Source: Nostoc linckia z4 (GTDB taxonomy: Bacteria > Cyanobacteriota > Cyanobacteriia > Cyanobacteriales > Nostocaceae). From it: a DNA stretch of 64,000 nucleotides. This document shows positions 1 to 64,000 of this stretch, in pieces. Made by a program: the position numbers and the translations under genes. The stretch covers positions 233,488 through 297,487 of the forward strand of contig NZ_LAHA01000001.1 of assembly GCF_002608075.1 (NCBI RefSeq). Reading direction: 5' to 3'. Below the pieces are notes generated by a model, which worked only from the letters and a program-made list of their open reading frames with translations, was not told the DNA's origin and made no database searches. Every line of letters begins with the position of its first letter. Position 1 is the first letter of the stretch.

Positions 1-85
1 GGAGGGATTCGAACCCTCGGTACGGAGTTGCCTGCCGTACAACAGATTAGCAATCTGCCGCTTTCGACCACTCAGCCACCTCTCC
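1..85 (-). tRNA. tRNA-Ser(GCT), 3' end cut by window edge
   Basis: Class II tRNA on the minus strand with 5' acceptor GGAGAGG, anticodon loop TTGCTAA (anticodon GCT), long variable arm and T arm GAGGG-TTCGAAT-CCCTC. Only the first base of the 3' acceptor strand is inside the window. It has canonical features, unlike several tRNAs of the array at 5761-10550, which holds a second Ser(GCT). Confidence 0.95.
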
Positions 86-495
86 ACGGTCATAAATAGT
101 GATGTTAGCAGATATATCAGGCAGAGTCAATAAGTAATTTGTCAATTGTTTCTATGATGCCTCGGCTGCGCCAACAAAAAGCAACAGTGCTAAGAAAATT
201 GCAGGTAAAAAATAATTTCATTGCGATTGTTGACGGTTCACAGTCAACGACTTGAGCAACTAAATCGGGACTTAGGCAGCGAGATTATTTGTTGAGGTCG
301 GTAATAGGGCATCGGGCATTGGGCATTGGGGATTTTTTCTTGCCCAAAGTTCTATGCCCCATACCCAGCCCAAACCCTTAATTTTTCGTTTACCATGCGT
401 AAGTCCTAATAAAGCATCTCTATTTAAATCCCCTACTTTTCAGTAGGGGATTTTGTGTTGACCATTCCCCCAACCCTGTTTCCTTTTAATAATTC
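86..495. other. Intergenic region with degenerate repeats
   Basis: No gene seen. It holds GGGCATTGGG-type short tandem repeats near 305-335 and their reverse-complement style near 350-375. A pair of degenerate ends, GGGACTTAGGCA near 268 and TGCGTAAGTCCT near 396, resembles the terminal repeat of the MITE at 23466, so a decayed MITE is possible. A hairpin with CCCCTACT/AGTAGGGG arms near 430-450, followed by T-rich sequence, could be a terminator. Confidence 0.4.
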
Positions 496-2851
<2,356 letters not shown>

Positions 2852-3383
2852 TTAACCCTACTGCCCTTCAATATTTCTTAATGGTTTTGCCGTTTTCATT
2901 ATACGTTGCAATCCGTTACATTTAGTAGTCGTTGTGCGATCGCTTTCCCAAAAAACTTGTTTAAAAGGGAATTTTGTCTGATACACACCCATTTAGACAA
3001 CCATTGTTGACAATGGCTTTACTGCCTTGATTTTATCTAGATTTAGACTACCAGATGTCGAGAAACAAAAGTCATTACCTCTGATTAAAAAAAACCAGTT
3101 ATTAACTGTTGTCTCAAAACAGTTGATTTCTTTGGTAATTCGTGTATTTGTTTTCAGGAAATCTTTGGAGCATTGGTTAAAGACTGCTAATTCATTTCTA
3201 GCTGAATTTTTCTAAAAAAATTATATTTTCTGTAAAAATAAAAACATTGTATATTTTAAATTAAGTATTTTAACTGTTGTAACTGAATTACAACTGTAAA
3301 TTTGATTAAATCAAAAACTTTTGAAAACTACAGTCGCCACAACTGAAACTAAGCTGTTTTGCATTTAACTTATGCCCATTAGC
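2852..3383. other. AT-rich intergenic region with a palindrome
   Basis: Contains the crtP promoter region at its left end and a perfect 7-bp inverted repeat, CCATTGT-TG-ACAATGG, at 3001-3016 that could be an operator. The rest (3100-3380) is very AT-rich. Short ORFs here have no recognisable features and were not called. Confidence 0.4.
2898..2903 (-). promoter_or_regulatory. Putative -10 box for crtP-crtB
   Basis: Perfect TATAAT on the minus strand, about 46 nt before the crtP start codon. No good -35 hexamer lies 17 nt further upstream, as is common in cyanobacterial promoters. Transcription would start near 2891. Confidence 0.45.
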
Positions 3384-4331
3384 TTAAATACATTTCAGTA
3401 GAAAAGCTGGTCGTAAATCGTGCTGCATCCCATAGTCATTTCTAGCAAATTCTATTTGCAATATTAAACGATCTTGATGAGTAGGAGTAATTCCTTTATG
3501 GAAACAAAGTGGATCTTCCACAAATCCCAAACCAGCTTTGCCACAAATTTTTACTAAAGATTCAGAACCATAATAATTAACGATGTCTTCATCTGTTTCT
3601 CGTTTGCGTAGCCAGAGATGTGACCATTTTTTGTGATTATGACTACCACGAACACAAACATGAGGCCCACTACCATCGTCTACATCAGTTAAGTAGAAGA
3701 AAAACTTGACACAACCATAATCGTCAAGGTCGTAGTGAAACAACTGAGCAGCTTGGCTTTGTTCGAGATATGTTGCATTTCCAGAAAAACTCCACCACAT
3801 TAAATTCCCTTGATGTTTGGGTTCAGCATGTAAAAATGCAGCGGCTATTGCCAATAATGTTGGCTCGTTTTGGAGTTTTTTGATAGCTGGGCAAAGTAAA
3901 CCTGTATTAAAATAACTACCAATAATAAAATTTTTTCCTAACTTAGTTTGTGCGTGTTCTTTCTTATGGTAAAAGAAACCCATATCTGTTTTTCGGTTAC
4001 CATAACAAAGTGTTGAATAAGCAAATTCCACTATCTCTTGAACAATATTTTCAGGTAATTGAATTCCCAAATATATACCTTCAGTTTTGAGATAGTTAAC
4101 AACTTCATCTACATTTAAATCTGGAAAACAAGAATTGGTATCATTAAAATCTAATTTAGCTGAGGGTTTTAAGAAATACATCACAATAGCTCGCCCAATT
4201 TTAAATCGAGCTATTTTACGCATCAAAAGCCATCTAGGATTTTTAGTCAATCCTTTGTAATTTTCGTAACAAATATTATAAATTTTGGAAGTAATTCTAT
4301 CGAGACAGTTATTAAATAAACTTATTGACAT
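3384..4331 (-). CDS. Phytanoyl-CoA dioxygenase (PhyH)-like protein
   Basis: A 315-aa protein resembling Fe(II)/2-oxoglutarate dioxygenases of the PhyH type. The metal triad appears as H-x-D in FHYDLDDYG (about residue 200) and a distal His in CFHKG (about residue 278), followed by Arg in QDRLILQIEF, which would bind 2-oxoglutarate. A SGPHVCVRGSH block between them is also typical. The N-terminal ~80 residues are basic and not recognised. It stands alone, with lower GC than its neighbours, so its substrate is unknown. The family call is fairly safe; the function is not. Confidence 0.75.
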   Translation of the reverse strand: MSISLFNNCLDRITSKIYNICYENYKGLTKNPRWLLMRKIARFKIGRAIVMYFLKPSAKLDFNDTNSCFPDLNVDEVVNYLKTEGIYLGIQLPENIVQEIVEFAYSTLCYGNRKTDMGFFYHKKEHAQTKLGKNFIIGSYFNTGLLCPAIKKLQNEPTLLAIAAAFLHAEPKHQGNLMWWSFSGNATYLEQSQAAQLFHYDLDDYGCVKFFFYLTDVDDGSGPHVCVRGSHNHKKWSHLWLRKRETDEDIVNYYGSESLVKICGKAGLGFVEDPLCFHKGITPTHQDRLILQIEFARNDYGMQHDLRPAFLLKCI

Positions 4332-4670
4332 AAATCTCCCGATATAAAAACAGCAGGGTGCAATGCCTGTGGCAGAGCATTATTGAGTTGAAGCAAAAAT
4401 GCTTTTGCCGATCGCTGTTCTAGAATTACGTAAGTAATACCATGTAATTCGTATCTGAATTGTTAAAAATCAATAATGATATTTACTTAAATAGGGGTGT
4501 TGACTGTTGACTGGAAAGTTATTATTCTCCCTCGCCCCCTCTCTCTGCCCCATCTCCCTTGTCTCCCCCATCTCCCTTGTCTCCCCCATCTCCCTAATCT
4601 CCCCCCTGCCCCACTAAAAGTATAGGATTAGGGTTGAATTTGTTTGCTACACAACTATAGGTAAAGGATT
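4332..4670. repeat. Intergenic region with C-rich tandem repeats
   Basis: About 4530-4615 holds repeats of the type CCCCATCTCCCTTGTCTCC. This is the short-tandem-repeat class common between genes of heterocystous cyanobacteria. No gene seen. Confidence 0.7.
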
Positions 4671-5759
4671 ATGGCATCATCGCAACAGCTAAACCGCTTT
4701 GGACATCATCTGATTTTGGGTATTTCCGGTACTACGTTAAGTGATGAAGATAAACGCGCACTCAGTGAATTAAAGCCCATTGGGGTGATATTTTTTGCTA
4801 AAAATTTTCTAGATGGCACTCCCTATGAGGTTTGGCTACAAAAATTCCAAGATTTGAACAACCAAATACGACAATATACTCAACGGGAGTCAATGTTTGT
4901 CACTTTAGATCACGAAGGTGGTCGTGTGGTTCGTACACCGCCACCAATTACACGATTTCCTCAAGCGTTGTTGCTGCGATCGCACGCCTACGAAGTAGCA
5001 AAAGCCACAGCTGTAGAACTAAAATCATTAGGAATAAATTTATCTTGGGCACCTGTAGCAGATATTTTTTCTCAGCCCAATAATCCTGTAATTGGCTCTC
5101 GTGCCTTTGGTAGCAACCCTGAAACTGCTGCTCAAGGTGCCCGTGACTACTACCTTGGACTTCGAGATTCAGGAATTATCGGATGTGCTAAGCATTTTCC
5201 CGGACATGGAGATACTAGTCAAGATTCTCACGTTGAGCTACCAGTACTCAATTTGACTTTAGAAGAATTGCGACTTCGAGAACTGATACCTTTTAAAACT
5301 CTTATTGAAGTACAGATTCCTTTAGTTATGACAGTCCATATCTTGTTTCCCAAGATAGATCCTGATGTACCAGCGACCCTTTCTCAACCTATTCTCAACA
5401 ACATACTGAGGGAGGAACTTGGCTTTAAGGGAGTAGTTGTTTCTGACGATTTAGATATGAAAGCAATCTCAGATATGTTTATTCAAGCTGGGACTGTAGC
5501 GCGGTCACTTAATGCAGGTTGTGACCTGTTTATTGTCTCGCGTAATATTAATTCATCATCTATTGAAAGAACTTATCGCATTGCTGAAGATTTTGCCAAT
5601 TCTCTGAGTGACGGTAGCTTAGATGAATCAGTTGTGGAAGCAGCTAGAGAAAGAATTGAAAAATTACTGGTGCTAACACCGCAATATACCGTGCAAGCTT
5701 TGGATAAAGATATATTATTGCAACATGCTCAACTGGCGATCGCCAGTTCCTATTCATAA
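4671..5759 (+). CDS. nagZ: Beta-N-acetylhexosaminidase, GH3 family
   Basis: Family 3 glycoside hydrolase likely cleaving GlcNAc-containing muropeptides during cell-wall recycling. The family signature KHFPGHGDTSQDSH (about residue 170) carries the His/Asp acid-base pair of NagZ enzymes, and VVSDDLDMKAI (about residue 257) carries the nucleophile Asp. At 362 aa it is a single-domain NagZ-like enzyme without signal peptide, so probably cytoplasmic. Its stop codon ends two bases before the convergent tRNA-Lys gene, so the end of the tRNA-array transcript runs towards this gene. The symbol is by family only. Confidence 0.85.
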   Translation: MASSQQLNRFGHHLILGISGTTLSDEDKRALSELKPIGVIFFAKNFLDGTPYEVWLQKFQDLNNQIRQYTQRESMFVTLDHEGGRVVRTPPPITRFPQALLLRSHAYEVAKATAVELKSLGINLSWAPVADIFSQPNNPVIGSRAFGSNPETAAQGARDYYLGLRDSGIIGCAKHFPGHGDTSQDSHVELPVLNLTLEELRLRELIPFKTLIEVQIPLVMTVHILFPKIDPDVPATLSQPILNNILREELGFKGVVVSDDLDMKAISDMFIQAGTVARSLNAGCDLFIVSRNINSSSIERTYRIAEDFANSLSDGSLDESVVEAARERIEKLLVLTPQYTVQALDKDILLQHAQLAIASSYS

Positions 5760-5760
5760 A

Positions 5761-5831
5761 TGGGTGGTATAGGGGTCGAACCTATTTCTGCGGGTTAAAA
5801 GCCCGCTGCACAGCCGGTATGCCAACCACCC
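5761..5831 (-). tRNA. tRNA-Lys(TTT)
   Basis: Acceptor GGGTGGT/ACCACCC with A73, anticodon arm GCGGG-CTTTTAA-CCCGC, T arm ATAGG-TTCGACC-CCTAT. Only 71 nt: the variable loop is 4 nt and the D arm is weak. Last gene of the array. Confidence 0.85.
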
Positions 5832-6012
5832 TAGTTAATTTGAATAAAAAATGAGCAAGTGCGATCGTATTACATCGCAAAGCTTGTAACACCAAACTTA
5901 TACAGGAGATTTCAAGTTAATGAAGTAGACTATCTAGCTCTCAAAGCCAGGTAGAGAAACTATTCTAATTCTGACTTCTGAATTCTGACTCCTGAATTCT
6001 GCTGTATGTAAA
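5832..6012. other. Array spacer with ATTCTGA repeats
   Basis: The longest tRNA-tRNA spacer near the array's 3' end. It carries TTCTGACTTCTGAATTCTGACT-type short repeats at about 5960-6003 and no gene. Confidence 0.6.
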
Positions 6013-6084
6013 TCCACCAGGGAGGTACTGCCCCTCCTATTTCTGTGTTATCAGCACAGCGCCTCGCTTTTCGGCTTCAGGTGG
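6013..6084 (-). tRNA. tRNA-Ile(GAT)-like, aberrant T loop
   Basis: Anticodon arm CTGTG-CTGATAA-CACAG gives GAT. Acceptor CCACCTG/CTGGTGG has one mismatch, with A73. The T arm folds as GGAGG-GGCAGTA-CCTCC, so the invariant TTC of the T loop is absent. This may be a pseudo-tRNA or a diverged functional gene; the palindromic T arm looks like a replacement by a small repeat. Confidence 0.65.
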
Positions 6085-6090
6085 AAAAAG

Positions 6091-6173
6091 TGGAAGATGG
6101 AGGAATCGAACCCCTACAGTTGCCCGTACCCTGGTTTTCAAGACCAGTTGCCGTCCATTCAGCGGCATCTTCC
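6091..6173 (-). tRNA. tRNA-Ser(TGA)
   Basis: Acceptor GGAAGAT/ATCTTCC with A73, anticodon arm CTGGT-CTTGAAA-ACCAG, class II variable arm, T loop TTCGATT. 83 nt. Confidence 0.93.
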
Positions 6174-6179
6174 ATTAGG

Positions 6180-6254
6180 GGTGCCTGACGGGACTCGAAC
6201 CCGCTCTGACTGGTTCCACAAACCAGCGCCTCGACCGCTTTGGCTTCAGACACC
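6180..6254 (-). tRNA. tRNA-His(GTG)
   Basis: Eight-pair acceptor GGTGTCTG/CAGGCACC, including the G-1:C73 pair diagnostic of tRNA-His. Anticodon arm CTGGT-TTGTGGA-ACCAG, T loop TTCGAGT. Confidence 0.94.
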
Positions 6255-6259
6255 ATCAG

Positions 6260-6333
6260 TGGAATCAATGGGACTTGAACCCATGACCTCCTGCTTGCAA
6301 GGCAGGCGCTCTAGCCAACTGAGCTATGACCCC
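6260..6333 (-). tRNA. tRNA-Ala(TGC)
   Basis: Acceptor GGGGTCA/TGATTCC (two G:T pairs) with A73, anticodon arm CCTGC-CTTGCAA-GCAGG, T loop TTCAAGT. The alanine identity pair G3:U70 is present. Confidence 0.93.
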
Positions 6334-6426
6334 ATCAAAAAAGTAAAAAGAGCAAAGTAAAAAGTAAAAAGAAAGAGGAATAATTAAATCCATTCTTTTG
6401 ACTTTTAACTTTTGACTAGTGTCAGG

Positions 6427-6500
6427 CGGGAGTGGTAGGACTCGAACCCACAACTTTCGAGGTAGAAACTCGAAGCTCTATTCCATTGAGCTACACTCCC
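6427..6500 (-). tRNA. tRNA-Arg(TCT)
   Basis: Acceptor GGGAGTG/CACTCCC with G73, anticodon arm TCGAG-TTTCTAC-CTCGA, T loop TTCGAGT. Confidence 0.93.
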
Positions 6501-6509
6501 AAGATTTGG

Positions 6510-6582
6510 TAGTCCTGGCAGGAATTGAACCCGCAACATTCTTCTTGTAAGGAAAACACTCTACCAATTGAGCTACAGGACT
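6510..6582 (-). tRNA. tRNA-Val(TAC)
   Basis: Acceptor AGTCCTG/CAGGACT with A73, followed directly by an encoded CCA. Anticodon arm TTTTC-CTTACAA-GAAGA, T loop TTCAATT. Confidence 0.92.
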
Positions 6583-6587
6583 ACGCA

Positions 6588-6659
6588 AGCGAGTGGAGGG
6601 ACTTGAACCCACGCACTGAGTATGGCGCACTCAGATGCTACCGATTACATCACACCCGC
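6588..6659 (-). tRNA. tRNA-Gly(GCC), with C33
   Basis: Acceptor GCGGGTG/CACTCGC with T73. The anticodon stem TGAGT/ACTCA encloses loop GCGCCAT, so the anticodon is GCC but position 33 is C instead of the near-universal U. The T stem has one mismatch. It probably works poorly or differently. Confidence 0.8.
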
Positions 6660-6663
6660 ATCA

Positions 6664-6736
6664 AGCTGGTAACAGGAATTGAACCTGCAACCTACTGATT
6701 ACAAGTCAGTTGCTCTGCCAATTGAGCTACACCAGC
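6664..6736 (-). tRNA. tRNA-Thr(TGT)
   Basis: Acceptor GCTGGTG/TACCAGC with T73, anticodon arm ACTGA-CTTGTAA-TCAGT, T loop TTCAATT. Confidence 0.93.
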
Positions 6737-6947
6737 ACTATTTCTGAATTTTGGATTTTGGATTTTGGATTTTGGATTTTGGATTTTAGATTGACACCAT
6801 AGCTTCAGATATGAATTTGAGTAAAGAATTGTAGATTTGGGATAGAAGGATTTGTTGCACAAAGAAAGCAAACTTGCTCTCACACCTTTTTAGATTTTCA
6901 GTTTGAATCAACAATCCAAAATTTAAAATCTAAAATCTAAAATTTGG
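6737..6947. repeat. Array spacer with TTTTGGA heptamer repeats
   Basis: Tandem TTTTGGA heptamers at about 6752-6788, with the complementary form (AATCTAAA type) at 6912-6944, so the spacer could fold into a long imperfect hairpin in the precursor RNA. No tRNA or ORF of note. Confidence 0.75.
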
Positions 6948-7021
6948 TGACGGGGGCAGGAATTGCACCTGCTGATGTGAGGCTTATGAGACCTCCAAGC
7001 CACTCTTGCTTCATCCCCGCA
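6948..7021 (-). tRNA. tRNA-Met(CAT)-like
   Basis: Anticodon arm GAGGT-CTCATAA-GCCTC (CAT). The acceptor TGCGGGG/CCCCGTC has a mismatched first pair, and the T loop is TGCAATT instead of TTC. The anticodon stem lacks the three G:C pairs of initiators. Could be Met or, if lysidinylated, Ile(CAU). Ends are uncertain by one base. Confidence 0.7.
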
Positions 7022-7031
7022 TATTCACCAA

Positions 7032-7104
7032 TACCCCTGACTGGATTTGAACCAGCAACCTCTTCGTTCTAAGCGAAGCGCCTCTTCCGTTGGGCTACAA
7101 GGGC
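7032..7104 (-). tRNA. tRNA-Leu(TAG), short variable loop
   Basis: Acceptor GCCCTTG/CAGGGGT with A73, anticodon arm CTTCG-CTTAGAA-CGAAG, T arm GCTGG-TTCAAAT-CCAGT. The variable loop is only AGGTT, so this is a class I fold although bacterial tRNA-Leu is class II. Confidence 0.85.
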
Positions 7105-7108
7105 AAAG

Positions 7109-7211
7109 TCTGAGAGTGGCAGGTATTGTAGACCCCTTGGCGGCTTCCCGCAAGGTATCTGCGACTTGGAGTTACCGAAAGTCCCGCGCTCCTATCTGCG
7201 CCACACCCAGA
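7109..7211 (-). tRNA. tRNA-Pro(CGG)-like, T loop interrupted by small repeat
   Basis: D arm GCGC-AGATAGGA-GCGC and anticodon loop TTCGGTA (CGG) are intact, with one mismatch in the anticodon stem. The T arm starts GCAGA and ends CCTGC, but the loop is about 34 nt, with an insertion of ~27 nt at about 7128-7157. The acceptor 3' strand also carries two extra bases. Product may be inactive. Confidence 0.7.
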
Positions 7212-7216
7212 TATTT

Positions 7217-7293
<77 letters not shown>

Positions 7294-7297
7294 TTAG

Positions 7298-7397
7298 TAC
7301 CCCTGACAGGATTTGTAGACGCGAAGCGGCTTCCCGAAGGGTAGCTGCAAAATCTGGACTCTGATTCCAGCACGTATGCCAGTTCCGTCACAGGGGC
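7298..7397 (-). tRNA. tRNA-Leu(CAG), T loop interrupted by small repeat
   Basis: Acceptor GCCCCTG/CAGGGGT with A73 and anticodon arm CTGGA-ATCAGAG-TCCAG are intact, and the variable loop is short. The T loop is 33 nt instead of 7: a 26-nt insertion (about 7315-7344) containing GCGAAGCGGCTTCCCGAAGG lies between the first loop base and the conserved CAAAT. Confidence 0.75.
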
Positions 7398-7400
7398 ATA

Positions 7401-7474
7401 TCGGGGTGACAGGATTTGAACCTGCGACATTCTGCTCCCAAAGCAGACGCGCTACCAAGCTGCGCTACACCCCG
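7401..7474 (-). tRNA. tRNA-Pro(TGG)
   Basis: Acceptor CGGGGTG/CACCCCG with A73, anticodon arm TCTGC-TTTGGGA-GCAGA, T arm GCAGG-TTCAAAT-CCTGT. Fully canonical; serves as the uninterrupted comparison for the neighbouring Pro(CGG). Confidence 0.95.
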
Positions 7475-7478
7475 TTGG

Positions 7479-7553
7479 TACTCCTGGTGGGAGTCGAACC
7501 CACAACGAAACAGATTTTAAGTCTGCCACCTCTTCCAATTGGGCTACAGGAGC
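7479..7553 (-). tRNA. tRNA-Leu(TAA), short variable loop
   Basis: Acceptor GCTCCTG/CAGGAGT with A73 and encoded CCA, anticodon arm GCAGA-CTTAAAA-TCTGT, variable loop of about 6 nt, T arm GTGGG-TTCGACT-CCCAC. It carries no intron, unlike the well-known tRNA-Leu(UAA) group I intron gene of many cyanobacteria. Confidence 0.88.
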
Positions 7554-7576
7554 AAAGTTTGGTACTCTTGGTGGGA

Positions 7577-7650
7577 TACTCTTGGTGGGAGTCGAACCCA
7601 CAACTTACCGTTTTTGAGACGGCAGCCTCTTCCAGTTGGGCTACAAGAGC
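7577..7650 (-). tRNA. tRNA-Leu(CAA), short variable loop
   Basis: Acceptor GCTCTTG/CAAGAGT with A73, anticodon arm GCCGT-CTCAAAA-ACGGT, variable loop AAGTT, T loop TTCGACT. The last ~15 nt (CCCACCAAGAGTA) are duplicated just downstream at 7563-7576. Confidence 0.88.
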
Positions 7651-7677
7651 ATAAGTGATATTACTTATTTAATATAA

Positions 7678-7751
7678 CTGGGAAGATAGGACTCGAACCT
7701 ATATTTTTCCGCTTTCAAAGAGCGGTGCCATACCAATTAGGCGACTCCCCA
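7678..7751 (-). tRNA. tRNA-Gln(TTG)
   Basis: Acceptor TGGGGAG/CTTCCCA with G73, the weak first pair typical of tRNA-Gln, anticodon arm CCGCT-CTTTGAA-AGCGG, T arm ATAGG-TTCGAGT-CCTAT. Lies just downstream of the HNH gene. Confidence 0.93.
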
Positions 7752-7777
7752 ATGTAAATTTAGAAGGTGTTAATTCA

Positions 7778-8542
7778 TCAAATATTTGAACTTTGAAATT
7801 GCTTTTGTTTTGTCCAATATCCTCTTGCTGGTTTCTCAATTCCATAAGATTTACACCATTTTTCTACTGCTTTGTCACTAACACCAAAATCTTTAGCTAT
7901 TAAAGTTGTTGGTTTTGACCAAATTAATTTGAATAATTCTTCTCTAGAAGGTCTTTCTACTTTCCTCTTTGTGAAGTTTAATCTTATTGATACACATTTT
8001 TTACAAAGTTTTAACCTAGAGTATTTTGTTATTGCTGTATGACATTGCGAACAAGAAAAAATATTGATTTTACCATAAGTTAATCGCCTACCAGCAAAAG
8101 TTTCTGTTTGGCTGTGACAGTTTGGACAAAGTAAACGTAAATTTTCAAGTCGATTGTCGTTACTAATACCGTTTATATGGTCTAATTGCAAACAAAGACG
8201 CTTACCATTCCAGTCTGGTGATATCCCGCATTCATAACATTTTTCCTCGAACAATGATTCTTCAATTAATCTAATTTTAAGAGTAAATCTGTTATAAGAA
8301 GAGCCTAAAATTAAAATATTTTCTAATGGGATTTTTTTCTGTTCTGCATACCTTCTAAATCCGATTGTATTGTCTCCTATCGGCGGAATAATATTATGTT
8401 TATCACACCAATTATGGAAATGTTTATAGTTACCACCAGCCGCTCGAAGCCCTAGATATTCCAAGCATTGCTTTACAGATGAGCAGCATTTCACAGCTTC
8501 TTCTACTTTTGATTTATTTGACAGAATACTTCGCCGTGGCAT
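7778..8542 (-). CDS. HNH endonuclease inside the tRNA array
   Basis: A 254-aa protein with an HNH nuclease core: a CYECG knuckle (about residue 99), the catalytic segment LQLDHINGISNDNRLENL (about residues 115-135) and a closing CPNCH, followed by a second CSQCH...CKKC zinc ribbon. The C-terminus has an IAKDFGVSDKAVEKWCKSYG helix-turn-helix that would bind DNA. It reads in the same direction as the tRNAs, between Gln(CTG) and Gln(TTG), with flanks of about 26 and 85 nt. Free-standing HNH enzymes of this build often act in homing or mobility; that role here is inference. Its codon use is more AT-rich than that of its neighbours, which fits acquisition. Confidence 0.85.
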   Translation of the reverse strand: MPRRSILSNKSKVEEAVKCCSSVKQCLEYLGLRAAGGNYKHFHNWCDKHNIIPPIGDNTIGFRRYAEQKKIPLENILILGSSYNRFTLKIRLIEESLFEEKCYECGISPDWNGKRLCLQLDHINGISNDNRLENLRLLCPNCHSQTETFAGRRLTYGKINIFSCSQCHTAITKYSRLKLCKKCVSIRLNFTKRKVERPSREELFKLIWSKPTTLIAKDFGVSDKAVEKWCKSYGIEKPARGYWTKQKQFQSSNI

Positions 8543-8627
8543 GAATTCTTTGCAGTTGTTTAATGGTTAAAAAATATGGTAATACGATTAAGTAAATCAT
8601 AAATTGCTAGTTCAACTCAAAATTTAG

Positions 8628-8701
8628 CTGCCGAGGTAGGGTTTGAACCTACAAACTCCTGTTTCAGAGACAGGTGACTCTACCAATTCGTCCACCCGGC
8701 A
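8628..8701 (-). tRNA. tRNA-Gln(CTG)
   Basis: Acceptor TGCCGGG/CTCGGCA with G73, anticodon arm CCTGT-CTCTGAA-ACAGG, T arm GTAGG-TTCAAAC-CCTAC. The CTG anticodon is redundant where Gln(TTG) is present. Confidence 0.92.
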
Positions 8702-8714
8702 ATGAAATAAATGG

Positions 8715-8786
<72 letters not shown>

Positions 8787-8792
8787 ACGAAG

Positions 8793-8867
8793 CCCCCCAG
8801 GTCGGAATCGAACCGACGACCTCCTGTTCTTCAGACAGGCGCTAACTACCAACTGAGCTACCGGGGG
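8793..8867 (-). tRNA. tRNA-Phe(GAA)
   Basis: Acceptor CCCCCGG/CTGGGGG, anticodon arm CCTGT-CTGAAGA-ACAGG, T arm GTCGG-TTCGATT-CCGAC. The base at position 73 reads G rather than the usual A of tRNA-Phe. Confidence 0.9.
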
Positions 8868-8956
8868 ATAAAAAAGGAGAGAGATAAGTTTTATGTAGTG
8901 GGCTGGTTTAATTCAACACTAATCAGGTATTATTTCATCTCTCATGTCAGTCCAGG

Positions 8957-9030
8957 CGATCGCGGAAGGACTTGAACCTTCACTCTTGAGTTTCGTAGAC
9001 TCAGATGTTATCCACTTACACCACGCGATC
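8957..9030 (-). tRNA. tRNA-Arg(ACG)
   Basis: Acceptor GATCGCG/CGCGATC with G73, anticodon arm TGAGT-CTACGAA-ACTCA, T arm GAAGG-TTCAAGT-CCTTC. A34 would be deaminated to inosine by TadA if the tRNA is used. The acceptor contains a HIP1-like core. Confidence 0.93.
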
Positions 9031-9059
9031 TTAATATCTAGTTAAAAATCCCAGCTATT

Positions 9060-9767
9060 TTACGGATAATTTATTGCATCATTGCTTTGCTGGCTATAGC
9101 AAAGGATGTATTGAGAATTAATCCACCCCTCTCTTCCTACTAATCTGTTGTTTAAGCTATTAGTAACACGCACGTTAACCCAAGGTGTTGGGCGACCTTG
9201 AAGTGAGACAATATCAGGCTTGAGTAATGTAATATTGTTGCCATTATCTAAAGCTGCTGTTGCCTTTCCGCCAGCTGTGGCACGTAGAGCTAATTGCCCC
9301 GACCCCGATTGCAACCCAGTGACTTCACAAAGTGCAGGCTTAACCTGAGCTACATTACCAGTACATTTTAGGGCGCTACTACGCATCCAACCTTCTAAGC
9401 CTTTTTCTTTAGGACTATCTGCATCGATAACGCTAATGTAAATCCAGTTTTCAGCACCTTTAGCTAGTACTTGTAACTTGGCATCTTCATATAAATTAAT
9501 TGCACCTCCATCTTCAAATTCTCCTTGCGGTTTTCTTAGGTATAGAAAAAGTGCTTCATCATTTCGTAGTTTCTTGGCTTGACAAGTTACTTGTTTGTTG
9601 GCGCTTTTGGGAGTTGCAGCATTTGCTGTTGGTAAAAAATTAGGAGTAGAAACCCACAGATAAAATACAGTCAAAGAAATTTGAGGTAGAGATTGAAGAA
9701 AACGTGCCATTTTTGAGTAAATACAAGTGTTCTTTACTACCTTATCTGTGATAAATTTCATCGTCAT
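9060..9767 (-). CDS. Secreted SH3-domain protein inside the tRNA array
   Basis: A 235-aa protein with an N-terminal hydrophobic stretch (about residues 24-45, ending ANA-A) that looks like a signal peptide; the second Met (residue 3) is an alternative start. The mature part holds two SH3-like segments, seen as NLYEDAKLQVLAKG...WIYISV and LRATAGGKATAALDNGN...PWVNVRV, each followed by EGW(M/I) and a Cys. Cys spacing suggests periplasmic disulfides. It reads in the array direction between Ser(GCT) and Arg(ACG), spaced 26-29 nt from both. Bacterial SH3 proteins often bind cell wall or protein ligands; why one sits in a tRNA array is unknown. Confidence 0.75.
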   Translation of the reverse strand: MTMKFITDKVVKNTCIYSKMARFLQSLPQISLTVFYLWVSTPNFLPTANAATPKSANKQVTCQAKKLRNDEALFLYLRKPQGEFEDGGAINLYEDAKLQVLAKGAENWIYISVIDADSPKEKGLEGWMRSSALKCTGNVAQVKPALCEVTGLQSGSGQLALRATAGGKATAALDNGNNITLLKPDIVSLQGRPTPWVNVRVTNSLNNRLVGREGWINSQYILCYSQQSNDAINYP

Positions 9768-9793
9768 GCATAACTTTACCTAACTCCATAAGG

Positions 9794-9878
9794 CGGAGAA
9801 GACAGGATTTGAACCTGCGTCGGTATTATCCGATACTGTTTAGCAAACAGCTACCTTCGGCCACTCGGTCACTTCTCC
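9794..9878 (-). tRNA. tRNA-Ser(GCT), array copy
   Basis: Acceptor GGAGAAG/CTTCTCC with G73, anticodon arm GCTGT-TTGCTAA-ACAGT, class II variable arm with TCGG/CCGA stem, T arm GCAGG-TTCAAAT-CCTGT. Second Ser(GCT) of the window. Confidence 0.94.
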
Positions 9879-9882
9879 TCAG

Positions 9883-9963
9883 TGGGTTGGGCAGGAATTG
9901 AACCTGCAACCAAGAAAGGACGCTTTTACAGAGCGCAGCCCACACCAATAGGCGAGCCAACCC
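9883..9963 (-). tRNA. tRNA-Tyr(GTA)
   Basis: Acceptor GGGTTGG/CCAACCC with A73, anticodon arm GCGCT-CTGTAAA-AGCGT, class II variable arm, T arm GCAGG-TTCAATT-CCTGC. Confidence 0.93.
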
Positions 9964-9974
9964 AGAATAAGTCA

Positions 9975-10047
9975 TTCCCCTGACGGGATTTGAACCCGCA
10001 ATCTCTGGTTTGAAAGAACAGCGACTTAACCATTCGTCCACAGGGGC
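9975..10047 (-). tRNA. tRNA-Glu(TTC)
   Basis: Anticodon loop CTTTCAA, T arm GCGGG-TTCAAAT-CCCGT. The acceptor GCCCCTG/CAGGGGA has a G:A mismatch at the first pair, and the anticodon stem has one mismatch, so it is somewhat degenerate. Confidence 0.87.
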
Positions 10048-10137
10048 ATAATTGAGAGAATTTTAGATTTTAAATTTTGGATTTTAGATTAGAAAATTTA
10101 ATCCAAAATCTAAAATCCAAAATCCAAAATTGTCTGA
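10048..10137. repeat. Array spacer with TTTTGGA/TCCAAAA inverted heptamers
   Basis: TTTTAGATTTTAAATTTTGG-like sequence at 10061-10090 faces its complement ATCCAAAATCTAAAATCC at 10101-10128, forming an imperfect long hairpin like that of the 6737-6947 spacer. Confidence 0.7.
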
Positions 10138-10209
10138 CGCAGGGACTAGGATTTGAACCCAGAACATCGGATTTGGAGTCACGAGGTGTTGCCGTTACAC
10201 CATCCCTGC
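10138..10209 (-). tRNA. tRNA-Trp(CCA)
   Basis: Acceptor GCAGGGA/TCCCTGC with G73, D arm GGTG-TAACGGCAA-CACC, anticodon loop CTCCAAA, T arm CTGGG-TTCAAAT-CCTAG. The anticodon stem is irregular (needs a bulged T). Confidence 0.85.
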
Positions 10210-10215
10210 ATTTGG

Positions 10216-10286
10216 TAGCAGTGGCGGGATTTGCACCCGCGTATACCAGGGTATGAACCTGGGGCTTTACGTTAAGCTACACTGCG
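10216..10286 (-). tRNA. tRNA-Met(CAT)-like, second copy
   Basis: Anticodon arm CCAGG-TTCATAC-CCTGG (CAT). Acceptor CGCAGTG/CACTGCT has a mismatched first pair, then A73 and an encoded CCA. The T loop is TGCAAAT, with TGC instead of TTC, as in the other CAT gene at 6948. Confidence 0.78.
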
Positions 10287-10293
10287 ACACCAG

Positions 10294-10392
10294 AGGCTGA
10301 GGTGAGATTTGTAGACGCGAAGCGGCTTCCCGAAGGGTACTCACGATGTCGGTTTTGCAGACCAATGCCTTCAACCACTTGGCTACTCAGCC
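10294..10392 (-). tRNA. tRNA-Cys(GCA), T loop interrupted by small repeat
   Basis: Acceptor GGCTGAG/CTCAGCC with T73 and anticodon arm TTGGT-CTGCAAA-ACCGA are intact. The T stem GTGAG/CTCAC is perfect but encloses a 33-nt loop. The 26-nt insert (about 10311-10338) has the same sequence, GCGAAGCGGCTTCCCGAAGG core, and the same position as in Leu(CAG). Confidence 0.77.
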
Positions 10393-10398
10393 GTTTGG

Positions 10399-10472
10399 GA
10401 GTCCCGACGAGATTTGCACTCGCAGTCTTCAGTTTGAGAAACTGACGGCTTGAACTATTCGCCTACGGAACT
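10399..10472 (-). tRNA. tRNA-Glu(CTC)
   Basis: Acceptor AGTTCCG/CGGGACT, anticodon arm TCAGT-TTCTCAA-ACTGA, T arm GCGAG-TGCAAAT-CTCGT. The T loop again has TGC, and position 73 reads C. An extra Glu isoacceptor beside Glu(TTC). Confidence 0.83.
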
Positions 10473-10476
10473 TCAA

Positions 10477-10550
10477 CCAGGGTGACGGGACTTGAACCCG
10501 CAACATTTCCGCAGACAACGGAACGCTCTAGCCAATTGAGCTACACCCCG
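10477..10550 (-). tRNA. tRNA-Asp(GTC), first gene of the array
   Basis: Acceptor CGGGGTG/CACCCTG with G73, anticodon arm TTCCG-TTGTCTG-CGGAA, T arm GCGGG-TTCAAGT-CCCGT. Confidence 0.93.
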
Positions 10551-10562
10551 ATTTTTGAGAAT

Positions 10563-10594
10563 ATGTGCCTAAAATTTTAGGTTTTTAGGCACAT
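10563..10594. other. Perfect 12-bp stem-loop before the first array tRNA
   Basis: ATGTGCCTAAAA and TTTTAGGCACAT flank an 8-nt loop, 13 nt upstream of tRNA-Asp in transcription order. It may serve as a processing signal, or as a terminator or attenuator for the leader ORF. Confidence 0.6.
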
Positions 10595-10670
10595 GTTTTG
10601 TTGGTGAACTTGCCCATTTCTTATTCAGTTTTCAAGGTTCAGATAAATTATTTTTTACTGTTAGAAAATC

Positions 10671-10865
10671 TTAGGAAAGCAACGGAAATTCTAGGTAGTA
10701 AATCTGTTGGATATTCCTGATGTATTCAGTGGTTTGTAACAGTACAAACTTTGAATTTTTTTCGTTTCTTGCCTCTACTTGTGATGGTTTGCAAGTAGAA
10801 GCCGCTTTGTTGATTGGGGACTTTGGTTTATTCCAACGTCTGCCTTTGAGTTGTATGTAGAACAT
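10671..10865 (-). CDS. Small leader ORF upstream of tRNA array (hypothetical)
   Basis: A 64-aa ORF beginning ATG at 10865, preceded by AAGG at a suitable distance (AAAGGTCAAAGTGATG) and lying about 40 nt downstream of the consensus promoter at 10909-10937. The product starts MFYIQLKGRRWNKPKSP and its N-terminal half is basic. No family recognised. The open frame extends further upstream, but that part runs through the promoter, so the internal Met is the better start. It could be a real small protein, a leader peptide, or chance. Confidence 0.35.
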   Translation of the reverse strand: MFYIQLKGRRWNKPKSPINKAASTCKPSQVEARNEKNSKFVLLQTTEYIRNIQQIYYLEFPLLS

Positions 10866-10908
10866 CACTTTGACCTTTGCGAAGCTTGTCTTTCGCTTCA
10901 CTACATTT

Positions 10909-10937
10909 ATACTACATAATACTACAAGAGGTGTCAA
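10909..10937 (-). promoter_or_regulatory. Consensus promoter for the tRNA array, with tandem TGTAGTAT repeats
   Basis: On the minus strand TTGACA (10932-10937) is followed after exactly 17 nt by TAGTAT (10909-10914). The spacer and -10 region carry repeats of TGTAGTAT at 10-11 bp spacing (one helical turn), as expected for an operator overlapping the promoter. Predicted transcription start is about 10902, some 350 nt before tRNA-Asp. Confidence 0.6.
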
Positions 10938-10938
10938 G

Positions 10939-11203
10939 GGGTTTGAGAAAAATTTTTTAAAATTGCCCATAAGAGCTTCTGTGCTTAGGTTTTAACTGAC
11001 TAAGCGCTCTTAAAAAAAGGGTAAAAGGTTAAAGGGAAAAGGGATGGACAGGTTACATCTATAAAGAATCCCCAAGAACGAGGTTTTTACCTTTGCCCTT
11101 TTCCCCTTTCCCCTTCTCCTTCTTGAGAAATTAAAAACTCCATCGGTACGTTTTGCTGGGTATGATATTTGATCTGCAAGCATTTACCCAATAGAAACGA
11201 GCT
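10939..11203. other. Intergenic region between array promoter and leuB
   Basis: Holds AAAGGG-type heptamer repeats at 11017-11044 and the complementary CCCTTT type at 11092-11118, which together form an imperfect inverted repeat upstream of leuB. No gene seen. Confidence 0.6.
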
Positions 11204-12292
11204 ATGACCCAGAACTACCGCATTACCCTACTCCCCGGCGATGGCATTGGCCCTGAAATTATGGCAGTGGCGGTAGATGTGCTGAAAGTTGCAGGGAAGC
11301 AATTTGATATTCAGTTTGAATTCCAAGAAGCCCTCATCGGCGGTGCTGCAATTGACGCCACGGGGGAACCTCTGCCTTCTGCGACTTTAGATACTTGTCG
11401 TAATAGTGATGCTGTATTACTCGCTGCCATTGGTGGCTACAAGTGGGATTCTCTACCATCGAATTTACGCCCAGAAGCAGGTTTGTTAGGGCTACGTGCG
11501 GGTTTGGGATTATTTGCCAATTTACGCCCAGCAAAAATTTTGCCCCAGCTAATCGATGCTTCGACTTTGAAGCGGGAAGTTGTGGAAGGCGTCGATATTA
11601 TGGTGGTGCGGGAACTCACTGGTGGAATTTATTTCGGGAAACCAAAGGGAATTTTTGCTACCGAAACTGGTGAAAAACGCGGTGTAAATACGATGGTTTA
11701 CACAGAATCAGAAATCGATCGCATTGGAAGAGTGGCTTTTGAAGCAGCCCGCAAACGTGGCGGCAAACTTTGTTCTGTGGATAAGGCTAATGTATTAGAA
11801 GTATCTCAGTTGTGGCGCGATCGCATCACCCAACTTTCCCAAGAATATCCAGACATCGAACTGTCTCATCTTTATGTAGATAATGCCGCTATGCAGTTGG
11901 TACGCGCTCCTAAGCAGTTCGATACCATTGTCACCGGGAATTTGTTTGGCGATATTCTCTCTGATGCTGCTGCCATGCTCACGGGTAGTATTGGGATGTT
12001 GCCTTCCGCTAGTTTGGGCGCTGAAGGCCCTGGTGTATTTGAACCAGTTCATGGTTCCGCCCCAGATATTGCAGGACAAGATAAGGCAAATCCATTAGCA
12101 CAGGTTTTAAGTGCGGCGATGATGTTACGCTACGGCTTAAATGAGCCAAAAGCAGCAGATAGCATAGAACAAGCTGTACTACAAGTTTTAGAACAAGGCG
12201 ATCGCACAGGTGATATAATTTCACCAGGAAAAAATCTCTTAAGTTGCCGTGCTATGGGCAATGCGCTGATTGTAGCTCTGGAAGCTCAATAA
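11204..12292 (+). CDS. leuB: 3-isopropylmalate dehydrogenase
   Basis: Oxidises and decarboxylates 3-isopropylmalate with NAD in leucine biosynthesis. The 362-aa sequence begins with [11 protein letters not shown], the first nucleotide/substrate-binding loop, and includes the [22 protein letters not shown] block and Arg residues of the malate site, [15 protein letters not shown] (catalytic Lys) and the [28 protein letters not shown] segment with the metal-binding Asp residues. [16 protein letters not shown] near residue 285 forms the NAD-binding loop. Length and order match bacterial LeuB fully. Confidence 0.97.
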
Positions 12293-12382
12293 TTTAATAA
12301 TTCAACCTGGGCAATTTGGCAACCTTTACCATAAGTTTCGGGTAGACTAAAGAGAAATCTAGCAATCAAATAACAGTCGATA

Positions 12383-12643
12383 GTGTACGCATTACGACAA
12401 GGTCAAACAAATTTTACAGTTCCTAAAAACCAGCCGCCTTTGATTGATACCGCCGTAATCAGAGCCGCTGGGCAGATCTACTACACTCACTGCGAAGTAC
12501 ATCCCGAAATAGCTGGGCAACCTTCCGGTGTAGCAATTAATCGTTTAACTCATCGAGGTAAGGTGATTTTTACTAACCAACCTGTTCTCTTACCTCAAGA
12601 GTGTTTTGTGCCCTTGAGTCAAATTGAATCGCACATGTATTAA
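12383..12643 (+). CDS. Conserved small cyanobacterial protein
   Basis: An 86-aa protein with GTG start. It contains an AAGQIYYTHCEVHPEIAG segment and VAINRLTHRGKVIFTNQP, a pattern that looks conserved rather than random, but I recognise no named family or function. No signal peptide or membrane segment. It lies 90 nt behind leuB on the same strand and is followed by repeat-filled DNA, so it may form the end of the leuB transcript. Confidence 0.7.
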   Translation: MYALRQGQTNFTVPKNQPPLIDTAVIRAAGQIYYTHCEVHPEIAGQPSGVAINRLTHRGKVIFTNQPVLLPQECFVPLSQIESHMY

Positions 12644-12647
12644 ATAT

Positions 12648-12842
12648 TGGGCATTGGGCATTAGGCATTAGGCATTGGGCATTGGGCATTAGTCATTAGT
12701 CATTGAGCATTGGTCATTAGTCAAACAAGAAGGACAAATGACTAATGACAAAGAACAGAGGACATTAGTTGTTAACTCTTGACAAAGGACAAAGGACAAA
12801 TGACAAATGACTAATGATTAATGACTAAGGACGAATGACTAT
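12648..12842. repeat. ATTGGGC and ATGACTAAT-type short repeats
   Basis: GGGCATTAGGCATTGGGC-like repeats at 12648-12720, then AATGACTAATGAC/GGACAAATGAC repeats to the pilD start. No gene seen. Similar tracts occur at 26361-26437, 47100-47150 and 53225-53300. Confidence 0.8.
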
Positions 12843-13664
12843 ATGGACATTTTGTTCGCCGTTTTGGCGAGTGTAATTGTCTTTGCTTTGGGTGCATCTG
12901 TTGGCAGTTTTATCAATGTTGTTGTTTATCGATTACCTGCTGGGTTGTCAATTCTTTGGCCGCCTTCTCGTTGTCCGCATTGCTTAAATCAGCTAAAAGC
13001 TTACGACAACGTACCAGTGTTCGGCTGGATTTCCTTGAGAGGGCGGTGTCGATATTGCAAAAGCAAAATTTCTCTCCGTTATCCTGTGGTAGAGGGGGTA
13101 ACGGGAATAATTTTTTTACTGGTTTTTTTAGTATTTAAAGCTTCAATTTTCACAATAGGCTATTGGGCTTTTTGCAGTTGGTTATTGGCGCTATCGTTGA
13201 TTGACCTGGATACAATGACGCTGCCCAATGCACTTACTAAGTCGGGTTTAGTGGCGGGCATTTTATTTCAAATGATGGTTGGTTTTCTACCAGAAGCTAG
13301 TTCTGTAGCACTGGTAAATCACTTGATGATGGGGATAGTTGGTGCAGTATTGGGGTTATGGTTGCTTGATGCCATCGCCATATTAGGTTCCATTGCCTTC
13401 GGAAAAGCTGCAATGGGGGCTGGTGATGCCAAATTAGCAGCAATGATGGGAGCCTGGTTAGGGTGGAAATATTTGCTGTTGGCTAGTTTTCTAGCCTGTG
13501 CCCTGGGAGCGTTAGTGGGTAGCGGTGCAATAGTGCGATCGCGCCACAAGTTCGGACAAAAGATGCCTTTCGGGCCTTTTCTCGCTTTAGGGTCTGTAAT
13601 TACTATATTTATTGGTGAAGCTATTTTATCTAGCTACCTACGGTTATTTTTTCCAGCGTCATGA
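12843..13664 (+). CDS. pilD: Prepilin peptidase / N-methyltransferase
   Basis: Membrane aspartic protease that cleaves and N-methylates type IV prepilins. Two CxxC pairs of the cytoplasmic zinc-binding domain (CPHC at about residue 44 and CRYC at about residue 69) identify the methylating class. The two catalytic aspartates are in SLIDLDTMTLPN (about residue 120) and GAGDAKLAAM (about residue 196). At least six hydrophobic segments follow. At 273 aa it has the family's usual length. It is probably needed for pili, motility and DNA uptake. Confidence 0.95.
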   Translation: MDILFAVLASVIVFALGASVGSFINVVVYRLPAGLSILWPPSRCPHCLNQLKAYDNVPVFGWISLRGRCRYCKSKISLRYPVVEGVTGIIFLLVFLVFKASIFTIGYWAFCSWLLALSLIDLDTMTLPNALTKSGLVAGILFQMMVGFLPEASSVALVNHLMMGIVGAVLGLWLLDAIAILGSIAFGKAAMGAGDAKLAAMMGAWLGWKYLLLASFLACALGALVGSGAIVRSRHKFGQKMPFGPFLALGSVITIFIGEAILSSYLRLFFPAS

Positions 13665-14217
13665 ATTGGAATAGGTTATGGGGCATGGGGCATGGGGCAT
13701 GGGAGAATAATAACTAAACAGTCAACAGTCAACAGTCAACAGTCACCAGTCATCACTCCCCGCTTTTTATAATTCCTGACTGTAACTTGCATTACGCCAT
13801 CTGCCCTTCACATTTTGATAATATTCAGCTCGTGACTGGTATTACCCTCTTGACAACGATTAACGGTTGGCAAGCATAACTAATAAAAAAGATACTGATT
13901 GCTTATGACCCAACAAAAAGAATAATTGATTTGGGTGGGAGAGGGTAAGCATCTTATTTGGAGGTTAGTATTTGCATGGCTTTGTCACTAGATTCATATA
14001 AAAAGTCCTCTAAAAAAAAGAGCAAGAGACTTGTGTTGGCATAAGTATTTTCGTTAAGCTGGCAACCAAAGATGAAAATTAAGGTCTGAATTGCTTAAAA
14101 GCTTAATTTGATGATTTAGTCATTACTCTTTGGTTAAAACAAATGATTAATGGCACAGGACGACCCGATAGGGCTTCAGATGGTTTCGACCTCATACCCA
14201 CTTAAAATAAGATAAAA
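13665..14217. repeat. Intergenic region with GGGGCAT and CAACAGT repeats
   Basis: GGGGCATGGGGCATGG repeats at 13678-13705 and AACAGTCAACAGTCAACAGT at 13718-13745. The remaining 450 bp upstream of accD hold no ORF of note; the accD promoter should be here but I cannot place it. Confidence 0.7.
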
Positions 14218-15168
14218 ATGGCTAACAACGAAGAATCACGCGGTTTAAAGTCTCTATTTGACTGGTTTGCAAATCGACGTAAATCAGGATCTACCAGTCT
14301 GGAACGCCAAGAACGTGAAATAGCTGATGGATTGTGGCATAAATGTTCTAATTGCGGTGTGTTGACATATACAAAAGACTTGAGATCTAACTTGATGGTT
14401 TGTGTGGAATGCGGTCATCACAATCGTGTAGACAGTGATGAGCGTATCCGTCAACTGATAGATCGCGATACCTGGAAACCTCTAGACGAGCATTTGCGTC
14501 CAACCGATCCCTTGCAATTTCGCGATCGCAAACCATATAGCGATCGCCTACGGGAAACCCAGGAAAAACTTGGCTTAATAGACGCAGTTAAAACTGGTTT
14601 GGGTCAAATCAACGGTTTGCCTGTTGCCCTTGGAGTTATGGACTTCCGCTTTATGGGTGGTAGTATGGGTTCCGTTGTGGGAGAAAAACTCACCCGCATG
14701 ATTGAACAAGCCACTCAACGCCGCTATCCTGTAGTTATTGTCTGCACCTCCGGTGGCGCAAGAATGCAAGAAGGTATGCTTTCGCTGATGCAGATGGCGA
14801 AAATTTCCGCAGCCCTACAGCGCCATCAAGACGCGAGACTATTGTATATTCCCGTTTTGACAAATCCCACCACAGGCGGCGTTACCGCTAGTTTTGCAAT
14901 GTTGGGCGATATTATTTTGGCAGAACCCAAGGCCACAATTGGTTTTGCAGGTCGGCGAGTGATTGAGCAAACCCTACGGGAAAAACTACCCGATGATTTT
15001 CAAACAGCTGAAGATTTACTCCAGCACGGCTTTGTAGATGAAATTGTACCCCGTACCCAATTAAAAAACACCATTACTCAGCTGATTGCCTTACATCAGC
15101 CTGTGTTAACACCGCCTCATATGGTGTTATGGGAAACAATGTCCTTGACTTCTAGTGCGGCAGAATAG
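14218..15168 (+). CDS. accD: Acetyl-CoA carboxylase carboxyltransferase subunit beta
   Basis: Transfers the carboxyl group from biotin carboxyl carrier protein to acetyl-CoA, the committed step of fatty acid synthesis, together with AccA. The 316-aa protein has the N-terminal zinc ribbon (CSNCG at about residue 43 and CVECG at about residue 62), followed by the crotonase-like core with [31 protein letters not shown] and [17 protein letters not shown]. These blocks form the oxyanion and CoA-binding loops. Full length and canonical. Confidence 0.97.
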
Positions 15169-15330
15169 GAAGAAGAGGGACGCGGGGACGCGGGGACACG
15201 GGGACGCGGGGACGTGGAGACGCGGGGACGCAAGGAATTTACGATCGACAGTCTTTCTGTCACCGTGCCTCTTTCCCTCCGCACATTCTTAACCTCTTTG
15301 CGTAAGAGCGTCTCCTCCTCTCCACGTCCT
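15169..15330. repeat. GGGGACGC tandem repeats
   Basis: Tandem GGGGACGCGGGGACACGG-type units at 15178-15232, then the complementary CCTCTTT/CTCCTC form towards 15330. The same unit occurs inside the ppc reading frame at 27549-27690. Confidence 0.8.
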
Positions 15331-16890
15331 TTACTTTCCCGGTTCTTGGGTGAAAATTAACGGAATCAGTGCTGTTAAGCGAAATACGGTAGAGAGGGTG
15401 AATAATGCTAATAACCCTCCAGATTGAGTAAATTGCAAGATGAAGCTGCCTATGGTTGTGCCTAAAGCACCACTGGCTCCAGCAACGGCAGCGGCGATCG
15501 CAAAATAGATAGACTGATTTTTAATTGGCGCAATCCCTAATTGGATGTTGTTATTACACAAGTCCATCGCCGCCCCTGTTCCTCCAGCTAAGATATGTAA
15601 TAGTGGCAACCACAGCCAAATATCAAGCTGATTCATACCGATTCCCAGCCACAGCAATGGTATGGTTGCAAGCAGAATTCCACCAAACAGCAAGATGGGA
15701 CGATTGCCGATTTTGTCTGCTAATTTGCCCCACACAATCAACATCAGCAAATTTGCCCCCGCTTGCAGGCTTGTGTAGATAGTCACGTAGCCAACATTGA
15801 GATCCAAGGTGTCCAGCATGTAGAGGTTAAAAAAAGGAGCGCTGAGGTTAAAAGCCAGCGTCCATAACCCGAAATACAACAGAAATCTCAAAAAGTTAGA
15901 GTTTTTCCAAATACTGAAGTTTACTGGCTCTAGTGGTGTATAAATTAGTTGAGTTACTTGGGTCGATTTATTCAAAGTATCGCTCAACTCCATACCCTTC
16001 TGGTTCGGCATACTGGCAGTATTATGTTCCCTATGCCCTATACCTAATTCTCCTTGTGGCTGGAGTTCTTCTTTTTTTGTAGTGTCTGATTGAATCTCAG
16101 TTGTTTGAGGGAATTTGCCAACATGAGTGTTTTGCAATAACGGATTCATATCCGCTTGAAAATACTGGCATCCTAGCCCCACAATTCCAAAAATCATACT
16201 CAAAAACAAAATTACCCCATAGCCTTGGACAACTCCGCCATACCAATGGGATACAGCTAAACCGGCTATTGGTACACAAATCAAATTCGTGAGACTAGCA
16301 GCACTATTACGTATCCCAAAATACCTGCCCCGTAATCGCCGGGGAACGATGGTTGCCATCCAACTTAGCCACGATGGGGTTCCTAATCCTGCTAAAAGAT
16401 TGCTTAATAGAAGAATCAAGAGTGTTAGTATTACCAGGTAGTTATGATTCAACACTCCCCAGCTGGTAGCAGCGATCGCAATTACTAAAATTACCCACAA
16501 TACACGACCGATTCCATGTGTCCGCAGTGCGTATTGAAAGCGGCTGGTGCTACGTTCAGACAAGTAAGCACCCAAAGGCTGAATCAAATTCACCAACATG
16601 GGGATAGAGGACAACATCCCAAATATCACCGGACTAGCGTCTAATTCCACCAATAAATTGGCAAGCAAAATCCCACTAGTACCAATAGAATAAACTGCTG
16701 CTAACACAGAATCCACAGTGGAGGCTTTTAAACTTCTGCGAATAGCATCCTTGGGAATGCGAGGAGTTGGAGAAATTATTACTTGGGGTGTAGTAATCTG
16801 GGCAATTTCCAGATTTATAGGAGTAGATATTTCAACCGGAACAAAATCCATAATGAATGTATCTTTATGGATGAAGCATTGTGGCATCAA
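15331..16890 (-). CDS. Major facilitator superfamily transporter
   Basis: A 519-aa polytopic membrane protein with two halves of about six hydrophobic segments, separated by a hydrophilic loop (about residues 255-335, rich in Glu, Gln and Thr). The loop between segments 2 and 3 has YLSERSTSRFQY, and that of the second half has GKLADKIGNRPILLFGG, both variants of the MFS motif A. Substrate unknown. Met 14 (MDFVPVE) is a likely alternative start, since the first 13 residues are not family-like. Convergent with accD. Confidence 0.85.
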   Translation of the reverse strand: MMPQCFIHKDTFIMDFVPVEISTPINLEIAQITTPQVIISPTPRIPKDAIRRSLKASTVDSVLAAVYSIGTSGILLANLLVELDASPVIFGMLSSIPMLVNLIQPLGAYLSERSTSRFQYALRTHGIGRVLWVILVIAIAATSWGVLNHNYLVILTLLILLLSNLLAGLGTPSWLSWMATIVPRRLRGRYFGIRNSAASLTNLICVPIAGLAVSHWYGGVVQGYGVILFLSMIFGIVGLGCQYFQADMNPLLQNTHVGKFPQTTEIQSDTTKKEELQPQGELGIGHREHNTASMPNQKGMELSDTLNKSTQVTQLIYTPLEPVNFSIWKNSNFLRFLLYFGLWTLAFNLSAPFFNLYMLDTLDLNVGYVTIYTSLQAGANLLMLIVWGKLADKIGNRPILLFGGILLATIPLLWLGIGMNQLDIWLWLPLLHILAGGTGAAMDLCNNNIQLGIAPIKNQSIYFAIAAAVAGASGALGTTIGSFILQFTQSGGLLALFTLSTVFRLTALIPLIFTQEPGK

Positions 16891-17191
16891 TCCATTTTTC
16901 GATGAATTCAGTGTGCTTGCATCAATTTAGTTAAGAATTCTTCGTTATTTTAACTTGCATTTTTCAATAAAAATTTGTCAAATAAAAATATCAATCTTTA
17001 GCCACAGACGATATCAGTAATGAGAGGGAGTTCGATATAGTAAGAATGATTCTTCAGAGGTATTTCTAATAGAAGTCAGTGTAAAATACAGCAAAATAAA
17101 AAGTATAACGGTCATCTAAATTCTTTATAAAATATCATTCTTAAGGCTGTTGACAATTAGCAGTTAACAATAAAATAATTGCCAGTAACCG
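16891..17191. other. Intergenic region
   Basis: Divergent promoter region between the MFS gene and the binding-protein gene. AT-rich; no repeat array, no ORF and no promoter that I can place with confidence. Confidence 0.4.
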
Positions 17192-18475
17192 ATGGTCAAT
17201 GGTTGTAAATTTTCAGTGATTAAAAGCAAGTTATTAACTGTTTTTGGAGTGGCGATCGCAATGGCGATCGCTTTTATCGCTTGTCACAATTTACAATTAG
17301 CAAATCAACACTCAGTATCTACAGCAATTACCATTAAACTGAGCGGTTGGGGAGGTTCCCCTGTGGAGCAAAAACTCTTGAGACAGGTATTGCAAGACTT
17401 TGAAGCACAACATCAAAATATTAAGGTCAAATATGAGGTGATTTCTGACCAATACATGGATGTCATCAAAACTCGTTTAGTTGGAGAAGCCGCACCTGAT
17501 GTATTTTATCTAGATGCTTTAGAGGCTCCTTTTTTAATGAGTCAAAATGTTCTGGAATCACTAGACAATTACATCACTCCGGAATTTGACTTAGGAGATT
17601 TTGAAGAGACTTTAATTAACAGCTTCAAATACCAAAATAAAATTTATGGCCTTCCCAAAGACTACTCCACACTAGCGCTATTTTATAATAAAAAATCCTT
17701 TGCCACAGTTGGCTTGAGTGAGCCGCCGACCACTTGGGAAGAACTACGTAGTTACTCCAAACAATTAACCGGAAAACTGAATAAATACGGCTTTGGAGAA
17801 ATCCCAGAATTAGCGCGTCAGGTTTATAAAATCAAAGCTTTTGGCGGAGAAATTGTTGACCAAAATGGCTATGCGACTTTTGCCAGTGAGGCAAGTTTAA
17901 AAGGTTTACAGTTGGTGATAGATCAGTATCAAAAAGACCGTTCCTCTGCTCAAAAATCTGATGTGGGGACAAATTCGGGTAGTGAAATGTTTGGTCAAAA
18001 TAAAGTAGCAATGGTAATTGAAGGTAACTGGGCAATTCCCTATTTAACTGAAACCTTTCCTCAAATAGAGTTTGCTACTGCCCAAGTGCCTACAATTAAT
18101 GACAAAAAAGGCACAATGGTGTTTACAGTTGCCTACGTCATGAACAAACAAACACAGCACAAAGCCGAAGCGTGGGAGTTGATTTCTTATTTGACGGGGA
18201 AAGCTGGAATGGAGAAGTGGACAGGAACCGGGTTTGCTTTGCCAACGCGTAAATCAGTAGCTAAGAATTTGGGTTATGACCAAGATACATTGCGATCGCC
18301 ATTAGTGGCTGGTGTTGATTATGCTACACCGTGGCAAGTAGGTAAATATCCAGCAGCAATTGTCAATAATTTTGAAAATCAGTTTGTCAGCGCTTTATTG
18401 GGACAGCAACCATTAAAGCAGGCAATGGCACAGGCAGAAAACGCAGCTAATCAACAGATTAGGGCAATGGATTGA
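17192..18475 (+). CDS. ABC transporter substrate-binding lipoprotein, sugar type
   Basis: A 427-aa extracellular solute-binding protein of family 1 (MalE-like). The N-terminus is a signal segment ending AFIAC (Cys about residue 32), fitting a lipobox. The mature part begins with ITIKLSGWGG, and shows the family pattern APDVFYLDA, YGLPKDYSTLALFYNKKSF and MVIEGNWAIPYL, with the C-terminal PAAIVNNFENQF. It would deliver a sugar to an ABC permease, but no permease genes are next to it, so it is an orphan in this window. Confidence 0.88.
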   Translation: MVNGCKFSVIKSKLLTVFGVAIAMAIAFIACHNLQLANQHSVSTAITIKLSGWGGSPVEQKLLRQVLQDFEAQHQNIKVKYEVISDQYMDVIKTRLVGEAAPDVFYLDALEAPFLMSQNVLESLDNYITPEFDLGDFEETLINSFKYQNKIYGLPKDYSTLALFYNKKSFATVGLSEPPTTWEELRSYSKQLTGKLNKYGFGEIPELARQVYKIKAFGGEIVDQNGYATFASEASLKGLQLVIDQYQKDRSSAQKSDVGTNSGSEMFGQNKVAMVIEGNWAIPYLTETFPQIEFATAQVPTINDKKGTMVFTVAYVMNKQTQHKAEAWELISYLTGKAGMEKWTGTGFALPTRKSVAKNLGYDQDTLRSPLVAGVDYATPWQVGKYPAAIVNNFENQFVSALLGQQPLKQAMAQAENAANQQIRAMD

Positions 18476-18508
18476 TGCTTACTTTAAAATGAAATGAGGT
18501 TTACTAAC

Positions 18509-19432
18509 TTAATTCCCTTGCAACCACTCATCCAGACGAGACATTTCCACCGCACGATTCAACAGCAATCCATTCACCTCATTTGAGCCGGAGTGGAGGG
18601 CAAAAATATAATAATTGCCGTTGATATTACCGATAATTGCACCGCCAGAAGCACCTTGATTAGTATCACAGTTGTGGTAAAGAAAACTATCCTGACGGCG
18701 GAGGATACTGCATTTCAGGTGAACGCCAGCAGTCATACTTTCACCAGCAGTTAGAGTTTCATAACCTTTTTTCTTGGGGTTGGGAAAATCACCAGAATAG
18801 CCGACTAAGGCGAATTTTTTCGTATCGCCAACCAAACTAGAAGATGGTAAGGATTTCCAACCCAAATAACCATATTTTTTACCGATAGGCTTGTTGAGTT
18901 TCAAAATCGCCCAATCGTTTGCGTAATCAGCTAAATCGCCATTTTTAAAGTCTGTGCCGTAATAAACATTAGTTGCGTAGGCTATGTCATTTTTACTTTT
19001 GACGACACCATTAACTAAGTTTGGCACAAAGGCGATCGCTTGACTAACTTTTCTGGTTTGAGGGTTAACGACACAATGAGCATTTGTCAAAACAACGTCT
19101 TCAGAAATCAAGGTTCCCGTACAACTGTAACCGTTACCCTCAGCGCTTACCCCCTCGATTTTACCCACCGCTGACCAAGGGTAATTTCTGCTAGTCATGG
19201 GAATACGGTCATCCTTGGAACCAATGATTACCCGTTGTCCGGGGAGTTCTTCTTTCTGATTTAGCAGCGAGGGTTCTCCTTTTCCTTGTAGTTGAAATTC
19301 TTTAGGATTTTCAACCTTGGTAAAGCTGGGTGGGGTTTGTGGTTGGGCTGAGACTGAAGCCCAAATTCCTAAAATTCCTATTGTGGCTAGGCAGGGGAAA
19401 ATAAATTGTGTGGATGGAAATATGGTTTTCAT
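18509..19432 (-). CDS. Secreted trypsin-like serine protease
   Basis: A 307-aa S1-family protease. An N-terminal signal peptide (about residues 1-29, ASVSA-Q) directs export. The catalytic triad is visible: His in VLTNAHCVV (about residue 117), Asp in NDWAILKLN (about residue 170) and Ser in NQGASGGAI (about residue 261). Extra Cys residues suggest disulfides. It follows the TPR-CHAT gene on the same strand at a distance of about 100 nt, which contains a dispersed repeat, so co-transcription is possible. Substrate unknown. Confidence 0.88.
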   Translation of the reverse strand: MKTIFPSTQFIFPCLATIGILGIWASVSAQPQTPPSFTKVENPKEFQLQGKGEPSLLNQKEELPGQRVIIGSKDDRIPMTSRNYPWSAVGKIEGVSAEGNGYSCTGTLISEDVVLTNAHCVVNPQTRKVSQAIAFVPNLVNGVVKSKNDIAYATNVYYGTDFKNGDLADYANDWAILKLNKPIGKKYGYLGWKSLPSSSLVGDTKKFALVGYSGDFPNPKKKGYETLTAGESMTAGVHLKCSILRRQDSFLYHNCDTNQGASGGAIIGNINGNYYIFALHSGSNEVNGLLLNRAVEMSRLDEWLQGN

Positions 19433-19468
19433 GAAAAATTATTCCTGTAAATTTTGAGGTGAAATTTA

Positions 19469-19509
19469 AACGCAAAGGGGCGCAAAGGTAAGCGCAGAGG
19501 TACGCGGAG
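19469..19509. repeat. 41-bp AACGCAAAGG dispersed repeat, single copy
   Basis: Matches the inverted repeats that bracket the GxxExxY gene (39872-39912 and 40292-40332), starting AACGCAAAGG and ending TACGCGGAG. Here it lies alone between the serine protease and CHAT genes. Confidence 0.75.
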
Positions 19510-19535
19510 TCTACGATGCTTAGTTACGAATTAGT

Positions 19536-22500
19536 TCACCGCCATTCGCCCAGCAGGGTAAAGGCTGACCAAGAATAGGGGTTACGCCATTGTTCTTGTG
19601 ACCACATCTTGAGTTGTGCAGCTCTGAGGGCGGCGGCGGGGGTTTTCCCTTGCTGCAACATTTGGCTGTAAAATTGGCTCATCAATAGTGATGTGGCTTC
19701 ATCGTCAACGTTCCATAAAGACACCACTACCCGCGCTGCACCTGCATACATTAATCCTCTTGTCAACCCCACTAGTCCTTCTCCTTTCACTTCTTCACCC
19801 AGACCGGTTTGGCAGGCACTCAGCACCACTAACTCGGCTGGAAAGTTGAGGTTAAAGATATCAGTGAGTCGCAAAAAGCCTCTTTGGGATTTGCCTTGTT
19901 TATCTATCAGCGAAAGGACAATTCCTGATAACTCTGGTTCAGTGCTGTCTAAAAAGCCGTGGGTAGCAAAATGCAGGATTTTGTATTGACTTAGTTGGTC
20001 GTTGGTAGCCCAGTTGTAGTTTGCGTCAAAACCAAAAGCTTGGATGTTCTCTGAGGGTGAGACAAGTTTGAGAATTTCCTGCGCTTCTTTTTCTGTGCCG
20101 GGGAGTCTTTGAATTTCGCTGCGCTTGATGTTTCTAGTAGACCGCTTGAGGGCAGACTCTTGTAGTTGCTGGTCAATGTTATTATTAGCAACATTGGAGG
20201 ATTTGCCAGTTACTCGTTCATCGTTAGCGCTAAACACTGGGTCTGCAAGGATGGCGAGGGTTTTCGGTGCTTTGGTGCGTCCTATGGTTTGCTTCCTGAG
20301 AATGGCAATGGTGGAGGCGGAAGGTAGAGAGATAATTTCATGGTTGACTACCAATGGTTGATAATCTGACCCATCCGCCGATTTGGTTGATGTCGTTAAC
20401 GCTGCGAAGGGAATGTATTGTAAAGCTTCATCGCCAACAATTACTAGGCGTTTTTGCCCCAATTTATCAGCTACAGGTTTGAGGATAAGTTGACTCAGTT
20501 CGTTAGCAGCTTTGGCCGTTTCTTCTGGGGAAACTCCCTGGTATCCAGGATTTTTTAAGTAATTGTCGTATAAATTCTTGGCTGCTTTGTCTATCTCCTG
20601 GCGTTTTGGAAGTTCATAGCTATGGAGAGAGTCTGGTGTAACAGCCCAAAGATAGCTGCGTTCTTCACCTAAAGAATATTGCAATAGCAGTGTGTCTTTA
20701 TCTAGTTGTTGCTGAATTTGTTTGAGAGTCAGAGGTTGGGGATATATCAAATCGGCATATTCAGGGTTATTGGCGCGGATTTTAACTTCAAGTTCTCGCT
20801 GTTGTTTGAGTAAGTCTTGGATTTTTTGTTTGGTGTTAGTTAAAACTTGTTCTGGGGTTTCTTTTTTACTTGCTAGTTCTGATAATAATTTTTCTTGAGC
20901 ATTGATTTGCCATTGCAAACTAGTTTCTTCTGCTAAAAGTTTTGGGTCAATGCCTTTTTTGATGTCTATGTTTGCTTCGGTTAATAGTTCAATTAGACCA
21001 CGGGCGCGGGAGCGATCGCTAACTTGCAGTGCCAATGCATCGTATCCTTTTGATGGGTCTTTTTTGTGCAGTTCCATCAGCAAGTCGGTGTAGAACTTAT
21101 AGTAGCCTTGGACTGAGGCAAAGTAAGAAGCGCGTAGTTCTTTGTCAGCTATTTTGGTGCGTAAATCTTCAATGATTTCAATCGCTGCTTGAATATGTGT
21201 TTGGGCTTGTTGTAGGTTACCCTGACTGCGTTCTAGGAAAGCCATGTTAGTCAGGGTGGTGGCTTCCCCTTCTTTGTCACCCACCGCACGGCATATGGGT
21301 AAAACTTGGTTGTAGTATGAAAGAGCTTGTTGCTTTTCTCCTAATGAGGAGTAGACTAAGCCAATATTGTTGAGGGTTCTGGCTTCTCCTCCTCTATCTC
21401 CCACTGCACGGAGTATGGGTAAAGCTTGGTTGAGGTATGAAAGAGCTTGTTGCTTTTCTCCTAATGAGTAGTAGACTTGACCAATGCTAACGAGGGTGGT
21501 GGCTTCCCCTGTTCTGTCCCCCACTGCACGGCTTATGGGTAAAGCTTGGTTGTAGTATGAAAGAGCTTGTTGCTTTTCTCCTAATGAGTAGTAGACTTGA
21601 CCAATGCTAACGAGGGTGGTGGCTTCCCCTGTTCTGTCCCCCACTGCACGGCGTATGGGTAAAGTTTGGTTGTAGTATGAAAGAGCTTGTTGCTTTTCTC
21701 CTAATGAGTAGTAGACTTGACCAATATTGTTGAGGGCAGCGGCTTCGATTCTTCTGTCCCCCACTGCACGGCTTATGGGTAAAGCTTGGTTGTAGTATAA
21801 AAGAGCTTGTTGCTTTTCTCCTAAATCAGAGTAGACAGCGCCAATGCCCACGAGGGTGGCGGCTTCGATTCTTCTGTCCCCCACTGCACGGCTTATGGGT
21901 AAAGCTTGGTTGTAGTATAAAAGAGCTTGTTGCTTTTCTCCTAAATCAGAGTAGACAGCGCCAATGCTCGCGAGGGTGGCTGCTTCGATTCTTCTGTCCC
22001 CCACTGCACGGCTTATGGGTAAAGCTTGGTTGTAGTATTTGAGCGCTTCTTGCTTTTCTCCTAATGAGGAGTAGACTAAGCCAATGCCCACGAGGGTTGT
22101 GGCTTCGATTCTTCTGTCCCCCACTGCACGGCTTATGGGTAAAGCTTGGTTGTAGTATTTGAGCGCTTCTTGCTTTTCTCCTAATGAGGAGTATAGATTG
22201 CTAATATCGTTGAGGGTGGTGGCTTCCCCTCGCCTGTCCCCGACTGCACGGAATATGGGTAAGGCTTGGTTGTAGTATTTGAGCGCTTGTTGCTTTTCTC
22301 CTAAATCGTTGTAGACTCTAGCAATGCGAAGGAGAGTGATGGCTTCCCAGCGTTTATCATCAACTTGTTGCCAAAGCTTTAGCGCTTCTTGCCATTTCCC
22401 GATCGCCTGTCGTAGTGATTCTGCTGTCCCTTGTTGATAAAGCTGCATTCCCTCTTGAGAAACCCGTTCCGCAGCAGCGCGAGTGGCATCTTGTTGAGTG

Positions 22501-22658
22501 GTTCCTGGCTGCTGTGCTATCTGCAACCCTCGCTTTCTCGGTGTCGCCCCCACTGCATCACCAAGCATTACCGCACTCAGCAACAAAGTTAAACTGTAGC
22601 GGGTCAATTTTGGTAGAAACCACCAGCAAACCCGTTGAGACTTTGCACTCCTCTTCAT
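19536..22658 (-). CDS. Secreted TPR-CHAT (caspase-like) protein
   Basis: A 1040-aa protein with an N-terminal signal segment (about residues 18-38). Residues ~75-480 are tandem 40-residue tetratricopeptide-like repeats (consensus [22 protein letters not shown]), then a coiled-coil region (~600-680). The C-terminal third is a CHAT peptidase domain with the catalytic His in ILHFATHGF (about residue 893) and Cys in [16 protein letters not shown] (about residue 948), and the closing [13 protein letters not shown] motif. CHAT domains are clan CD cysteine proteases usually switched on by a partner that binds the repeats. Partner and substrate are unknown; a secreted serine protease lies next to it. 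Confidence 0.9.
21260..22350. repeat. 120-bp tandem repeats inside the TPR-CHAT gene
   Basis: About nine units of 120 bp, highly similar at DNA level (shared block GCTTGTTGCTTTTCTCCTAA), encoding 40-residue TPR units. Adjacent units are nearly identical, a sign of recent duplication or gene conversion, so copy number may vary between strains. Confidence 0.9.
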
Positions 22659-22940
22659 TCTTTAGCCTCACAGCCTCAATCAGTGATTATTTGCAGCCCT
22701 ATCCTGTCGGCATCAATTCCGCCTATTAGTAAATTATTTAATTGTCGCCAGTAATATTGCTGAAACTTTATGTTGATTTTATGGGTGCGGTTGAGAGTTG
22801 TGGTTCTGGTTTCTGTTTTTGTAACGAACTTCCTCGGCAAAGTCTGATTTTCTCGTTCTCGCGCTTCCTAAGGCGACACAGATGAGAGGTAATAATATTT
22901 ATTGAATGAGGGATTACCAAGAAATAAATTATCCACTCTG

Positions 22941-22996
22941 GTGGGGTGGACATCTTGTCCGCCCCTGTCAACGGGCGGGCGAGACGCCCACCCCAC
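22941..22996. repeat. G/C-rich palindromic repeat
   Basis: An inverted repeat with outer arms GTGGGGTGG...CCACCCCAC and inner GGGCGGGC, about 24 nt per arm around CTGTCAAC. It resembles the REP-like palindromes common in Nostoc genomes. It sits upstream of the hicB remnant. Confidence 0.8.
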
Positions 22997-23051
22997 AAGA
23001 AAAATTGTACATTTTTTTATTTGGAAGCTCCTGAGCAAAGGTAACTTTGAT

Positions 23052-23275
23052 ATGTCGTATAAAGTTAGCATTGTTATCGAAAAAGATGAATGTGGATATT
23101 ATGCTTATTGCCCTGAACTTCCTGGTTGTCAATCTCAAGGTGATTCCCTAGAAAAAGTACAGGTAAATATTAAAGAAGCAGTTGAACTTTAGATAGAAAC
23201 CTTGTCAAATTCACAAAAACAGGCGCTTCATAACAAGGAGTATTCACAATAACCTTGGAGGTAAAAGTTGCCTAA
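23052..23275 (+). pseudogene. hicB: hicB antitoxin remnant with traces of hicA
   Basis: The first 46 codons encode the HicB fold start (YKVSIVIEKDECGYYAYCPELPGC...EAVEL) and end at TAG (23190-23192), where family members usually have Tyr. In the same frame IETLSNSQKQALHNKE follows, then a one-base deletion near 23240; in the shifted frame TITLEVKVA and a stop at 23275 restore the usual HicB C-terminus. An overlapping TTG reads LPKLK and stops, matching a HicA start with the rest lost. The module is therefore dead, unless the 46-aa piece has a function. Confidence 0.75.
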
Positions 23276-23624
23276 ACTAAAATAAATATTTTTCGTAATC
23301 AAGACTCTATCCCCTTGTGCGTAGAGTATTCACCAATTCTGACTCCTGTTAGCGGTAGCGGGGCGTTTAGCCCATTCTGACTTCTGAATTCTTCTTCAAT
23401 TAATCACTTTAATTGTCCTTCAGAAATCCCCTTAAAGGAACTTGTAGTAATAACAGGTTATCTTCAGGACTTACGCAAGTGTCACAAAAAATCAATTTTT
23501 TTTGCTTGTAGTAAGGACTTCAGTCCTTATTAGAGGACTAAAGTCCTTACTACGAACTTAAAATAATATGCCAGTTGCGTAAGTCCTAATCTTTAATGCC
23601 GGGGCTGATTTCTAAATAAAATTT
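23276..23624. other. Intergenic region with small repeat and MITE
   Basis: ATTCTGACTCCTG repeats at 23333-23395 are split by a ~25-bp small dispersed repeat (GCGGTAGCGGGGCGTTTAGC core) at 23349-23373. The MITE at 23466-23587 follows. No gene. Confidence 0.6.
23466..23587. mobile_element. 122-bp MITE with AGGACTTACGCAA termini
   Basis: Perfect 13-bp terminal inverted repeats AGGACTTACGCAA / TTGCGTAAGTCCT. The interior holds a second inverted repeat (GTAGTAAGGACTT...AAGTCCTTACTAC). ATCTT occurs close to both ends and may be a target duplication. No ORF, so it would need a transposase in trans. Confidence 0.75.
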
Positions 23625-25037
23625 ATGCTAGTTAAACTACCGTCACCTGTATTCATATTTCTATTAGGATTAGCCATAACTCAAACCTTTGGATGCACAA
23701 ATCGTAATCATAATTCCGCGATCGCTCAAAGTTCGCCAAAGCCAACTTACCAAGAAATTGTACAAGCTGGTGAAGTGCGGGTTTTACCAGGAAAATTAGA
23801 TACAATACCCGTCTTTAACAGCAATAGCCCAGAATGGATTAAAACTGAAGGCGTTTTACTGTCTACCTTTCCTTCAAACGGCAAAAAAGTTGCCGCAGCC
23901 CACCTGAATTTTCCTTTTAAAGGACGTTTTGATTTATTCGCCCACCACTACACCCACACTCCCAAGGATTTACAAACTCTATATCTGGGTGTAATTGTGC
24001 ATAACCCTGGTAAAAAACCTGTAACAGTGGATGTATTGCAAGCGGCGAGTTATTTAATGCAGGATGCGCCCTTTGTGACGTTACCTCCTTATATTGAAAA
24101 TAACGATGGTAAAACTTATTCAGGGCCAGGGGCCCGCGCTGTTGCTGATGTACTGCGGGGAGTTCGCCAAGCTGATTTTCCCGCCCAACTGGTAATTCCT
24201 CCAGGACAAAGCCGGATGTTGCTAAATCATCCCATTCCTGTCAGAAATCTAGAAAAACCAATCAACGGTAGGTCTAGTTTTATGCGGCTGCGTAGTAGCG
24301 ATTCAGTTTATGCAGCAAGTTTAGCCATGTTTGCCAAGAAAAACTCTGATGGTAGCGAACGTCAACCGACTCTCAAGGAATGGCAAGCTTTACTAGATAC
24401 AGGTAACTTCGCTGGGCCGCGAGATAAAACACCGACTCCTCCGAATGCTACCAGTGGCGCACTGATTTATGGACGTGTAGCTGGTGTTTCCCAAGGTTCC
24501 CAATGGCAAGCAAAATTGGTGGATAATTCCCAAGCCACACAGTTAACTATTCCCCAGCGTGGCAAAGCTATCTCTTATCCTATAGTTACACTGCGGGGTG
24601 GTCGATTGGGTACCGAACAAATCCAAACAGCCAAGATGCTGGTACGCTATCCCGATACAGCATACGAAGCACACGGTAATTACGCTGTGGAATACAAGCT
24701 GACTTTACCCTTAAGTAATAACACTACTCAAAATCAGACCGTCGCTGTTACCTTAGAAACACCTTTAAAGGAAGATAAATTATCCCAAGGTGGCCTGCGT
24801 TTCCGCAAACCATCCCTCGATTTTCCTTTCTTCCGGGGTACGGTGCGGGTACGTTACTTTGACGACCAAGGTCAACAAAAAATCCGCTATGTGCATTTAT
24901 GGCATAGAACTGGACAGGTATTAGAACCATTAGTGCAACTTACACTTCCACCCTCTACTAAACGGATAGTAAACGTAGATGTGATTTATCCGCCTGATTC
25001 AACGCCACCCCATGTGTTGAGTGTGAGAACTTTGTAA
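23625..25037 (+). CDS. DUF3370 lipoprotein
   Basis: A 470-aa secreted protein typical of cyanobacteria. A signal peptide with lipobox-like TFGC (Cys about residue 24) precedes a long beta-rich domain with the family-like segments GVLLSTFPSNGKKVAAAHLNFPF, FDLFAHHYTH and GPGARAVADVLRG. The C-terminus contains a domain with VRYFDDQGQQKIRYVHLWHRTGQVLEP. The family has no known function. It stands alone; the MITE just upstream may supply or disturb its promoter. Confidence 0.82.
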   Translation: MLVKLPSPVFIFLLGLAITQTFGCTNRNHNSAIAQSSPKPTYQEIVQAGEVRVLPGKLDTIPVFNSNSPEWIKTEGVLLSTFPSNGKKVAAAHLNFPFKGRFDLFAHHYTHTPKDLQTLYLGVIVHNPGKKPVTVDVLQAASYLMQDAPFVTLPPYIENNDGKTYSGPGARAVADVLRGVRQADFPAQLVIPPGQSRMLLNHPIPVRNLEKPINGRSSFMRLRSSDSVYAASLAMFAKKNSDGSERQPTLKEWQALLDTGNFAGPRDKTPTPPNATSGALIYGRVAGVSQGSQWQAKLVDNSQATQLTIPQRGKAISYPIVTLRGGRLGTEQIQTAKMLVRYPDTAYEAHGNYAVEYKLTLPLSNNTTQNQTVAVTLETPLKEDKLSQGGLRFRKPSLDFPFFRGTVRVRYFDDQGQQKIRYVHLWHRTGQVLEPLVQLTLPPSTKRIVNVDVIYPPDSTPPHVLSVRTL

Positions 25038-25056
25038 GATCCCTCTCGGTAAAATA

Positions 25057-25284
25057 TTACAAGCGATCGCTATCCTTAGACTCAGAACCGTTGCTCAACT
25101 TTTCCAAAAATTCTGGATAATTTTGCAAGTCATCTAAAGATTGCAAAGGTGGCATTTCAATCCAGGTTGCTTGTACGTGTAGCTTGTCCACATAGGCATA
25201 AAAAGCTTCCATATCATCCCGATGTGCCAAAACATAAGTATGTAGTTCTTTGATACTCATTACTTCAAAGTTAGGCTTACTCAC
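25057..25284 (-). CDS. Small cyanobacterial protein (DUF6887-like)
   Basis: A 75-aa protein starting at GTG (25284), reading SKPNFEVMSIKELHTYVLAH then RDDMEAFYAYVDK. Its GTG overlaps the TGA of the upstream small gene (GTGA), as expected for a translationally coupled pair; the further upstream ATG at 25299 would lie inside that gene. It resembles small cyanobacterial proteins filed, from memory, as DUF6887. Such tightly coupled pairs look toxin-antitoxin-like, but no activity is known. Confidence 0.72.
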   Translation of the reverse strand: MSKPNFEVMSIKELHTYVLAHRDDMEAFYAYVDKLHVQATWIEMPPLQSLDDLQNYPEFLEKLSNGSESKDSDRL

Positions 25285-25457
25285 ACTACATACCTCCATT
25301 TGCCATTGGGATATATTTCTATGATATTTTCTTCACCTGCTAAGAGAAAGACATTGCCTGTGCGTTCATCTACTCGTACAAGGCTTATAGGCAAATACAA
25401 TTTTGTCAACCAACAGCACAAGATAAAGCACTGTGTTTTTTGCTCAGCTGTAGGAAT
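25281..25457 (-). CDS. Small coupled protein (DUF6888-like), ATT start or broken
   Basis: A reading frame of 58 codons with the family-like core LTKLYLPISLVRVDERTGNV and FLLAGEENIIEIYPNGKWRY. No ATG, GTG or TTG is available: the frame opens after TGA and offers ATT-ATT-CCT where related proteins begin with Met-Pro, with GAGG at a good ribosome-binding distance. Either ATT is used as start, which is rare, or the start codon was lost by mutation. Ends in a 4-base overlap with the next gene. Confidence 0.55.
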   Translation of the reverse strand: MPTAEQKTQCFILCCWLTKLYLPISLVRVDERTGNVFLLAGEENIIEIYPNGKWRYVV

Positions 25458-25666
25458 AATCTCAAATCCTCACATTACTACAAGAAAGGATAGATGAATT
25501 ACAAATATGTGTACGCTAAAACTGCGATGTCTGGCGACAAAAAGGGTAGCTTTCTACGCATTTTTTACATTAATTCAAATAATAAAGTAGGAGATTGTTG
25601 GAATAGTTTGTAAAAAATTGAATCTCGACGCATGAACGATTGGCATAGAAATATATCTCAAATGAT

Positions 25667-25685
25667 GCGTAGGCATTGCCTACGC
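25667..25685. repeat. Small hairpin repeat GCGTAGGC
   Basis: GCGTAGGC-ATT-GCCTACGC, a perfect 8-bp hairpin directly downstream of the 25692-25997 gene. This sequence type is a common small dispersed repeat in Nostoc; it may also act in termination. Confidence 0.65.
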
Positions 25686-25691
25686 TTAAAA

Positions 25692-25997
25692 TTACTTACC
25701 GCCGTAATAAAAGGCAATTTCTTTTTCTTTTAGAGGTGCGAAATCTGCATCTGTAAGCAATTGATCGAGTTCAGCTTGGGGGATATGTTTTGCACCAATG
25801 CGGACAATGCGCGATCGCATCGTATTAGATACACCACTGCGCTGTCTATTGCCCTCTAGCCCCATGACTTTGGCATAAAGTTCTAATTTGGCAGGGGGAA
25901 TTGGAGAACCATCAAAATCAATTCCTCGTGCGATCGCTTCATCAACAGCATCCGCACCTGTAGTCGTTTGATTACCTGGGTTAGTTTCAGTAGTCAT
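25692..25997 (-). CDS. Conserved hypothetical protein
   Basis: A 101-aa soluble protein. The first 20 residues are Thr/Asn-rich and probably disordered. The rest contains GIDFDGSPIPPAKLELYAKV and RSRIVRIGAKHIPQAELDQL, and ends KEKEIAFYYGGK. It seems a genuine conserved cyanobacterial protein judged by composition, but I recognise no family. Single gene, same strand as the next membrane-protein gene and ppc. Confidence 0.65.
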   Translation of the reverse strand: MTTETNPGNQTTTGADAVDEAIARGIDFDGSPIPPAKLELYAKVMGLEGNRQRSGVSNTMRSRIVRIGAKHIPQAELDQLLTDADFAPLKEKEIAFYYGGK

Positions 25998-26105
25998 GGT
26001 AATTTACTCTTCTTCGCTATGAGTAGATTTTACCAGTCTTGCTGAGAACAATATCCTGTCAACAATCAACAACTCCAAGTCATTGTTTTGATTTATGAGA
26101 GTTCC

Positions 26106-26360
26106 CTAATTACGAGTTTCCCGCGTCACCAAACCACCAACAAACCCCCCTAAAACTGTACCCATCCACAATCCCGTTGTGCTACCTTGCCACATTCCTC
26201 CTAGCGTCGCCCCAGTGTTGCATATTACCTTCAAACCCCAGTATTGGTTTGCACACTTCTGGTTATGCAGCATGGTGGTGATTTGTCCAGTGGTATAAGC
26301 ACCAAAAAAACCTGATGCTAGGGCTAAAAATGTGCAAATGAGAATTTTGTTTTTAGTCAT
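26106..26360 (-). CDS. Small membrane protein
   Basis: An 84-aa protein with an N-terminal hydrophobic segment (ILICTFLALASGFFGAYTTG) and a glycine-rich C-terminal membrane segment (GTVLGGFVGGLVTRETRN). Two Cys lie between (QKCANQYWGLKVIC). Probably two transmembrane helices; function unknown. Upstream lies a 75-bp GGGCATT repeat tract that separates it from ppc. Confidence 0.6.
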   Translation of the reverse strand: MTKNKILICTFLALASGFFGAYTTGQITTMLHNQKCANQYWGLKVICNTGATLGGMWQGSTTGLWMGTVLGGFVGGLVTRETRN

Positions 26361-26437
26361 TTGTTATTGGGCATTGGGCATTGGGCATTGGGCATTGGGC
26401 ATTGGGCATTGGGCATTGCCCCATGCCCCATTCCCCA
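26361..26437. repeat. GGGCATT tandem heptamers
   Basis: About seven copies of GGGCATT (26368-26417) ending in the complementary GCCCCATGCCCCATTCCCCAT, capable of forming a hairpin just after the ppc stop codon, where it could act as a terminator. Confidence 0.85.
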
Positions 26438-29400
26438 TCAACCTGTATTTCTCATACCGGCAGCAATACCATTAATGGTTAATAATGCTCCTCGCAGTAA
26501 TTCGCCTTTGCTGTAACGGGAGTGAATAACTCCAGAAGTAGCAGTGGTATTCATGGACTGGCGTAAACGCTTGAGCAGGGAAACTTGGATAAATCCCAAG
26601 GGTACAATTGTGCCATTGCGTAATTGTACAGACCTTTGCAATATGGGGTCGCCATCTAAGAGCTTATTGTGATTGGTGATTTTTAACACCAAATCTCTTG
26701 TGAGATTAAATTCACTGGCAATTTGCTCAAAAACTTTAACAAAGCGTTCTTTATCTTCCGGCTTTGATAATTCTTGAACGTAGTGCTGCGCCATTTGCAT
26801 GTCTACTTTTGCCAAGGTCATTTCTGCTTTGGAAATTACCATTTTGAAGAAAGGCCACTTGATGTAAAAATAACGCAGCAGTTTTAAGTGTTCTTCTGGT
26901 TCTTCGTTCAAGAATTCTTGCAAAGCAGTACCGACACCATACCAAGAAGGTAATAAAAAGCGAGTTTGTGTCCAGCTAAATACCCAAGGAATGGCCCGCA
27001 AACTGCTTAGGTCTTTTTTACCGGAAGGACGCCGTGCTGGACGGGAACTAATTTGCAGTTGGCTAATTTCTTCAATGGGGGTGACTTGGTGGAAAAAGTC
27101 GATAAAATCAGGTTGCTCGTAAATTAGGGCACGATAATGTTGACGCGATCGCGCTGCTAGTTCTTCCATGATCTCATTCCAAGGTTCGATATCATCAAAC
27201 CCTGTCCGCAGCAAACTAGCTTGAATTACTGCGGTGGTAATAGTTTCCATGTGGTACAAAGCTAAGTCCAACAAGGAATATTTAGAAGCCAAAACTTCCC
27301 CTTGTTCGGTAATCTTAATCCGCCCGTTGATGCTGTGACCCGGTTGAGCCAAAATCGCTTCGTAAGCCGGGCCGCCTCCCCTTCCCACAGAACCGCCGCG
27401 TCCGTGGAAAATCCGCAAATTCACACCGTAACCTTCAGCGATTTTTTGCAGCGATTTTTGTGCTTTATGAATTTCCCAATTGCTGCTTAAAAAACCAGAG
27501 TCTTTGTTGCTGTCAGAATACCCCAACATCACTTCTTGCAGGTTGAGGGTGAGGGGGGGTGAAGAAGACGCGGGGACGGGGAGACGCACTGACGCGGGGA
27601 AAGAATTGTCGGTGTCACCGTGTCCCTTTGTCTCCGTATCCTTCTCCGCGTCCCCGTGTCCCTCTGTCTCCGTGTCCCCTTCCCACTTGTGCGCTGCATA
27701 GCCGCCGGCTAACAAAGCGCGATACAAGGGCAGTTCAAATAATTCTCGCATAACGCTTCTGGAGCGTTGCAAGTCTTCTACTGTTTCAAATAAAGGAACG
27801 ACTTGAATGGTTCCCACAGCAATGGCGGGGTCAAAAAGTCTAGCTTCTTTGGCTAAGAGCAATACTTCCAAAACATCGCTGACTTGGCGGCACATGCTGA
27901 TAATGTAAGTTTTACAGATGTTGACGCCGAATTCTTGTTGCAGCGATCGCACGATGCGAAAGGTTTCAATCACATCGTTGGTTTTTTCGGAAAATGGCAG
28001 TTCTGCTGGAATTAATGGCCGTCTAGTTTGCAGTTCTGTGGTTAACCAAGCAACTCTTTGGGCTTCCGAAAGTTCGTTGTAAGCTTGGGGTAGTACTTGT
28101 AGGTATTCTAGAATCTCATTCAAGGCATCAGAGTGGCGGGATGATTCTTGACGGATATCTAGTTGTGTCAGGTTAAAGCCAAATATTTCTACCTGACAAA
28201 TTAAATCTTCTAGGGCTTTACAACTTAAACCTGTTTCTGTCAAGTTACGCTCAATTAACCGCAGTTCTGCTAAAAACTCGGCATCAGAAAGGTATAAAGG
28301 GCTATCTTGATTTTTTGGGGTTTCCCGATTGTACAAAGCTAAATTGCGATCGCGGGTATTTTCTAGCCGTTTGAGTACATAAGCTAATTTCAGTCGATAA
28401 GGTTCTTGTCGATAACGCAGCGCTAGGGCGTCGTATACTTCACTCAACTGGGATTGATCCAATTCTAGAGATTCCAGCAAATCTGGTAAGACATCGCTCC
28501 AGTGCATTGACACACTTAATAATTCAATCAGATTTTTCACTGACTCGATATATCTTCCCAGCACCATTTTCCGTTGATAGCAAGCTGTTCGCCAGGTAAT
28601 TTCTGGTGTCACCGATGGGTTACCATCCCTATCTGAGCCTACCCAAGAACCAAAGGAGCAGAAATTCTTACTCGGTGGTTCTAGCCAAGGAAAGGTATTC
28701 GCTAGTGTATATTTAAACCGTTTATAGAGTTGGGGAATGCCGTCAAATAAAACTTCTTGGAAGTAATGTAGAGCATAATCCACTTCATCCAGCACCGTGG
28801 GTTTGAACTGGTGGAGTTCGTCTGTGCGCCACCACAAACGAATTTCTTCAAGTAATTGTTCCCGCACATCTGCGACTTCCCAAGAATGTCCCACTCCTGT
28901 ACTTCCCAGGCCATTTTCTAAAGTATCCAGTTTTTGCAGCAGTTGTACCACTTGTCGCTGCTTATCGCGGATGGTATGACGCACAATTTCTGTTGGGTGC
29001 GCTGTGAACACTAAGCGTACATCCAACTGGGAAATCAGACGTTGAATTTGCTGGGGTGGAACATTCAGTTTAAATAAATGGGGAAATAAAGCTGCAAAAG
29101 TACCTTTGAGTTTGGTTTGGGTTTTTTGGGCATAATTTTTTGTGAGCAACTCTGCTGCTAGTCCCCCAGTCACAGGGCCGTCGTCTTCTCCTTGATTGGA
29201 CGAATAATTAGCATTTGGTCGCGTTTCTGGTTCTATAACTTCTGTTTCGGCTTCAAAGCGACTTAATTGCTGCCGTTGCTCGTATTCCTGCTCTATGATG
29301 TTAATCAACTGAAAATACAGAGCAAAAGCACGAGCCGCGCGAATTGCTTCATTGATGTTGAGTTGTTCAATCAACTTGACAGCTGAAGAGGCTTGGTCGT

Positions 29401-29590
29401 TTGTTGTTTGTCCTTCTGGCGAACACAAATCCCGCAATTGCCGCAACAGATCTACCATGTTTTGGCCGCATTCTTGCCTCAGAACTGACTCCCACAATTC
29501 TTCCACTACCTGTAGCCGATGACGCAAAAACAATTCCGACACCGGGTATATATCCGCAGTTTGCGATGAAGAGTATAAAAGGGAACTCAT
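26438..29590 (-). CDS. ppc: Phosphoenolpyruvate carboxylase with inserted repeat
   Basis: Carboxylates phosphoenolpyruvate to oxaloacetate, feeding the interrupted TCA cycle and amino acid synthesis. The 1050-aa frame has the catalytic His block [13 protein letters not shown] (about residue 195), the [14 protein letters not shown] segment, [19 protein letters not shown] (about residue 690), the [14 protein letters not shown] loop (about residue 730) and the C-terminal MRNTG, which ends as in all Ppc. Between residues ~634 and ~681 lies a hydrophilic insert ([20 protein letters not shown]) encoded by GGGGACGC-type intergenic repeat DNA. The frame stays open through it, so the enzyme is probably functional with a longer loop. 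Confidence 0.96.
27549..27690. repeat. GACGCGGGG-type repeat inserted in frame in ppc
   Basis: The + strand shows GACGCGGGGACGGGGAGACG, then TCCGTGTCCCTTTGTCTCC units. These match the intergenic repeats at 15178-15232 and 48909-48940. The insertion lies between two conserved Ppc blocks and keeps the frame. Confidence 0.85.
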
Positions 29591-29692
29591 ATTCTTGATG
29601 ATTGTAAAGCCAATTACTGTTTACACTTGTAGGTCTTGTACTCAAGGCTCACGATGTTCTTCCTGAGCAGAGAATTGTTCGATGTATATTTT

Positions 29693-29962
29693 CTAAGTTC
29701 GTTCAGTTTCGTTATCGTCTGGGAAGTCAAGAATGGGTAAGCGATCGCCTCGAAACAATTCTTCACTAGCTTCCCCCATAGCTTCTAGTGCCTTTACTGT
29801 AGCTTTTTGTGTAACCAGCAGCAGTACCATAGACGCTGTACCTATTTGCAAGAGGAATGATTGGGGAATGCTAAAAAAATCCACATTGGATGGAGGGTTA
29901 TCTGAGGGTTTTTGGTTGGCTGCTGTCATTGCTAATTCTTTGGTTGTGGAAAAATCAGTCAA
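29693..29962 (-). CDS. Conserved small membrane-associated protein
   Basis: An 89-aa protein with one hydrophobic segment (FLLQIGTASMVLLLVTQKATV) followed by an acidic tail containing GEASEELFRGDRLPILDFPD. Met 12 (MTAANQ) is an alternative start. It looks like a conserved cyanobacterial protein of unknown function. It lies upstream of ppc on the same strand, about 100 nt away. Confidence 0.6.
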   Translation of the reverse strand: MTDFSTTKELAMTAANQKPSDNPPSNVDFFSIPQSFLLQIGTASMVLLLVTQKATVKALEAMGEASEELFRGDRLPILDFPDDNETERT

Positions 29963-30409
29963 AAGGAGTCAGAATTCAGGAGTCAGAATTCAGAAGGACT
30001 TCACACATCAGGAGAAGGAGTTTAAATTGGATAAGATTTGTTATTGGTTCAGCCTACAAGGAGCGTTAGCTCAATCGGAGGCGTTCAGACTCTAAAAGAC
30101 AATTTATCAGCTAGTCACATAAAATTATTCTGACTTATAACTCGTGACTTCTGAGTTCTGAATTCTGACTTCTGACACCTGACTCCTAACTCTTAACTTC
30201 TGACTTTTGACTCCTTGCGAGTAAAATAAACGCAAAACTCAACATTAGCCGTACTTGCAACCGTACAAGATTATCTTTGCCGATTTTGCAAGCTACAAAG
30301 GTAACAAAATTGTTAAAAAAAAACGTCAAACTGTGATACACCTATGGTTCTAGTTTACAAGTGCAGGCACTATCCCCCAACAATCGCTGACTGTTAAAGT
30401 TAATTTCCC
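29963..30409. repeat. Intergenic region with TTCTGACT repeats
   Basis: Short AGAATTCAGGAGTCAG repeats at 29965-29998 and the complementary TTCTGACTTCTGA type at 30140-30205; together an imperfect inverted pair. The interval 30210-30409 precedes the SGNH gene and probably contains its promoter. No gene seen. Confidence 0.65.
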
Positions 30410-33400
30410 ATGAAAACAGTATTACCAGACCGCCAGCAATCCTTAGTGCAATGGATCAGCCAAGCAACAGGGATTAACACTTTCGGGGTGAAAATCCGAT
30501 TACGGGGAAATGACCTTCATATTCTTTGTGAGGGGGCAGAATGTCCGCAGCGTTGGCGTACCCTTTCGGATCTGCTGCAAGCACTACAGCAAACAGATTT
30601 GGATAGCCTCACAAGCGACGAGCAACCCTCAATATACCAAGTATTTGTCTATGGTCGAAGAAAAGGGGAATCGCGTCCTAAATGGTGTCATCGAGTTTAT
30701 TTGAATCAAATCCAGAAGCATGTAGAGCAGGTGCAGCAAGCTTTACTAGGAGACTCAAAAAATTCTCAGCAGCCAGGTGGGGCGCTGATTGTCTCCAATG
30801 AAAGTTTGGCACGCCAAGGTAACCCAGAGGCCATTGCTCGTTACTTGAGCGAAACTTTGAGTAGTTTGGGTGTGTCAGTAAATGCAAAAATTAAGCTACA
30901 CAAGGCCAAGAATTCCCAAATTGAAGAAAATCGTCTGTGGATATTTTGCCATTCTAGCTATAGTCCCGATGCTTCGTTGCTGGCAGAACCAATAGCCGAA
31001 AAGTTACGTTCTCTGAGACTTTCTGGCTATCCAGATGCGGTAATAGTTTCTCAGGTAACTGGTGAAACTGCACCTGATTGGCTCTTGCGAGTGGATTTAA
31101 CCCCACCAGAGGTAATGCTCAAAGAGTGGGCGCGTTGGGGAGATGTGCAAGCGATCGCCAGATTACTAACTGAGGTATTGTCAGGGTTAAAAGTTGCTGT
31201 CCAAGCTTCTCTCAAAGAATCAACGCTACATATCTTTTGTACGCCAGCTTTTGACCCCTTAGGAACCGCCCCAATCCCAGATAAAGCCGCTTGCTTGGAG
31301 GTAATTGTACCCCAGCTAGAAGCCATCGCCCCCCAAGGCATTCTCGGTGCCACAATATACGGACAAAAAGCAGGGGACAACCAACCTGCTTGGATTGATT
31401 GGTTACCTTTACCTGCTGCGGAGCATTCCGTCTTTGCAACAACACCGCTAGATTTGGCAAATAGTGGAGATGAAGAAGCGATCGTTTTTTTACTAGAGCG
31501 CTTACTCAATCCTGACTTAGATTGGCGTTTGCTCACAGGTGGAATTCGCGTACAACTGCTCAATAAAAGTGATTTATTGCACATTATGTGTGATGCACCT
31601 GTTTGTCCAGCACGGGCACAGATAGCAAACAAAGTTACACAGTTTATTCGCCAGTTAAAAATTTCCGGTATTACAGGAGTGCGCGTCTACGGAAGGCGGG
31701 CAGGAAATAAGGAACCTTTTTGGCATCATGGCATCGATTTAGAACACCGCCAACGTCTAGTACCAGAAGCAACCCCGGAATTTGCCGCTACCTCTCAATA
31801 CGTCAACGATTTGGTAACGGCTGAAACTAGCGAACCAATTTTACGCCCAGACTTAACCACAGAAGAAGTTCAAAGCTTTGTTACAGAAGTAGCCCTCGAT
31901 TGGCTAGCAACGGCCAATGCAGCAGTCAAAAAATTTCTCTTAGCAACTCAGCTATTTACCGAAAGCCATCAGTCAGCAGAACTAAACCCTGATGCTCAAG
32001 GAGTTAAGACTGCTTTGGTTTGGGGGACACTGGGATTATTGCTTACCCTGCAAAGTGATTGGGTGTTGGGTCTCATGATGGCACCCACTACACCCACTTC
32101 CCTAACAATAGCCAATGTCTCACCTACATCATCTGAGCAAAAAGCATCCTTGACATCTGGAAAAAATCCCAATGAAGAGAAAAAGACATTGTTTAGCAGT
32201 ACAGGCAAAACAAAAACTCCTCTCGACCAAGGTACTGTATTCAATGCTTCTCAATTCACCCAAGGTGAAGATACTCAAAATGGGAACTTAGCAGCCGCAC
32301 CACTGAAAGAAAAGGCAACTGCCACTGCTATTCTTTTAGCAGCGCGATCGCAAATGCCAAGTTTCAATGTCAGGCAATTAGACGAACAACTAGCTTTATA
32401 CAAACAACGCCTCGCCAGAACCGGTAGACCACCAGATGTATTAATCATTGGTTCTTCCCGCGCCCTCAGAGGAGTAGACCCCGCAGCACTTTCTAAAGCT
32501 TTGGCAACTCAAGGCTATCCAAATATTGATGTCTTCAACTTTGGCATTAATGGAGCCACTGCACAAGTTGTCAACTTTGTAGTGCGCCAGGTTTTAGAAC
32601 CATCAGAACTGCCAAAATTAATTCTTTGGGCAGACGGGGCCCGTGCTTTCAATAGCGGACGTGAGGATATTACCTTTAAATCCATCGCCGCATCAGCTGG
32701 CTATAAACAAGCTTTGGAAAAAGCCTCCACAACACCAAATAGCACTGATGCCCCTGAAAATCCCAAACCAGAAAACCCAAAAGAAGAAAAGCCAGAAACT
32801 AACGGATACCAAGCTGTTAATGATTGGTTAAATCAAGCTCTAGCATCTGTTTCTACTAGCTATCAAAACCGCGATCGCATTAAAGGTTTACTGCAAGAAC
32901 ATCTGCTAAAATTCGGTCAAACTCAAACACTCACATCCCCAAATCAATCAACAGACGGTAATTCCGAAGATACTTCCCAGCAAGCAGTTGATTTTGATGG
33001 ATTTTTACCTTTGTCTATTCGCTTTAATCCTGCTAGATACTATCAAAAACATTCTAGAGTTCCAGGAAATTATGACAACGATTATAAGTTTTTTCAATTA
33101 GGAGGAGAGCAAGAAACTGCCTTGCAAGAGGTCATAGAATTTACCCAATCTCAGAAAATTTCTTTAGTCTTTATCAACATGCCCTTGACAGCTGATTATC
33201 TAGATCCAGTCAGGAAAAAATACGAGCAAGAATTTCAAAAATATATGTTGCGTTTAGCAACTAACCCCAACTTTATTTATCGCGATCTAAGCCAACAATG
33301 GCCTAAAGTCAATGATTATTTTTCTGACCCTAGCCACCTCAACCGCTTTGGTGCTTACGAAGTCTCGAAAAAGTTAGTCAATGACCCGATGATTCCTTGG

Positions 33401-33412
33401 CCAATTAAGTAG
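30410..33412 (+). CDS. Large SGNH-type protein with four N-terminal repeats
   Basis: A 1000-aa protein. Residues 1-470 hold four copies of a ~110-residue unit with the pattern LHIxC...YGRxxGxxxPxW (LHILCEGAECP, LWIFCHSSYSP, LHIFCTPAFDP, LHIMCDAPVCP). A hydrophobic segment follows (about residues 525-550), then a low-complexity linker. The C-terminal ~330 residues look like an SGNH/DltD/AlgX-type domain: IIGSSRALRGVDP with the presumed Ser (about residue 680) and DPSHLNRFGAYEVS (about residues 973-986) with the Asp-x-x-His. The adjoining MBOAT gene suggests transfer of acyl groups to an exported polymer. The repeat unit I do not recognise. Confidence 0.75.
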   Translation: MKTVLPDRQQSLVQWISQATGINTFGVKIRLRGNDLHILCEGAECPQRWRTLSDLLQALQQTDLDSLTSDEQPSIYQVFVYGRRKGESRPKWCHRVYLNQIQKHVEQVQQALLGDSKNSQQPGGALIVSNESLARQGNPEAIARYLSETLSSLGVSVNAKIKLHKAKNSQIEENRLWIFCHSSYSPDASLLAEPIAEKLRSLRLSGYPDAVIVSQVTGETAPDWLLRVDLTPPEVMLKEWARWGDVQAIARLLTEVLSGLKVAVQASLKESTLHIFCTPAFDPLGTAPIPDKAACLEVIVPQLEAIAPQGILGATIYGQKAGDNQPAWIDWLPLPAAEHSVFATTPLDLANSGDEEAIVFLLERLLNPDLDWRLLTGGIRVQLLNKSDLLHIMCDAPVCPARAQIANKVTQFIRQLKISGITGVRVYGRRAGNKEPFWHHGIDLEHRQRLVPEATPEFAATSQYVNDLVTAETSEPILRPDLTTEEVQSFVTEVALDWLATANAAVKKFLLATQLFTESHQSAELNPDAQGVKTALVWGTLGLLLTLQSDWVLGLMMAPTTPTSLTIANVSPTSSEQKASLTSGKNPNEEKKTLFSSTGKTKTPLDQGTVFNASQFTQGEDTQNGNLAAAPLKEKATATAILLAARSQMPSFNVRQLDEQLALYKQRLARTGRPPDVLIIGSSRALRGVDPAALSKALATQGYPNIDVFNFGINGATAQVVNFVVRQVLEPSELPKLILWADGARAFNSGREDITFKSIAASAGYKQALEKASTTPNSTDAPENPKPENPKEEKPETNGYQAVNDWLNQALASVSTSYQNRDRIKGLLQEHLLKFGQTQTLTSPNQSTDGNSEDTSQQAVDFDGFLPLSIRFNPARYYQKHSRVPGNYDNDYKFFQLGGEQETALQEVIEFTQSQKISLVFINMPLTADYLDPVRKKYEQEFQKYMLRLATNPNFIYRDLSQQWPKVNDYFSDPSHLNRFGAYEVSKKLVNDPMIPWPIK

Positions 33413-33508
33413 GGAAATGGGGTATGACAGTTATTAGTTGACTGTTGACTGTGCAATGCCCCATGCCCCATCCCCTATGCCCAATGACTAATAACCAATG
33501 ACTAAAAA

Positions 33509-35008
33509 ATGAACTTCATATCAATTTTCTATGGGCTTTTTTTGTTGAGTGTACTAGGAATTTACTGGTCTTTGGGACAACAAAAATGGCGATTGTGGAC
33601 ACTTTTAATTGCTAGTTTGGTTTTCTATGCATCTTTGCATATCCAGTACATTCCATTGATATTAGCATTGACTTTTATTAATTTTCGCTTGGGAGTAGAA
33701 ATTGGCAAGAATACGTCGCTGGGGAAACATTCTTTTGACTGGCGAATTTCTAATGAAGAATGGCAATTTATTGAAAATGATTGGAATTCACGTCGTTTAA
33801 AGCTTTTGTGGTTAGGTATAGTTCTCAATGTTTTACTGTTATTGGGTTTCAAGTATACTGTTCCTTTATATAATTTTGTTTTTAACATCCAAACCAATCC
33901 CCAAGAAAATCCTTTTAAATTAATTGCTCCCTTAGGAATTTCATTTTTTACTTTTGAATGTATTGCTTATTTAATAGATGTTTATCGTGGCGCTCCAGCG
34001 ACGGATAAGTTTTTGAAATTTGCTTCCTACAAATTATTTTTTGCAAAGCTGATTTCCGGCCCAATTACCCGCTACCACAACTTAGCAAATCAATTTAATA
34101 CTCCACATTTACCTACCACTAATAAAGTGGCGGAAGGATTGTGGTTAATTGCTAGAGGGGCAGTAAAAAAAGGTATTTTGGCAGACCATTTGGGAGTTTT
34201 TGTTGATTTATGTTTTGGCAATCTCCAGCGAGCAGGTAGTACGGATTTGTGGTTAGCTACATTCGCCTACGGCTTACAGTTATATCTAGATTTCAACGGC
34301 TATGTAGACATCGCCCGTGGTAGTGCTTTACTTTTCGGGTTAGTTTTGCCTGAAAATTTTGATTTTCCTTATTTCAGCACCAGCATTGGAGAATTTTGGC
34401 GGCGCTGGCACATGACTTTAGGTGATTGGCTGCGTAACTATATTTATTTTCCTTTGGGTGGCTCTCGCCGGGGTTTGACTCGCACCTGTGGGAATTTATT
34501 TATTGTGATGTTAATTGCTGGTATCTGGCATGGAGCGGCTTTAGGTTATGTAGTATGGGGCGTAATGCACGGAATAGCTCTAGTGGTTCATCGACTTACA
34601 GATGCAATTAGCGATCGCTTTGAAAAACTAGAACTTTTCTGGCAAAATCCTTTGGGTATATTTATAGCTTGGCTATTGACCCAACTGATGGTTTTTACCT
34701 CTTGGATTTGGTTTCGCTTACCTAACCCCCAAGACTCTTTTTTAGTAACTCGACATCTTTGGGGTTATCCAGCTGACGCCCAATTTGCCCAAAAAGTCTA
34801 TGTGGAAGCTTTAAATATGAGTCAATACCAACTCGCTTGCGTGTTGATAACTTTAGCTATTCTCATGGCTATAGTCTACGCCTTTAACCGCATATTGAAG
34901 TTAGAGTTTAACTGGCCTGTGAAGCTTGTTTTTGTACCTTTATGCTTCTACGCAGTTTGGTTATTAGCTCCTGAAGGTAGCTTGCCATATATATACTTTG
35001 ATTTTTAA
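33509..35008 (+). CDS. MBOAT family O-acyltransferase (AlgI/DltB-like)
   Basis: A 499-aa polytopic membrane protein. The MBOAT signatures are clear: GEFWRRWHMTLGDWLRNYI (about residues 294-312) and LIAGIWHGAALGYVVWGVMHG (about residues 334-354) with the catalytic His in GIWHG. About ten membrane segments. AlgI-type proteins pass acyl groups across the membrane to an SGNH partner, which fits the gene 96 nt upstream on the same strand. The likely product is an O-acylated exopolysaccharide or wall polymer; which one is unknown. Confidence 0.88.
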   Translation: MNFISIFYGLFLLSVLGIYWSLGQQKWRLWTLLIASLVFYASLHIQYIPLILALTFINFRLGVEIGKNTSLGKHSFDWRISNEEWQFIENDWNSRRLKLLWLGIVLNVLLLLGFKYTVPLYNFVFNIQTNPQENPFKLIAPLGISFFTFECIAYLIDVYRGAPATDKFLKFASYKLFFAKLISGPITRYHNLANQFNTPHLPTTNKVAEGLWLIARGAVKKGILADHLGVFVDLCFGNLQRAGSTDLWLATFAYGLQLYLDFNGYVDIARGSALLFGLVLPENFDFPYFSTSIGEFWRRWHMTLGDWLRNYIYFPLGGSRRGLTRTCGNLFIVMLIAGIWHGAALGYVVWGVMHGIALVVHRLTDAISDRFEKLELFWQNPLGIFIAWLLTQLMVFTSWIWFRLPNPQDSFLVTRHLWGYPADAQFAQKVYVEALNMSQYQLACVLITLAILMAIVYAFNRILKLEFNWPVKLVFVPLCFYAVWLLAPEGSLPYIYFDF

Positions 35009-35565
35009 TTCACTTTCTTGGGACACAGCTGACCGTAGTTAATACCAATTTATGAGGTAGAAGTAAGGGTAGCACAGATGGCTGTGCTACCCTCTTGATT
35101 TTTTCTAATTCCTTGTAATTGAAAACGGTTATAAGTTCTGGATTATCGATTCTTACAAGATATTTTTTATTAAATATTTTTAATTAAATTTGTAAACAAA
35201 TGTAAAGTTAATAATGATGGAACGAATGACCCACAGGTAAAAGAAAATCGAACCACAGAGGACACAGAGAACACCGAGGAATAAGAGTTAGAGAGATTTT
35301 TGCATCAGTGCTATGGGGGATAGATTCCCGAAATTCGTTTAGTGTTTAAATCCCTTAAAGCCATACAAATTAATACTTTTGATGCTATTTGGGACTGCTA
35401 TAAATCCAAAGAAAAACTTTACCTTTATGTGAGTTTATTCAACAAATATGTTACAGAATATTAAGCTACATCTCGCATCAAAGTAAATTCATGTAGACTT
35501 ATTTCTACAGGTGAAAAACAAATTAACCTGTTCAATTTTTAACAAAAAATAGCACTCATAAAACA
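35009..35565. other. psbA upstream region
   Basis: A 557-bp AT-rich region. It includes TATAAA at about 35399-35404 with TTTTGA 16 nt upstream as a possible promoter, and a TGTAGA-CTTATT-TCTACA hairpin at 35492-35509 within the likely psbA leader. A short GTGGCTGTGCTACCC-type palindrome lies at about 35074-35095. The true start site cannot be read with confidence. Confidence 0.4.
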
Positions 35566-36648
35566 ATGACAACTACCTTACAACGGCGTTCTAACGCCAA
35601 CGTATGGGATCGGTTTTGCGAGTGGATCACCAGCACTGACAACCGCATTTATGTTGGTTGGTTCGGTGTATTGATGATTCCTACCCTGCTAGCCGCTACC
35701 GTTTGCTTCACAATCGCTTTCATCGCTGCTCCTCCTGTGGACATCGATGGTATCCGCGAGCCTGTTGCAGGTTCTTTGATCTACGGAAACAACATCATCT
35801 CTGGTGCAGTTGTTCCTTCTTCTAACGCGATCGGTTTGCACTTCTACCCCATCTGGGAAGCAGCTTCCTTAGATGAGTGGTTGTACAACGGTGGCCCTTA
35901 CCAGTTGGTAATTTTCCACTTCTTGCTCGGTTGCGCTTGCTACATGGGCCGTCAGTGGGAACTTTCTTACCGCTTAGGTATGCGTCCTTGGATCTGCGTA
36001 GCTTACAGCGCACCTCTAGCTTCCGCTACCGCAGTATTCTTGATCTACCCCATCGGTCAAGGTTCTTTCTCTGATGGTATGCCTCTGGGTATCTCCGGAA
36101 CCTTCAACTTCATGATCGTGTTCCAAGCAGAACATAACATCTTAATGCACCCCTTCCACATGTTAGGTGTGGCTGGTGTATTCGGCGGTTCTTTGTTCTC
36201 CGCAATGCACGGTTCTTTGGTAACCTCTTCCTTGGTTCGTGAAACCACCGAAACCGAATCTCAAAACTACGGTTACAAGTTCGGTCAAGAAGAAGAAACC
36301 TACAACATCGTTGCTGCTCACGGTTACTTCGGTCGCTTGATTTTCCAATACGCTTCCTTTAACAACAGCCGTTCCTTGCACTTCTTCTTAGCTGCTTGGC
36401 CTGTTGTTGGTATCTGGTTCACCGCTTTGGGTGTAAGCACAATGGCTTTCAACCTCAACGGTTTCAACTTCAACCAGTCCATCATTGACTCTCAAGGTCG
36501 CGTTATCAGCACTTGGGCAGATGTAATCAACCGCGCTAACCTGGGTATGGAAGTAATGCACGAGCGTAACGCTCATAACTTCCCCTTAGACTTGGCTGCT
36601 GGTGATGTTGCTCCTGTAGCAATGACCGCTCCTGCTATCAATGGCTAA
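35566..36648 (+). CDS. psbA: Photosystem II D1 protein, Gln130 form
   Basis: Reaction-centre core subunit binding P680, pheophytin, QB and the Mn cluster in the thylakoid membrane. The 360-aa sequence is canonical from [19 protein letters not shown] to the C-terminus, which is cut after Ala344 (LDLA-AGD). Residue 130 is Gln ([15 protein letters not shown]), as in the D1:1 form expressed under normal light in two-form cyanobacteria. Codon use is strongly biased to C-ending codons, a mark of very high expression. A clear terminator follows at 36669. Confidence 0.98.
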
Positions 36649-36668
36649 TACTCCAGTAATAGCTGAAT

Positions 36669-36701
36669 AAAAAGCGTCCCCTGAAAAGGGGGCGCTTTTT
36701 T
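36669..36701 (+). terminator. Rho-independent terminator of psbA
   Basis: Stem AAAAGCGTCCCCT / AGGGGGCGCTTTT with an AAA loop, ending in a run of T, 20 nt after the psbA stop codon. Confidence 0.92.
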
Positions 36702-36811
36702 GTTGGAATGTAATGTTAAAAAGAAGAATTCAGAATTCAGAATTCAGAATGGTAACCGCTGCGCTAATCGAATCAATTAGTGGGGGATTTGGATAAAAGT
36801 CACTGTATGCT

Positions 36812-36992
36812 CAATACTTGTCGGTTAAGGGGGAAAGGGAAAGGGGAAAAGGGAAAGAAAAAACCTTTAACCCTTACCCTTTAACCCCTTCGGGGTTCGC
36901 CAGTCGCTCATGGGGGAAACCCCCAAGACCGCGCTGGCTCACCTTTTCCCCAAACCAAATTCCAGTTTAAAATCCTTAACCGAGCAGTATTG
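36812..36992. repeat. Composite repeat upstream of corA
   Basis: Bounded by CAATACTTGTCGGTTAAGG (36812-36830) and its near-complement CCTTAACCGAGCAGTATTG (36974-36992). In between are GGGAAAGG/CCCTTTAACC heptamers and a small dispersed repeat with a GGGGGAAACCCCC hairpin at 36895-36943. The whole unit looks MITE-like; its right 45 bp form one arm of the corA inverted repeat. Confidence 0.65.
36948..36992. repeat. Left arm of 45-bp perfect inverted repeat around corA
   Basis: Starts CCCCAAACCAAATTCCAG and ends CCGAGCAGTATTG. It is identical over 45 bp to the reverse complement of 37994-38038. It ends 5 nt before the corA start codon. Confidence 0.95.
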
Positions 36993-36997
36993 ACTGT

Positions 36998-37978
36998 ATG
37001 CTAATTCTTCTTACCTTTTCTCAGAATCAGCTAGATTTATTTTCCAGTAGGGATATTGATACGGTACTCCAAAGAATTGATAGTTCTCAGAATATTTGGT
37101 TGCGTTGTGTTAATTTCCGCGATCGCGCTGGAACTGGTAGAATTATCAATCACTTTGGTTTGAATCCATCTCGTGTGAACATGGTTTTCAACCATACACC
37201 TACAGGAATGGACGAAGATACAGAAGATTGTTTATTTGATAATTATGAAATTTTAACTGCTCAATTAAAAAATCGAGAGTTTGAAGTAGCACGCGGTACT
37301 ATTGTGCTGGGCAAGAATTTTATCATCACCTTTGAAATTACTGAAGTCAAAATATTTAATGTACTCACTAACAATCTGCAAAAGCGAAATATAGACCTAG
37401 AAAAATCGGGAATTGACTATCTTTTTTATCTGATTTTTAATGATATTTTAAATAATTACCATACTGTATTTGAATACATTTCTAGAAAACTTGATGATTT
37501 AGAAGATGAAGTTTTAGGAAATTTGGGTGATGAATCAACATACCACAAAATAGCTAGCATGAGGCAATCCACTCGTTTTGGGCGTCGTAATTTTCAAAGC
37601 ATTAAGTCACTTTTAATGATGATGAATTACGAAGATTTCCAATGGATTTCTCAGCCAGTAAAGGCATTATTTAATCAAGAATTTGTGCATCACATAGATA
37701 ATCTCTGGCAAGAATATCAAAGTCTGAGAATCTGGATGTCAGAATTAATGGAAATTCAACGTGATAATATTGCCAGTGAAACTAGCGAACGAATTAACCG
37801 CTTAACTATCCTATCGGCGGTATTCTTACCAATCACCTTTATTGCTGGTGTTTATGGGATGAACTTCAAGTATATGCCTGAATTAGAGCAACCTTGGGGT
37901 TATCCAGCCGCCATTGCTGTCATGGCTTTCATTGTGATTGGTAGTATTGTTTATGCGAAGAAAAAACGTTGGTTGTAG
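36998..37978 (+). CDS. corA: CorA-family Mg2+/divalent cation channel
   Basis: A 326-aa protein with the two C-terminal membrane helices of CorA and the selectivity motif YGMNF (about residue 288), preceded by a long helical region (LDDLEDEVLGN, QSLRIWMSELMEIQRDNIASETSERINRLTILS). The C-terminus is basic (YAKKKRWL), as in CorA. It should form a pentameric channel for Mg2+ uptake. The ATG lies 5 nt after a long inverted-repeat arm, leaving no visible ribosome-binding site; the stop lies 15 nt before the other arm. The first residues are therefore less certain. Confidence 0.9.
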   Translation: MLILLTFSQNQLDLFSSRDIDTVLQRIDSSQNIWLRCVNFRDRAGTGRIINHFGLNPSRVNMVFNHTPTGMDEDTEDCLFDNYEILTAQLKNREFEVARGTIVLGKNFIITFEITEVKIFNVLTNNLQKRNIDLEKSGIDYLFYLIFNDILNNYHTVFEYISRKLDDLEDEVLGNLGDESTYHKIASMRQSTRFGRRNFQSIKSLLMMMNYEDFQWISQPVKALFNQEFVHHIDNLWQEYQSLRIWMSELMEIQRDNIASETSERINRLTILSAVFLPITFIAGVYGMNFKYMPELEQPWGYPAAIAVMAFIVIGSIVYAKKKRWL

Positions 37979-37993
37979 TGTTTAGTTGATTAG

Positions 37994-38038
37994 CAATACT
38001 GCTCGGTTAAGGATTTTAAACTGGAATTTGGTTTGGGG
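37994..38038. repeat. Right arm of 45-bp perfect inverted repeat around corA
   Basis: Starts CAATACTGCTCGGTTAAGG and ends TTTGGTTTGGGG; perfect inverted copy of 36948-36992. It continues into GGGAAAGG and CCCTTTCC heptamers to about 38090. Confidence 0.95.
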
Positions 38039-38123
38039 GAAAGGGAAAATACCAAACCTTTCCCCCTTTCCCCTTCCCCTTTTCCCGACTTCTCTTAGAA
38101 GTCTATTGTTGACTGTTAAAAAA

Positions 38124-39839
38124 CTAAAACAAAAAATATCTTTGGGTCATTGGTAAAGCTGTTGCAGGTTCACAAGTCAGTAAATTACCATCCGCCCAGA
38201 CTTCGTAGGTTTCTGGGTCAACTTCAATTTTAGGTAGCGCATCATTCAGCTTCATATCTTGCTTACTCAATTGGCGGGTTTGGGAAACTGCAACTGCTGT
38301 TTTGCGTAAACCCAACTGTGTAGGAATTTCCCTTTCTAAAGCCGCCTGGGAAACAAAAGTTAGTGATGTGGCGTTCTTCGCACCTGCAAAACTACCAAAC
38401 ATCGGTCGCATGTGTACTGGTTGGGGTGTGGGAATACTGGCGTTAGCGTCGCCCATTTGCGACCAGGCAATCATTCCGCCTTTAATGACTATTTCTGGCT
38501 TGACGCCAAAAAATGCCGGACGCCATAAGCACAGATCTGCTAATTTTCCCTCTTCCACAGAACCGACATATTCAGCAATTCCGTGGGCGATCGCTGGATT
38601 AATAGTATACTTAGCAACATATCTTTTTGCCCTAAAGTTATCTGCTGCTTGCTGAATTCCTTGTGGGTTGAGAGTTCCGCGTTGCACCTTCATTTTATGA
38701 GATGTCTGCCAAGTGCGAATTATTACCTCTCCTACCCTACCCATTGCCTGAGAATCAGAAGATATCATACTAAATGCACCTAAGTCATGCAAAATATCTT
38801 CAGCTGCTATGGTTTCTCGGCGGATGCGAGACTCAGCAAAAGCCACATCTTCAGCGATGGCTGGGTCTAGGTGATGACATACCATCAACATATCCAAGTG
38901 TTCGTCTAAGGTATTGAGGGTATAAGGACGGGTGGGGTTAGTGGAAGATGGTAAAACGTTGGCTTGGCCGCAAACTTTGATGATATCTGGTGCGTGTCCG
39001 CCACCTGCACCTTCAGTGTGGTAGGTGTGGATCACACGATTCTTAAACGCGGCGATGGTATCTTCCACAAATCCGGCTTCGTTGAGGGTATCAGTATGAA
39101 TAGCCACTTGCACATCATATTCATCAGCAACGCCAAGACAAGTATCAATGGCTGCGGGGGTCGTTCCCCAGTCTTCATGTAGCTTTAACCCCATTGCACC
39201 GGCGGTTACTTGTTCTACAAGTCCTTGGGGTTGACTGGCGTTTCCTTTACCCAAAAATCCTAAGTTAATGGGAAAAGCATCAGCGGCTTGCAGCATCCGA
39301 TAAATATTCCAAGGGCCTGGGGTGCAGGTAGTGGCGTTTGTGCCGGTAGCGGGGCCAGTACCGCCGCCAATCATCGTAGTGACACCAGAAGCGATCGCCA
39401 CTTCAATTTGTTGGGGACAAATAAAATGAATATGGGCGTCAATACCACCAGCAGTGAGAATCATTCCTTCTCCTGCTAAAGCTTCAGTGCCAGGGCCAAT
39501 AATAATATCTATATTATTTTGAATATAAGGATTTCCGGCTTTACCAATTTTGAAAATTTTGCCATCTTTAATGCCGATATCTGCTTTAACGATACCCCAC
39601 CAATCGAGGATTAAAGCATTAGTAATTACTAAATCTACAGCCCCATCAGCATTAGAAATAGGAGATTGTCCCATGCCATCTCGAATAACTTTTCCGCCGC
39701 CGAATTTAACTTCATCGCCGTAGGTGGTGAAATCTTGTTCGACTTCGATAAATAATTCTGTGTCTGCAAGTCGGATTTTGTCTCCGACAGTGGGGCCATA
39801 GGTTTCGGCGTAGGCGCGGCGGGACATTCTGTAAGGCAT
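38124..39839 (-). CDS. ureC: Urease subunit alpha
   Basis: Catalytic subunit that hydrolyses urea at a dinuclear nickel centre. The start at 39839 ([20 protein letters not shown]) gives 571 aa, the family's normal length; the open frame runs 75 codons further upstream, but that part is translated repeat DNA and the facing cassette. Nickel ligands are visible in DAHIHF (about residue 137), the carbamylated Lys in [11 protein letters not shown] (about residue 219) and HTDTLNE, with the VCHHL flap and [11 protein letters not shown] segments downstream. Last gene of the ureD-A-B-DUF1349-C series, separated from it by an inserted gene. Confidence 0.97.
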
Positions 39840-39871
39840 ATTTTTAGTAATGGAGGTTAAGATTGAGTTTA

Positions 39872-39912
39872 AACGCAAAGGAGCGCAAAGGTAAGCGCAA
39901 AGGTTCGCAGAG
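39872..39912. repeat. Left inverted repeat of the GxxExxY cassette
   Basis: A 41-bp sequence from AACGCAAAGGAGCGC to TTCGCAGAG, ending one base before the GxxExxY start codon. About 33 of 41 positions match the reverse complement of 40292-40332. Confidence 0.85.
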
Positions 39913-39913
39913 G

Positions 39914-40291
39914 ATGGATGAGAATAATTTGAGTGGGGTGATAATTGGTTGTGGGATGCGAGTGCATACAGCGTTGGGGCCGGGTTTGTTAGAGTCAGCT
40001 TATGAGGAGTGTTTGTATTACGAATTGAGAAAGAAGGGGTTAAATGTTGGTAAGCAAGTTCCATTACCGCTTATTTATGAAGAGGTGAAATTAGATTGTG
40101 TTTATCGATTATATTTAATAGTTGAAGATCGAGTAATTATTGAGGTTAAGTCTGTAGAATCCATCAACCCAATTCACTCCGTACAACTTTTAACTTATCT
40201 CAAATTAACTAATTGTAAACTCGGTCTTATTCTCAACTTTAACGTTCTCCACCTCAAAGAAGGCATTAAACGTGTGGCAAACAAACTCTAA
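39914..40291 (+). CDS. GxxExxY protein inserted in the urease operon
   Basis: A 125-aa protein of the GxxExxY family, seen as [18 protein letters not shown] (about residues 27-44), followed by a [25 protein letters not shown] segment whose D...E-x-K pattern suggests the PD-(D/E)XK nuclease fold. Function in vivo is unknown. The ATG at 39914 is chosen because an earlier Met would translate the repeat. It is on the opposite strand to the urease genes, and both ends coincide with inverted-repeat arms within 1 nt, so it looks like a mobile cassette. Confidence 0.85.
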
Positions 40292-40332
40292 CTCCGCGTA
40301 CCTCCGCGTTTACCTCAGCGTCCCTTTGCGTT
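40292..40332. repeat. Right inverted repeat of the GxxExxY cassette
   Basis: A 41-bp sequence from CTCCGCGTACCTCCGCG to CCCTTTGCGTT, beginning directly after the GxxExxY stop codon; imperfect complement of 39872-39912. Confidence 0.85.
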
Positions 40333-40360
40333 AAAAAATCAATTAACTCATAACTATTCC

Positions 40361-40903
40361 TTAAAAACTACGAATTTGCAAATTTTCAAACCTCATCTGA
40401 AAACCATTTCCTTCAGGTGAGGCACACATCACACCGACATTTAATGTTTCCACTGGAGTCAAATAAGCAAGTCGCAGCATTGTATACTCACTTCCATTCA
40501 AAGAGTATTCCACCTCTATTGCTGTGCCGCGTCGAGTTACACGTATCCAAATTGCAGAAGAATTTTGCGGCACTGGAATAACAGACCAATCTGAGTAATT
40601 ACGCGTCACTACTGCGCTAATTTGTTGCACGCCATCCACAAATTCAATGCCACATTTTAACCAATTAAATTCATCTGAACGTACCATCAAGCCGGCTTGA
40701 TCGTATAAATCGTGATACTGTCCAGTCACTTTAACTTCTGCAATAAAGTCACCTTCAATTGTTTGATAAAAAAAGTGACCGTTATCTCTTATAAAACCGT
40801 AGTGAGTTTCCCGCCAAAAATCTGTTTTTGCCCCAGAAGTAACAGCGATCGCTTCATCTTTTACTTCCCAAACAGGCGGCTCATTATACCATTCCATTTG
40901 CAT
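40361..40903 (-). CDS. DUF1349 protein in the urease operon
   Basis: A 180-aa protein resembling the DUF1349 family, which has a concanavalin-like beta-sandwich fold. Family-like segments are FWRETHYGFIRDNGHFFYQ, YDQAGLMVRSDEFNWLKCGIE and VGVMCASPEGNGFQMRFENL. No signal peptide. It starts 2 nt after ureB on the same strand, so it belongs to the urease transcript. No role in urease is known to me; the family is often linked to sugars. Confidence 0.82.
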   Translation of the reverse strand: MQMEWYNEPPVWEVKDEAIAVTSGAKTDFWRETHYGFIRDNGHFFYQTIEGDFIAEVKVTGQYHDLYDQAGLMVRSDEFNWLKCGIEFVDGVQQISAVVTRNYSDWSVIPVPQNSSAIWIRVTRRGTAIEVEYSLNGSEYTMLRLAYLTPVETLNVGVMCASPEGNGFQMRFENLQIRSF

Positions 40904-40905
40904 AA

Positions 40906-41211
40906 TTATAGAGAACCGTTAATTTTAGCGTTGAAACCGTAGACTTGGCGACTACCAACCAAAGGCACTAATGTGATTTCTTTTTCATCCCCAGGTTCAA
41001 ATCTAACTGCCGTGCCTGCGGGGATATCGAGACGCATTCCTCGCGCTTGTTCTCTGTTAAAATTTAAGGCTGCGTTAACTTCGTAAAAGTGAAAATGGGA
41101 ACCGACTTGTATGGGGCGATCGCCTGTATTTGAAACTTGTAATTTAATAATAGGACGACCAGAATTTAGTTCAATTTCACCTTCTGGTGGAATAATTTCT
41201 CCAGGAATCAT
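40906..41211 (-). CDS. ureB: Urease subunit beta
   Basis: Structural subunit of the urease trimer. The 101-aa sequence is canonical: [16 protein letters not shown] at the start, [19 protein letters not shown] (about residues 37-55) and the [24 protein letters not shown] segment. Lies between ureA (18 nt upstream) and the DUF1349 gene. Confidence 0.97.
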
Positions 41212-41229
41212 AATTAATTTATTTCCAAA

Positions 41230-41532
41230 TTAACGAATTGGATTATGTACAGTCACTAACTTTGTGCCATCAGGAAAAGTTGCTTCTACTTGCACTTCAT
41301 TTACCATTTCTGGTATTCCTTGCATCACATCATCCCGTGTTAACAAAGTTGTGCCATAACTCATTAATTCAGCTACAGTTTGCCCATCTCTCGCACCCTC
41401 TAAAATAGCAGCCGAAATATAAGCAACAGCTTCCGGATAATTCAATTTCAAACCCCTTTCTTTACGTCTTTCTGCTAATAAAGCAGCAGTAAAAATCAAT
41501 AGCTTATCTTTTTCTTGTGGCGTCAATTGCAT
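41230..41532 (-). CDS. ureA: Urease subunit gamma
   Basis: Smallest structural urease subunit, 100 aa, with the full family pattern [41 protein letters not shown] and the ending TVHNPIR. Follows ureD by 21 nt on the same strand. Confidence 0.97.
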
Positions 41533-41553
41533 TCTTTCCTCCCTCGCGGCGGT

Positions 41554-42393
41554 TCAAACTTGCCAAACTCTTGGTATACATTTACCACGATTCAAAAAAT
41601 AAACTCGTAGCAACTGCCAAACTTCAATAAACCAGTTTCTCACCTCAGATGTAGAATCACCGCGATATCGACACAATAATCCATGTTGTAATCGGCTAAC
41701 ACCAGCTTCACTCACTCCATTAGCTAAAATTCTGATTTTTTCTATAATTTCTGGTGCAACTGCACCACCAAGCCAAACTAGACTACCGATTATTGGCTTT
41801 CCCGCCAACCCGTGAAAACTGTAAAAAATTTCCTCACTAGCTGGTAACCATTGGCGGTCTATCCACAACGGGACACCTTGTTGCCAAATTTCAGTATGCG
41901 ATCGCCATTCTCCCCGATCAAATTTTTCTCCTCTAGCACTGCGACCAAAGCGGGTAATTTCCCACCCTAAAAAGTTAGCCCCGGTTGCTAATTCTACCCG
42001 TAAATCTTGCTGATAAATCGCACCGTTAAATAAAATTGTTTCTTGGGGTAACCATTCTAAACAAGCGCCAGTCTCAACTTGTATCTGGATTTTTTGCCTA
42101 GCTTGTAAACCATTACTGCGATATATCTTACTAGCTGCTGCTGTAGTGATTAAAGCCTCTGTATGAGGTTCGAGATGGATATTAGAGGATAAGCGATCGC
42201 CCCCCACAACTCCCCCGGCTGTGTGTAAAATTACGCTATGACAAACTTTTGACCCTTCTGGATAAAATGGGCGTTGCACCTTCAAGGGTGCTTGCTGGTG
42301 AGTGTAAATTAATTGCGTTGCGTTGTGGCGATGGGCATAAACTAAATTCAGTTTGCCATGCCAACCTTCTGTAATTTCTGGGTTACAAGTCAT
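41554..42393 (-). CDS. ureD: Urease accessory protein UreD
   Basis: Scaffold that binds apo-urease and recruits UreF and UreG for nickel insertion. The 279-aa protein has the family blocks VILHTAGGVVGGDRL (about residues 53-67), LITTAAASKIYRSNG, the CLEWLPQETILFNGA segment and LGWEITRFGRSARGE. First gene of the operon. UreE, UreF and UreG are not in this window. Confidence 0.95.
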   Translation of the reverse strand: MTCNPEITEGWHGKLNLVYAHRHNATQLIYTHQQAPLKVQRPFYPEGSKVCHSVILHTAGGVVGGDRLSSNIHLEPHTEALITTAAASKIYRSNGLQARQKIQIQVETGACLEWLPQETILFNGAIYQQDLRVELATGANFLGWEITRFGRSARGEKFDRGEWRSHTEIWQQGVPLWIDRQWLPASEEIFYSFHGLAGKPIIGSLVWLGGAVAPEIIEKIRILANGVSEAGVSRLQHGLLCRYRGDSTSEVRNWFIEVWQLLRVYFLNRGKCIPRVWQV

Positions 42394-42534
42394 TTATCGA
42401 TAAAATATTAAATCTCAAATCAAGACGCTAATAAAATCTTAATGTCTTCACTTGAGATTTATAGCAGATTTAAGTTATTCAAACACAAAAGCTAACTCTG
42501 TTTTCATTCTGAATTCTGAATTCTGAATTCTGTT
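42394..42534. repeat. TTCTGAA repeats upstream of ureD
   Basis: TTCTGAATTCTGAATTCTG at 42508-42532, the same AATTCTG unit as at 36728, 44075, 49055 and 49385. The urease promoter should lie between here and 42393 but is not identified. Confidence 0.6.
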
Positions 42535-43317
42535 CTAATTAATTACTTCGCCAAGATGTACGCTAGTACGATAAACTAGATAGACAAAATTATTTTCATC
42601 ACGAAAACGCTGATATAATTCCTCAAAACTCTCAAGGAATTTTTGATCTGCTAACAGTTCTTGAGGTAGGTAAGAAACACTTTTTGCCCGTCCGATAAGT
42701 CCAGTTAAATCTAACTTTTGTCTATAAGTGAAATTATATTCACGAATGTTGATAAAATAAGGAGTTGCTAATAGTGGCTCCACTGACTGCATCCTTGATT
42801 CTCCAGGATGATTGTTAGATGCTTCCCGGACTATCCGGCTATATTCTGCGGTGAAGGCATCTTCTCGATCGCGGTTATTCCACACTATAGCTAAGCGTCC
42901 CGATGGTTTTAAAATCCGATGAAATTCTGATAATGTTGGTTCTGGATTAAACCAATGGAAAGATTGAAAACAAGTAACTAAATCAACAGATTTATCGCTA
43001 AGTTTGGTAAATTCTGCTGTTCCATCCCGAAAGTCTACTAAAGGATGTGGTTCGCCGGCCTCTCTCATGGCCGCATTTGGTTCTATGGCGATGACATTAA
43101 CTCCACGCCCAGCTAATATTCTGGAACTAATTCCTGTACCTGCACCAATATCTGCTGCAAAAATTGGTGAATTTTTATTTAATGATTCCAAGATAATATC
43201 AATGGCAGCTGTGGGGTAGCTTGGTCGATACTTTACATAATCTTCTGCTCGATCGGAAAATCGGTTGAGTGGGTTTAGGGTATGTAGGGGAGTTGTTTGA
43301 GAATAACTTTCGCTCAT
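42535..43317 (-). CDS. Class I SAM-dependent methyltransferase
   Basis: A 260-aa protein with the Rossmann motif I ADIGAGTGISSRILAGRGVNV (about residues 55-75), motif II acidic residue (IAIEPN), DLVTCFQSFHWF (motif IV region) and the RILKPSGRLAIVWNN block typical of Methyltransf_11. The WxRPxYP-like N-terminus (DRAEDYVKYRPSYP) is shared with small-molecule methyltransferases. Substrate unknown; no neighbours suggest one. Confidence 0.88.
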   Translation of the reverse strand: MSESYSQTTPLHTLNPLNRFSDRAEDYVKYRPSYPTAAIDIILESLNKNSPIFAADIGAGTGISSRILAGRGVNVIAIEPNAAMREAGEPHPLVDFRDGTAEFTKLSDKSVDLVTCFQSFHWFNPEPTLSEFHRILKPSGRLAIVWNNRDREDAFTAEYSRIVREASNNHPGESRMQSVEPLLATPYFINIREYNFTYRQKLDLTGLIGRAKSVSYLPQELLADQKFLESFEELYQRFRDENNFVYLVYRTSVHLGEVIN

Positions 43318-43356
43318 GGATTTTGAGAAAATTGAGTGTGGTGTTTCACAGTTTGT

Positions 43357-44046
43357 TTACTCATCTACTGTTCGCCGACGCCGACGCGGCCTTCTTTGTT
43401 GTGAATCTTCACGCAAGCGACGGCCGACTTCGCTAAAGAAATCTCGCCGCAGGTAAGGATAATCGCTAACCCACAACTCACGACTGGGAATGTATATATC
43501 AGTGAAATCTTCAATACTGCTTAAATCTGCGCGATTTGACATCACTACCATTTCTGCAATTTGACCGCGAGTTATGGCTTTGTGGCTAGAACGTAGTGGT
43601 GCGTCAAATTCAATGGTAAATCCAGTGTCGTCACCCACCTCTAAGTTAATCCGTTTTTCTCGGTTTTCTACAATTACTAATTCACCTTTGCTATTAACAG
43701 TTTCCTGTTTGCCAATTAATTGGTCTGTAATCCACCAGTCCAAAACTCTACCGCGAAAAAAGCCGCTATATTTGTAACGACGGCATTTTAAATTTCGCAT
43801 ACTTGCTTGAAATACTGGATACCACAGCCAAAACAAAGCGCTAATTACCCCCAGCACAAATATTATGGGGCCAAACTGTAGCCCAAACAAAGCTCTAACA
43901 AGCAGAATTACGACTATGGCGACTACAGAAATTAACAGGCGTTGCAAAAAATTTGCAAACTTTCCCCAATAGTACTTGTACTGAAGACCAGTGGCAATTA
44001 ACGGGACAATTTGTTCAAATTTCTGGCGAGTCAGTGGTACTAACAT
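43357..44046 (-). CDS. Conserved cyanobacterial membrane protein
   Basis: A 229-aa protein with two close hydrophobic segments (about residues 34-52 and 58-75), so a membrane hairpin, followed by a soluble C-terminal domain with ELVIVENREKRINLEVGDDTGF and YIPSRELWVSDYPYLRRDFF. The C-terminus is extremely basic (RRPRRRRRT). Function unknown. It is on the same strand as the methyltransferase, about 40 nt upstream. Confidence 0.7.
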   Translation of the reverse strand: MLVPLTRQKFEQIVPLIATGLQYKYYWGKFANFLQRLLISVVAIVVILLVRALFGLQFGPIIFVLGVISALFWLWYPVFQASMRNLKCRRYKYSGFFRGRVLDWWITDQLIGKQETVNSKGELVIVENREKRINLEVGDDTGFTIEFDAPLRSSHKAITRGQIAEMVVMSNRADLSSIEDFTDIYIPSRELWVSDYPYLRRDFFSEVGRRLREDSQQRRPRRRRRTVDE

Positions 44047-44268
44047 GAGTGCTGAGTAATGGGTAATGAGTATGAAGAATTCAGAATTCAGAATTCAGAA
44101 TTCAGAATTAATGAGTGGAAGATAGACCAGTTACTAATAGAAGACTAAATTGAAAATTAGGCGTGAGTGTTTTCACCGTTTATACTCCCACAGAGTCGCA
44201 AGCTACATTCATCAGTTTTACTCAGGTAAATTCTGAGTTCTGAGTCCTGACTTCTGAATTCTTTCTTA
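44047..44268. repeat. Intergenic region with AATTCAG repeats
   Basis: AGAATTCAGAATTCAG units at 44074-44108, with the complementary TTCTGAGTCCTGACTTCTG at 44232-44260. Confidence 0.75.
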
Positions 44269-45105
44269 TTAAAGTATTTTTTCTAATCCATATATTAACG
44301 ACTTTAACGCTAGGACTTTGCGAATGGCTAATAGTACTCCTGGCATATAGCAAGCGCGATCGCTCGTATCGTGTCGTAAAGTATAAATCTGTCCCGGTGC
44401 GCCAAAAATAACTTCCTGATGAGCAATTAATCCCGGTAAGCGCACGCTATGAATTCTAATTCCTTCGTCTGCTTGGCTCCCCCTAGCTCCTGCTAATTTC
44501 TCAGTTTCTTGTACTAACGCCGGGTTAAAGGTTTTACCTAATTCTCCCAATAACTGCGCGGTTTGAATGGCAGTACCGCTGGGAGCATCGGCTTTTTGGT
44601 TGTGATGTAGTTCGATAATTTCTACGTGGTCAAAATATTGAGAAGCGGCCACTGCGGCTTGTTGCAGCAACACCATACCAATGGAAAAGTTAGGAATAAT
44701 TAGACAACCAGTGCTAGCTTTTTCGGCAAAGTCCGCCAGATCTTCAATTTGTTCTGGGCTTAATCCAGTGGTACCGACTACAGGACGAATACCGTAGGCG
44801 ATCGCGCTGCGAATGTTGTCATAAACTGAATCAGGATGAGTAAAGTCCACTATCACCCCTGGAGGCCCTTGTCTCTCCCCAGCTACATAACCCAACATCG
44901 GTTCTAATTGATTGGTAATTGGCACTTCTAAAGGTTCGCTTAAACCCGCCAGTTCTCCAGCATCTTTTTCTTGATGTTGGGGACTGCTATCAATTGCACC
45001 CACTAAATTCAAGTCTGGTGCTTGCGCTACCGCCTTCACTACTTCACGACCCATTTTACCAGCCGCACCGTTGACAATAACCGGGATAGGAGCTTGATTC
45101 GTCAT
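44269..45105 (-). CDS. dapB: 4-hydroxy-tetrahydrodipicolinate reductase
   Basis: Reduces the DapA product on the way to lysine and meso-diaminopimelate. The 278-aa protein has the nucleotide-binding start [17 protein letters not shown] (about residue 9), the GTTGLSPEQ segment (about residue 117) and the catalytic motif [15 protein letters not shown] (about residues 164-178), with His and Lys residues in place. Length is normal. Confidence 0.97.
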
Positions 45106-45760
45106 ATATTGAGAAATACTTTTTGAGTTAACAAAGGAATTGTAAAGACTTTTGCAAATAAAAATACCAGTCCCCAGTTCTTAGCTGCTTTTTCATGGAT
45201 GACCTGGAAAATTTTTCATCAGTATCTATGATAAGTAAATCTTATCAAAAAATTAATCTTTTGTTTGTCAAGTCTAGTTGACGAATCGTAATAAAATTTG
45301 TTAAATTTATTTACATAGGTTAACAAAGCAGTAAAGTAAGCCACCTAGTCAAGGTTAGACCTTGTATGTGACCTTCTAGTTTTGGTTGCTTTAAAAGTTA
45401 ACTAAAAATAGACTTCGGTATCGGTACATTTCATCGACATTTGGACTTCTCCCATTTACCTCGGCTATCAAGTCGGGGTTTTTATTTTCTTGATTAGCTG
45501 CCAATCTTGTGCTTCAACCGAAGCGTACCGCTTGATGGGAAAATAAAAACGTTAAACTCATCCATTCCTAGAAAAAGATGGGATTTCCTGTTGACTGTTG
45601 ACTGATAAAGCCTAGTTGCCAAGAGAGTGAGTTCCGCTTTAGCGGTACAACCAGCACAACCCAAAACCCACGCTTTTGTTAACTGTCAACCATCAGCAGT
45701 CAACAGTGTCCAAATGATGCTTGCCTAGTATTGCCTCCAGCCCAAAGGAACCTGTATATA
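45106..45760. other. Intergenic region with terminator-like hairpin; possible small RNA
   Basis: About 650 bp between divergently placed dapB and psbP. A + strand hairpin followed by T runs at 45459-45490 has no gene before it, so a small RNA could end there. A TTGACG hexamer at about 45280 with TAAATT 18 nt later may be a promoter. AACAGTCAAC-type repeats occur near 45590-45710. Confidence 0.35.
45459..45490 (+). terminator. Orphan terminator-like hairpin
   Basis: CCTCGGC-TATCAA-GTCGGGG stem (two G:T pairs) followed by TTTTTATTTT. There is no ORF ending upstream on this strand within 350 nt. Confidence 0.6.
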
Positions 45761-46306
45761 ATGTGGAAACGAATTGTATTAATTTTGCTATTAGTCTTGA
45801 GCTTCAGCCTGAGTAATCCTGGTGTAGCGTTTGCCGCTGGACTCAAAAGCTTTGTAGACAGCAATGATGGTTATCAGTTTTTATATCCTAATGGCTGGCT
45901 GCAAGTCAAAGTTGCCAACGGCCCTGATGTGGTTTTTCACGATTTAATTGAAATATCTGAAAATGTTTCTGTAGTGATTAGCCCAGTTCCAGAAAATAAA
46001 ACCTTAGCAGAATTAGGAACTCCAACAGAAGTAGGATACAAGTTAGGAAAAGCCGCTCTCGCGCCTGCTGATTCTGGTCGTACAGCGGAATTAATCAACG
46101 CCGCACAGCGCGAAGTAGATGGTAAAACATACTACCTTTTAGAATATGAAGTTAAACTCCCCAATCAACAGCAACGGCATAACATCGCCAGCGTTGCTGT
46201 GAGCCGTGGTAAACTTTTTACCTTCAACGCCTCAATTTCGGAAAAACGCTGGCCAAAAGTTCAACAAACAATTGATGAAGTTGTAAATTCTTTTTCTGTT
46301 TATTAG
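45761..46306 (+). CDS. psbP: PsbP-family photosystem II protein (CyanoP)
   Basis: Lumenal protein linked to photosystem II assembly. The start ATG at 45761 is preceded by AAAGGA, better than the upstream TTG. The signal peptide ([18 protein letters not shown], cleaved after AFA-A) is followed by the PsbP fold: [37 protein letters not shown] and [13 protein letters not shown], ending EVVNSFSV. About 181 aa. No Cys follows the signal peptide, so it lacks the lipid anchor described for some CyanoP proteins. Confidence 0.92.
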
Positions 46307-46505
46307 TCAATTGGGTATTGGGCATTGGGCATGGGGCATTGGGAAGAGGCAGGGGAGCAAGAAGCAGGGAGCAGAGGGAAGGAACTTCTCCCCTGCCTCT
46401 TGCCCCTCTTCCTCATCTCCCTTGTCTCCCTTGTCTCCCTCATCTCCCCTACCCCTCTGCCCCCTGCCCCCCTGCCTCCCCTGCTCCCTCATTTCCTGCT
46501 TCTCT
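46307..46505. repeat. GGGCATTGG and CTCCCTTGTCTCC repeats
   Basis: GGGCATTGGGCATGG at 46313-46345 followed by TCTCCCTTGTCTCCC and CCCCTGCC units to 46500. The maf frame is open through this tract, but the repeats are not part of the Maf domain. Confidence 0.85.
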
Positions 46506-47099
46506 ATGAGCATTCCACCTTTTGTACTGGCCTCGGCTTCTCCAGCGCGACGGCGCTTGCTGCAAACTGTTGGTATCGAACCGATAGTTCGACCTAGTGA
46601 TTTTGATGAGTCGCAAATCCAATTAAGCGAACCTGCACAATTGGTGAGAACTCTTGCCCAGTACAAAGCTCAAACCGTAGCCCCCCAGTTTGAATCAGCT
46701 TTGATTATGGGTTGTGATTCGGTTTTATCTGTACATAATCAGATTCATGGCAAACCAGCAGACACTAATGAAGCGATCGCCCGTTGGCGGATAATGCAAG
46801 GTAGCTTTGGTGACTTATACACAGGTCACGCCTTAATTGACCTTATGCAAAATCGCACTTTAGTCAAATCTCAAGTTACAAGAGTTTACTTCGCTTCCGT
46901 GACCGACAAGGCAATTAAAGCTTATGTAGCCACAGGCGAACCCCTCAAGTGTGCTGGTGCTTTTGCTCTCGAAGGTTTTGGTAGTTTATTCGTCGAAAAA
47001 ATTGAAGGCTGTCACAGCAATGTCATTGGACTGAGTTTACCCCTGCTGCGGCAGATGCTAGCAGAATTGGGATACGATGTTACGGATTTTTGGCAGTAG
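46506..47099 (+). CDS. maf: Maf-family nucleotide pyrophosphatase
   Basis: House-cleaning enzyme that hydrolyses non-canonical or pyrimidine nucleoside triphosphates. The start at 46506 gives 197 aa beginning [18 protein letters not shown], the family signature with its substrate-binding Ser/Arg residues; RPSDFDES and [11 protein letters not shown] (catalytic Asp) follow, and [28 protein letters not shown] closes the domain. The open frame extends 65 codons upstream through repeats and was trimmed. Confidence 0.94.
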
Positions 47100-47249
47100 T
47101 CATTGGGCATTGGGCATTGGGCATTGGGCATGGGGCATTGGGCATGGGGCAGAGGGGAAAAACTCATCTCCCTTGCTCCCCATCTCCCCATCTCCCCATC
47201 TCCCCATCTCCCTTGTCTCCCTCATCTCCCCACGCCCCACACCCCATGC
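47100..47249. repeat. GGGCATTG and CATCTCCC repeats
   Basis: GGGCATT units at 47103-47145 and CCCATCTCCCCATCTCCC units at 47180-47235, complementary in style and placed between two convergent genes, so a bidirectional terminator is possible. Confidence 0.8.
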
Positions 47250-47477
47250 CTAATAACTAAATTGTCTGATATTCAATATCGCCTCTCCATAATCTGGAAT
47301 CCAAGCTAGCCATTCATCTTTGGAAACTGGACACAATAAAAGTGCTTCGTCAAAACTCCAAGGATTGGGAAGTTCCAAAAGCGTCACCCAACCAGAAACT
47401 CTTAACTGCTGTAAACCTTGCAGATTCCGCCTTCTTGCTTGGACAGCAACATCTGGTCTATGAGAATCTAGTTTCAT
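47250..47477 (-). CDS. Conserved small hypothetical protein
   Basis: A 75-aa protein. LPNPWSFDEALLLCPVSKDEW and LAWIPDYGEAILNIRQF look like a conserved core of a known type of small cyanobacterial protein, though I cannot name the family. Composition is protein-like, and the ORF stands clear of other genes. No signal peptide or membrane segment. Confidence 0.65.
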   Translation of the reverse strand: MKLDSHRPDVAVQARRRNLQGLQQLRVSGWVTLLELPNPWSFDEALLLCPVSKDEWLAWIPDYGEAILNIRQFSY

Positions 47478-47680
47478 ATCTTCGCCTCAGCCTGAACTTA
47501 TGGGCTAATATAAAATTATTTCTGTAACTTACACTACAAAATAAATAATACTTGTGAAAAGCAACTGTCTTATAACTTTACGTTGGCTAGTGTAAGTGTT
47601 TGCTTAATATTGCAAGCTGTGACTGTGAGGCACGGCAAGTTGTAGACTGGCTACTAGACCGCAATTCTCCCAACTAGAAT

Positions 47681-48430
47681 ATGTCATTTACTTCTATGCC
47701 CTCGCTGCGCGAGCAACAACATCCCCTAATTCGTCAGCTAGCTGATTGTATTGAGGCAGCTTGGCATCAGCATCTGGATCTATCGCCCTACCATTTGCCA
47801 GCTGAGTTGGGGTATGTGGAAGGTAGACTAGAAGGGGAAAAACTGACCATTGAGAACCGTTGCTATCAAACCCCCCAGTTCCGGAAAATGCACTTAGAAC
47901 TGGCAAAAGTCGGGAGTATGCTCGATATTTTGCATTGCGTCATGTTTCCCCGTCCAGAGTACAACCTGCCGATGTTTGGTTGTGATTTAGTGGGTGGTAG
48001 AGGTCAAATTAGTGCGGCGATCGCAGACCTTTCTCCCGTACAATTAGAACGCGCCTTACCAGAATCTTATACTGCGGCCCTTAGCCAGCTAACAGTGCTT
48101 AACTTTTCCCAACCGCGGGAATTACCAGAATGGGGAAATATTTTTTCAGACTTTTGCATCTTTGTGCGTCCCATTTCCCCAGAAGAAGAAACAATGTTTC
48201 TCTCTCGCGTCAAAGACTTTTTAGACATTCATTGTACCCAAGCGATCGCCTCTAGTCCAGTTCCAGTAGAACAAGTCACCCAAAATCTCGCCGGACAACA
48301 CAACTACTGCACTAAACAGCAGCAAAACGACAAAACCCGTCGCGTCCTAGAAAAAGCCTTTGGCCCAGCTTGGGCAGAACATTATATGACCACAGTTCTA
48401 TTTGACCTTCCACAGGAGATTGCTAAATAG
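47681..48430 (+). CDS. pcyA: Phycocyanobilin:ferredoxin oxidoreductase
   Basis: Reduces biliverdin IX-alpha by four electrons to phycocyanobilin, the chromophore of phycobilisomes and phytochromes. The 249-aa sequence has the ferredoxin-dependent bilin reductase core: [22 protein letters not shown] (catalytic His about residue 87) and [23 protein letters not shown] (catalytic Asp about residue 104). The C-terminus [16 protein letters not shown] is also canonical. Confidence 0.96.
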
Positions 48431-49678
48431 GCGGCAAGGGAGATGAAGAGATAGGGGAAAGGGGAAAGGGGAAAGGGTAAAGGGTAAAGGGGAAAGGGTA
48501 AAGGTGAAAGGGTAAAGGGGAAAGGGTAAAGGTGAAAGGGTAAAGGGGAAAGGGATAAATTTAACAAACTTCGGCGGGTTTAAGTCCCCGGCTTCTATCA
48601 AGCCGCAAGTATGTGTTTGCGGGGTCTAAATCCCCGTTACAAAACTGTACTTCAGACGAACAACTTCTTTAACCTTTCCCCCTTAACCTTTTCCCTTTCC
48701 CCTTTCCCCTTTCCCTTTTCCCTTTTCCCTTTCCCCTTTCCCTTTCCCCTTTCCCCATGCCCCATGCCCTTATTCCCCCATCTGTAGGTTCTGTTACGTT
48801 TTCCGATAACTGATAAATGTAGAATTCATTCAACGAGAGTTTGATGGAGTCCCAAAATAGAGCAGGGAAATTAATTAAGACCAATTAACTTTAACTAGGT
48901 TACAGATAATGACGCGGGGACACAGTGACACAGTGACGCGGAGAATAATGTGTAGCAAAATTTTTGAGAATTGGTATCAGGTCTTTGAAACAAATGATTT
49001 TTGATTTTGTTTTTGAATTTTGTCAATAACTGTAGCCTCCGCTGATTAAGTATAAGAATTTAGAATTCAGAATTTAGAATTCAGAATTTAGAATTCAGAA
49101 TTCAGAATTCAGAATTCAGAATCAATGATGCTTGAATGCCCAAGCTTGATAATTTGTACTAAATCAAGCAGGTATACAACATTTGATTTCCCAACTATTC
49201 TGACTTATGATTCCTGAGTCGGAGAGTTCTTTTATCAGTAAATAGTTAGTAAAGTTCACTGATTAGTTAATGTGAACTAGTTTCTCATTGCGGTAGCAAA
49301 GTACCGCATCATAGTAGTTTTGGATTTTTAATAGAGACGTAATATCTCGCGTTTCTATATCTGAATGCCCCATTAATTAATTTGAATTCTGAATTCTGAA
49401 TTCTGAATTCTGGATTCTGGATTCTTTTTCAAATAGCCAGCTACAAAAGTGCATCGTTTTTTTACAAAGCTTTAGTGTGAGTGTTGAGTGTATATCGCGT
49501 GGATTTTAAGCCATACCCGTTGTTTGTCCTAATACTAATTTGAAAAAATAACGTGATAGATATACAAGCTCAAAACCTTGTGATATCTAGTCTTTTAAAT
49601 TGGTATAAACGGCTGGCAATTGATTAAAAACCCTTTTTTACTCGCATCAGCACAATTCAGATAAACGGGCAACATACT
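48431..49678. repeat. 1.25-kb repeat-rich region upstream of devB
   Basis: AAAGGGG/AAAGGGT heptamers at 48455-48557 and the complementary CCCTTTC type at 48668-48760; GACACAGTGACGCGG units near 48910-48940; AATTTAGAATTCAG units at 49058-49123; TTCTGAATTCTGAATTCTG at 49385-49428. A small dispersed repeat-like GCGGGTTTAAGTCCCC/GCGGGGTCTAAATCCCC pair lies at 48573-48646. No gene seen. The devB promoter should be near its right end; no NtcA box (GTA-N8-TAC) was found in the last 300 bp. Confidence 0.75.
49289..49308. promoter_or_regulatory. Perfect palindrome upstream of devB
   Basis: TGCGGTA-GCAAAG-TACCGCA, seven perfect pairs, about 370 bp before devB. It could be a regulator site or a small repeat; nothing follows that would make it a terminator. 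Confidence 0.4.
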
Positions 49679-51103
49679 ATGTCAAGGGTGACCGAGAAGC
49701 CAAAGCCAACTGAGCAAACATTTAATCCCGAACAACCTAAGATTTGGTGGGGTATTGCTGTAGCAGTACCAATAGTAATTGCTGCTGGGGTGCTAGGTAC
49801 AGCTAAAATCGAGCAGCTGAAAAAACTCAATGTCTCTGCACCGGTAATGCCATCTAGCAATACTGTTAGTGCTGTGGGACGTTTGGAACCGCGAGGTGAA
49901 GTGATTAAATTGTCTGCGCCATCCTCAGGATTAGCGCCATCCTCACGAGTTCAGCAGCTTTTAGTGAAAGAAGGTGAAAAAGTCAGACAAGGCCAAATTG
50001 TGGCAATTTTGGACAACCGCGATACTCAAATAGCCGCACTAGAAGAAGCAAAAGCTAAAGTCCAAGAAGCCCGTGCGAATTTAGCGCAAGTCAGAGCCGG
50101 ATCTCCGCGAGATATTCAAGCTCAAAGATCGGTTATTGGTCGCCTACAAGCGCAGTTAGTTGGGGAAAAGAACGCTCAGCAAGCGACAATTGCTCGAATT
50201 GCAGCTCAGTTAAGTGGAGAAAAACTCGTCCAACAAGCAACTGTGAATCGGCTAGAAGCAGAACTTAGCGGACAAAGAGAAGCTCTCAGAGCAACCCTGG
50301 CCCGTATCCAAGCCGAACAGCGTAATGCTCAAGTGGATGCTGGACGCTATGAGTTTTTATACAAAGAAGGTGCAATTTCTCAGCAGGAACGGGATAGAAG
50401 ACGTTTGAGTGCAATTACAGCTAATCAGCAAGTTGCTGAAAGTCAAGCTACTCTCAAGCAGACATTGGCAACTCTTAGACAGCAACTAGCTGAAGCCAGA
50501 GCTACTCAAATACAAAATTTAGCAACTTTGCAACAGCAGTTAATTGAAGCCAAAGTTAACCGTGACAAAACTGTAGCAACCTTGCAAAGGCAAATCGATG
50601 AAGAAAAAGCCAGGCTCAGTAGGCTTTTGGAGGTTAGTCCCACTGATGTGCAAGTGGCTTTAGCTCAAGTTAGTAATGCGATCGCTAATGTTAGAAAAGC
50701 CGAAGCAGAACTAAAATTAAGCTACGTTCAAGCGCCAATTGCTGGAGAAATTTTAAAGGTTTACACCAAGTCTGGTGAAGCCATAGGTGCAAATGGCATT
50801 GCTGAAATTGGACAAACAAATCAAATGTTTGTAGTTGCTGAAGTCCCTGAAGATAGTATTAGCAAAATACGTCTCGGTCAAAACGCTAGCATCACCAGCG
50901 ATAACGGAGCATTTAGCGAAGAATTCAAAGGAACTGTCACTGAAATTGGCAGAAAAATTGGCAAAAAAGATGTGCTAAATACAGATCCAGCCGCAGATGT
51001 GGATGCCAGAGTCATAGAAGTGAAAATTGCTTTGTCTCCAGAAGACAGTTTGAAAGTTTCTGGCTTAACTTATGCGAAAGTTCTCGTGGAAATTAATCAG
51101 TAA
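49679..51103 (+). CDS. devB: DevB-type membrane fusion protein
   Basis: Periplasmic adaptor of a DevBCA exporter that, with TolC, exports heterocyst glycolipids in Anabaena. The 474-aa protein has one N-terminal membrane segment (WWGIAVAVPIVIAAGVLG, residues 23-40), a biotinyl-lipoyl-like half (VSAVGRLEPRGEVIKLSAPS), a long coiled coil (about residues 120-330, rich in Gln and Ala) and the closing half YVQAPIAGEILKVYTKSGEAI. First of three genes in the order B-C-A. Several DevBCA paralogues exist in such genomes, so the cargo is not certain. Confidence 0.9.
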   Translation: MSRVTEKPKPTEQTFNPEQPKIWWGIAVAVPIVIAAGVLGTAKIEQLKKLNVSAPVMPSSNTVSAVGRLEPRGEVIKLSAPSSGLAPSSRVQQLLVKEGEKVRQGQIVAILDNRDTQIAALEEAKAKVQEARANLAQVRAGSPRDIQAQRSVIGRLQAQLVGEKNAQQATIARIAAQLSGEKLVQQATVNRLEAELSGQREALRATLARIQAEQRNAQVDAGRYEFLYKEGAISQQERDRRRLSAITANQQVAESQATLKQTLATLRQQLAEARATQIQNLATLQQQLIEAKVNRDKTVATLQRQIDEEKARLSRLLEVSPTDVQVALAQVSNAIANVRKAEAELKLSYVQAPIAGEILKVYTKSGEAIGANGIAEIGQTNQMFVVAEVPEDSISKIRLGQNASITSDNGAFSEEFKGTVTEIGRKIGKKDVLNTDPAADVDARVIEVKIALSPEDSLKVSGLTYAKVLVEINQ

Positions 51104-51252
51104 TACTACTTGGTAAATGATTGCAATCGATGTATTTATACAGTCTTTAATTCCAACAGCAATTATCAATCCAAAATCCCAAATTTTTACTGAACATGTC
51201 GAAGTATCTAAAATTCAAAATGGTCTAATTCCTTAGAAATTAATCTTTAATA

Positions 51253-52407
51253 ATGAATAAAAAAATCCCTTTGTCGTGGCTACAACTAACAAGAGAAAAG
51301 ACTCGCCTAGCTGTGGCTTTGGCAGGAATAGCTTTTGCTGATATTTTGATGTTTATGCAACTCGGATTTCGAGATGCTTTGTATTATAGTAACGTTCGAT
51401 TCCATAACAGTTTGCAGGGCGATCTTGTTTTAATTAACAGTCAATCAAGTGCTGTTTTGGCAATGAGGAGCTTTTCTCAACGACGATTATATAAAGCTTT
51501 AGAGTTACCAACAGTACAATCAGTACATCCCATATATTTAGATTATACAACCTGGAAAAATCCTGTCACGGGTCGCCCTCGTAGCATCTTGATATTTGGC
51601 ATGAATCCAGAAACTAATTTGGTCAATTTGCCTGGAGTTGAAGAAAATTTAGAAAAACTTAAACTACCAGATGTAGTTTTATTTGACCGTTCTTCTAGAG
51701 TTGAATATGGGCCAATTGCTGCTGATTATGACCAAGGAAAAACCGTCACCGCCGAAGTAAGAAGGCGGCGAATTAAAGTAGTAGGCATGTTTACTTTAGG
51801 TGCATCATTTGGTGCAGACGGTAACTTAATTACCAGCGATGTTAACTTTCTGCGGATATTCAGTACTCGTCAGAAAGGATTAATTGATATTGGATTAATT
51901 AGATTAAAACCAGGAGCAAACGCCAACGCTGTTGCCGAGGATTTAAGGAAGTATATACCTAAAGAAATAAACGTTTTAACTAAACAAGAATTTATTGATT
52001 TTGAGCGAAATTATTGGGCGAGTAGTACAGCGATCGGATTTATTTTCACGCTAGGCACTATCATGGGTTTTATTGTTGGCACTGTAATTGTTTATCAAAT
52101 TCTGTATACAGAAGTTTCAGATCACTTATCTGAGTACGCCACACTCAAAGCCATAGGCTATACACATAATTATTTATTGACAGTGATTCTGCAAGAGGCT
52201 TTTATGCTAGCAGTTTTAGGATATTTACCCGGATTAGTTTTTGCTTTGTTAATGTATCAACGAGCAAGAGAAGCAACACTTTTACCAGTATTTATGAGTT
52301 TTGATCGCGCCACAACCGTGTTGATTTTGACCATAATTATGTGTTTTGTATCCGGTGCGATCGCAGTCCGAAAATTACGTTCTGCTGACCCAGCAGATAT
52401 ATTTTGA
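51253..52407 (+). CDS. devC: DevC-type ABC permease
   Basis: A 384-aa permease of the FtsX/MacB fold: one N-terminal membrane helix (AVALAGIAFADILMFMQLGF), a large periplasmic domain and three C-terminal helices (about residues 260-375). The SPAIRDALYYSN-like region and LRSADPADIF ending are typical of DevC. It lies between devB and devA on the same strand, with spacers of about 150 and 100 nt, the latter holding AATTCAG repeats. Confidence 0.92.
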   Translation: MNKKIPLSWLQLTREKTRLAVALAGIAFADILMFMQLGFRDALYYSNVRFHNSLQGDLVLINSQSSAVLAMRSFSQRRLYKALELPTVQSVHPIYLDYTTWKNPVTGRPRSILIFGMNPETNLVNLPGVEENLEKLKLPDVVLFDRSSRVEYGPIAADYDQGKTVTAEVRRRRIKVVGMFTLGASFGADGNLITSDVNFLRIFSTRQKGLIDIGLIRLKPGANANAVAEDLRKYIPKEINVLTKQEFIDFERNYWASSTAIGFIFTLGTIMGFIVGTVIVYQILYTEVSDHLSEYATLKAIGYTHNYLLTVILQEAFMLAVLGYLPGLVFALLMYQRAREATLLPVFMSFDRATTVLILTIIMCFVSGAIAVRKLRSADPADIF

Positions 52408-52510
52408 AGAAGAATACAGAACTCAAAATTCAGAATTCAGAATCAATTTATCCGCCAGTTTATTACAAACAGTTCTGTATTGGAAGTGCTAAATCATAAC
52501 TAACAAATTT

Positions 52511-53221
52511 ATGAATAAACAAGAACCTGTAATTGCCATTAAAAATCTCAATCATTACTACGGCAAAGGCGCACTCAGAAAACAGATTTTATTTGACATT
52601 AACCTAGAAATTTATCCTGGCGAAATTGTCATCATGACTGGACCATCAGGTTCCGGAAAAACCACATTATTGAGCTTAATTGGTGGTTTACGGTCTGTAC
52701 AAGAGGGAAGTTTGAAATTTTTAGGTGAAGAAGTATTTGGTGTCAATCAAAACAAACTGGTGCAGATGCGGCGTAATATCGGTTATATTTTCCAAGCTCA
52801 CAATTTACTAGGATTCTTAACTGCCAAACAAAACGTCCAAATGGCAGTAGAATTAAGCGATCGCATTTCTCAAGCAGAAGCGATGGCTAAATCAGAAATG
52901 ATGCTGCGGGCTGTTGGTTTAGAAGAAAGAATTAATTATTACCCAGATAATCTTTCTGGCGGACAAAAACAAAGAATTGCCATCGCCCGCGCCCTAGTGA
53001 ATCGTCCTCCCCTAGTGCTAGCAGACGAACCAACAGCAGCATTAGATAAACAATCAGGACGCGATGTCGTAGAAATCATGCAGAGCCTAGCTAAAAATCA
53101 AGGTACTACTATCTTGTTAGTCACACACGACAATCGTATTTTAGACATCGCCGATCGCATCATACAAATGGAAGATGGCCTGTTAACTCGTAATTCTTCA
53201 AATACAGTGATTCAGTCATAG
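52511..53221 (+). CDS. devA: DevA-type ABC transporter ATPase
   Basis: A 236-aa MacB/LolD-class ATPase with Walker A GPSGSGKTT (about residue 45), Q-loop IFQAHNLLGFLTA, signature LSGGQKQRIAIARAL (about residue 140), Walker B LVLADEPTAALD and the H-loop VTHDNRI. It powers the DevC permease. Third gene of the exporter operon. Confidence 0.94.
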   Translation: MNKQEPVIAIKNLNHYYGKGALRKQILFDINLEIYPGEIVIMTGPSGSGKTTLLSLIGGLRSVQEGSLKFLGEEVFGVNQNKLVQMRRNIGYIFQAHNLLGFLTAKQNVQMAVELSDRISQAEAMAKSEMMLRAVGLEERINYYPDNLSGGQKQRIAIARALVNRPPLVLADEPTAALDKQSGRDVVEIMQSLAKNQGTTILLVTHDNRILDIADRIIQMEDGLLTRNSSNTVIQS

Positions 53222-53299
53222 CTTTAATGTTCTTTGTCATTTGTTCTTTGTCCTTTGTTTGTTAACAATAACTAATGACCAATGACCAATGACTAATAA
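53222..53299. repeat. AATGACTAATGACC repeats
   Basis: TTTGTCATTTGTTCTTTGTCC followed by AATGACCAATGACCAATGAC, between convergent genes. Confidence 0.75.
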
Positions 53300-54106
53300 C
53301 TAATGACCCTTCATTTTTGATTGGTTTGGTGGAGTTGGGACAGTTGCTTGGCGACTGGTGCGAAACGTTACATTCACGCCTTCATTGGATTGCTCCAATA
53401 CCAATAAAGGCGTAGGCTTAGCTTTTTGATCCCAATGCATAGTGGCAATCCGACCTTGAATTGTTGGTTGCCAACTATCTTCATCTTCCATCGGACTTAA
53501 ATAAGTTTCTATACAATCAATAATTTGGCTGATAGTTGCGGAAGTTGCTTGCGTTGGTAACTTCATTAACCGGACTTGAATCCGAAACAATACACGTTTA
53601 GCAGAGTTCGGTGGAGTACCAGTTTCATACTCTACATCAAAAATTTCATCCACTTGCCGACCGGCGCTGTTAGCAATTCCCACCGCTCCTTGTTGGGCTT
53701 GATTTGGACGCAGCGCTTGAGAAATTTTATCTTTCACCTTAATTTTTACTTGATTGAGAATCGCAAAGTGAAATACTTCCTCTGACATCCGCATTCGCAA
53801 ATAATCTAAGTTAAAATCCCGTGAATTCACCAAATCGGGATTCGTTTCCATTTTGCGAATTGTTTCCAAAGCCAGCTTAAATTTTTTTTCTAATTCTCGC
53901 GCGCGGAATTGTTCAAACTTAATTTTTTTCTCCAGTTTATTCATCTGGATTTTACTATACACAATCAAAGCAATCACCACTAAAGCCAGTCCTCCAGAGG
54001 TTAGCACCAAGAACGGTGGTATTTGAGGATTATTTGCTGGCACTTCCTGGGATGCCTTTTTAGTTTTTGTCCCAGAGGATTGGGCAAGAAACATCGAAGT
54101 AGGCAT
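53300..54106 (-). CDS. Conserved membrane-anchored coiled-coil protein
   Basis: A 268-aa protein with one membrane segment (FLVLTSGGLALVVIALIVY, about residues 32-50) followed directly by a charged coiled coil (MNKLEKKIKFEQFRARELEKKFK). The C-terminal domain has DEIFDVEYETGTPPNSAKRVLFRIQVRL and a TIQGRIATMHWDQKAKPTPLL segment. It appears conserved in cyanobacteria, with no function known to me. Single gene, convergent with devA. Confidence 0.68.
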   Translation of the reverse strand: MPTSMFLAQSSGTKTKKASQEVPANNPQIPPFLVLTSGGLALVVIALIVYSKIQMNKLEKKIKFEQFRARELEKKFKLALETIRKMETNPDLVNSRDFNLDYLRMRMSEEVFHFAILNQVKIKVKDKISQALRPNQAQQGAVGIANSAGRQVDEIFDVEYETGTPPNSAKRVLFRIQVRLMKLPTQATSATISQIIDCIETYLSPMEDEDSWQPTIQGRIATMHWDQKAKPTPLLVLEQSNEGVNVTFRTSRQATVPTPPNQSKMKGH

Positions 54107-54250
54107 GGTTGGAAAACTGAAAAACTTGACTCCTAATGTTTAGGATTCCCAAATTTTTCAGTTCATCTTGCTGTATGATTAATATTTTTTACAAAGTACT
54201 GGGGACTGATGACTAGGAACTGGGGAAAATCAACGAAATATCAAGGATTT

Positions 54251-54340
54251 TGTGCCCTGTAGAGACGTTGCACTGCAACGTCTCCACAATTGCAACGTCT
54301 CTATAACGATAAATTAAGGGTTTTAGCGTTTATGTGTAAT
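54251..54340. repeat. GTAGAGACGTTGCA repeat, copy 1
   Basis: Contains CTGTAGAGACGTTGCA-ctg-CAACGTCTC palindromes and ends GATAAATTAAGGGTTTTAGC. A diverged direct copy lies at 55251-55330, on the other side of the HAD gene; both look like MITE-derived sequence. Confidence 0.75.
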
Positions 54341-54394
54341 TCTTAACCCCTCAGTCAACAGTTAACACTCAACAGTCAACACTCCCAATCCCTT

Positions 54395-55168
54395 ATGCCA
54401 AAACATTTGAGCCTCACCGCTTTGAGTAATATTCGTCTCATCGCCACAGATATGGATGGCACTCTGACAAAACGAGGAAAGTTTACTCCTGCACTGCTGC
54501 AAGCTTTGGAAGATTTAGCAGCAGCTAACATTAAGGTACTGATTGTCACCGGACGTTCTGCTGGGTGGGTGAGTGGATTAAGTAGTTTGATGCCTGTAGC
54601 AGGTGCTATGGCAGAAAATGGCGGTTTGTACTTTCCACCAGGAAACCAGAAACCAATAGTGTTAACACCCATTCTCGATTTAGCTAAGCATCGCCAGCAC
54701 TTGGCTACAACTTTTGAAAAGTTACAAACTCAATTTCCCCAAATCCAGGAATCTGTTGATAATCGCTTTCGTGTCACAGATTGGACTTTTGATGTAGCTA
54801 CTTTGAGTCAAGACGAAATCCAAACCATAAATCATCTGTGTCAACAAATGGGTTGGGGGTTTACTTACAGTAACGTCCAGTGTCACATTAAACCCCAAGG
54901 ACAAGATAAAGCTGTAGGATTGTTGCAAGTATTACGCGAATATTTGCCTGATTATTCACCAGAACAAATTGTCACCGTAGGCGATAGTCCCAATGATGAA
55001 AGTTTATTCGATCGCCATTATTTTCCTATTTCTGTAGGCGTGGCAAATGTGCTGGAATATGCAGATAAATTGCAACATCAGCCTGTTTATGTTACCACTG
55101 CTGCCGAAGGTGATGGATTTTGTGAGTTAACTAATTACATTTTGCAAAGCTTCCAAATCCCTAATTAA
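54395..55168 (+). CDS. HAD-superfamily phosphatase, Cof/sucrose-phosphatase type
   Basis: A 257-aa HAD hydrolase of the IIB cap class. Motif I ATDMDGTLT (about residue 17) carries the nucleophile Asp, motif II is IVTGRSAG (about residue 53), and motif IV GDSPNDESLFDRH (about residue 200) completes the Mg site, with the Lys in KPQGQDKAVGL before it. Substrate could be a sugar phosphate; not determinable here. Confidence 0.88.
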   Translation: MPKHLSLTALSNIRLIATDMDGTLTKRGKFTPALLQALEDLAAANIKVLIVTGRSAGWVSGLSSLMPVAGAMAENGGLYFPPGNQKPIVLTPILDLAKHRQHLATTFEKLQTQFPQIQESVDNRFRVTDWTFDVATLSQDEIQTINHLCQQMGWGFTYSNVQCHIKPQGQDKAVGLLQVLREYLPDYSPEQIVTVGDSPNDESLFDRHYFPISVGVANVLEYADKLQHQPVYVTTAAEGDGFCELTNYILQSFQIPN

Positions 55169-55250
55169 GGAAAATCAGAACTTGCTCTAAAATAATCTTG
55201 TAGCAGCAATCTTACAACCATCACCGAAACACAAAGTCATACAAAGCAAG

Positions 55251-55330
55251 TGCGCCCTGTAGAGACCTTGCAATTGCTAGTGTCTACAACGATAAATCAA
55301 GGGTTTTAGCTAATCCACATCATGCGTAAT
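55251..55330. repeat. GTAGAGACCTTGCA repeat, copy 2
   Basis: Diverged direct copy of 54251-54340, ending GATAAATCAAGGGTTTTAGC. It stands 45 nt upstream of the Uma2 gene. Confidence 0.7.
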
Positions 55331-55374
55331 TTTGAATTTTGAATGTGTGAATTTTAAATTCGGAGCAAAGCGAC

Positions 55375-56157
55375 GTGACGGCTACTCTACCTGTTAATGT
55401 CAAATCAGAAATCTTTTACCCTAGTGCTGATGGTCAACCAGTGGCAGAAACCTACGACCACCTTTATGCTTTATTAACTACCTTAGAAGTACTCAAGCAG
55501 TATTTAGCAAACCGTCAAGCAACAGTATTAGCAAATCAATTTCTTTACTATGCACAAGGCTTTCCCAAATTACGGGTAGCACCAGATGTGATGGTAATTT
55601 TTGATGTTGCACCAGGCGGTCGCGATAACTATAAAATTTGGGAAGAAGGCCAAGTACCAACAGTAATTTTTGAAATGACATCCTTTGGTACTAAAGGACA
55701 CGACGAAATCTTCAAAAAGACTTTGTATGAGCAGTTAGGTGTTAAAGAATACTGGTTGTTTGACCCAAAAAGCGAGTGGGTAGAACAACAGTTACGTGGC
55801 TATCGGCTGCGGGGAGAAGTCTACGAACCAATAGAAGATGGACGCAGCCAACCCCTACAGCTGCGTTTAGCCATCGAAGGAAAGATAATTGCCTTTTATC
55901 GAGAAGACACAGGGGAAAAATTACTCATCGCCGATGAATTGGTAGAAGCTTTACGGCAGGAAGTTGTAGCAAGACAACAGGCAGAAGAACGCGCAGAACA
56001 AGAACGTCAACGCGCAGAACAAGAAAGCCAACGCGCAGAACAAGAAAGCCAACGCGCAGAACAAGAACGTCAACGTGCAGAACAAGCACAATTAGAAATA
56101 GAACAGTTAAAGGCAAAATTGCGATCGCTCAACATAGACCCTGATAGCATAGAGTAA
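55375..56157 (+). CDS. Uma2-family protein (PD-(D/E)XK nuclease fold)
   Basis: A 260-aa protein, GTG start. The DUF820/Uma2 core is seen in LRVAPDVMVIFDV (about residue 72) and VPTVIFEMTSFGTKGHD (about residues 98-114), which supply the Asp and Glu-x-Ser/Thr parts of the nuclease site, and LGVKEYWLFDP. The C-terminus is a charged coiled coil built from repeats of RAEQERQ/RAEQESQ (about residues 203-245). Uma2 proteins are numerous in cyanobacteria and of unknown role. Confidence 0.85.
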   Translation: MTATLPVNVKSEIFYPSADGQPVAETYDHLYALLTTLEVLKQYLANRQATVLANQFLYYAQGFPKLRVAPDVMVIFDVAPGGRDNYKIWEEGQVPTVIFEMTSFGTKGHDEIFKKTLYEQLGVKEYWLFDPKSEWVEQQLRGYRLRGEVYEPIEDGRSQPLQLRLAIEGKIIAFYREDTGEKLLIADELVEALRQEVVARQQAEERAEQERQRAEQESQRAEQESQRAEQERQRAEQAQLEIEQLKAKLRSLNIDPDSIE

Positions 56158-56478
56158 CTTTCTATACTTTTAATTGAATTTGTGTTACTTACTTATCCCC
56201 GCAGGCAAGTATTACGAATTACAAATTACGAATTACGAATTATTATCAAGTCAAATTTATTACTTTAGGCATATTACAATAAATGGATATCTAACGCTTT
56301 TGTTAATTCGTCTGTCACAATTCTTTTTCAAATTGCTATTAGCGTTGGATTTATAACTTTTATCAAAAAGTGCAAACCAAAATCAAATAAGTTTTATCAT
56401 CTGTTAATTTCCTAACTAGATTGGCTGTTGCTATGTATAGAGCCAACAATTTACCTTTAATTATTGAGGGATAAAATC
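56158..56478. other. Intergenic region
   Basis: Holds TTACGAATTACAAATTACG repeats at 56211-56240 and otherwise AT-rich unique sequence. No gene seen apart from the small ORF that follows. Confidence 0.5.
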
Positions 56479-56646
56479 ATGCAAGAAATTGAGAGATTCT
56501 TTAGTAACTTATTCAGTAGCATATTCAACCGCTTTAAATATTCTGCAATGGACGCTACTGAGCGAAAAGTCAAAGACACTATTAACCAACAGGTTGAACA
56601 GTATCAACAAAGATCCAAACCAAAGGATCGAGAAGACCGACAATAG
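56479..56646 (+). CDS. Small conserved protein, 55 aa
   Basis: Starts at ATG 56479 with a good ribosome-binding site (TTGAGGGATAAAATC before it). The product begins MQEIERFFSNLFSSIFNRFK and ends in a charged tail (QYQQRSKPKDREDRQ). The first part could be an amphipathic helix. No family recognised; the clear ribosome-binding site and charge pattern support a real gene. Confidence 0.6.
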   Translation: MQEIERFFSNLFSSIFNRFKYSAMDATERKVKDTINQQVEQYQQRSKPKDREDRQ

Positions 56647-57001
56647 AAATATCTTTTGCTGGGGGTGAACGAAATTTTGTGTGGGATTTCTAGCTAAGTA
56701 TCCAAAAAATTACCCTCCACACTTCCCACACTTCCCACACTCCCCACACTCCCCACACTCCCCACACTCCCCACACCTTTTTTCGCTCACCCTTTTGCTG
56801 GTGAATTAAGGTATCACAACGGCGTGGCGATCGCACTTAAAAAAGCTCAAAATAGCAATATTTTCATGAATAACAGCATAGCGCTTGCCAACTTATTGAG
56901 TGGGAAGCGCTATTTTCTCATTTTTACAAAAAATATCCGATACAAACTAAAGTAGATAAAACAATACCACAAAACACCCTTATAGTTAGTAGTGTTAATT
57001 T
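56647..57001. repeat. Intergenic region with CCCCACACT repeats
   Basis: CACACTTCCCACACTCCCC units at 56718-56779 and a HIP1-like octamer near 56827. The kinase promoter is likely within 56880-57001, unplaced. Confidence 0.65.
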
Positions 57002-58693
57002 ATGCAAATACTGTTAAACGATCGCTATCGAGTGATTCGCACTTTAGGAAGCGGTGGGTTTGGTGAAACTTTCCTAGCGGAAGATACTCAAATGCCTTCT
57101 AACCGCCGTTGTGTAATTAAACAGCTAAGACCAATTCACAACAACCCGCAAATTTATCAATTAGTGCAAGAAAGATTCCAACGGGAAGCAGCAATTTTAG
57201 AAGATTTGGGTGGTACAAGTAACCAAATTCCTACTTTATATGCTTACTTTCAATCAGATGGACAATTTTACTTGGTTCAAGAGTGGATAGAAGGCGATAC
57301 CTTAACAGCGAAAGTACAACAACAAGGCTTATTAAGTGAAAGCGCCGTTAGAGAAATATTAATAAATTTATTACCAGTACTAGAACAAGTACACAATCAG
57401 CGAATTGTCCATCGAGATATCAAACCAGATAATATTATTTTGCGTCATCGAGACCATAAAGCAGTGCTGATTGATTTCGGTGCTGTCCGCGAATCAATGG
57501 GAACAGTGGTGAATTCCCAAGGCTTACCGACCAGTTCCATTGTGATTGGTACGCCGGGATATATGCCAAGCGAACAAGCCGCAGGTAGACCACTTTATTC
57601 GAGTGATTTATACAGTTTGGGAATCACAGCAATTTATCTTCTTACGGGAAAACAACCACAAGAATTAGAAACAGATTCACGCACTGGAGAAATTATTTGG
57701 CACAGACATGCCTTGAGTATTAGTCCTACATTAGCAGGAGTGATAGATCGAGCGATCGCCTACCATCCACGCGATCGTTTTGCTACAGCCAGAGAAATGT
57801 TAGACGCTTTGCTATTTGGTTCAGCAGCACCAACAGTACCTTACAATCAACCGCCAGTAGCGCCAACTGTACCTTATAATCAACCACCAGTAACGCCAAC
57901 TGTACCTTATAATCAACCGCCAGTAGCGCCAACAGTACCTTACAACCAACCACCAGTAGCCAACGTACAACCTCCTGCAACACAACAAAATACAGTTGCT
58001 GTTAGTCCAGGTTATAGTAGCCAACCTCCCAATCAAAATAGTAGCCAAAACAATGGACACAAAGGAATCCTTCTCGGTAGTTTAATTGCTGGTGGTTTAA
58101 TTGGTGGTTCTATAGTTATTGGTTTTGCTCTCAATAAATCAAATCAACCAATAGCTGAATCTACACCTTCATCGGCTGAACTTTCAACAAATAGCAATAA
58201 CAAACCAAGCGTCTCACCATCAGTAAATTCTCAAGATCCTGTCGATTCTCCAGTTGTACAACAAACTACACCATCAGTTCAAGAACCAGTTGATTCTCCA
58301 GTCGTGCAACAAACTACATCACCCGTTCAACAATTTAACTCCACACAACAACAAATTAATAGACCCTCAGCAGAAGAAGCAGTGGAAAATTATTACGAAA
58401 CTATTAACAATGGTGAATATCAACAAGCCTGGAATCAGTTATCTCCCAGCTATCAAAATAATCAACGCCTCCATCCCAAAGGTTATCTTTCTTATATTGA
58501 TTGGTGGGGAGGACAAGTAGAAAGCGTAGATGTTGAACAAGTGAGCTTAATAGAAAATAATTCAGAAACAGCTACGGTTAATGCTCAATTGAGATACTTT
58601 TTGAAAAACGGCAAACAATCACCTAGTTCTGTAAGTTTTTCGCTGTTATGGGATCAAGGAAATAGTAGATGGGTTATAACTGGTGCTAAATAA
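57002..58693 (+). CDS. Ser/Thr protein kinase with C-terminal NTF2-like domain
   Basis: A 563-aa Hanks-type kinase. The ATP loop GSGGFGETFLAED (about residue 16), Lys in CVIKQLRP, catalytic HRDIKPDNI (about residue 138) and DFGAV are all present, followed by IGTPGYMPSEQAAGRP. After the kinase domain (1-270) comes a linker of four PTVPYNQPPVA units (~278-320), a membrane helix (GILLGSLIAGGLIGGSIVIG, ~355-378), a Gln/Ser/Thr-rich spacer and an extracytoplasmic domain with AVENYYETINNGEYQQAW that looks NTF2-like. It may sense an external signal. Divergent partner of the FHA transporter downstream. Confidence 0.92.
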   Translation: MQILLNDRYRVIRTLGSGGFGETFLAEDTQMPSNRRCVIKQLRPIHNNPQIYQLVQERFQREAAILEDLGGTSNQIPTLYAYFQSDGQFYLVQEWIEGDTLTAKVQQQGLLSESAVREILINLLPVLEQVHNQRIVHRDIKPDNIILRHRDHKAVLIDFGAVRESMGTVVNSQGLPTSSIVIGTPGYMPSEQAAGRPLYSSDLYSLGITAIYLLTGKQPQELETDSRTGEIIWHRHALSISPTLAGVIDRAIAYHPRDRFATAREMLDALLFGSAAPTVPYNQPPVAPTVPYNQPPVTPTVPYNQPPVAPTVPYNQPPVANVQPPATQQNTVAVSPGYSSQPPNQNSSQNNGHKGILLGSLIAGGLIGGSIVIGFALNKSNQPIAESTPSSAELSTNSNNKPSVSPSVNSQDPVDSPVVQQTTPSVQEPVDSPVVQQTTSPVQQFNSTQQQINRPSAEEAVENYYETINNGEYQQAWNQLSPSYQNNQRLHPKGYLSYIDWWGGQVESVDVEQVSLIENNSETATVNAQLRYFLKNGKQSPSSVSFSLLWDQGNSRWVITGAK

Positions 58694-58908
58694 AATCACA
58701 TTTGATAAAGAATTCAAAATTAATTACAAACAACTGGAAATCCCCAATATTAGCCAGTAAATTTTTTATTCTGAATTCTGACTCCTGAATTCTAACTCCA
58801 AACTCCTAACTCCTAACTCCTGAATTCTCAATTCTGACTCCTAACTCCTAACTCCTGACTCCTGAATTCTGACTCCTGAATTCTGACTCCTGACTCCTGA
58901 ATTCTCCT
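58694..58908. repeat. TCCTGAATTCTGACTCC repeats
   Basis: A run of CTGAATTCTGACTCCTAACT-type units from 58767 to 58906 between convergent genes. Confidence 0.85.
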
Positions 58909-61275
58909 TCAAAAAATATCTTTTCGCTTTTGCAAATAAAACGTTATTGCTAAATAAATAAATGCGTGCAAACATAGAATACTCCAATTTAAACTTAAAT
59001 TAGACCATGTTGCTTCATAAACAGGCGTTGGTTCAAATGGTTGGGGAACTGTACTACCATCAGGTAATTTAATCGGTTCGGGAACCAATTGATTAAGATT
59101 AACTAAAGCACCGTAAGCTCCCACTGACCACCGACTGAGCATTAACCAAGATAGTTTACTAGCAATACCTTCCATTTTGAATAAAACACCAGAAAAGATA
59201 AATTGAGGAAGTAACAACAAAGGTAAAGCACTATTGGCTTGACTAGTATTTTTGACAAATGCTGACACCAATAAACCCAGACTGAAACTAGTTACAAGTG
59301 TCAAAAATGTAGTGATAATTAACCCCAATGACCAAGAAATTAATTCTGGTTCTGGTGATTTAAAAAAGAGAAAAATCACCGTTGCCATTAACAGAGTTTG
59401 TAATCCTGCTAAAATTGAGAGAATTGCCACTTTAGAAGTAAGATAAGCAAATAAACCCAAATTTACCAGCCGTTCCCGTAAATAAATTGCTGATTCTTTG
59501 ACAATTTCTTGTAATGAACTAGAAAGTCCTACCCATAATGCAGCACAAGTAAAGACAAATAACACCCGCAAAGCTAAAGGTGCAAGAGTCGGATCTGGCT
59601 CTTCTCCTAATACTAAAGGGTCTTGATTGCGGATGGCAAATGTCATTAAACTAATACTGATTGGTGCTGTTAAAAGTGCTAAAGTCAAGTTGATGCGATC
59701 GCGCTTTTGAATTTGAAAGTAACGTTGGGTCAAAATCTTCAATTGTTCCCCAAAAGAAATGCCATGACTGTGATTATTAACAATATCTGATTCTCGTAAT
59801 TGAGTACCAGAATTAAGACGATTTTCGATATAGCGGCGATAATCATCTGATTGTCGGAATTTGTTAGCTTGGTCGATGATGTTTTCTGGTTTTTCTAGCT
59901 GATTATAAATATCGGCAAAGTCATCTTTAACAGCAAAAAACCGTAAACATTCATCAGGAGGGCCAAAATAACATAGCTTTCCTCCTCTACCGAGAAAGAC
60001 AACGCGATCGCACAATTTAATATTCGTCGTTGCATGAGTTACTAAAATAACCGTGCGTCCCTCATCGGCTAATTTGCGTAACAGCTGCATCATTTTTTTA
60101 TCCAATCCAGGATCGAGTCCAGAAGTTGGTTCATCCAAGAAAAACAACTTCGGATCGGCTAGTAATTCCACCCCAATGCTTACCCGCTTGCGCTGTCCTC
60201 CACTTAGTTGAGACACCTTAGCATCCCGACGATGGGACATTTCTACATCTTGTAAAGTCTTTTCCACCACCTGAGTGACATTAATATCTGGTGGTAGTCG
60301 CAGCTTGGCGGCGTAGGTAAGAACTTCAGACACGGTGAGTTCTTGGTGAATAATATCGTCTTGGGGTACATAACCAATGTGGGTGCGGTACATGTTGAAA
60401 TTGTTCCGCAAATTTTCACCATTTAAATAAACTACACCTTGGGTTGTTTGCTCTACTCCCAATAGCGTCCTCATCAAAGTTGACTTTCCAGCACCACTTC
60501 CCCCCACCAAGGCGACAAACTGTCCCGGTTCAATGGGTATAGAAATATCATCCAATCGCCGCTTGTCTCGATCTTGGATTACTAGATTGCAAGCATCCAA
60601 GCGAATTTTATTTCCGCGATCGAGTATTTGTAACTCATCGCCACGCAACACCAGTGTAAATGGGCCGATGCGAATTGTTGTTCCTGCTGACAATACAGCA
60701 GTACCATTGACTTTTTGCCCATTGACAAAAACACCATTGGTACTATAGTCCCGCAGAATATAACGCCCTTGAGCGTCCGTATCAATTGTGGCGTGACGGC
60801 GAGAAACAGTAGGGGCTTCTAGAGGTAAAGTAGCATTGACATCGCGACCGAGTAAAATCGACCGATTTTTCAGAGAAATTCTTTGTAATTGCTGCTTATT
60901 GTTCGTTGAAGTCTGGGTTTGATTATAGTATGTGAGTACTATTTGGTCTTGAGAGTTTTGACCGATGCGGATTTCCGTGCCGTTTTTCAGGCTATAGCCG
61001 GATTCTGGAGTGATGCGAGTCTCATTGATATAAAGCCCATTGGTACTAGGTTTTTCACCATTTCCGTCATAAATGCGATAGTCTTCGCCATCTTTACGTA
61101 AAAGGGCTTGATATCTGCCTACAAGTTGCCAATCTACAAGGACAACCAAATCGGCAAAAGCGCGATCGCGCCCTAATATGTGTTGTTGCTCCCTGAGTTC
61201 AAAGTATAAAATTATTCCTTTATTTTCTAGTTTTAAATAAGAATTTACACTTGTAATATTTTTGCCTACACTCAT
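58909..61275 (-). CDS. FHA-FHA-ABCG half transporter
   Basis: A 788-aa fusion of two FHA domains, an ABC ATPase and an ABC-2 membrane domain. FHA1 (~30-105) shows HILGRDRAFADL and STNGLYIN; FHA2 (~135-195) shows ILLGRDVNATL, SRRHATID and STNGVFVNG. The ATPase has Walker A GGSGAGKST (about residue 258), signature LSGGQRKRVSIGVEL and Walker B LFFLDEPTSGLDPG. About six membrane helices fill residues 540-785. FHA domains bind phosphothreonine, so transport could be controlled by kinases; Ser/Thr kinase genes flank it on both sides. Cargo unknown. Confidence 0.93.
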   Translation of the reverse strand: MSVGKNITSVNSYLKLENKGIILYFELREQQHILGRDRAFADLVVLVDWQLVGRYQALLRKDGEDYRIYDGNGEKPSTNGLYINETRITPESGYSLKNGTEIRIGQNSQDQIVLTYYNQTQTSTNNKQQLQRISLKNRSILLGRDVNATLPLEAPTVSRRHATIDTDAQGRYILRDYSTNGVFVNGQKVNGTAVLSAGTTIRIGPFTLVLRGDELQILDRGNKIRLDACNLVIQDRDKRRLDDISIPIEPGQFVALVGGSGAGKSTLMRTLLGVEQTTQGVVYLNGENLRNNFNMYRTHIGYVPQDDIIHQELTVSEVLTYAAKLRLPPDINVTQVVEKTLQDVEMSHRRDAKVSQLSGGQRKRVSIGVELLADPKLFFLDEPTSGLDPGLDKKMMQLLRKLADEGRTVILVTHATTNIKLCDRVVFLGRGGKLCYFGPPDECLRFFAVKDDFADIYNQLEKPENIIDQANKFRQSDDYRRYIENRLNSGTQLRESDIVNNHSHGISFGEQLKILTQRYFQIQKRDRINLTLALLTAPISISLMTFAIRNQDPLVLGEEPDPTLAPLALRVLFVFTCAALWVGLSSSLQEIVKESAIYLRERLVNLGLFAYLTSKVAILSILAGLQTLLMATVIFLFFKSPEPELISWSLGLIITTFLTLVTSFSLGLLVSAFVKNTSQANSALPLLLLPQFIFSGVLFKMEGIASKLSWLMLSRWSVGAYGALVNLNQLVPEPIKLPDGSTVPQPFEPTPVYEATWSNLSLNWSILCLHAFIYLAITFYLQKRKDIF

Positions 61276-61807
61276 AAACTTAAGTTGATTTCAAAATGTT
61301 TAATTAATGATTTTCCAGAGCAGATGTACTAAAGCCACATCACCCGTTACCAACAAACACAAGGCAAGTCCCTATTTCCTTTTACACACTTCTTTGTCTC
61401 CTACACCCCCACATCCAATACGGATCGGATAAACAGTATGAACTTCCCTTGTGGTCTGGGAAAAAGTTAAGGGGTAAAAAATGTATTTGAAACCTTTCCC
61501 CTTTCCCCTTCCCCCTTTACCCTTTACCCTTTCCCCTTTCCCCTTTCCCCTTTACCCTTTCCCCTTTCCCCTTTCCCCTTTCCCCTTTCCCCTTTCCCCT
61601 TTCCCCTTCCCCCTTTACCCTTTCCCCTTCCCCCTTTCCCCTTTACCCTTTCCCCTTTACCCTTTACCCTTTACCCTTTAACCGAACTGTATTGCCCCCA
61701 CACCCATGTTTCTTAAAAGAATATTGTCATGAGAAATAGCAGGTTAAGCCAAAAATAAGGAAAATATCTAAGGTACATTGATAAGAGGCGCACGCTGGTA
61801 AGTTTTC
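61276..61807. repeat. CCCTTTC heptamer array upstream of kinase 2
   Basis: About 26 units of CCCTTTC/CCCTTTA at 61497-61680, one of the longest arrays in the window, ending in TTTAACCGAACTGTATTG, similar to the repeat at the corA arms (CTTAACCGAGCAGTATTG). A kinase promoter presumably lies between 61700 and 61807. No gene seen. Confidence 0.85.
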
Positions 61808-63619
61808 ATGACAACAACGCTGCTAAACAATCGCTATCAAGTTATCCAGGTAATTGGTGCTGGTGGGTTTGGCGAAACTTTACTCGCAGAAGATACTCAC
61901 ATGCCTTCTCGGCGTCGCTGCGTAATTAAGCAACTCAAACCGATAACCAATAATGACCCCCAAACCTACCAAATAATCCAAGAACGGTTTAAAAGAGAAG
62001 CAGCAACCTTAGAGTATTTGGGTGAAAGTTGTAACCAAATTCCCAAACTTTATGCTTATTTTTCTGAGAATGGGCAATTTTACCTCGTCCAAGAATGGAT
62101 TCACGGCCAAACTCTGACAAAAATTATTGAAGCCAAAGGATTTGAGAGTGAAACTGTTGTTCGAGAAATCCTGTTGAGTCTGCTGCCAGTTTTAGATTAT
62201 GTCCACAGCAAAGGCATTATTCACCGGGATATCAAACCAGAAAACATCATTATCCGTTCTGTTGATGGCAAACCAGTATTGATTGATTTTGGTGCAGTCA
62301 AAGAAACCATTCGTTCCGTGGTGGCTACTCCAGGATACCCCACGCGATCGCTCGTTATTGGTACGCCTGGTTATATGCCTAGCGAACAAGCAGTTGGGCG
62401 TCCAGTTTATGCCACTGATATCTACAGCTTGGGTTTGACGGCTGTTTATCTGCTAACTGGCAAACACCCGCAAGAACTACAAACCGATTTGCAAACAGGC
62501 GAAATCCTTTGGCAGCAGCAAGCGCCTCACGTCTCTGCCCAATTGGCTGCGGTACTCAATCAGACAATTAAGCCTCATGCAGGCGATCGCTACAGTACTG
62601 CTAGTAAAATGTTATACGCCTTGCGGTCTTCTAGTGACATTTCTCCACAGCCACCAACAACTGCTAACACACTCAGCTTATCTCCCCCTCATACGTCAAC
62701 TCGACAAACCCAGCCCTTATTTTCTCCCCCAAAAACTCCAATTACTCACGGATCTTCTCAGGCTGGAAACTGGCAAAAACCTGCTGTGATTTTTGGTAGT
62801 TTGCTCATAGGCGGCTTAATTGGTGCAGTTGCAATTTTTGGCATGACTCGCCAGCAACAGTTACAGACAAACATAGCCACCAGTCCTACTTCCTCTCCAG
62901 AATCTCAGCCAACTCCTACATTTACCAATCCACCCATTTCTTCCCGACCTTCTCCAGTGCCAGTAGTACCCACTCCACCACCACAACCACAAATAACTCC
63001 TGAAATACCAGCTTTTAATCCGCCAGTTGTATCCACGCCACAACCAGACAACGAACCTGTATTTACACAGACTCCAACACCACAGCCAGAACCAGAGAAT
63101 CAAGTTCCGCTGTCCACACCAGAAGTACCTTCCACACCACAGAAAAAGCCCCTCAGCAAATTAGCTGCAACTGCCAGGAAACAACAAGTTCCCGCATTTC
63201 CCACAGGCACATCCAGAAATGTTGTCGAATCTGCCCTCGGCAAACCAACAAGAGATTTAAGGGGTGCTTGGGGTAATACCCGTGCTGTTGTTTACAAACT
63301 CGTACCAAACAAAATAGACCTTGGCTACTTATTCGATCGCAATTCTCAAGTCCTGCGTCAAACTGAGGTATCTTTTGCTGATACCGTAGAACCACAGCTA
63401 ATGCAGTCTACTCTCAATCAACTCTTGAATGGGCAAGCCACTGAAGATATCAAACAGGGACTAAGACAGGTACAGCAAGGCCAGTCCGACAATTTTAGTT
63501 TCAAAAATGGTTCCGTTAAGGGCCAGATTATTCGCCAAGAATGTAATTTTATTTACATTAGTATTTGGGATGAAGATTTACATGATTTTGTAAATCCGTC
63601 TACAGGTAAAAAATGTTGA
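61808..63619 (+). CDS. Ser/Thr protein kinase, membrane-bound
   Basis: A 603-aa Hanks-type kinase closely related to the one at 57002. It shows GAGGFGETLLAED, Lys in CVIKQLKP, HRDIKPENI (about residue 138), DFGAV and IGTPGYMPSEQAVGRP. A membrane helix (IFGSLLIGGLIGAVAIFGM, ~328-346) is followed by a Pro/Thr/Gln-rich stretch and a different C-terminal domain (~450-603) that includes FPTGTSRNVVESALGKPT, resembling SmpA/OmlA-like folds, and Cys residues near the end. The shared kinase half and distinct outer half suggest duplication followed by change of sensor. Confidence 0.92.
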   Translation: MTTTLLNNRYQVIQVIGAGGFGETLLAEDTHMPSRRRCVIKQLKPITNNDPQTYQIIQERFKREAATLEYLGESCNQIPKLYAYFSENGQFYLVQEWIHGQTLTKIIEAKGFESETVVREILLSLLPVLDYVHSKGIIHRDIKPENIIIRSVDGKPVLIDFGAVKETIRSVVATPGYPTRSLVIGTPGYMPSEQAVGRPVYATDIYSLGLTAVYLLTGKHPQELQTDLQTGEILWQQQAPHVSAQLAAVLNQTIKPHAGDRYSTASKMLYALRSSSDISPQPPTTANTLSLSPPHTSTRQTQPLFSPPKTPITHGSSQAGNWQKPAVIFGSLLIGGLIGAVAIFGMTRQQQLQTNIATSPTSSPESQPTPTFTNPPISSRPSPVPVVPTPPPQPQITPEIPAFNPPVVSTPQPDNEPVFTQTPTPQPEPENQVPLSTPEVPSTPQKKPLSKLAATARKQQVPAFPTGTSRNVVESALGKPTRDLRGAWGNTRAVVYKLVPNKIDLGYLFDRNSQVLRQTEVSFADTVEPQLMQSTLNQLLNGQATEDIKQGLRQVQQGQSDNFSFKNGSVKGQIIRQECNFIYISIWDEDLHDFVNPSTGKKC

Positions 63620-64000
63620 TTTCCAATAAAATTTTTGTATCTCACAACACAGATACAGTATTCAACATCACAGTTAAAAACACCAGTTTTTTGAGCTAAA
63701 ATCCGCACAATTTCAGTCTCCCCAAGCACAAAAACTAGATTTTTAAGATTAGTAAATTTGGCTTCGATATTTTGGAAATAAACTCATAAAATTCTATTTT
63801 TCCCATAGCTCATACCCCATGCCCAATAACCGATACCCGATGCTCCATACCCCTTTTCAATTCTGAATCATCATAAAGTTATAAATACCATTATTAAGTT
63901 TTTAATAATACTTGTCTCAGGTTCCACATTCATGTCGTAAATTGCGATCGAAATTGTGTAATCTGAAAACAGCTAAGCTAATGATTCTTTTGAGGTCTGA
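63620..64000. other. Intergenic end of window
   Basis: AT-rich with a short CCCATGCCCAATAACCGATACCCGATGC repeat remnant near 63815-63850. No ORF, tRNA or terminator seen. Confidence 0.5.

Follow-up and report, generated by a model that had tools for sequence, protein, structure and literature searches.

The stretch of DNA analysed here (the window) is 64,000 nucleotides long, from Nostoc linckia z4, and contains a urease operon into which a small gene of the GxxExxY family is set between two inverted repeat arrays, its arms. The features discussed below are, by position in the window:

19465..19511, plus strand: lone arm of the same family as the window arms, 4 units, near a CHAT gene
38124..39839, minus strand: ureC, its start codon 28 nt from the outer end of the left arm
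39868..39913, plus strand: left arm, 4 units of ~11 nt: AACGCAAAGGA GCGCAAAGGTA AGCGCAAAGGT TCGCAGAGG
39914..40291, plus strand: GxxExxY / PDDEXK_3 gene, 125 aa, predicted PD-(D/E)XK nuclease fold (pLDDT 95.4)
39923..39937, plus strand: codons of residues 4-8 (N4 N5 L6 S7 G8), in helix 1
40112..40114, plus strand: codon of residue 67, Tyr in the window copy (from a 308-sequence alignment)
40292..40336, minus strand: right arm, 4 units, inverted relative to the left arm
40361..40903, minus strand: DUF1349 gene (PF07081), between ureB and the cassette
40906..41211, minus strand: ureB

The last unit of the left arm closes at 39913 and the ATG begins at 39914; the TAA stop codon, 40289-40291, is followed directly by the right arm, from 40292. 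A sequence-only reading of this DNA had described the gene as tightly framed by imperfect inverted repeats of 41 bp, and the coordinates of the start codon, stop codon and both arms agree with it; the repeat itself measures 45 nt (39868-39912 with 40292-40336) and is 78% complementary. Each arm is an array of four AACGCAAAGGN-type units of ~11 nt. As also described there, the cassette lies inside the ure operon on the opposite strand, between ureC and the DUF1349 gene, which is followed by ureB, and the solitary third arm near the CHAT gene, placed there at 19469, is real. The protein matches two models over its full length, PF13366 (E 5.5e-41, 140 bits, cut-off 22) and TIGR04256, GxxExxY (E 2.3e-42, 144 bits, cut-off 35). 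A two-unit arm pattern with up to 3 mismatches occurs 5 times in the 64-kb window against 0.67 expected, a count reached in 0 of 100 shuffles. Antisense within ureC, at about 39398-39683, lies a match to Rfam family 5_ureB_sRNA (RF02514, 121.9 bits), which probably represents coding conservation of urease, not an sRNA.

The window arm is a member of a repeat family dispersed throughout the host genome, where a 20-mer pattern (up to 2 mismatches) gives 81 matches as against 1 for a backward control. These arms are found singly and sometimes as tight inverted doublets, and the family so dispersed is also tied to the GxxExxY gene. A single arm is a direct array of units rather than a palindrome; the inversion is between arms. 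The host genome has one other GxxExxY gene (L002), upstream of valS, with inverted arms of a different unit type, ACGAACCGCAGAGGCGCAGAG. Type-A arms occur in all 53 genomes examined from the window's genus, and because these include five without a PF13366 match (G005, G006, G019, G021 and G032, with 16-34 arm matches each), arms outlive genes. Unit words differ by protein lineage and include CGCAAAG, CGCAGAG, CACGAAG, CGCCAAG, CGCAGATG, CACGGATT, AGGATT, TGATT, CACGAAT, CGCAACG and more.

PF13366 was searched for in the 53 genus genomes, of which 48 gave a match (one weak only), and in 244 genomes of the phylum, of which 51 did. From these, 119 cyanobacterial loci were fetched, and the gene was present in 117. 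Arms were scored by a motif-free test, in which the 250 bases upstream were locally aligned with the reverse complement of the 250 bases downstream and compared with shuffles. Inverted arms were present at 98 of 116 cyanobacterial GxxExxY loci (many of them orthologues) and at none of 93 control ORFs of 100-300 aa, drawn from the 8-kb loci among the same set. A named-locus set of 80 loci (4 cyanobacterial, 2 archaeal) had 77 that were testable, of which 42 passed, that is, 39 of 74 outside cyanobacteria, with one of the two archaeal loci (L265) passing; further loci in other phyla passed in 48 of 71 cases. Strict inverted repeats were absent at 35 of the 77 named and 23 of the 71 further loci. 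Loci were dropped where phmmer found no gene (L168, L179), where no ORF was found (L183, L208, both in the range of the PF05635 loci described below) or where flanks were short (L134, downstream; L235, L249, L279).

The orientation of individual units gives the same picture of arms that point toward the gene from both flanks. At 114 cyanobacterial loci, upstream units were 293 plus and 29 minus, and downstream units 21 plus and 282 minus; the corresponding counts at 75 named loci (3 cyanobacterial) were 177 and 75 upstream, 68 and 217 downstream. Triple CGCARAG arrays occur in 41 of 244 cyanobacterial genomes, namely in 34 of the 44 with a full-length GxxExxY gene (PF13366 match at E < 1e-20) versus 7 of 200 others (Fisher test, kinship uncorrected). 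The association between GxxExxY genes and arms, the absence of which was to have told against the sequence-only reading, thus exceeds chance by a wide margin, both within cyanobacteria and in other phyla, and the pairing seen in the window is far wider than one locus. Lone arms and arm pairs without a gene, found also in gene-free genomes, would be expected if the gene were carried along by an ordinary MITE or REP family that another transposase mobilises. We regard this as very improbable, given that the pairing of gene and arms recurs in many phyla with differing units that follow the protein.

Inverted arrays are not unique to GxxExxY. In cyanobacteria, the PF05635 loci (L180-L209), which encode four-helix-bundle / 23S IVP proteins, have inverted arms at 20 of 28 loci, with units (AGTGAATA, GGTGACA, AGGGAATA and AGAGGCAAA) that differ from those of GxxExxY.

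The two arms of a GxxExxY locus resemble each other. A left and a right unit of one locus were identical with a frequency of 0.479 as against 0.174 when permuted (maximum 0.230 of 2000; 106 loci). In 25 four-unit loci, orthologues in many cases, agreement in register was 0.540 within a locus and 0.316 between different loci, a difference reached in 0 of 2000 permutations. Such in-register agreement of inverted arms could mean that they are recognised as RNA, pairing in transcripts like the intervening sequences (IVS) of 23S rRNA, so that the element is excised or shielded and its insertion into an operon is tolerated. PF05635, the family of the 23S IVS proteins, has the same layout, as just described. 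Passages of one report (PMC4990558) describe 23S IVS of ~430-470 nt in total with a small ORF between inverted repeats and tandem units beside the ORF, the Coxiella element having inverted ends and tandem heptamers before the ORF. Two RNA splicing endonucleases are also found among structural matches to GxxExxY, at Foldseek ranks 4 and 6, with weak scores. Mismatches between arms, read as sense RNA, comprise 262 G-U and 277 A-C, with 645 transversions; this shows no wobble bias and therefore favours DNA over RNA pairing. Furthermore, the better structural matches are DNA nucleases, an rRNA match was found in 0 of 20 GxxExxY loci searched, the window element sits in the ure operon, and the GxxExxY fold differs from that of PF05635. 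The cassette therefore resembles 23S IVS in layout only (a bracketed small ORF with tandem units), and we consider recognition as RNA unlikely.

Unit sequence follows protein sequence. Units were numbered as C[GA]CNNAG, with NN as bases 4 and 5, and residues by the window protein; CACGCAG, CGCGCAG and CGCACAG units were excluded from base counts as overlap artefacts. Base 5 was tabulated for the 132 loci that had four or more AG-type units. Loci whose residues 7-8 are TG (9 loci) or TE (5 loci) all have G, while mean G is 0.01 for AY (15 loci), 0.00 for AK (7) and 0.06 for SK (12); SG (mean G 0.74, 44 loci) and AT (0.33, 8 loci) are mixed. Exceptions to the resulting rule are the SG proteins L082 and L090, with 0.25 and 0.29 G, and TH in L264. 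At base 4, over all loci and with kinship uncorrected, Asn at residue 4 goes with A in 110 of 113, and Asp or Glu with C or G in 25 of 30.

A screen over all protein columns used tree-disjoint pairs differing in base, on a tree built without residues 1-12. Run on the same data that gave the rule (several valS-site loci among them), it placed residue 7 at the top and residue 8 next for base 5, and residue 4 at the top for base 4, and it showed base 2 to covary with residues 122-125. Under the combined rule, 10-11 of 16-17 tree-disjoint pairs went in the expected direction, none in the opposite direction, and 6 were tied. When treekit was restricted to well-supported branches, 5 independent pairs gave a mean of 3.8 the same way and 0.0 the other (median p 0.125), a number of pairs with which this test cannot reach significance.

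For a prospective test, the rule was fixed beforehand and applied to 110 genes from 50 genomes outside cyanobacteria. Excluded were 39 genes with 90% or more identity to earlier ones and, of the remaining 71, the 50 that had fewer than four AG-type units. Of the 21 loci kept, 16 were right, 0 wrong, 3 mixed and 2 gave no call; the chance of 16 out of 16 is about 9e-5 if loci are independent. In this new-locus set alone, the relationship of residue 4 to base 4 is weak, with mean A of 0.75 for Asn (14 loci), 0.62 for Asp (2) and 0.44 for Glu (3), Thr and His being represented by one locus each.

Residues that covary with the arms are found close to both gene ends (residues 4-8 with bases 4 and 5, residues 122-125 with base 2), which is compatible with linkage only, in which arms and gene ends recombine together and become correlated without recognition. 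The rule holds equally, however, for the right arm, ~400 bases from the N-terminal codons (124 right, 7 wrong, 20 mixed), and for the left (103, 7 and 21), which speaks against mere linkage. In the screen, it is residues 7, 8 and 4 that come out on top and not the N-terminus as a whole, and the same residue goes with the same base across phyla and in new genomes. Linkage only seems to us distinctly unlikely.

The valS site shows the covariation at one position within one genus. The gene is present in 28 of 30 orthologous loci (N-terminus unread in 2 of the 28 cassettes), with four unit types that track residues 4-9. The commonest word is CGCAGAG for N[QR]LTG (9 of 9), CGCAAAG for ENLAYR (8 of 8), CGCCAAG for DRL[AV]YA (4 of 4) and C[GA]CGAAG for E[QK]L[AV]YA (5 of 5), and left and right arms change word together. 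The sequence-only reading had suggested that the GxxExxY protein may act on its own repeats; covariation of residues with bases, together with the test on new loci, lends this strong support, of an indirect kind.

An AlphaFold2 model built with 76 of our own sequences (pLDDT as listed above, pTM 0.88) places residues 3-21 in helix 1, on one face of which residues 4, 7 and 8 should lie, judging by their spacing. Pfam files PF13366 in the PD-(D/E)XK superfamily, and the model has the core fold. In fold comparison by VIA, Z was 9.8 for Cas4 (4ic1), 8.4 for the restriction-like 3ijm and 7.2 for Hjc (1gef), among others, where values below 8 may reflect only a common arrangement. Foldseek returned no match at E <= 0.001, the best being 9.8e-3, and PADLOC gave weak matches only, with Cas4-like at the top. 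Among 308 aligned sequences, E27 is conserved in 306, D67 in 305, E77 in 306 and K79 in 305, so that the D...ExK set is complete in the family at large; fold and conserved residues together point to nuclease activity. The window copy has E77 and K79 and an incomplete set, position 67 being Asp in 305 sequences, a gap in 2 and Tyr in the window copy only. Because Tyr replaces the conserved D67, the window copy is unlikely to cut, and it has probably lost catalysis, although it may bind. GxxExxY genes are under purifying selection, with median dN/dS of 0.090 at the GH15 site, 0.127 at ure, 0.196 at valS and 0.133 for type B.

The ureB-ureC interval was compared in 30 of 53 loci of the genus, and 25 of the 30 were read in detail (in the other five, L297, L304, L313, L314 and L316, the fetched stretch lacks all or part of ureB). 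Four loci have the cassette, host included, and one a decayed cassette. Another 12 have an arm by itself, two to four units long and oriented as the ureC-side arm, two have a short arm plus another insert (L294, L296), three have DUF1349 beside ureC and no arm, and three have other content. Two genomes from a different genus (L098, L101) also have the cassette, placed precisely between their ureB and ureC genes. The DUF1349 gene, whole or partial, lies between ureB and ureC in 6 of the 30 loci; in L292, it is followed by a remnant of the ureC start, which suggests that whole blocks recombined into the ure operon.

A second well-populated site lies behind a GH15 gene, recognised by its tail, where 24 of 30 genus loci have the cassette, none of the 24 inverted. 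In relatives, this site is bare (L339), carries a scar of fused outer units (L321), truncated genes (L322, L340) or arm pairs without a gene (L331, L332), variants that fit insertion followed by decay between the arms. G048 has a naive GH15 site, with a different end to its GH15 gene. About 13 kb separate two parts of the GH15-site cassette in G002, the front of the gene at 458 kb and the remainder and right arm at 471 kb (L341, L342).

Most similar cassettes sit at orthologous sites. Among 449 pairs of cassettes at least 84% identical, likeness runs on for over 180 bases beyond the gene, on one side or both, in 432, and ends near both arms in 10. Joined valS flanks were matched in 52 of 53 genus genomes and contiguous in none. 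A comparison of ure operons with and without the cassette had been proposed as a way to look for empty sites, and among the ure and GH15 loci read we found no clean empty site with target duplication; nor was a transposition intermediate seen at the loci examined. GxxExxY is all but missing from viral contigs, where one locus was found, and from plasmids, with 8 of 72,556 records, and a phage collection gave no match. One GxxExxY gene does appear in a table for a eukaryotic algal virus (PMC12085832), so viruses are not wholly without the family. The sequence-only reading is supported in part, and its very small mobile unit would be one that spreads occasionally.

The same observations could be explained by binding without mobility, the arms being operators, or an immunity or self-marking sequence, of a regulator or defence nuclease that descends vertically. 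Besides orthology and the near absence from phages, viral contigs and plasmids, purifying selection is in keeping with this, as is the start of the gene directly at the left arm in the window's type. It fits less well with cassettes at unrelated sites, with dispersed lone arms and gene-less arm pairs, with up to 11 copies of GxxExxY per genome in other phyla, and with PADLOC matches that are only weak and Cas4-like first. We think this rather unlikely.

Gene and arms are a co-evolving pair. The explanation that we favour, and consider quite probable, is that the GxxExxY family consists of small PD-(D/E)XK nucleases, each recognising the units of its own arms, read through helix 1, with upkeep of the arms linked to repair. 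The protein would recognise the short units of both its own arms and of related dispersed arms, binding them directly as DNA, with the start of helix 1 reading the unit C[GA]C-N4-N5-AG. Residue 4 would set base 4, Asn specifying A, and Asp or Glu mostly C or G. Residues 7-8 would set base 5, which would be mostly G with Thr7, or with Ser7 followed by Gly or Glu8, and mostly A with Ala7, or with Ser7 followed by Lys or Tyr8. The best explanation is that helix 1 recognises the arms directly. The protein may also cut at the arms; by analogy with REP/RAYT pairs and homing nucleases, repair of the break between arms could keep the arms alike and occasionally spread arms or whole cassettes, one of which would have settled in the urease operon of the window.

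A broader proposal, to which we give an even chance, is a self-targeting nuclease family of Bacteria and Archaea with an evolvable helix-to-base code. Since a change in the helix would rewrite all words of both arms, each lineage would form its own pairing of nuclease and repeats, able to maintain those repeats and now and then to spread them. If the protein does read its arms, a large family whose function is unknown and a large class of so far unexplained repeats between genes account for each other, a small nuclease has a new residue-to-base code that binding assays could test, and the valS site displays co-evolution of nuclease and target at one site in one genus, with both arms rewritten together. 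In the open-access literature, to which our search was confined, we found just two passing mentions of GxxExxY, and no paper on its association with arms.

The GxxExxY-arm pair is somewhat like REP/RAYT systems in its working and is not a member of them. Passages of one study (PMC3116915) describe a RAYT gene beside its own family of short repeats, which are also dispersed as lone elements or inverted doublets; a genome has several lineages of the gene, each paired with a repeat type of its own, and descent is largely vertical at the species level. GxxExxY is similar in having its own dispersed repeats of lineage-specific type. It differs in that RAYT is an IS200-like Y1 transposase whereas GxxExxY is PF13366, with the PD-(D/E)XK fold; in that a REP is a palindrome whereas the GxxExxY repeat is an array of 9-12 nt units; and in that its arms bracket the gene and their unit bases follow protein residues. 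Cas4, Hjc and other small PD-(D/E)XK nucleases share the fold and D/ExK-type residues, but at GxxExxY loci no Cas genes or resolvase role were seen, the gene is flanked by its own repeat arrays, and Foldseek similarity is weak, as given above. Homing endonucleases are likewise small, selfish-looking nuclease genes, sequence-specific for their own insertion context. GxxExxY differs from these in that we saw neither an intron or intein nor a single cognate target, and that its words flank the gene and are dispersed.

For CAGAT-type versus CAGAG-type units, a screen for the residues that pair with them gave just 3 independent pairs; in some lineages (L371, L393, L395, L410, L424, L444, L467 and others), the unit ends in AT (CACAGAT, CACGGAT, CACGAAT), not AG. 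Another small dispersed repeat, GACGGCAGTCGCTACAACGGGGGAACCCCCGCAACGCGCTGCCTC-like, is inserted within arms at the ure and GH15 sites (L293, L309, L323, L347).
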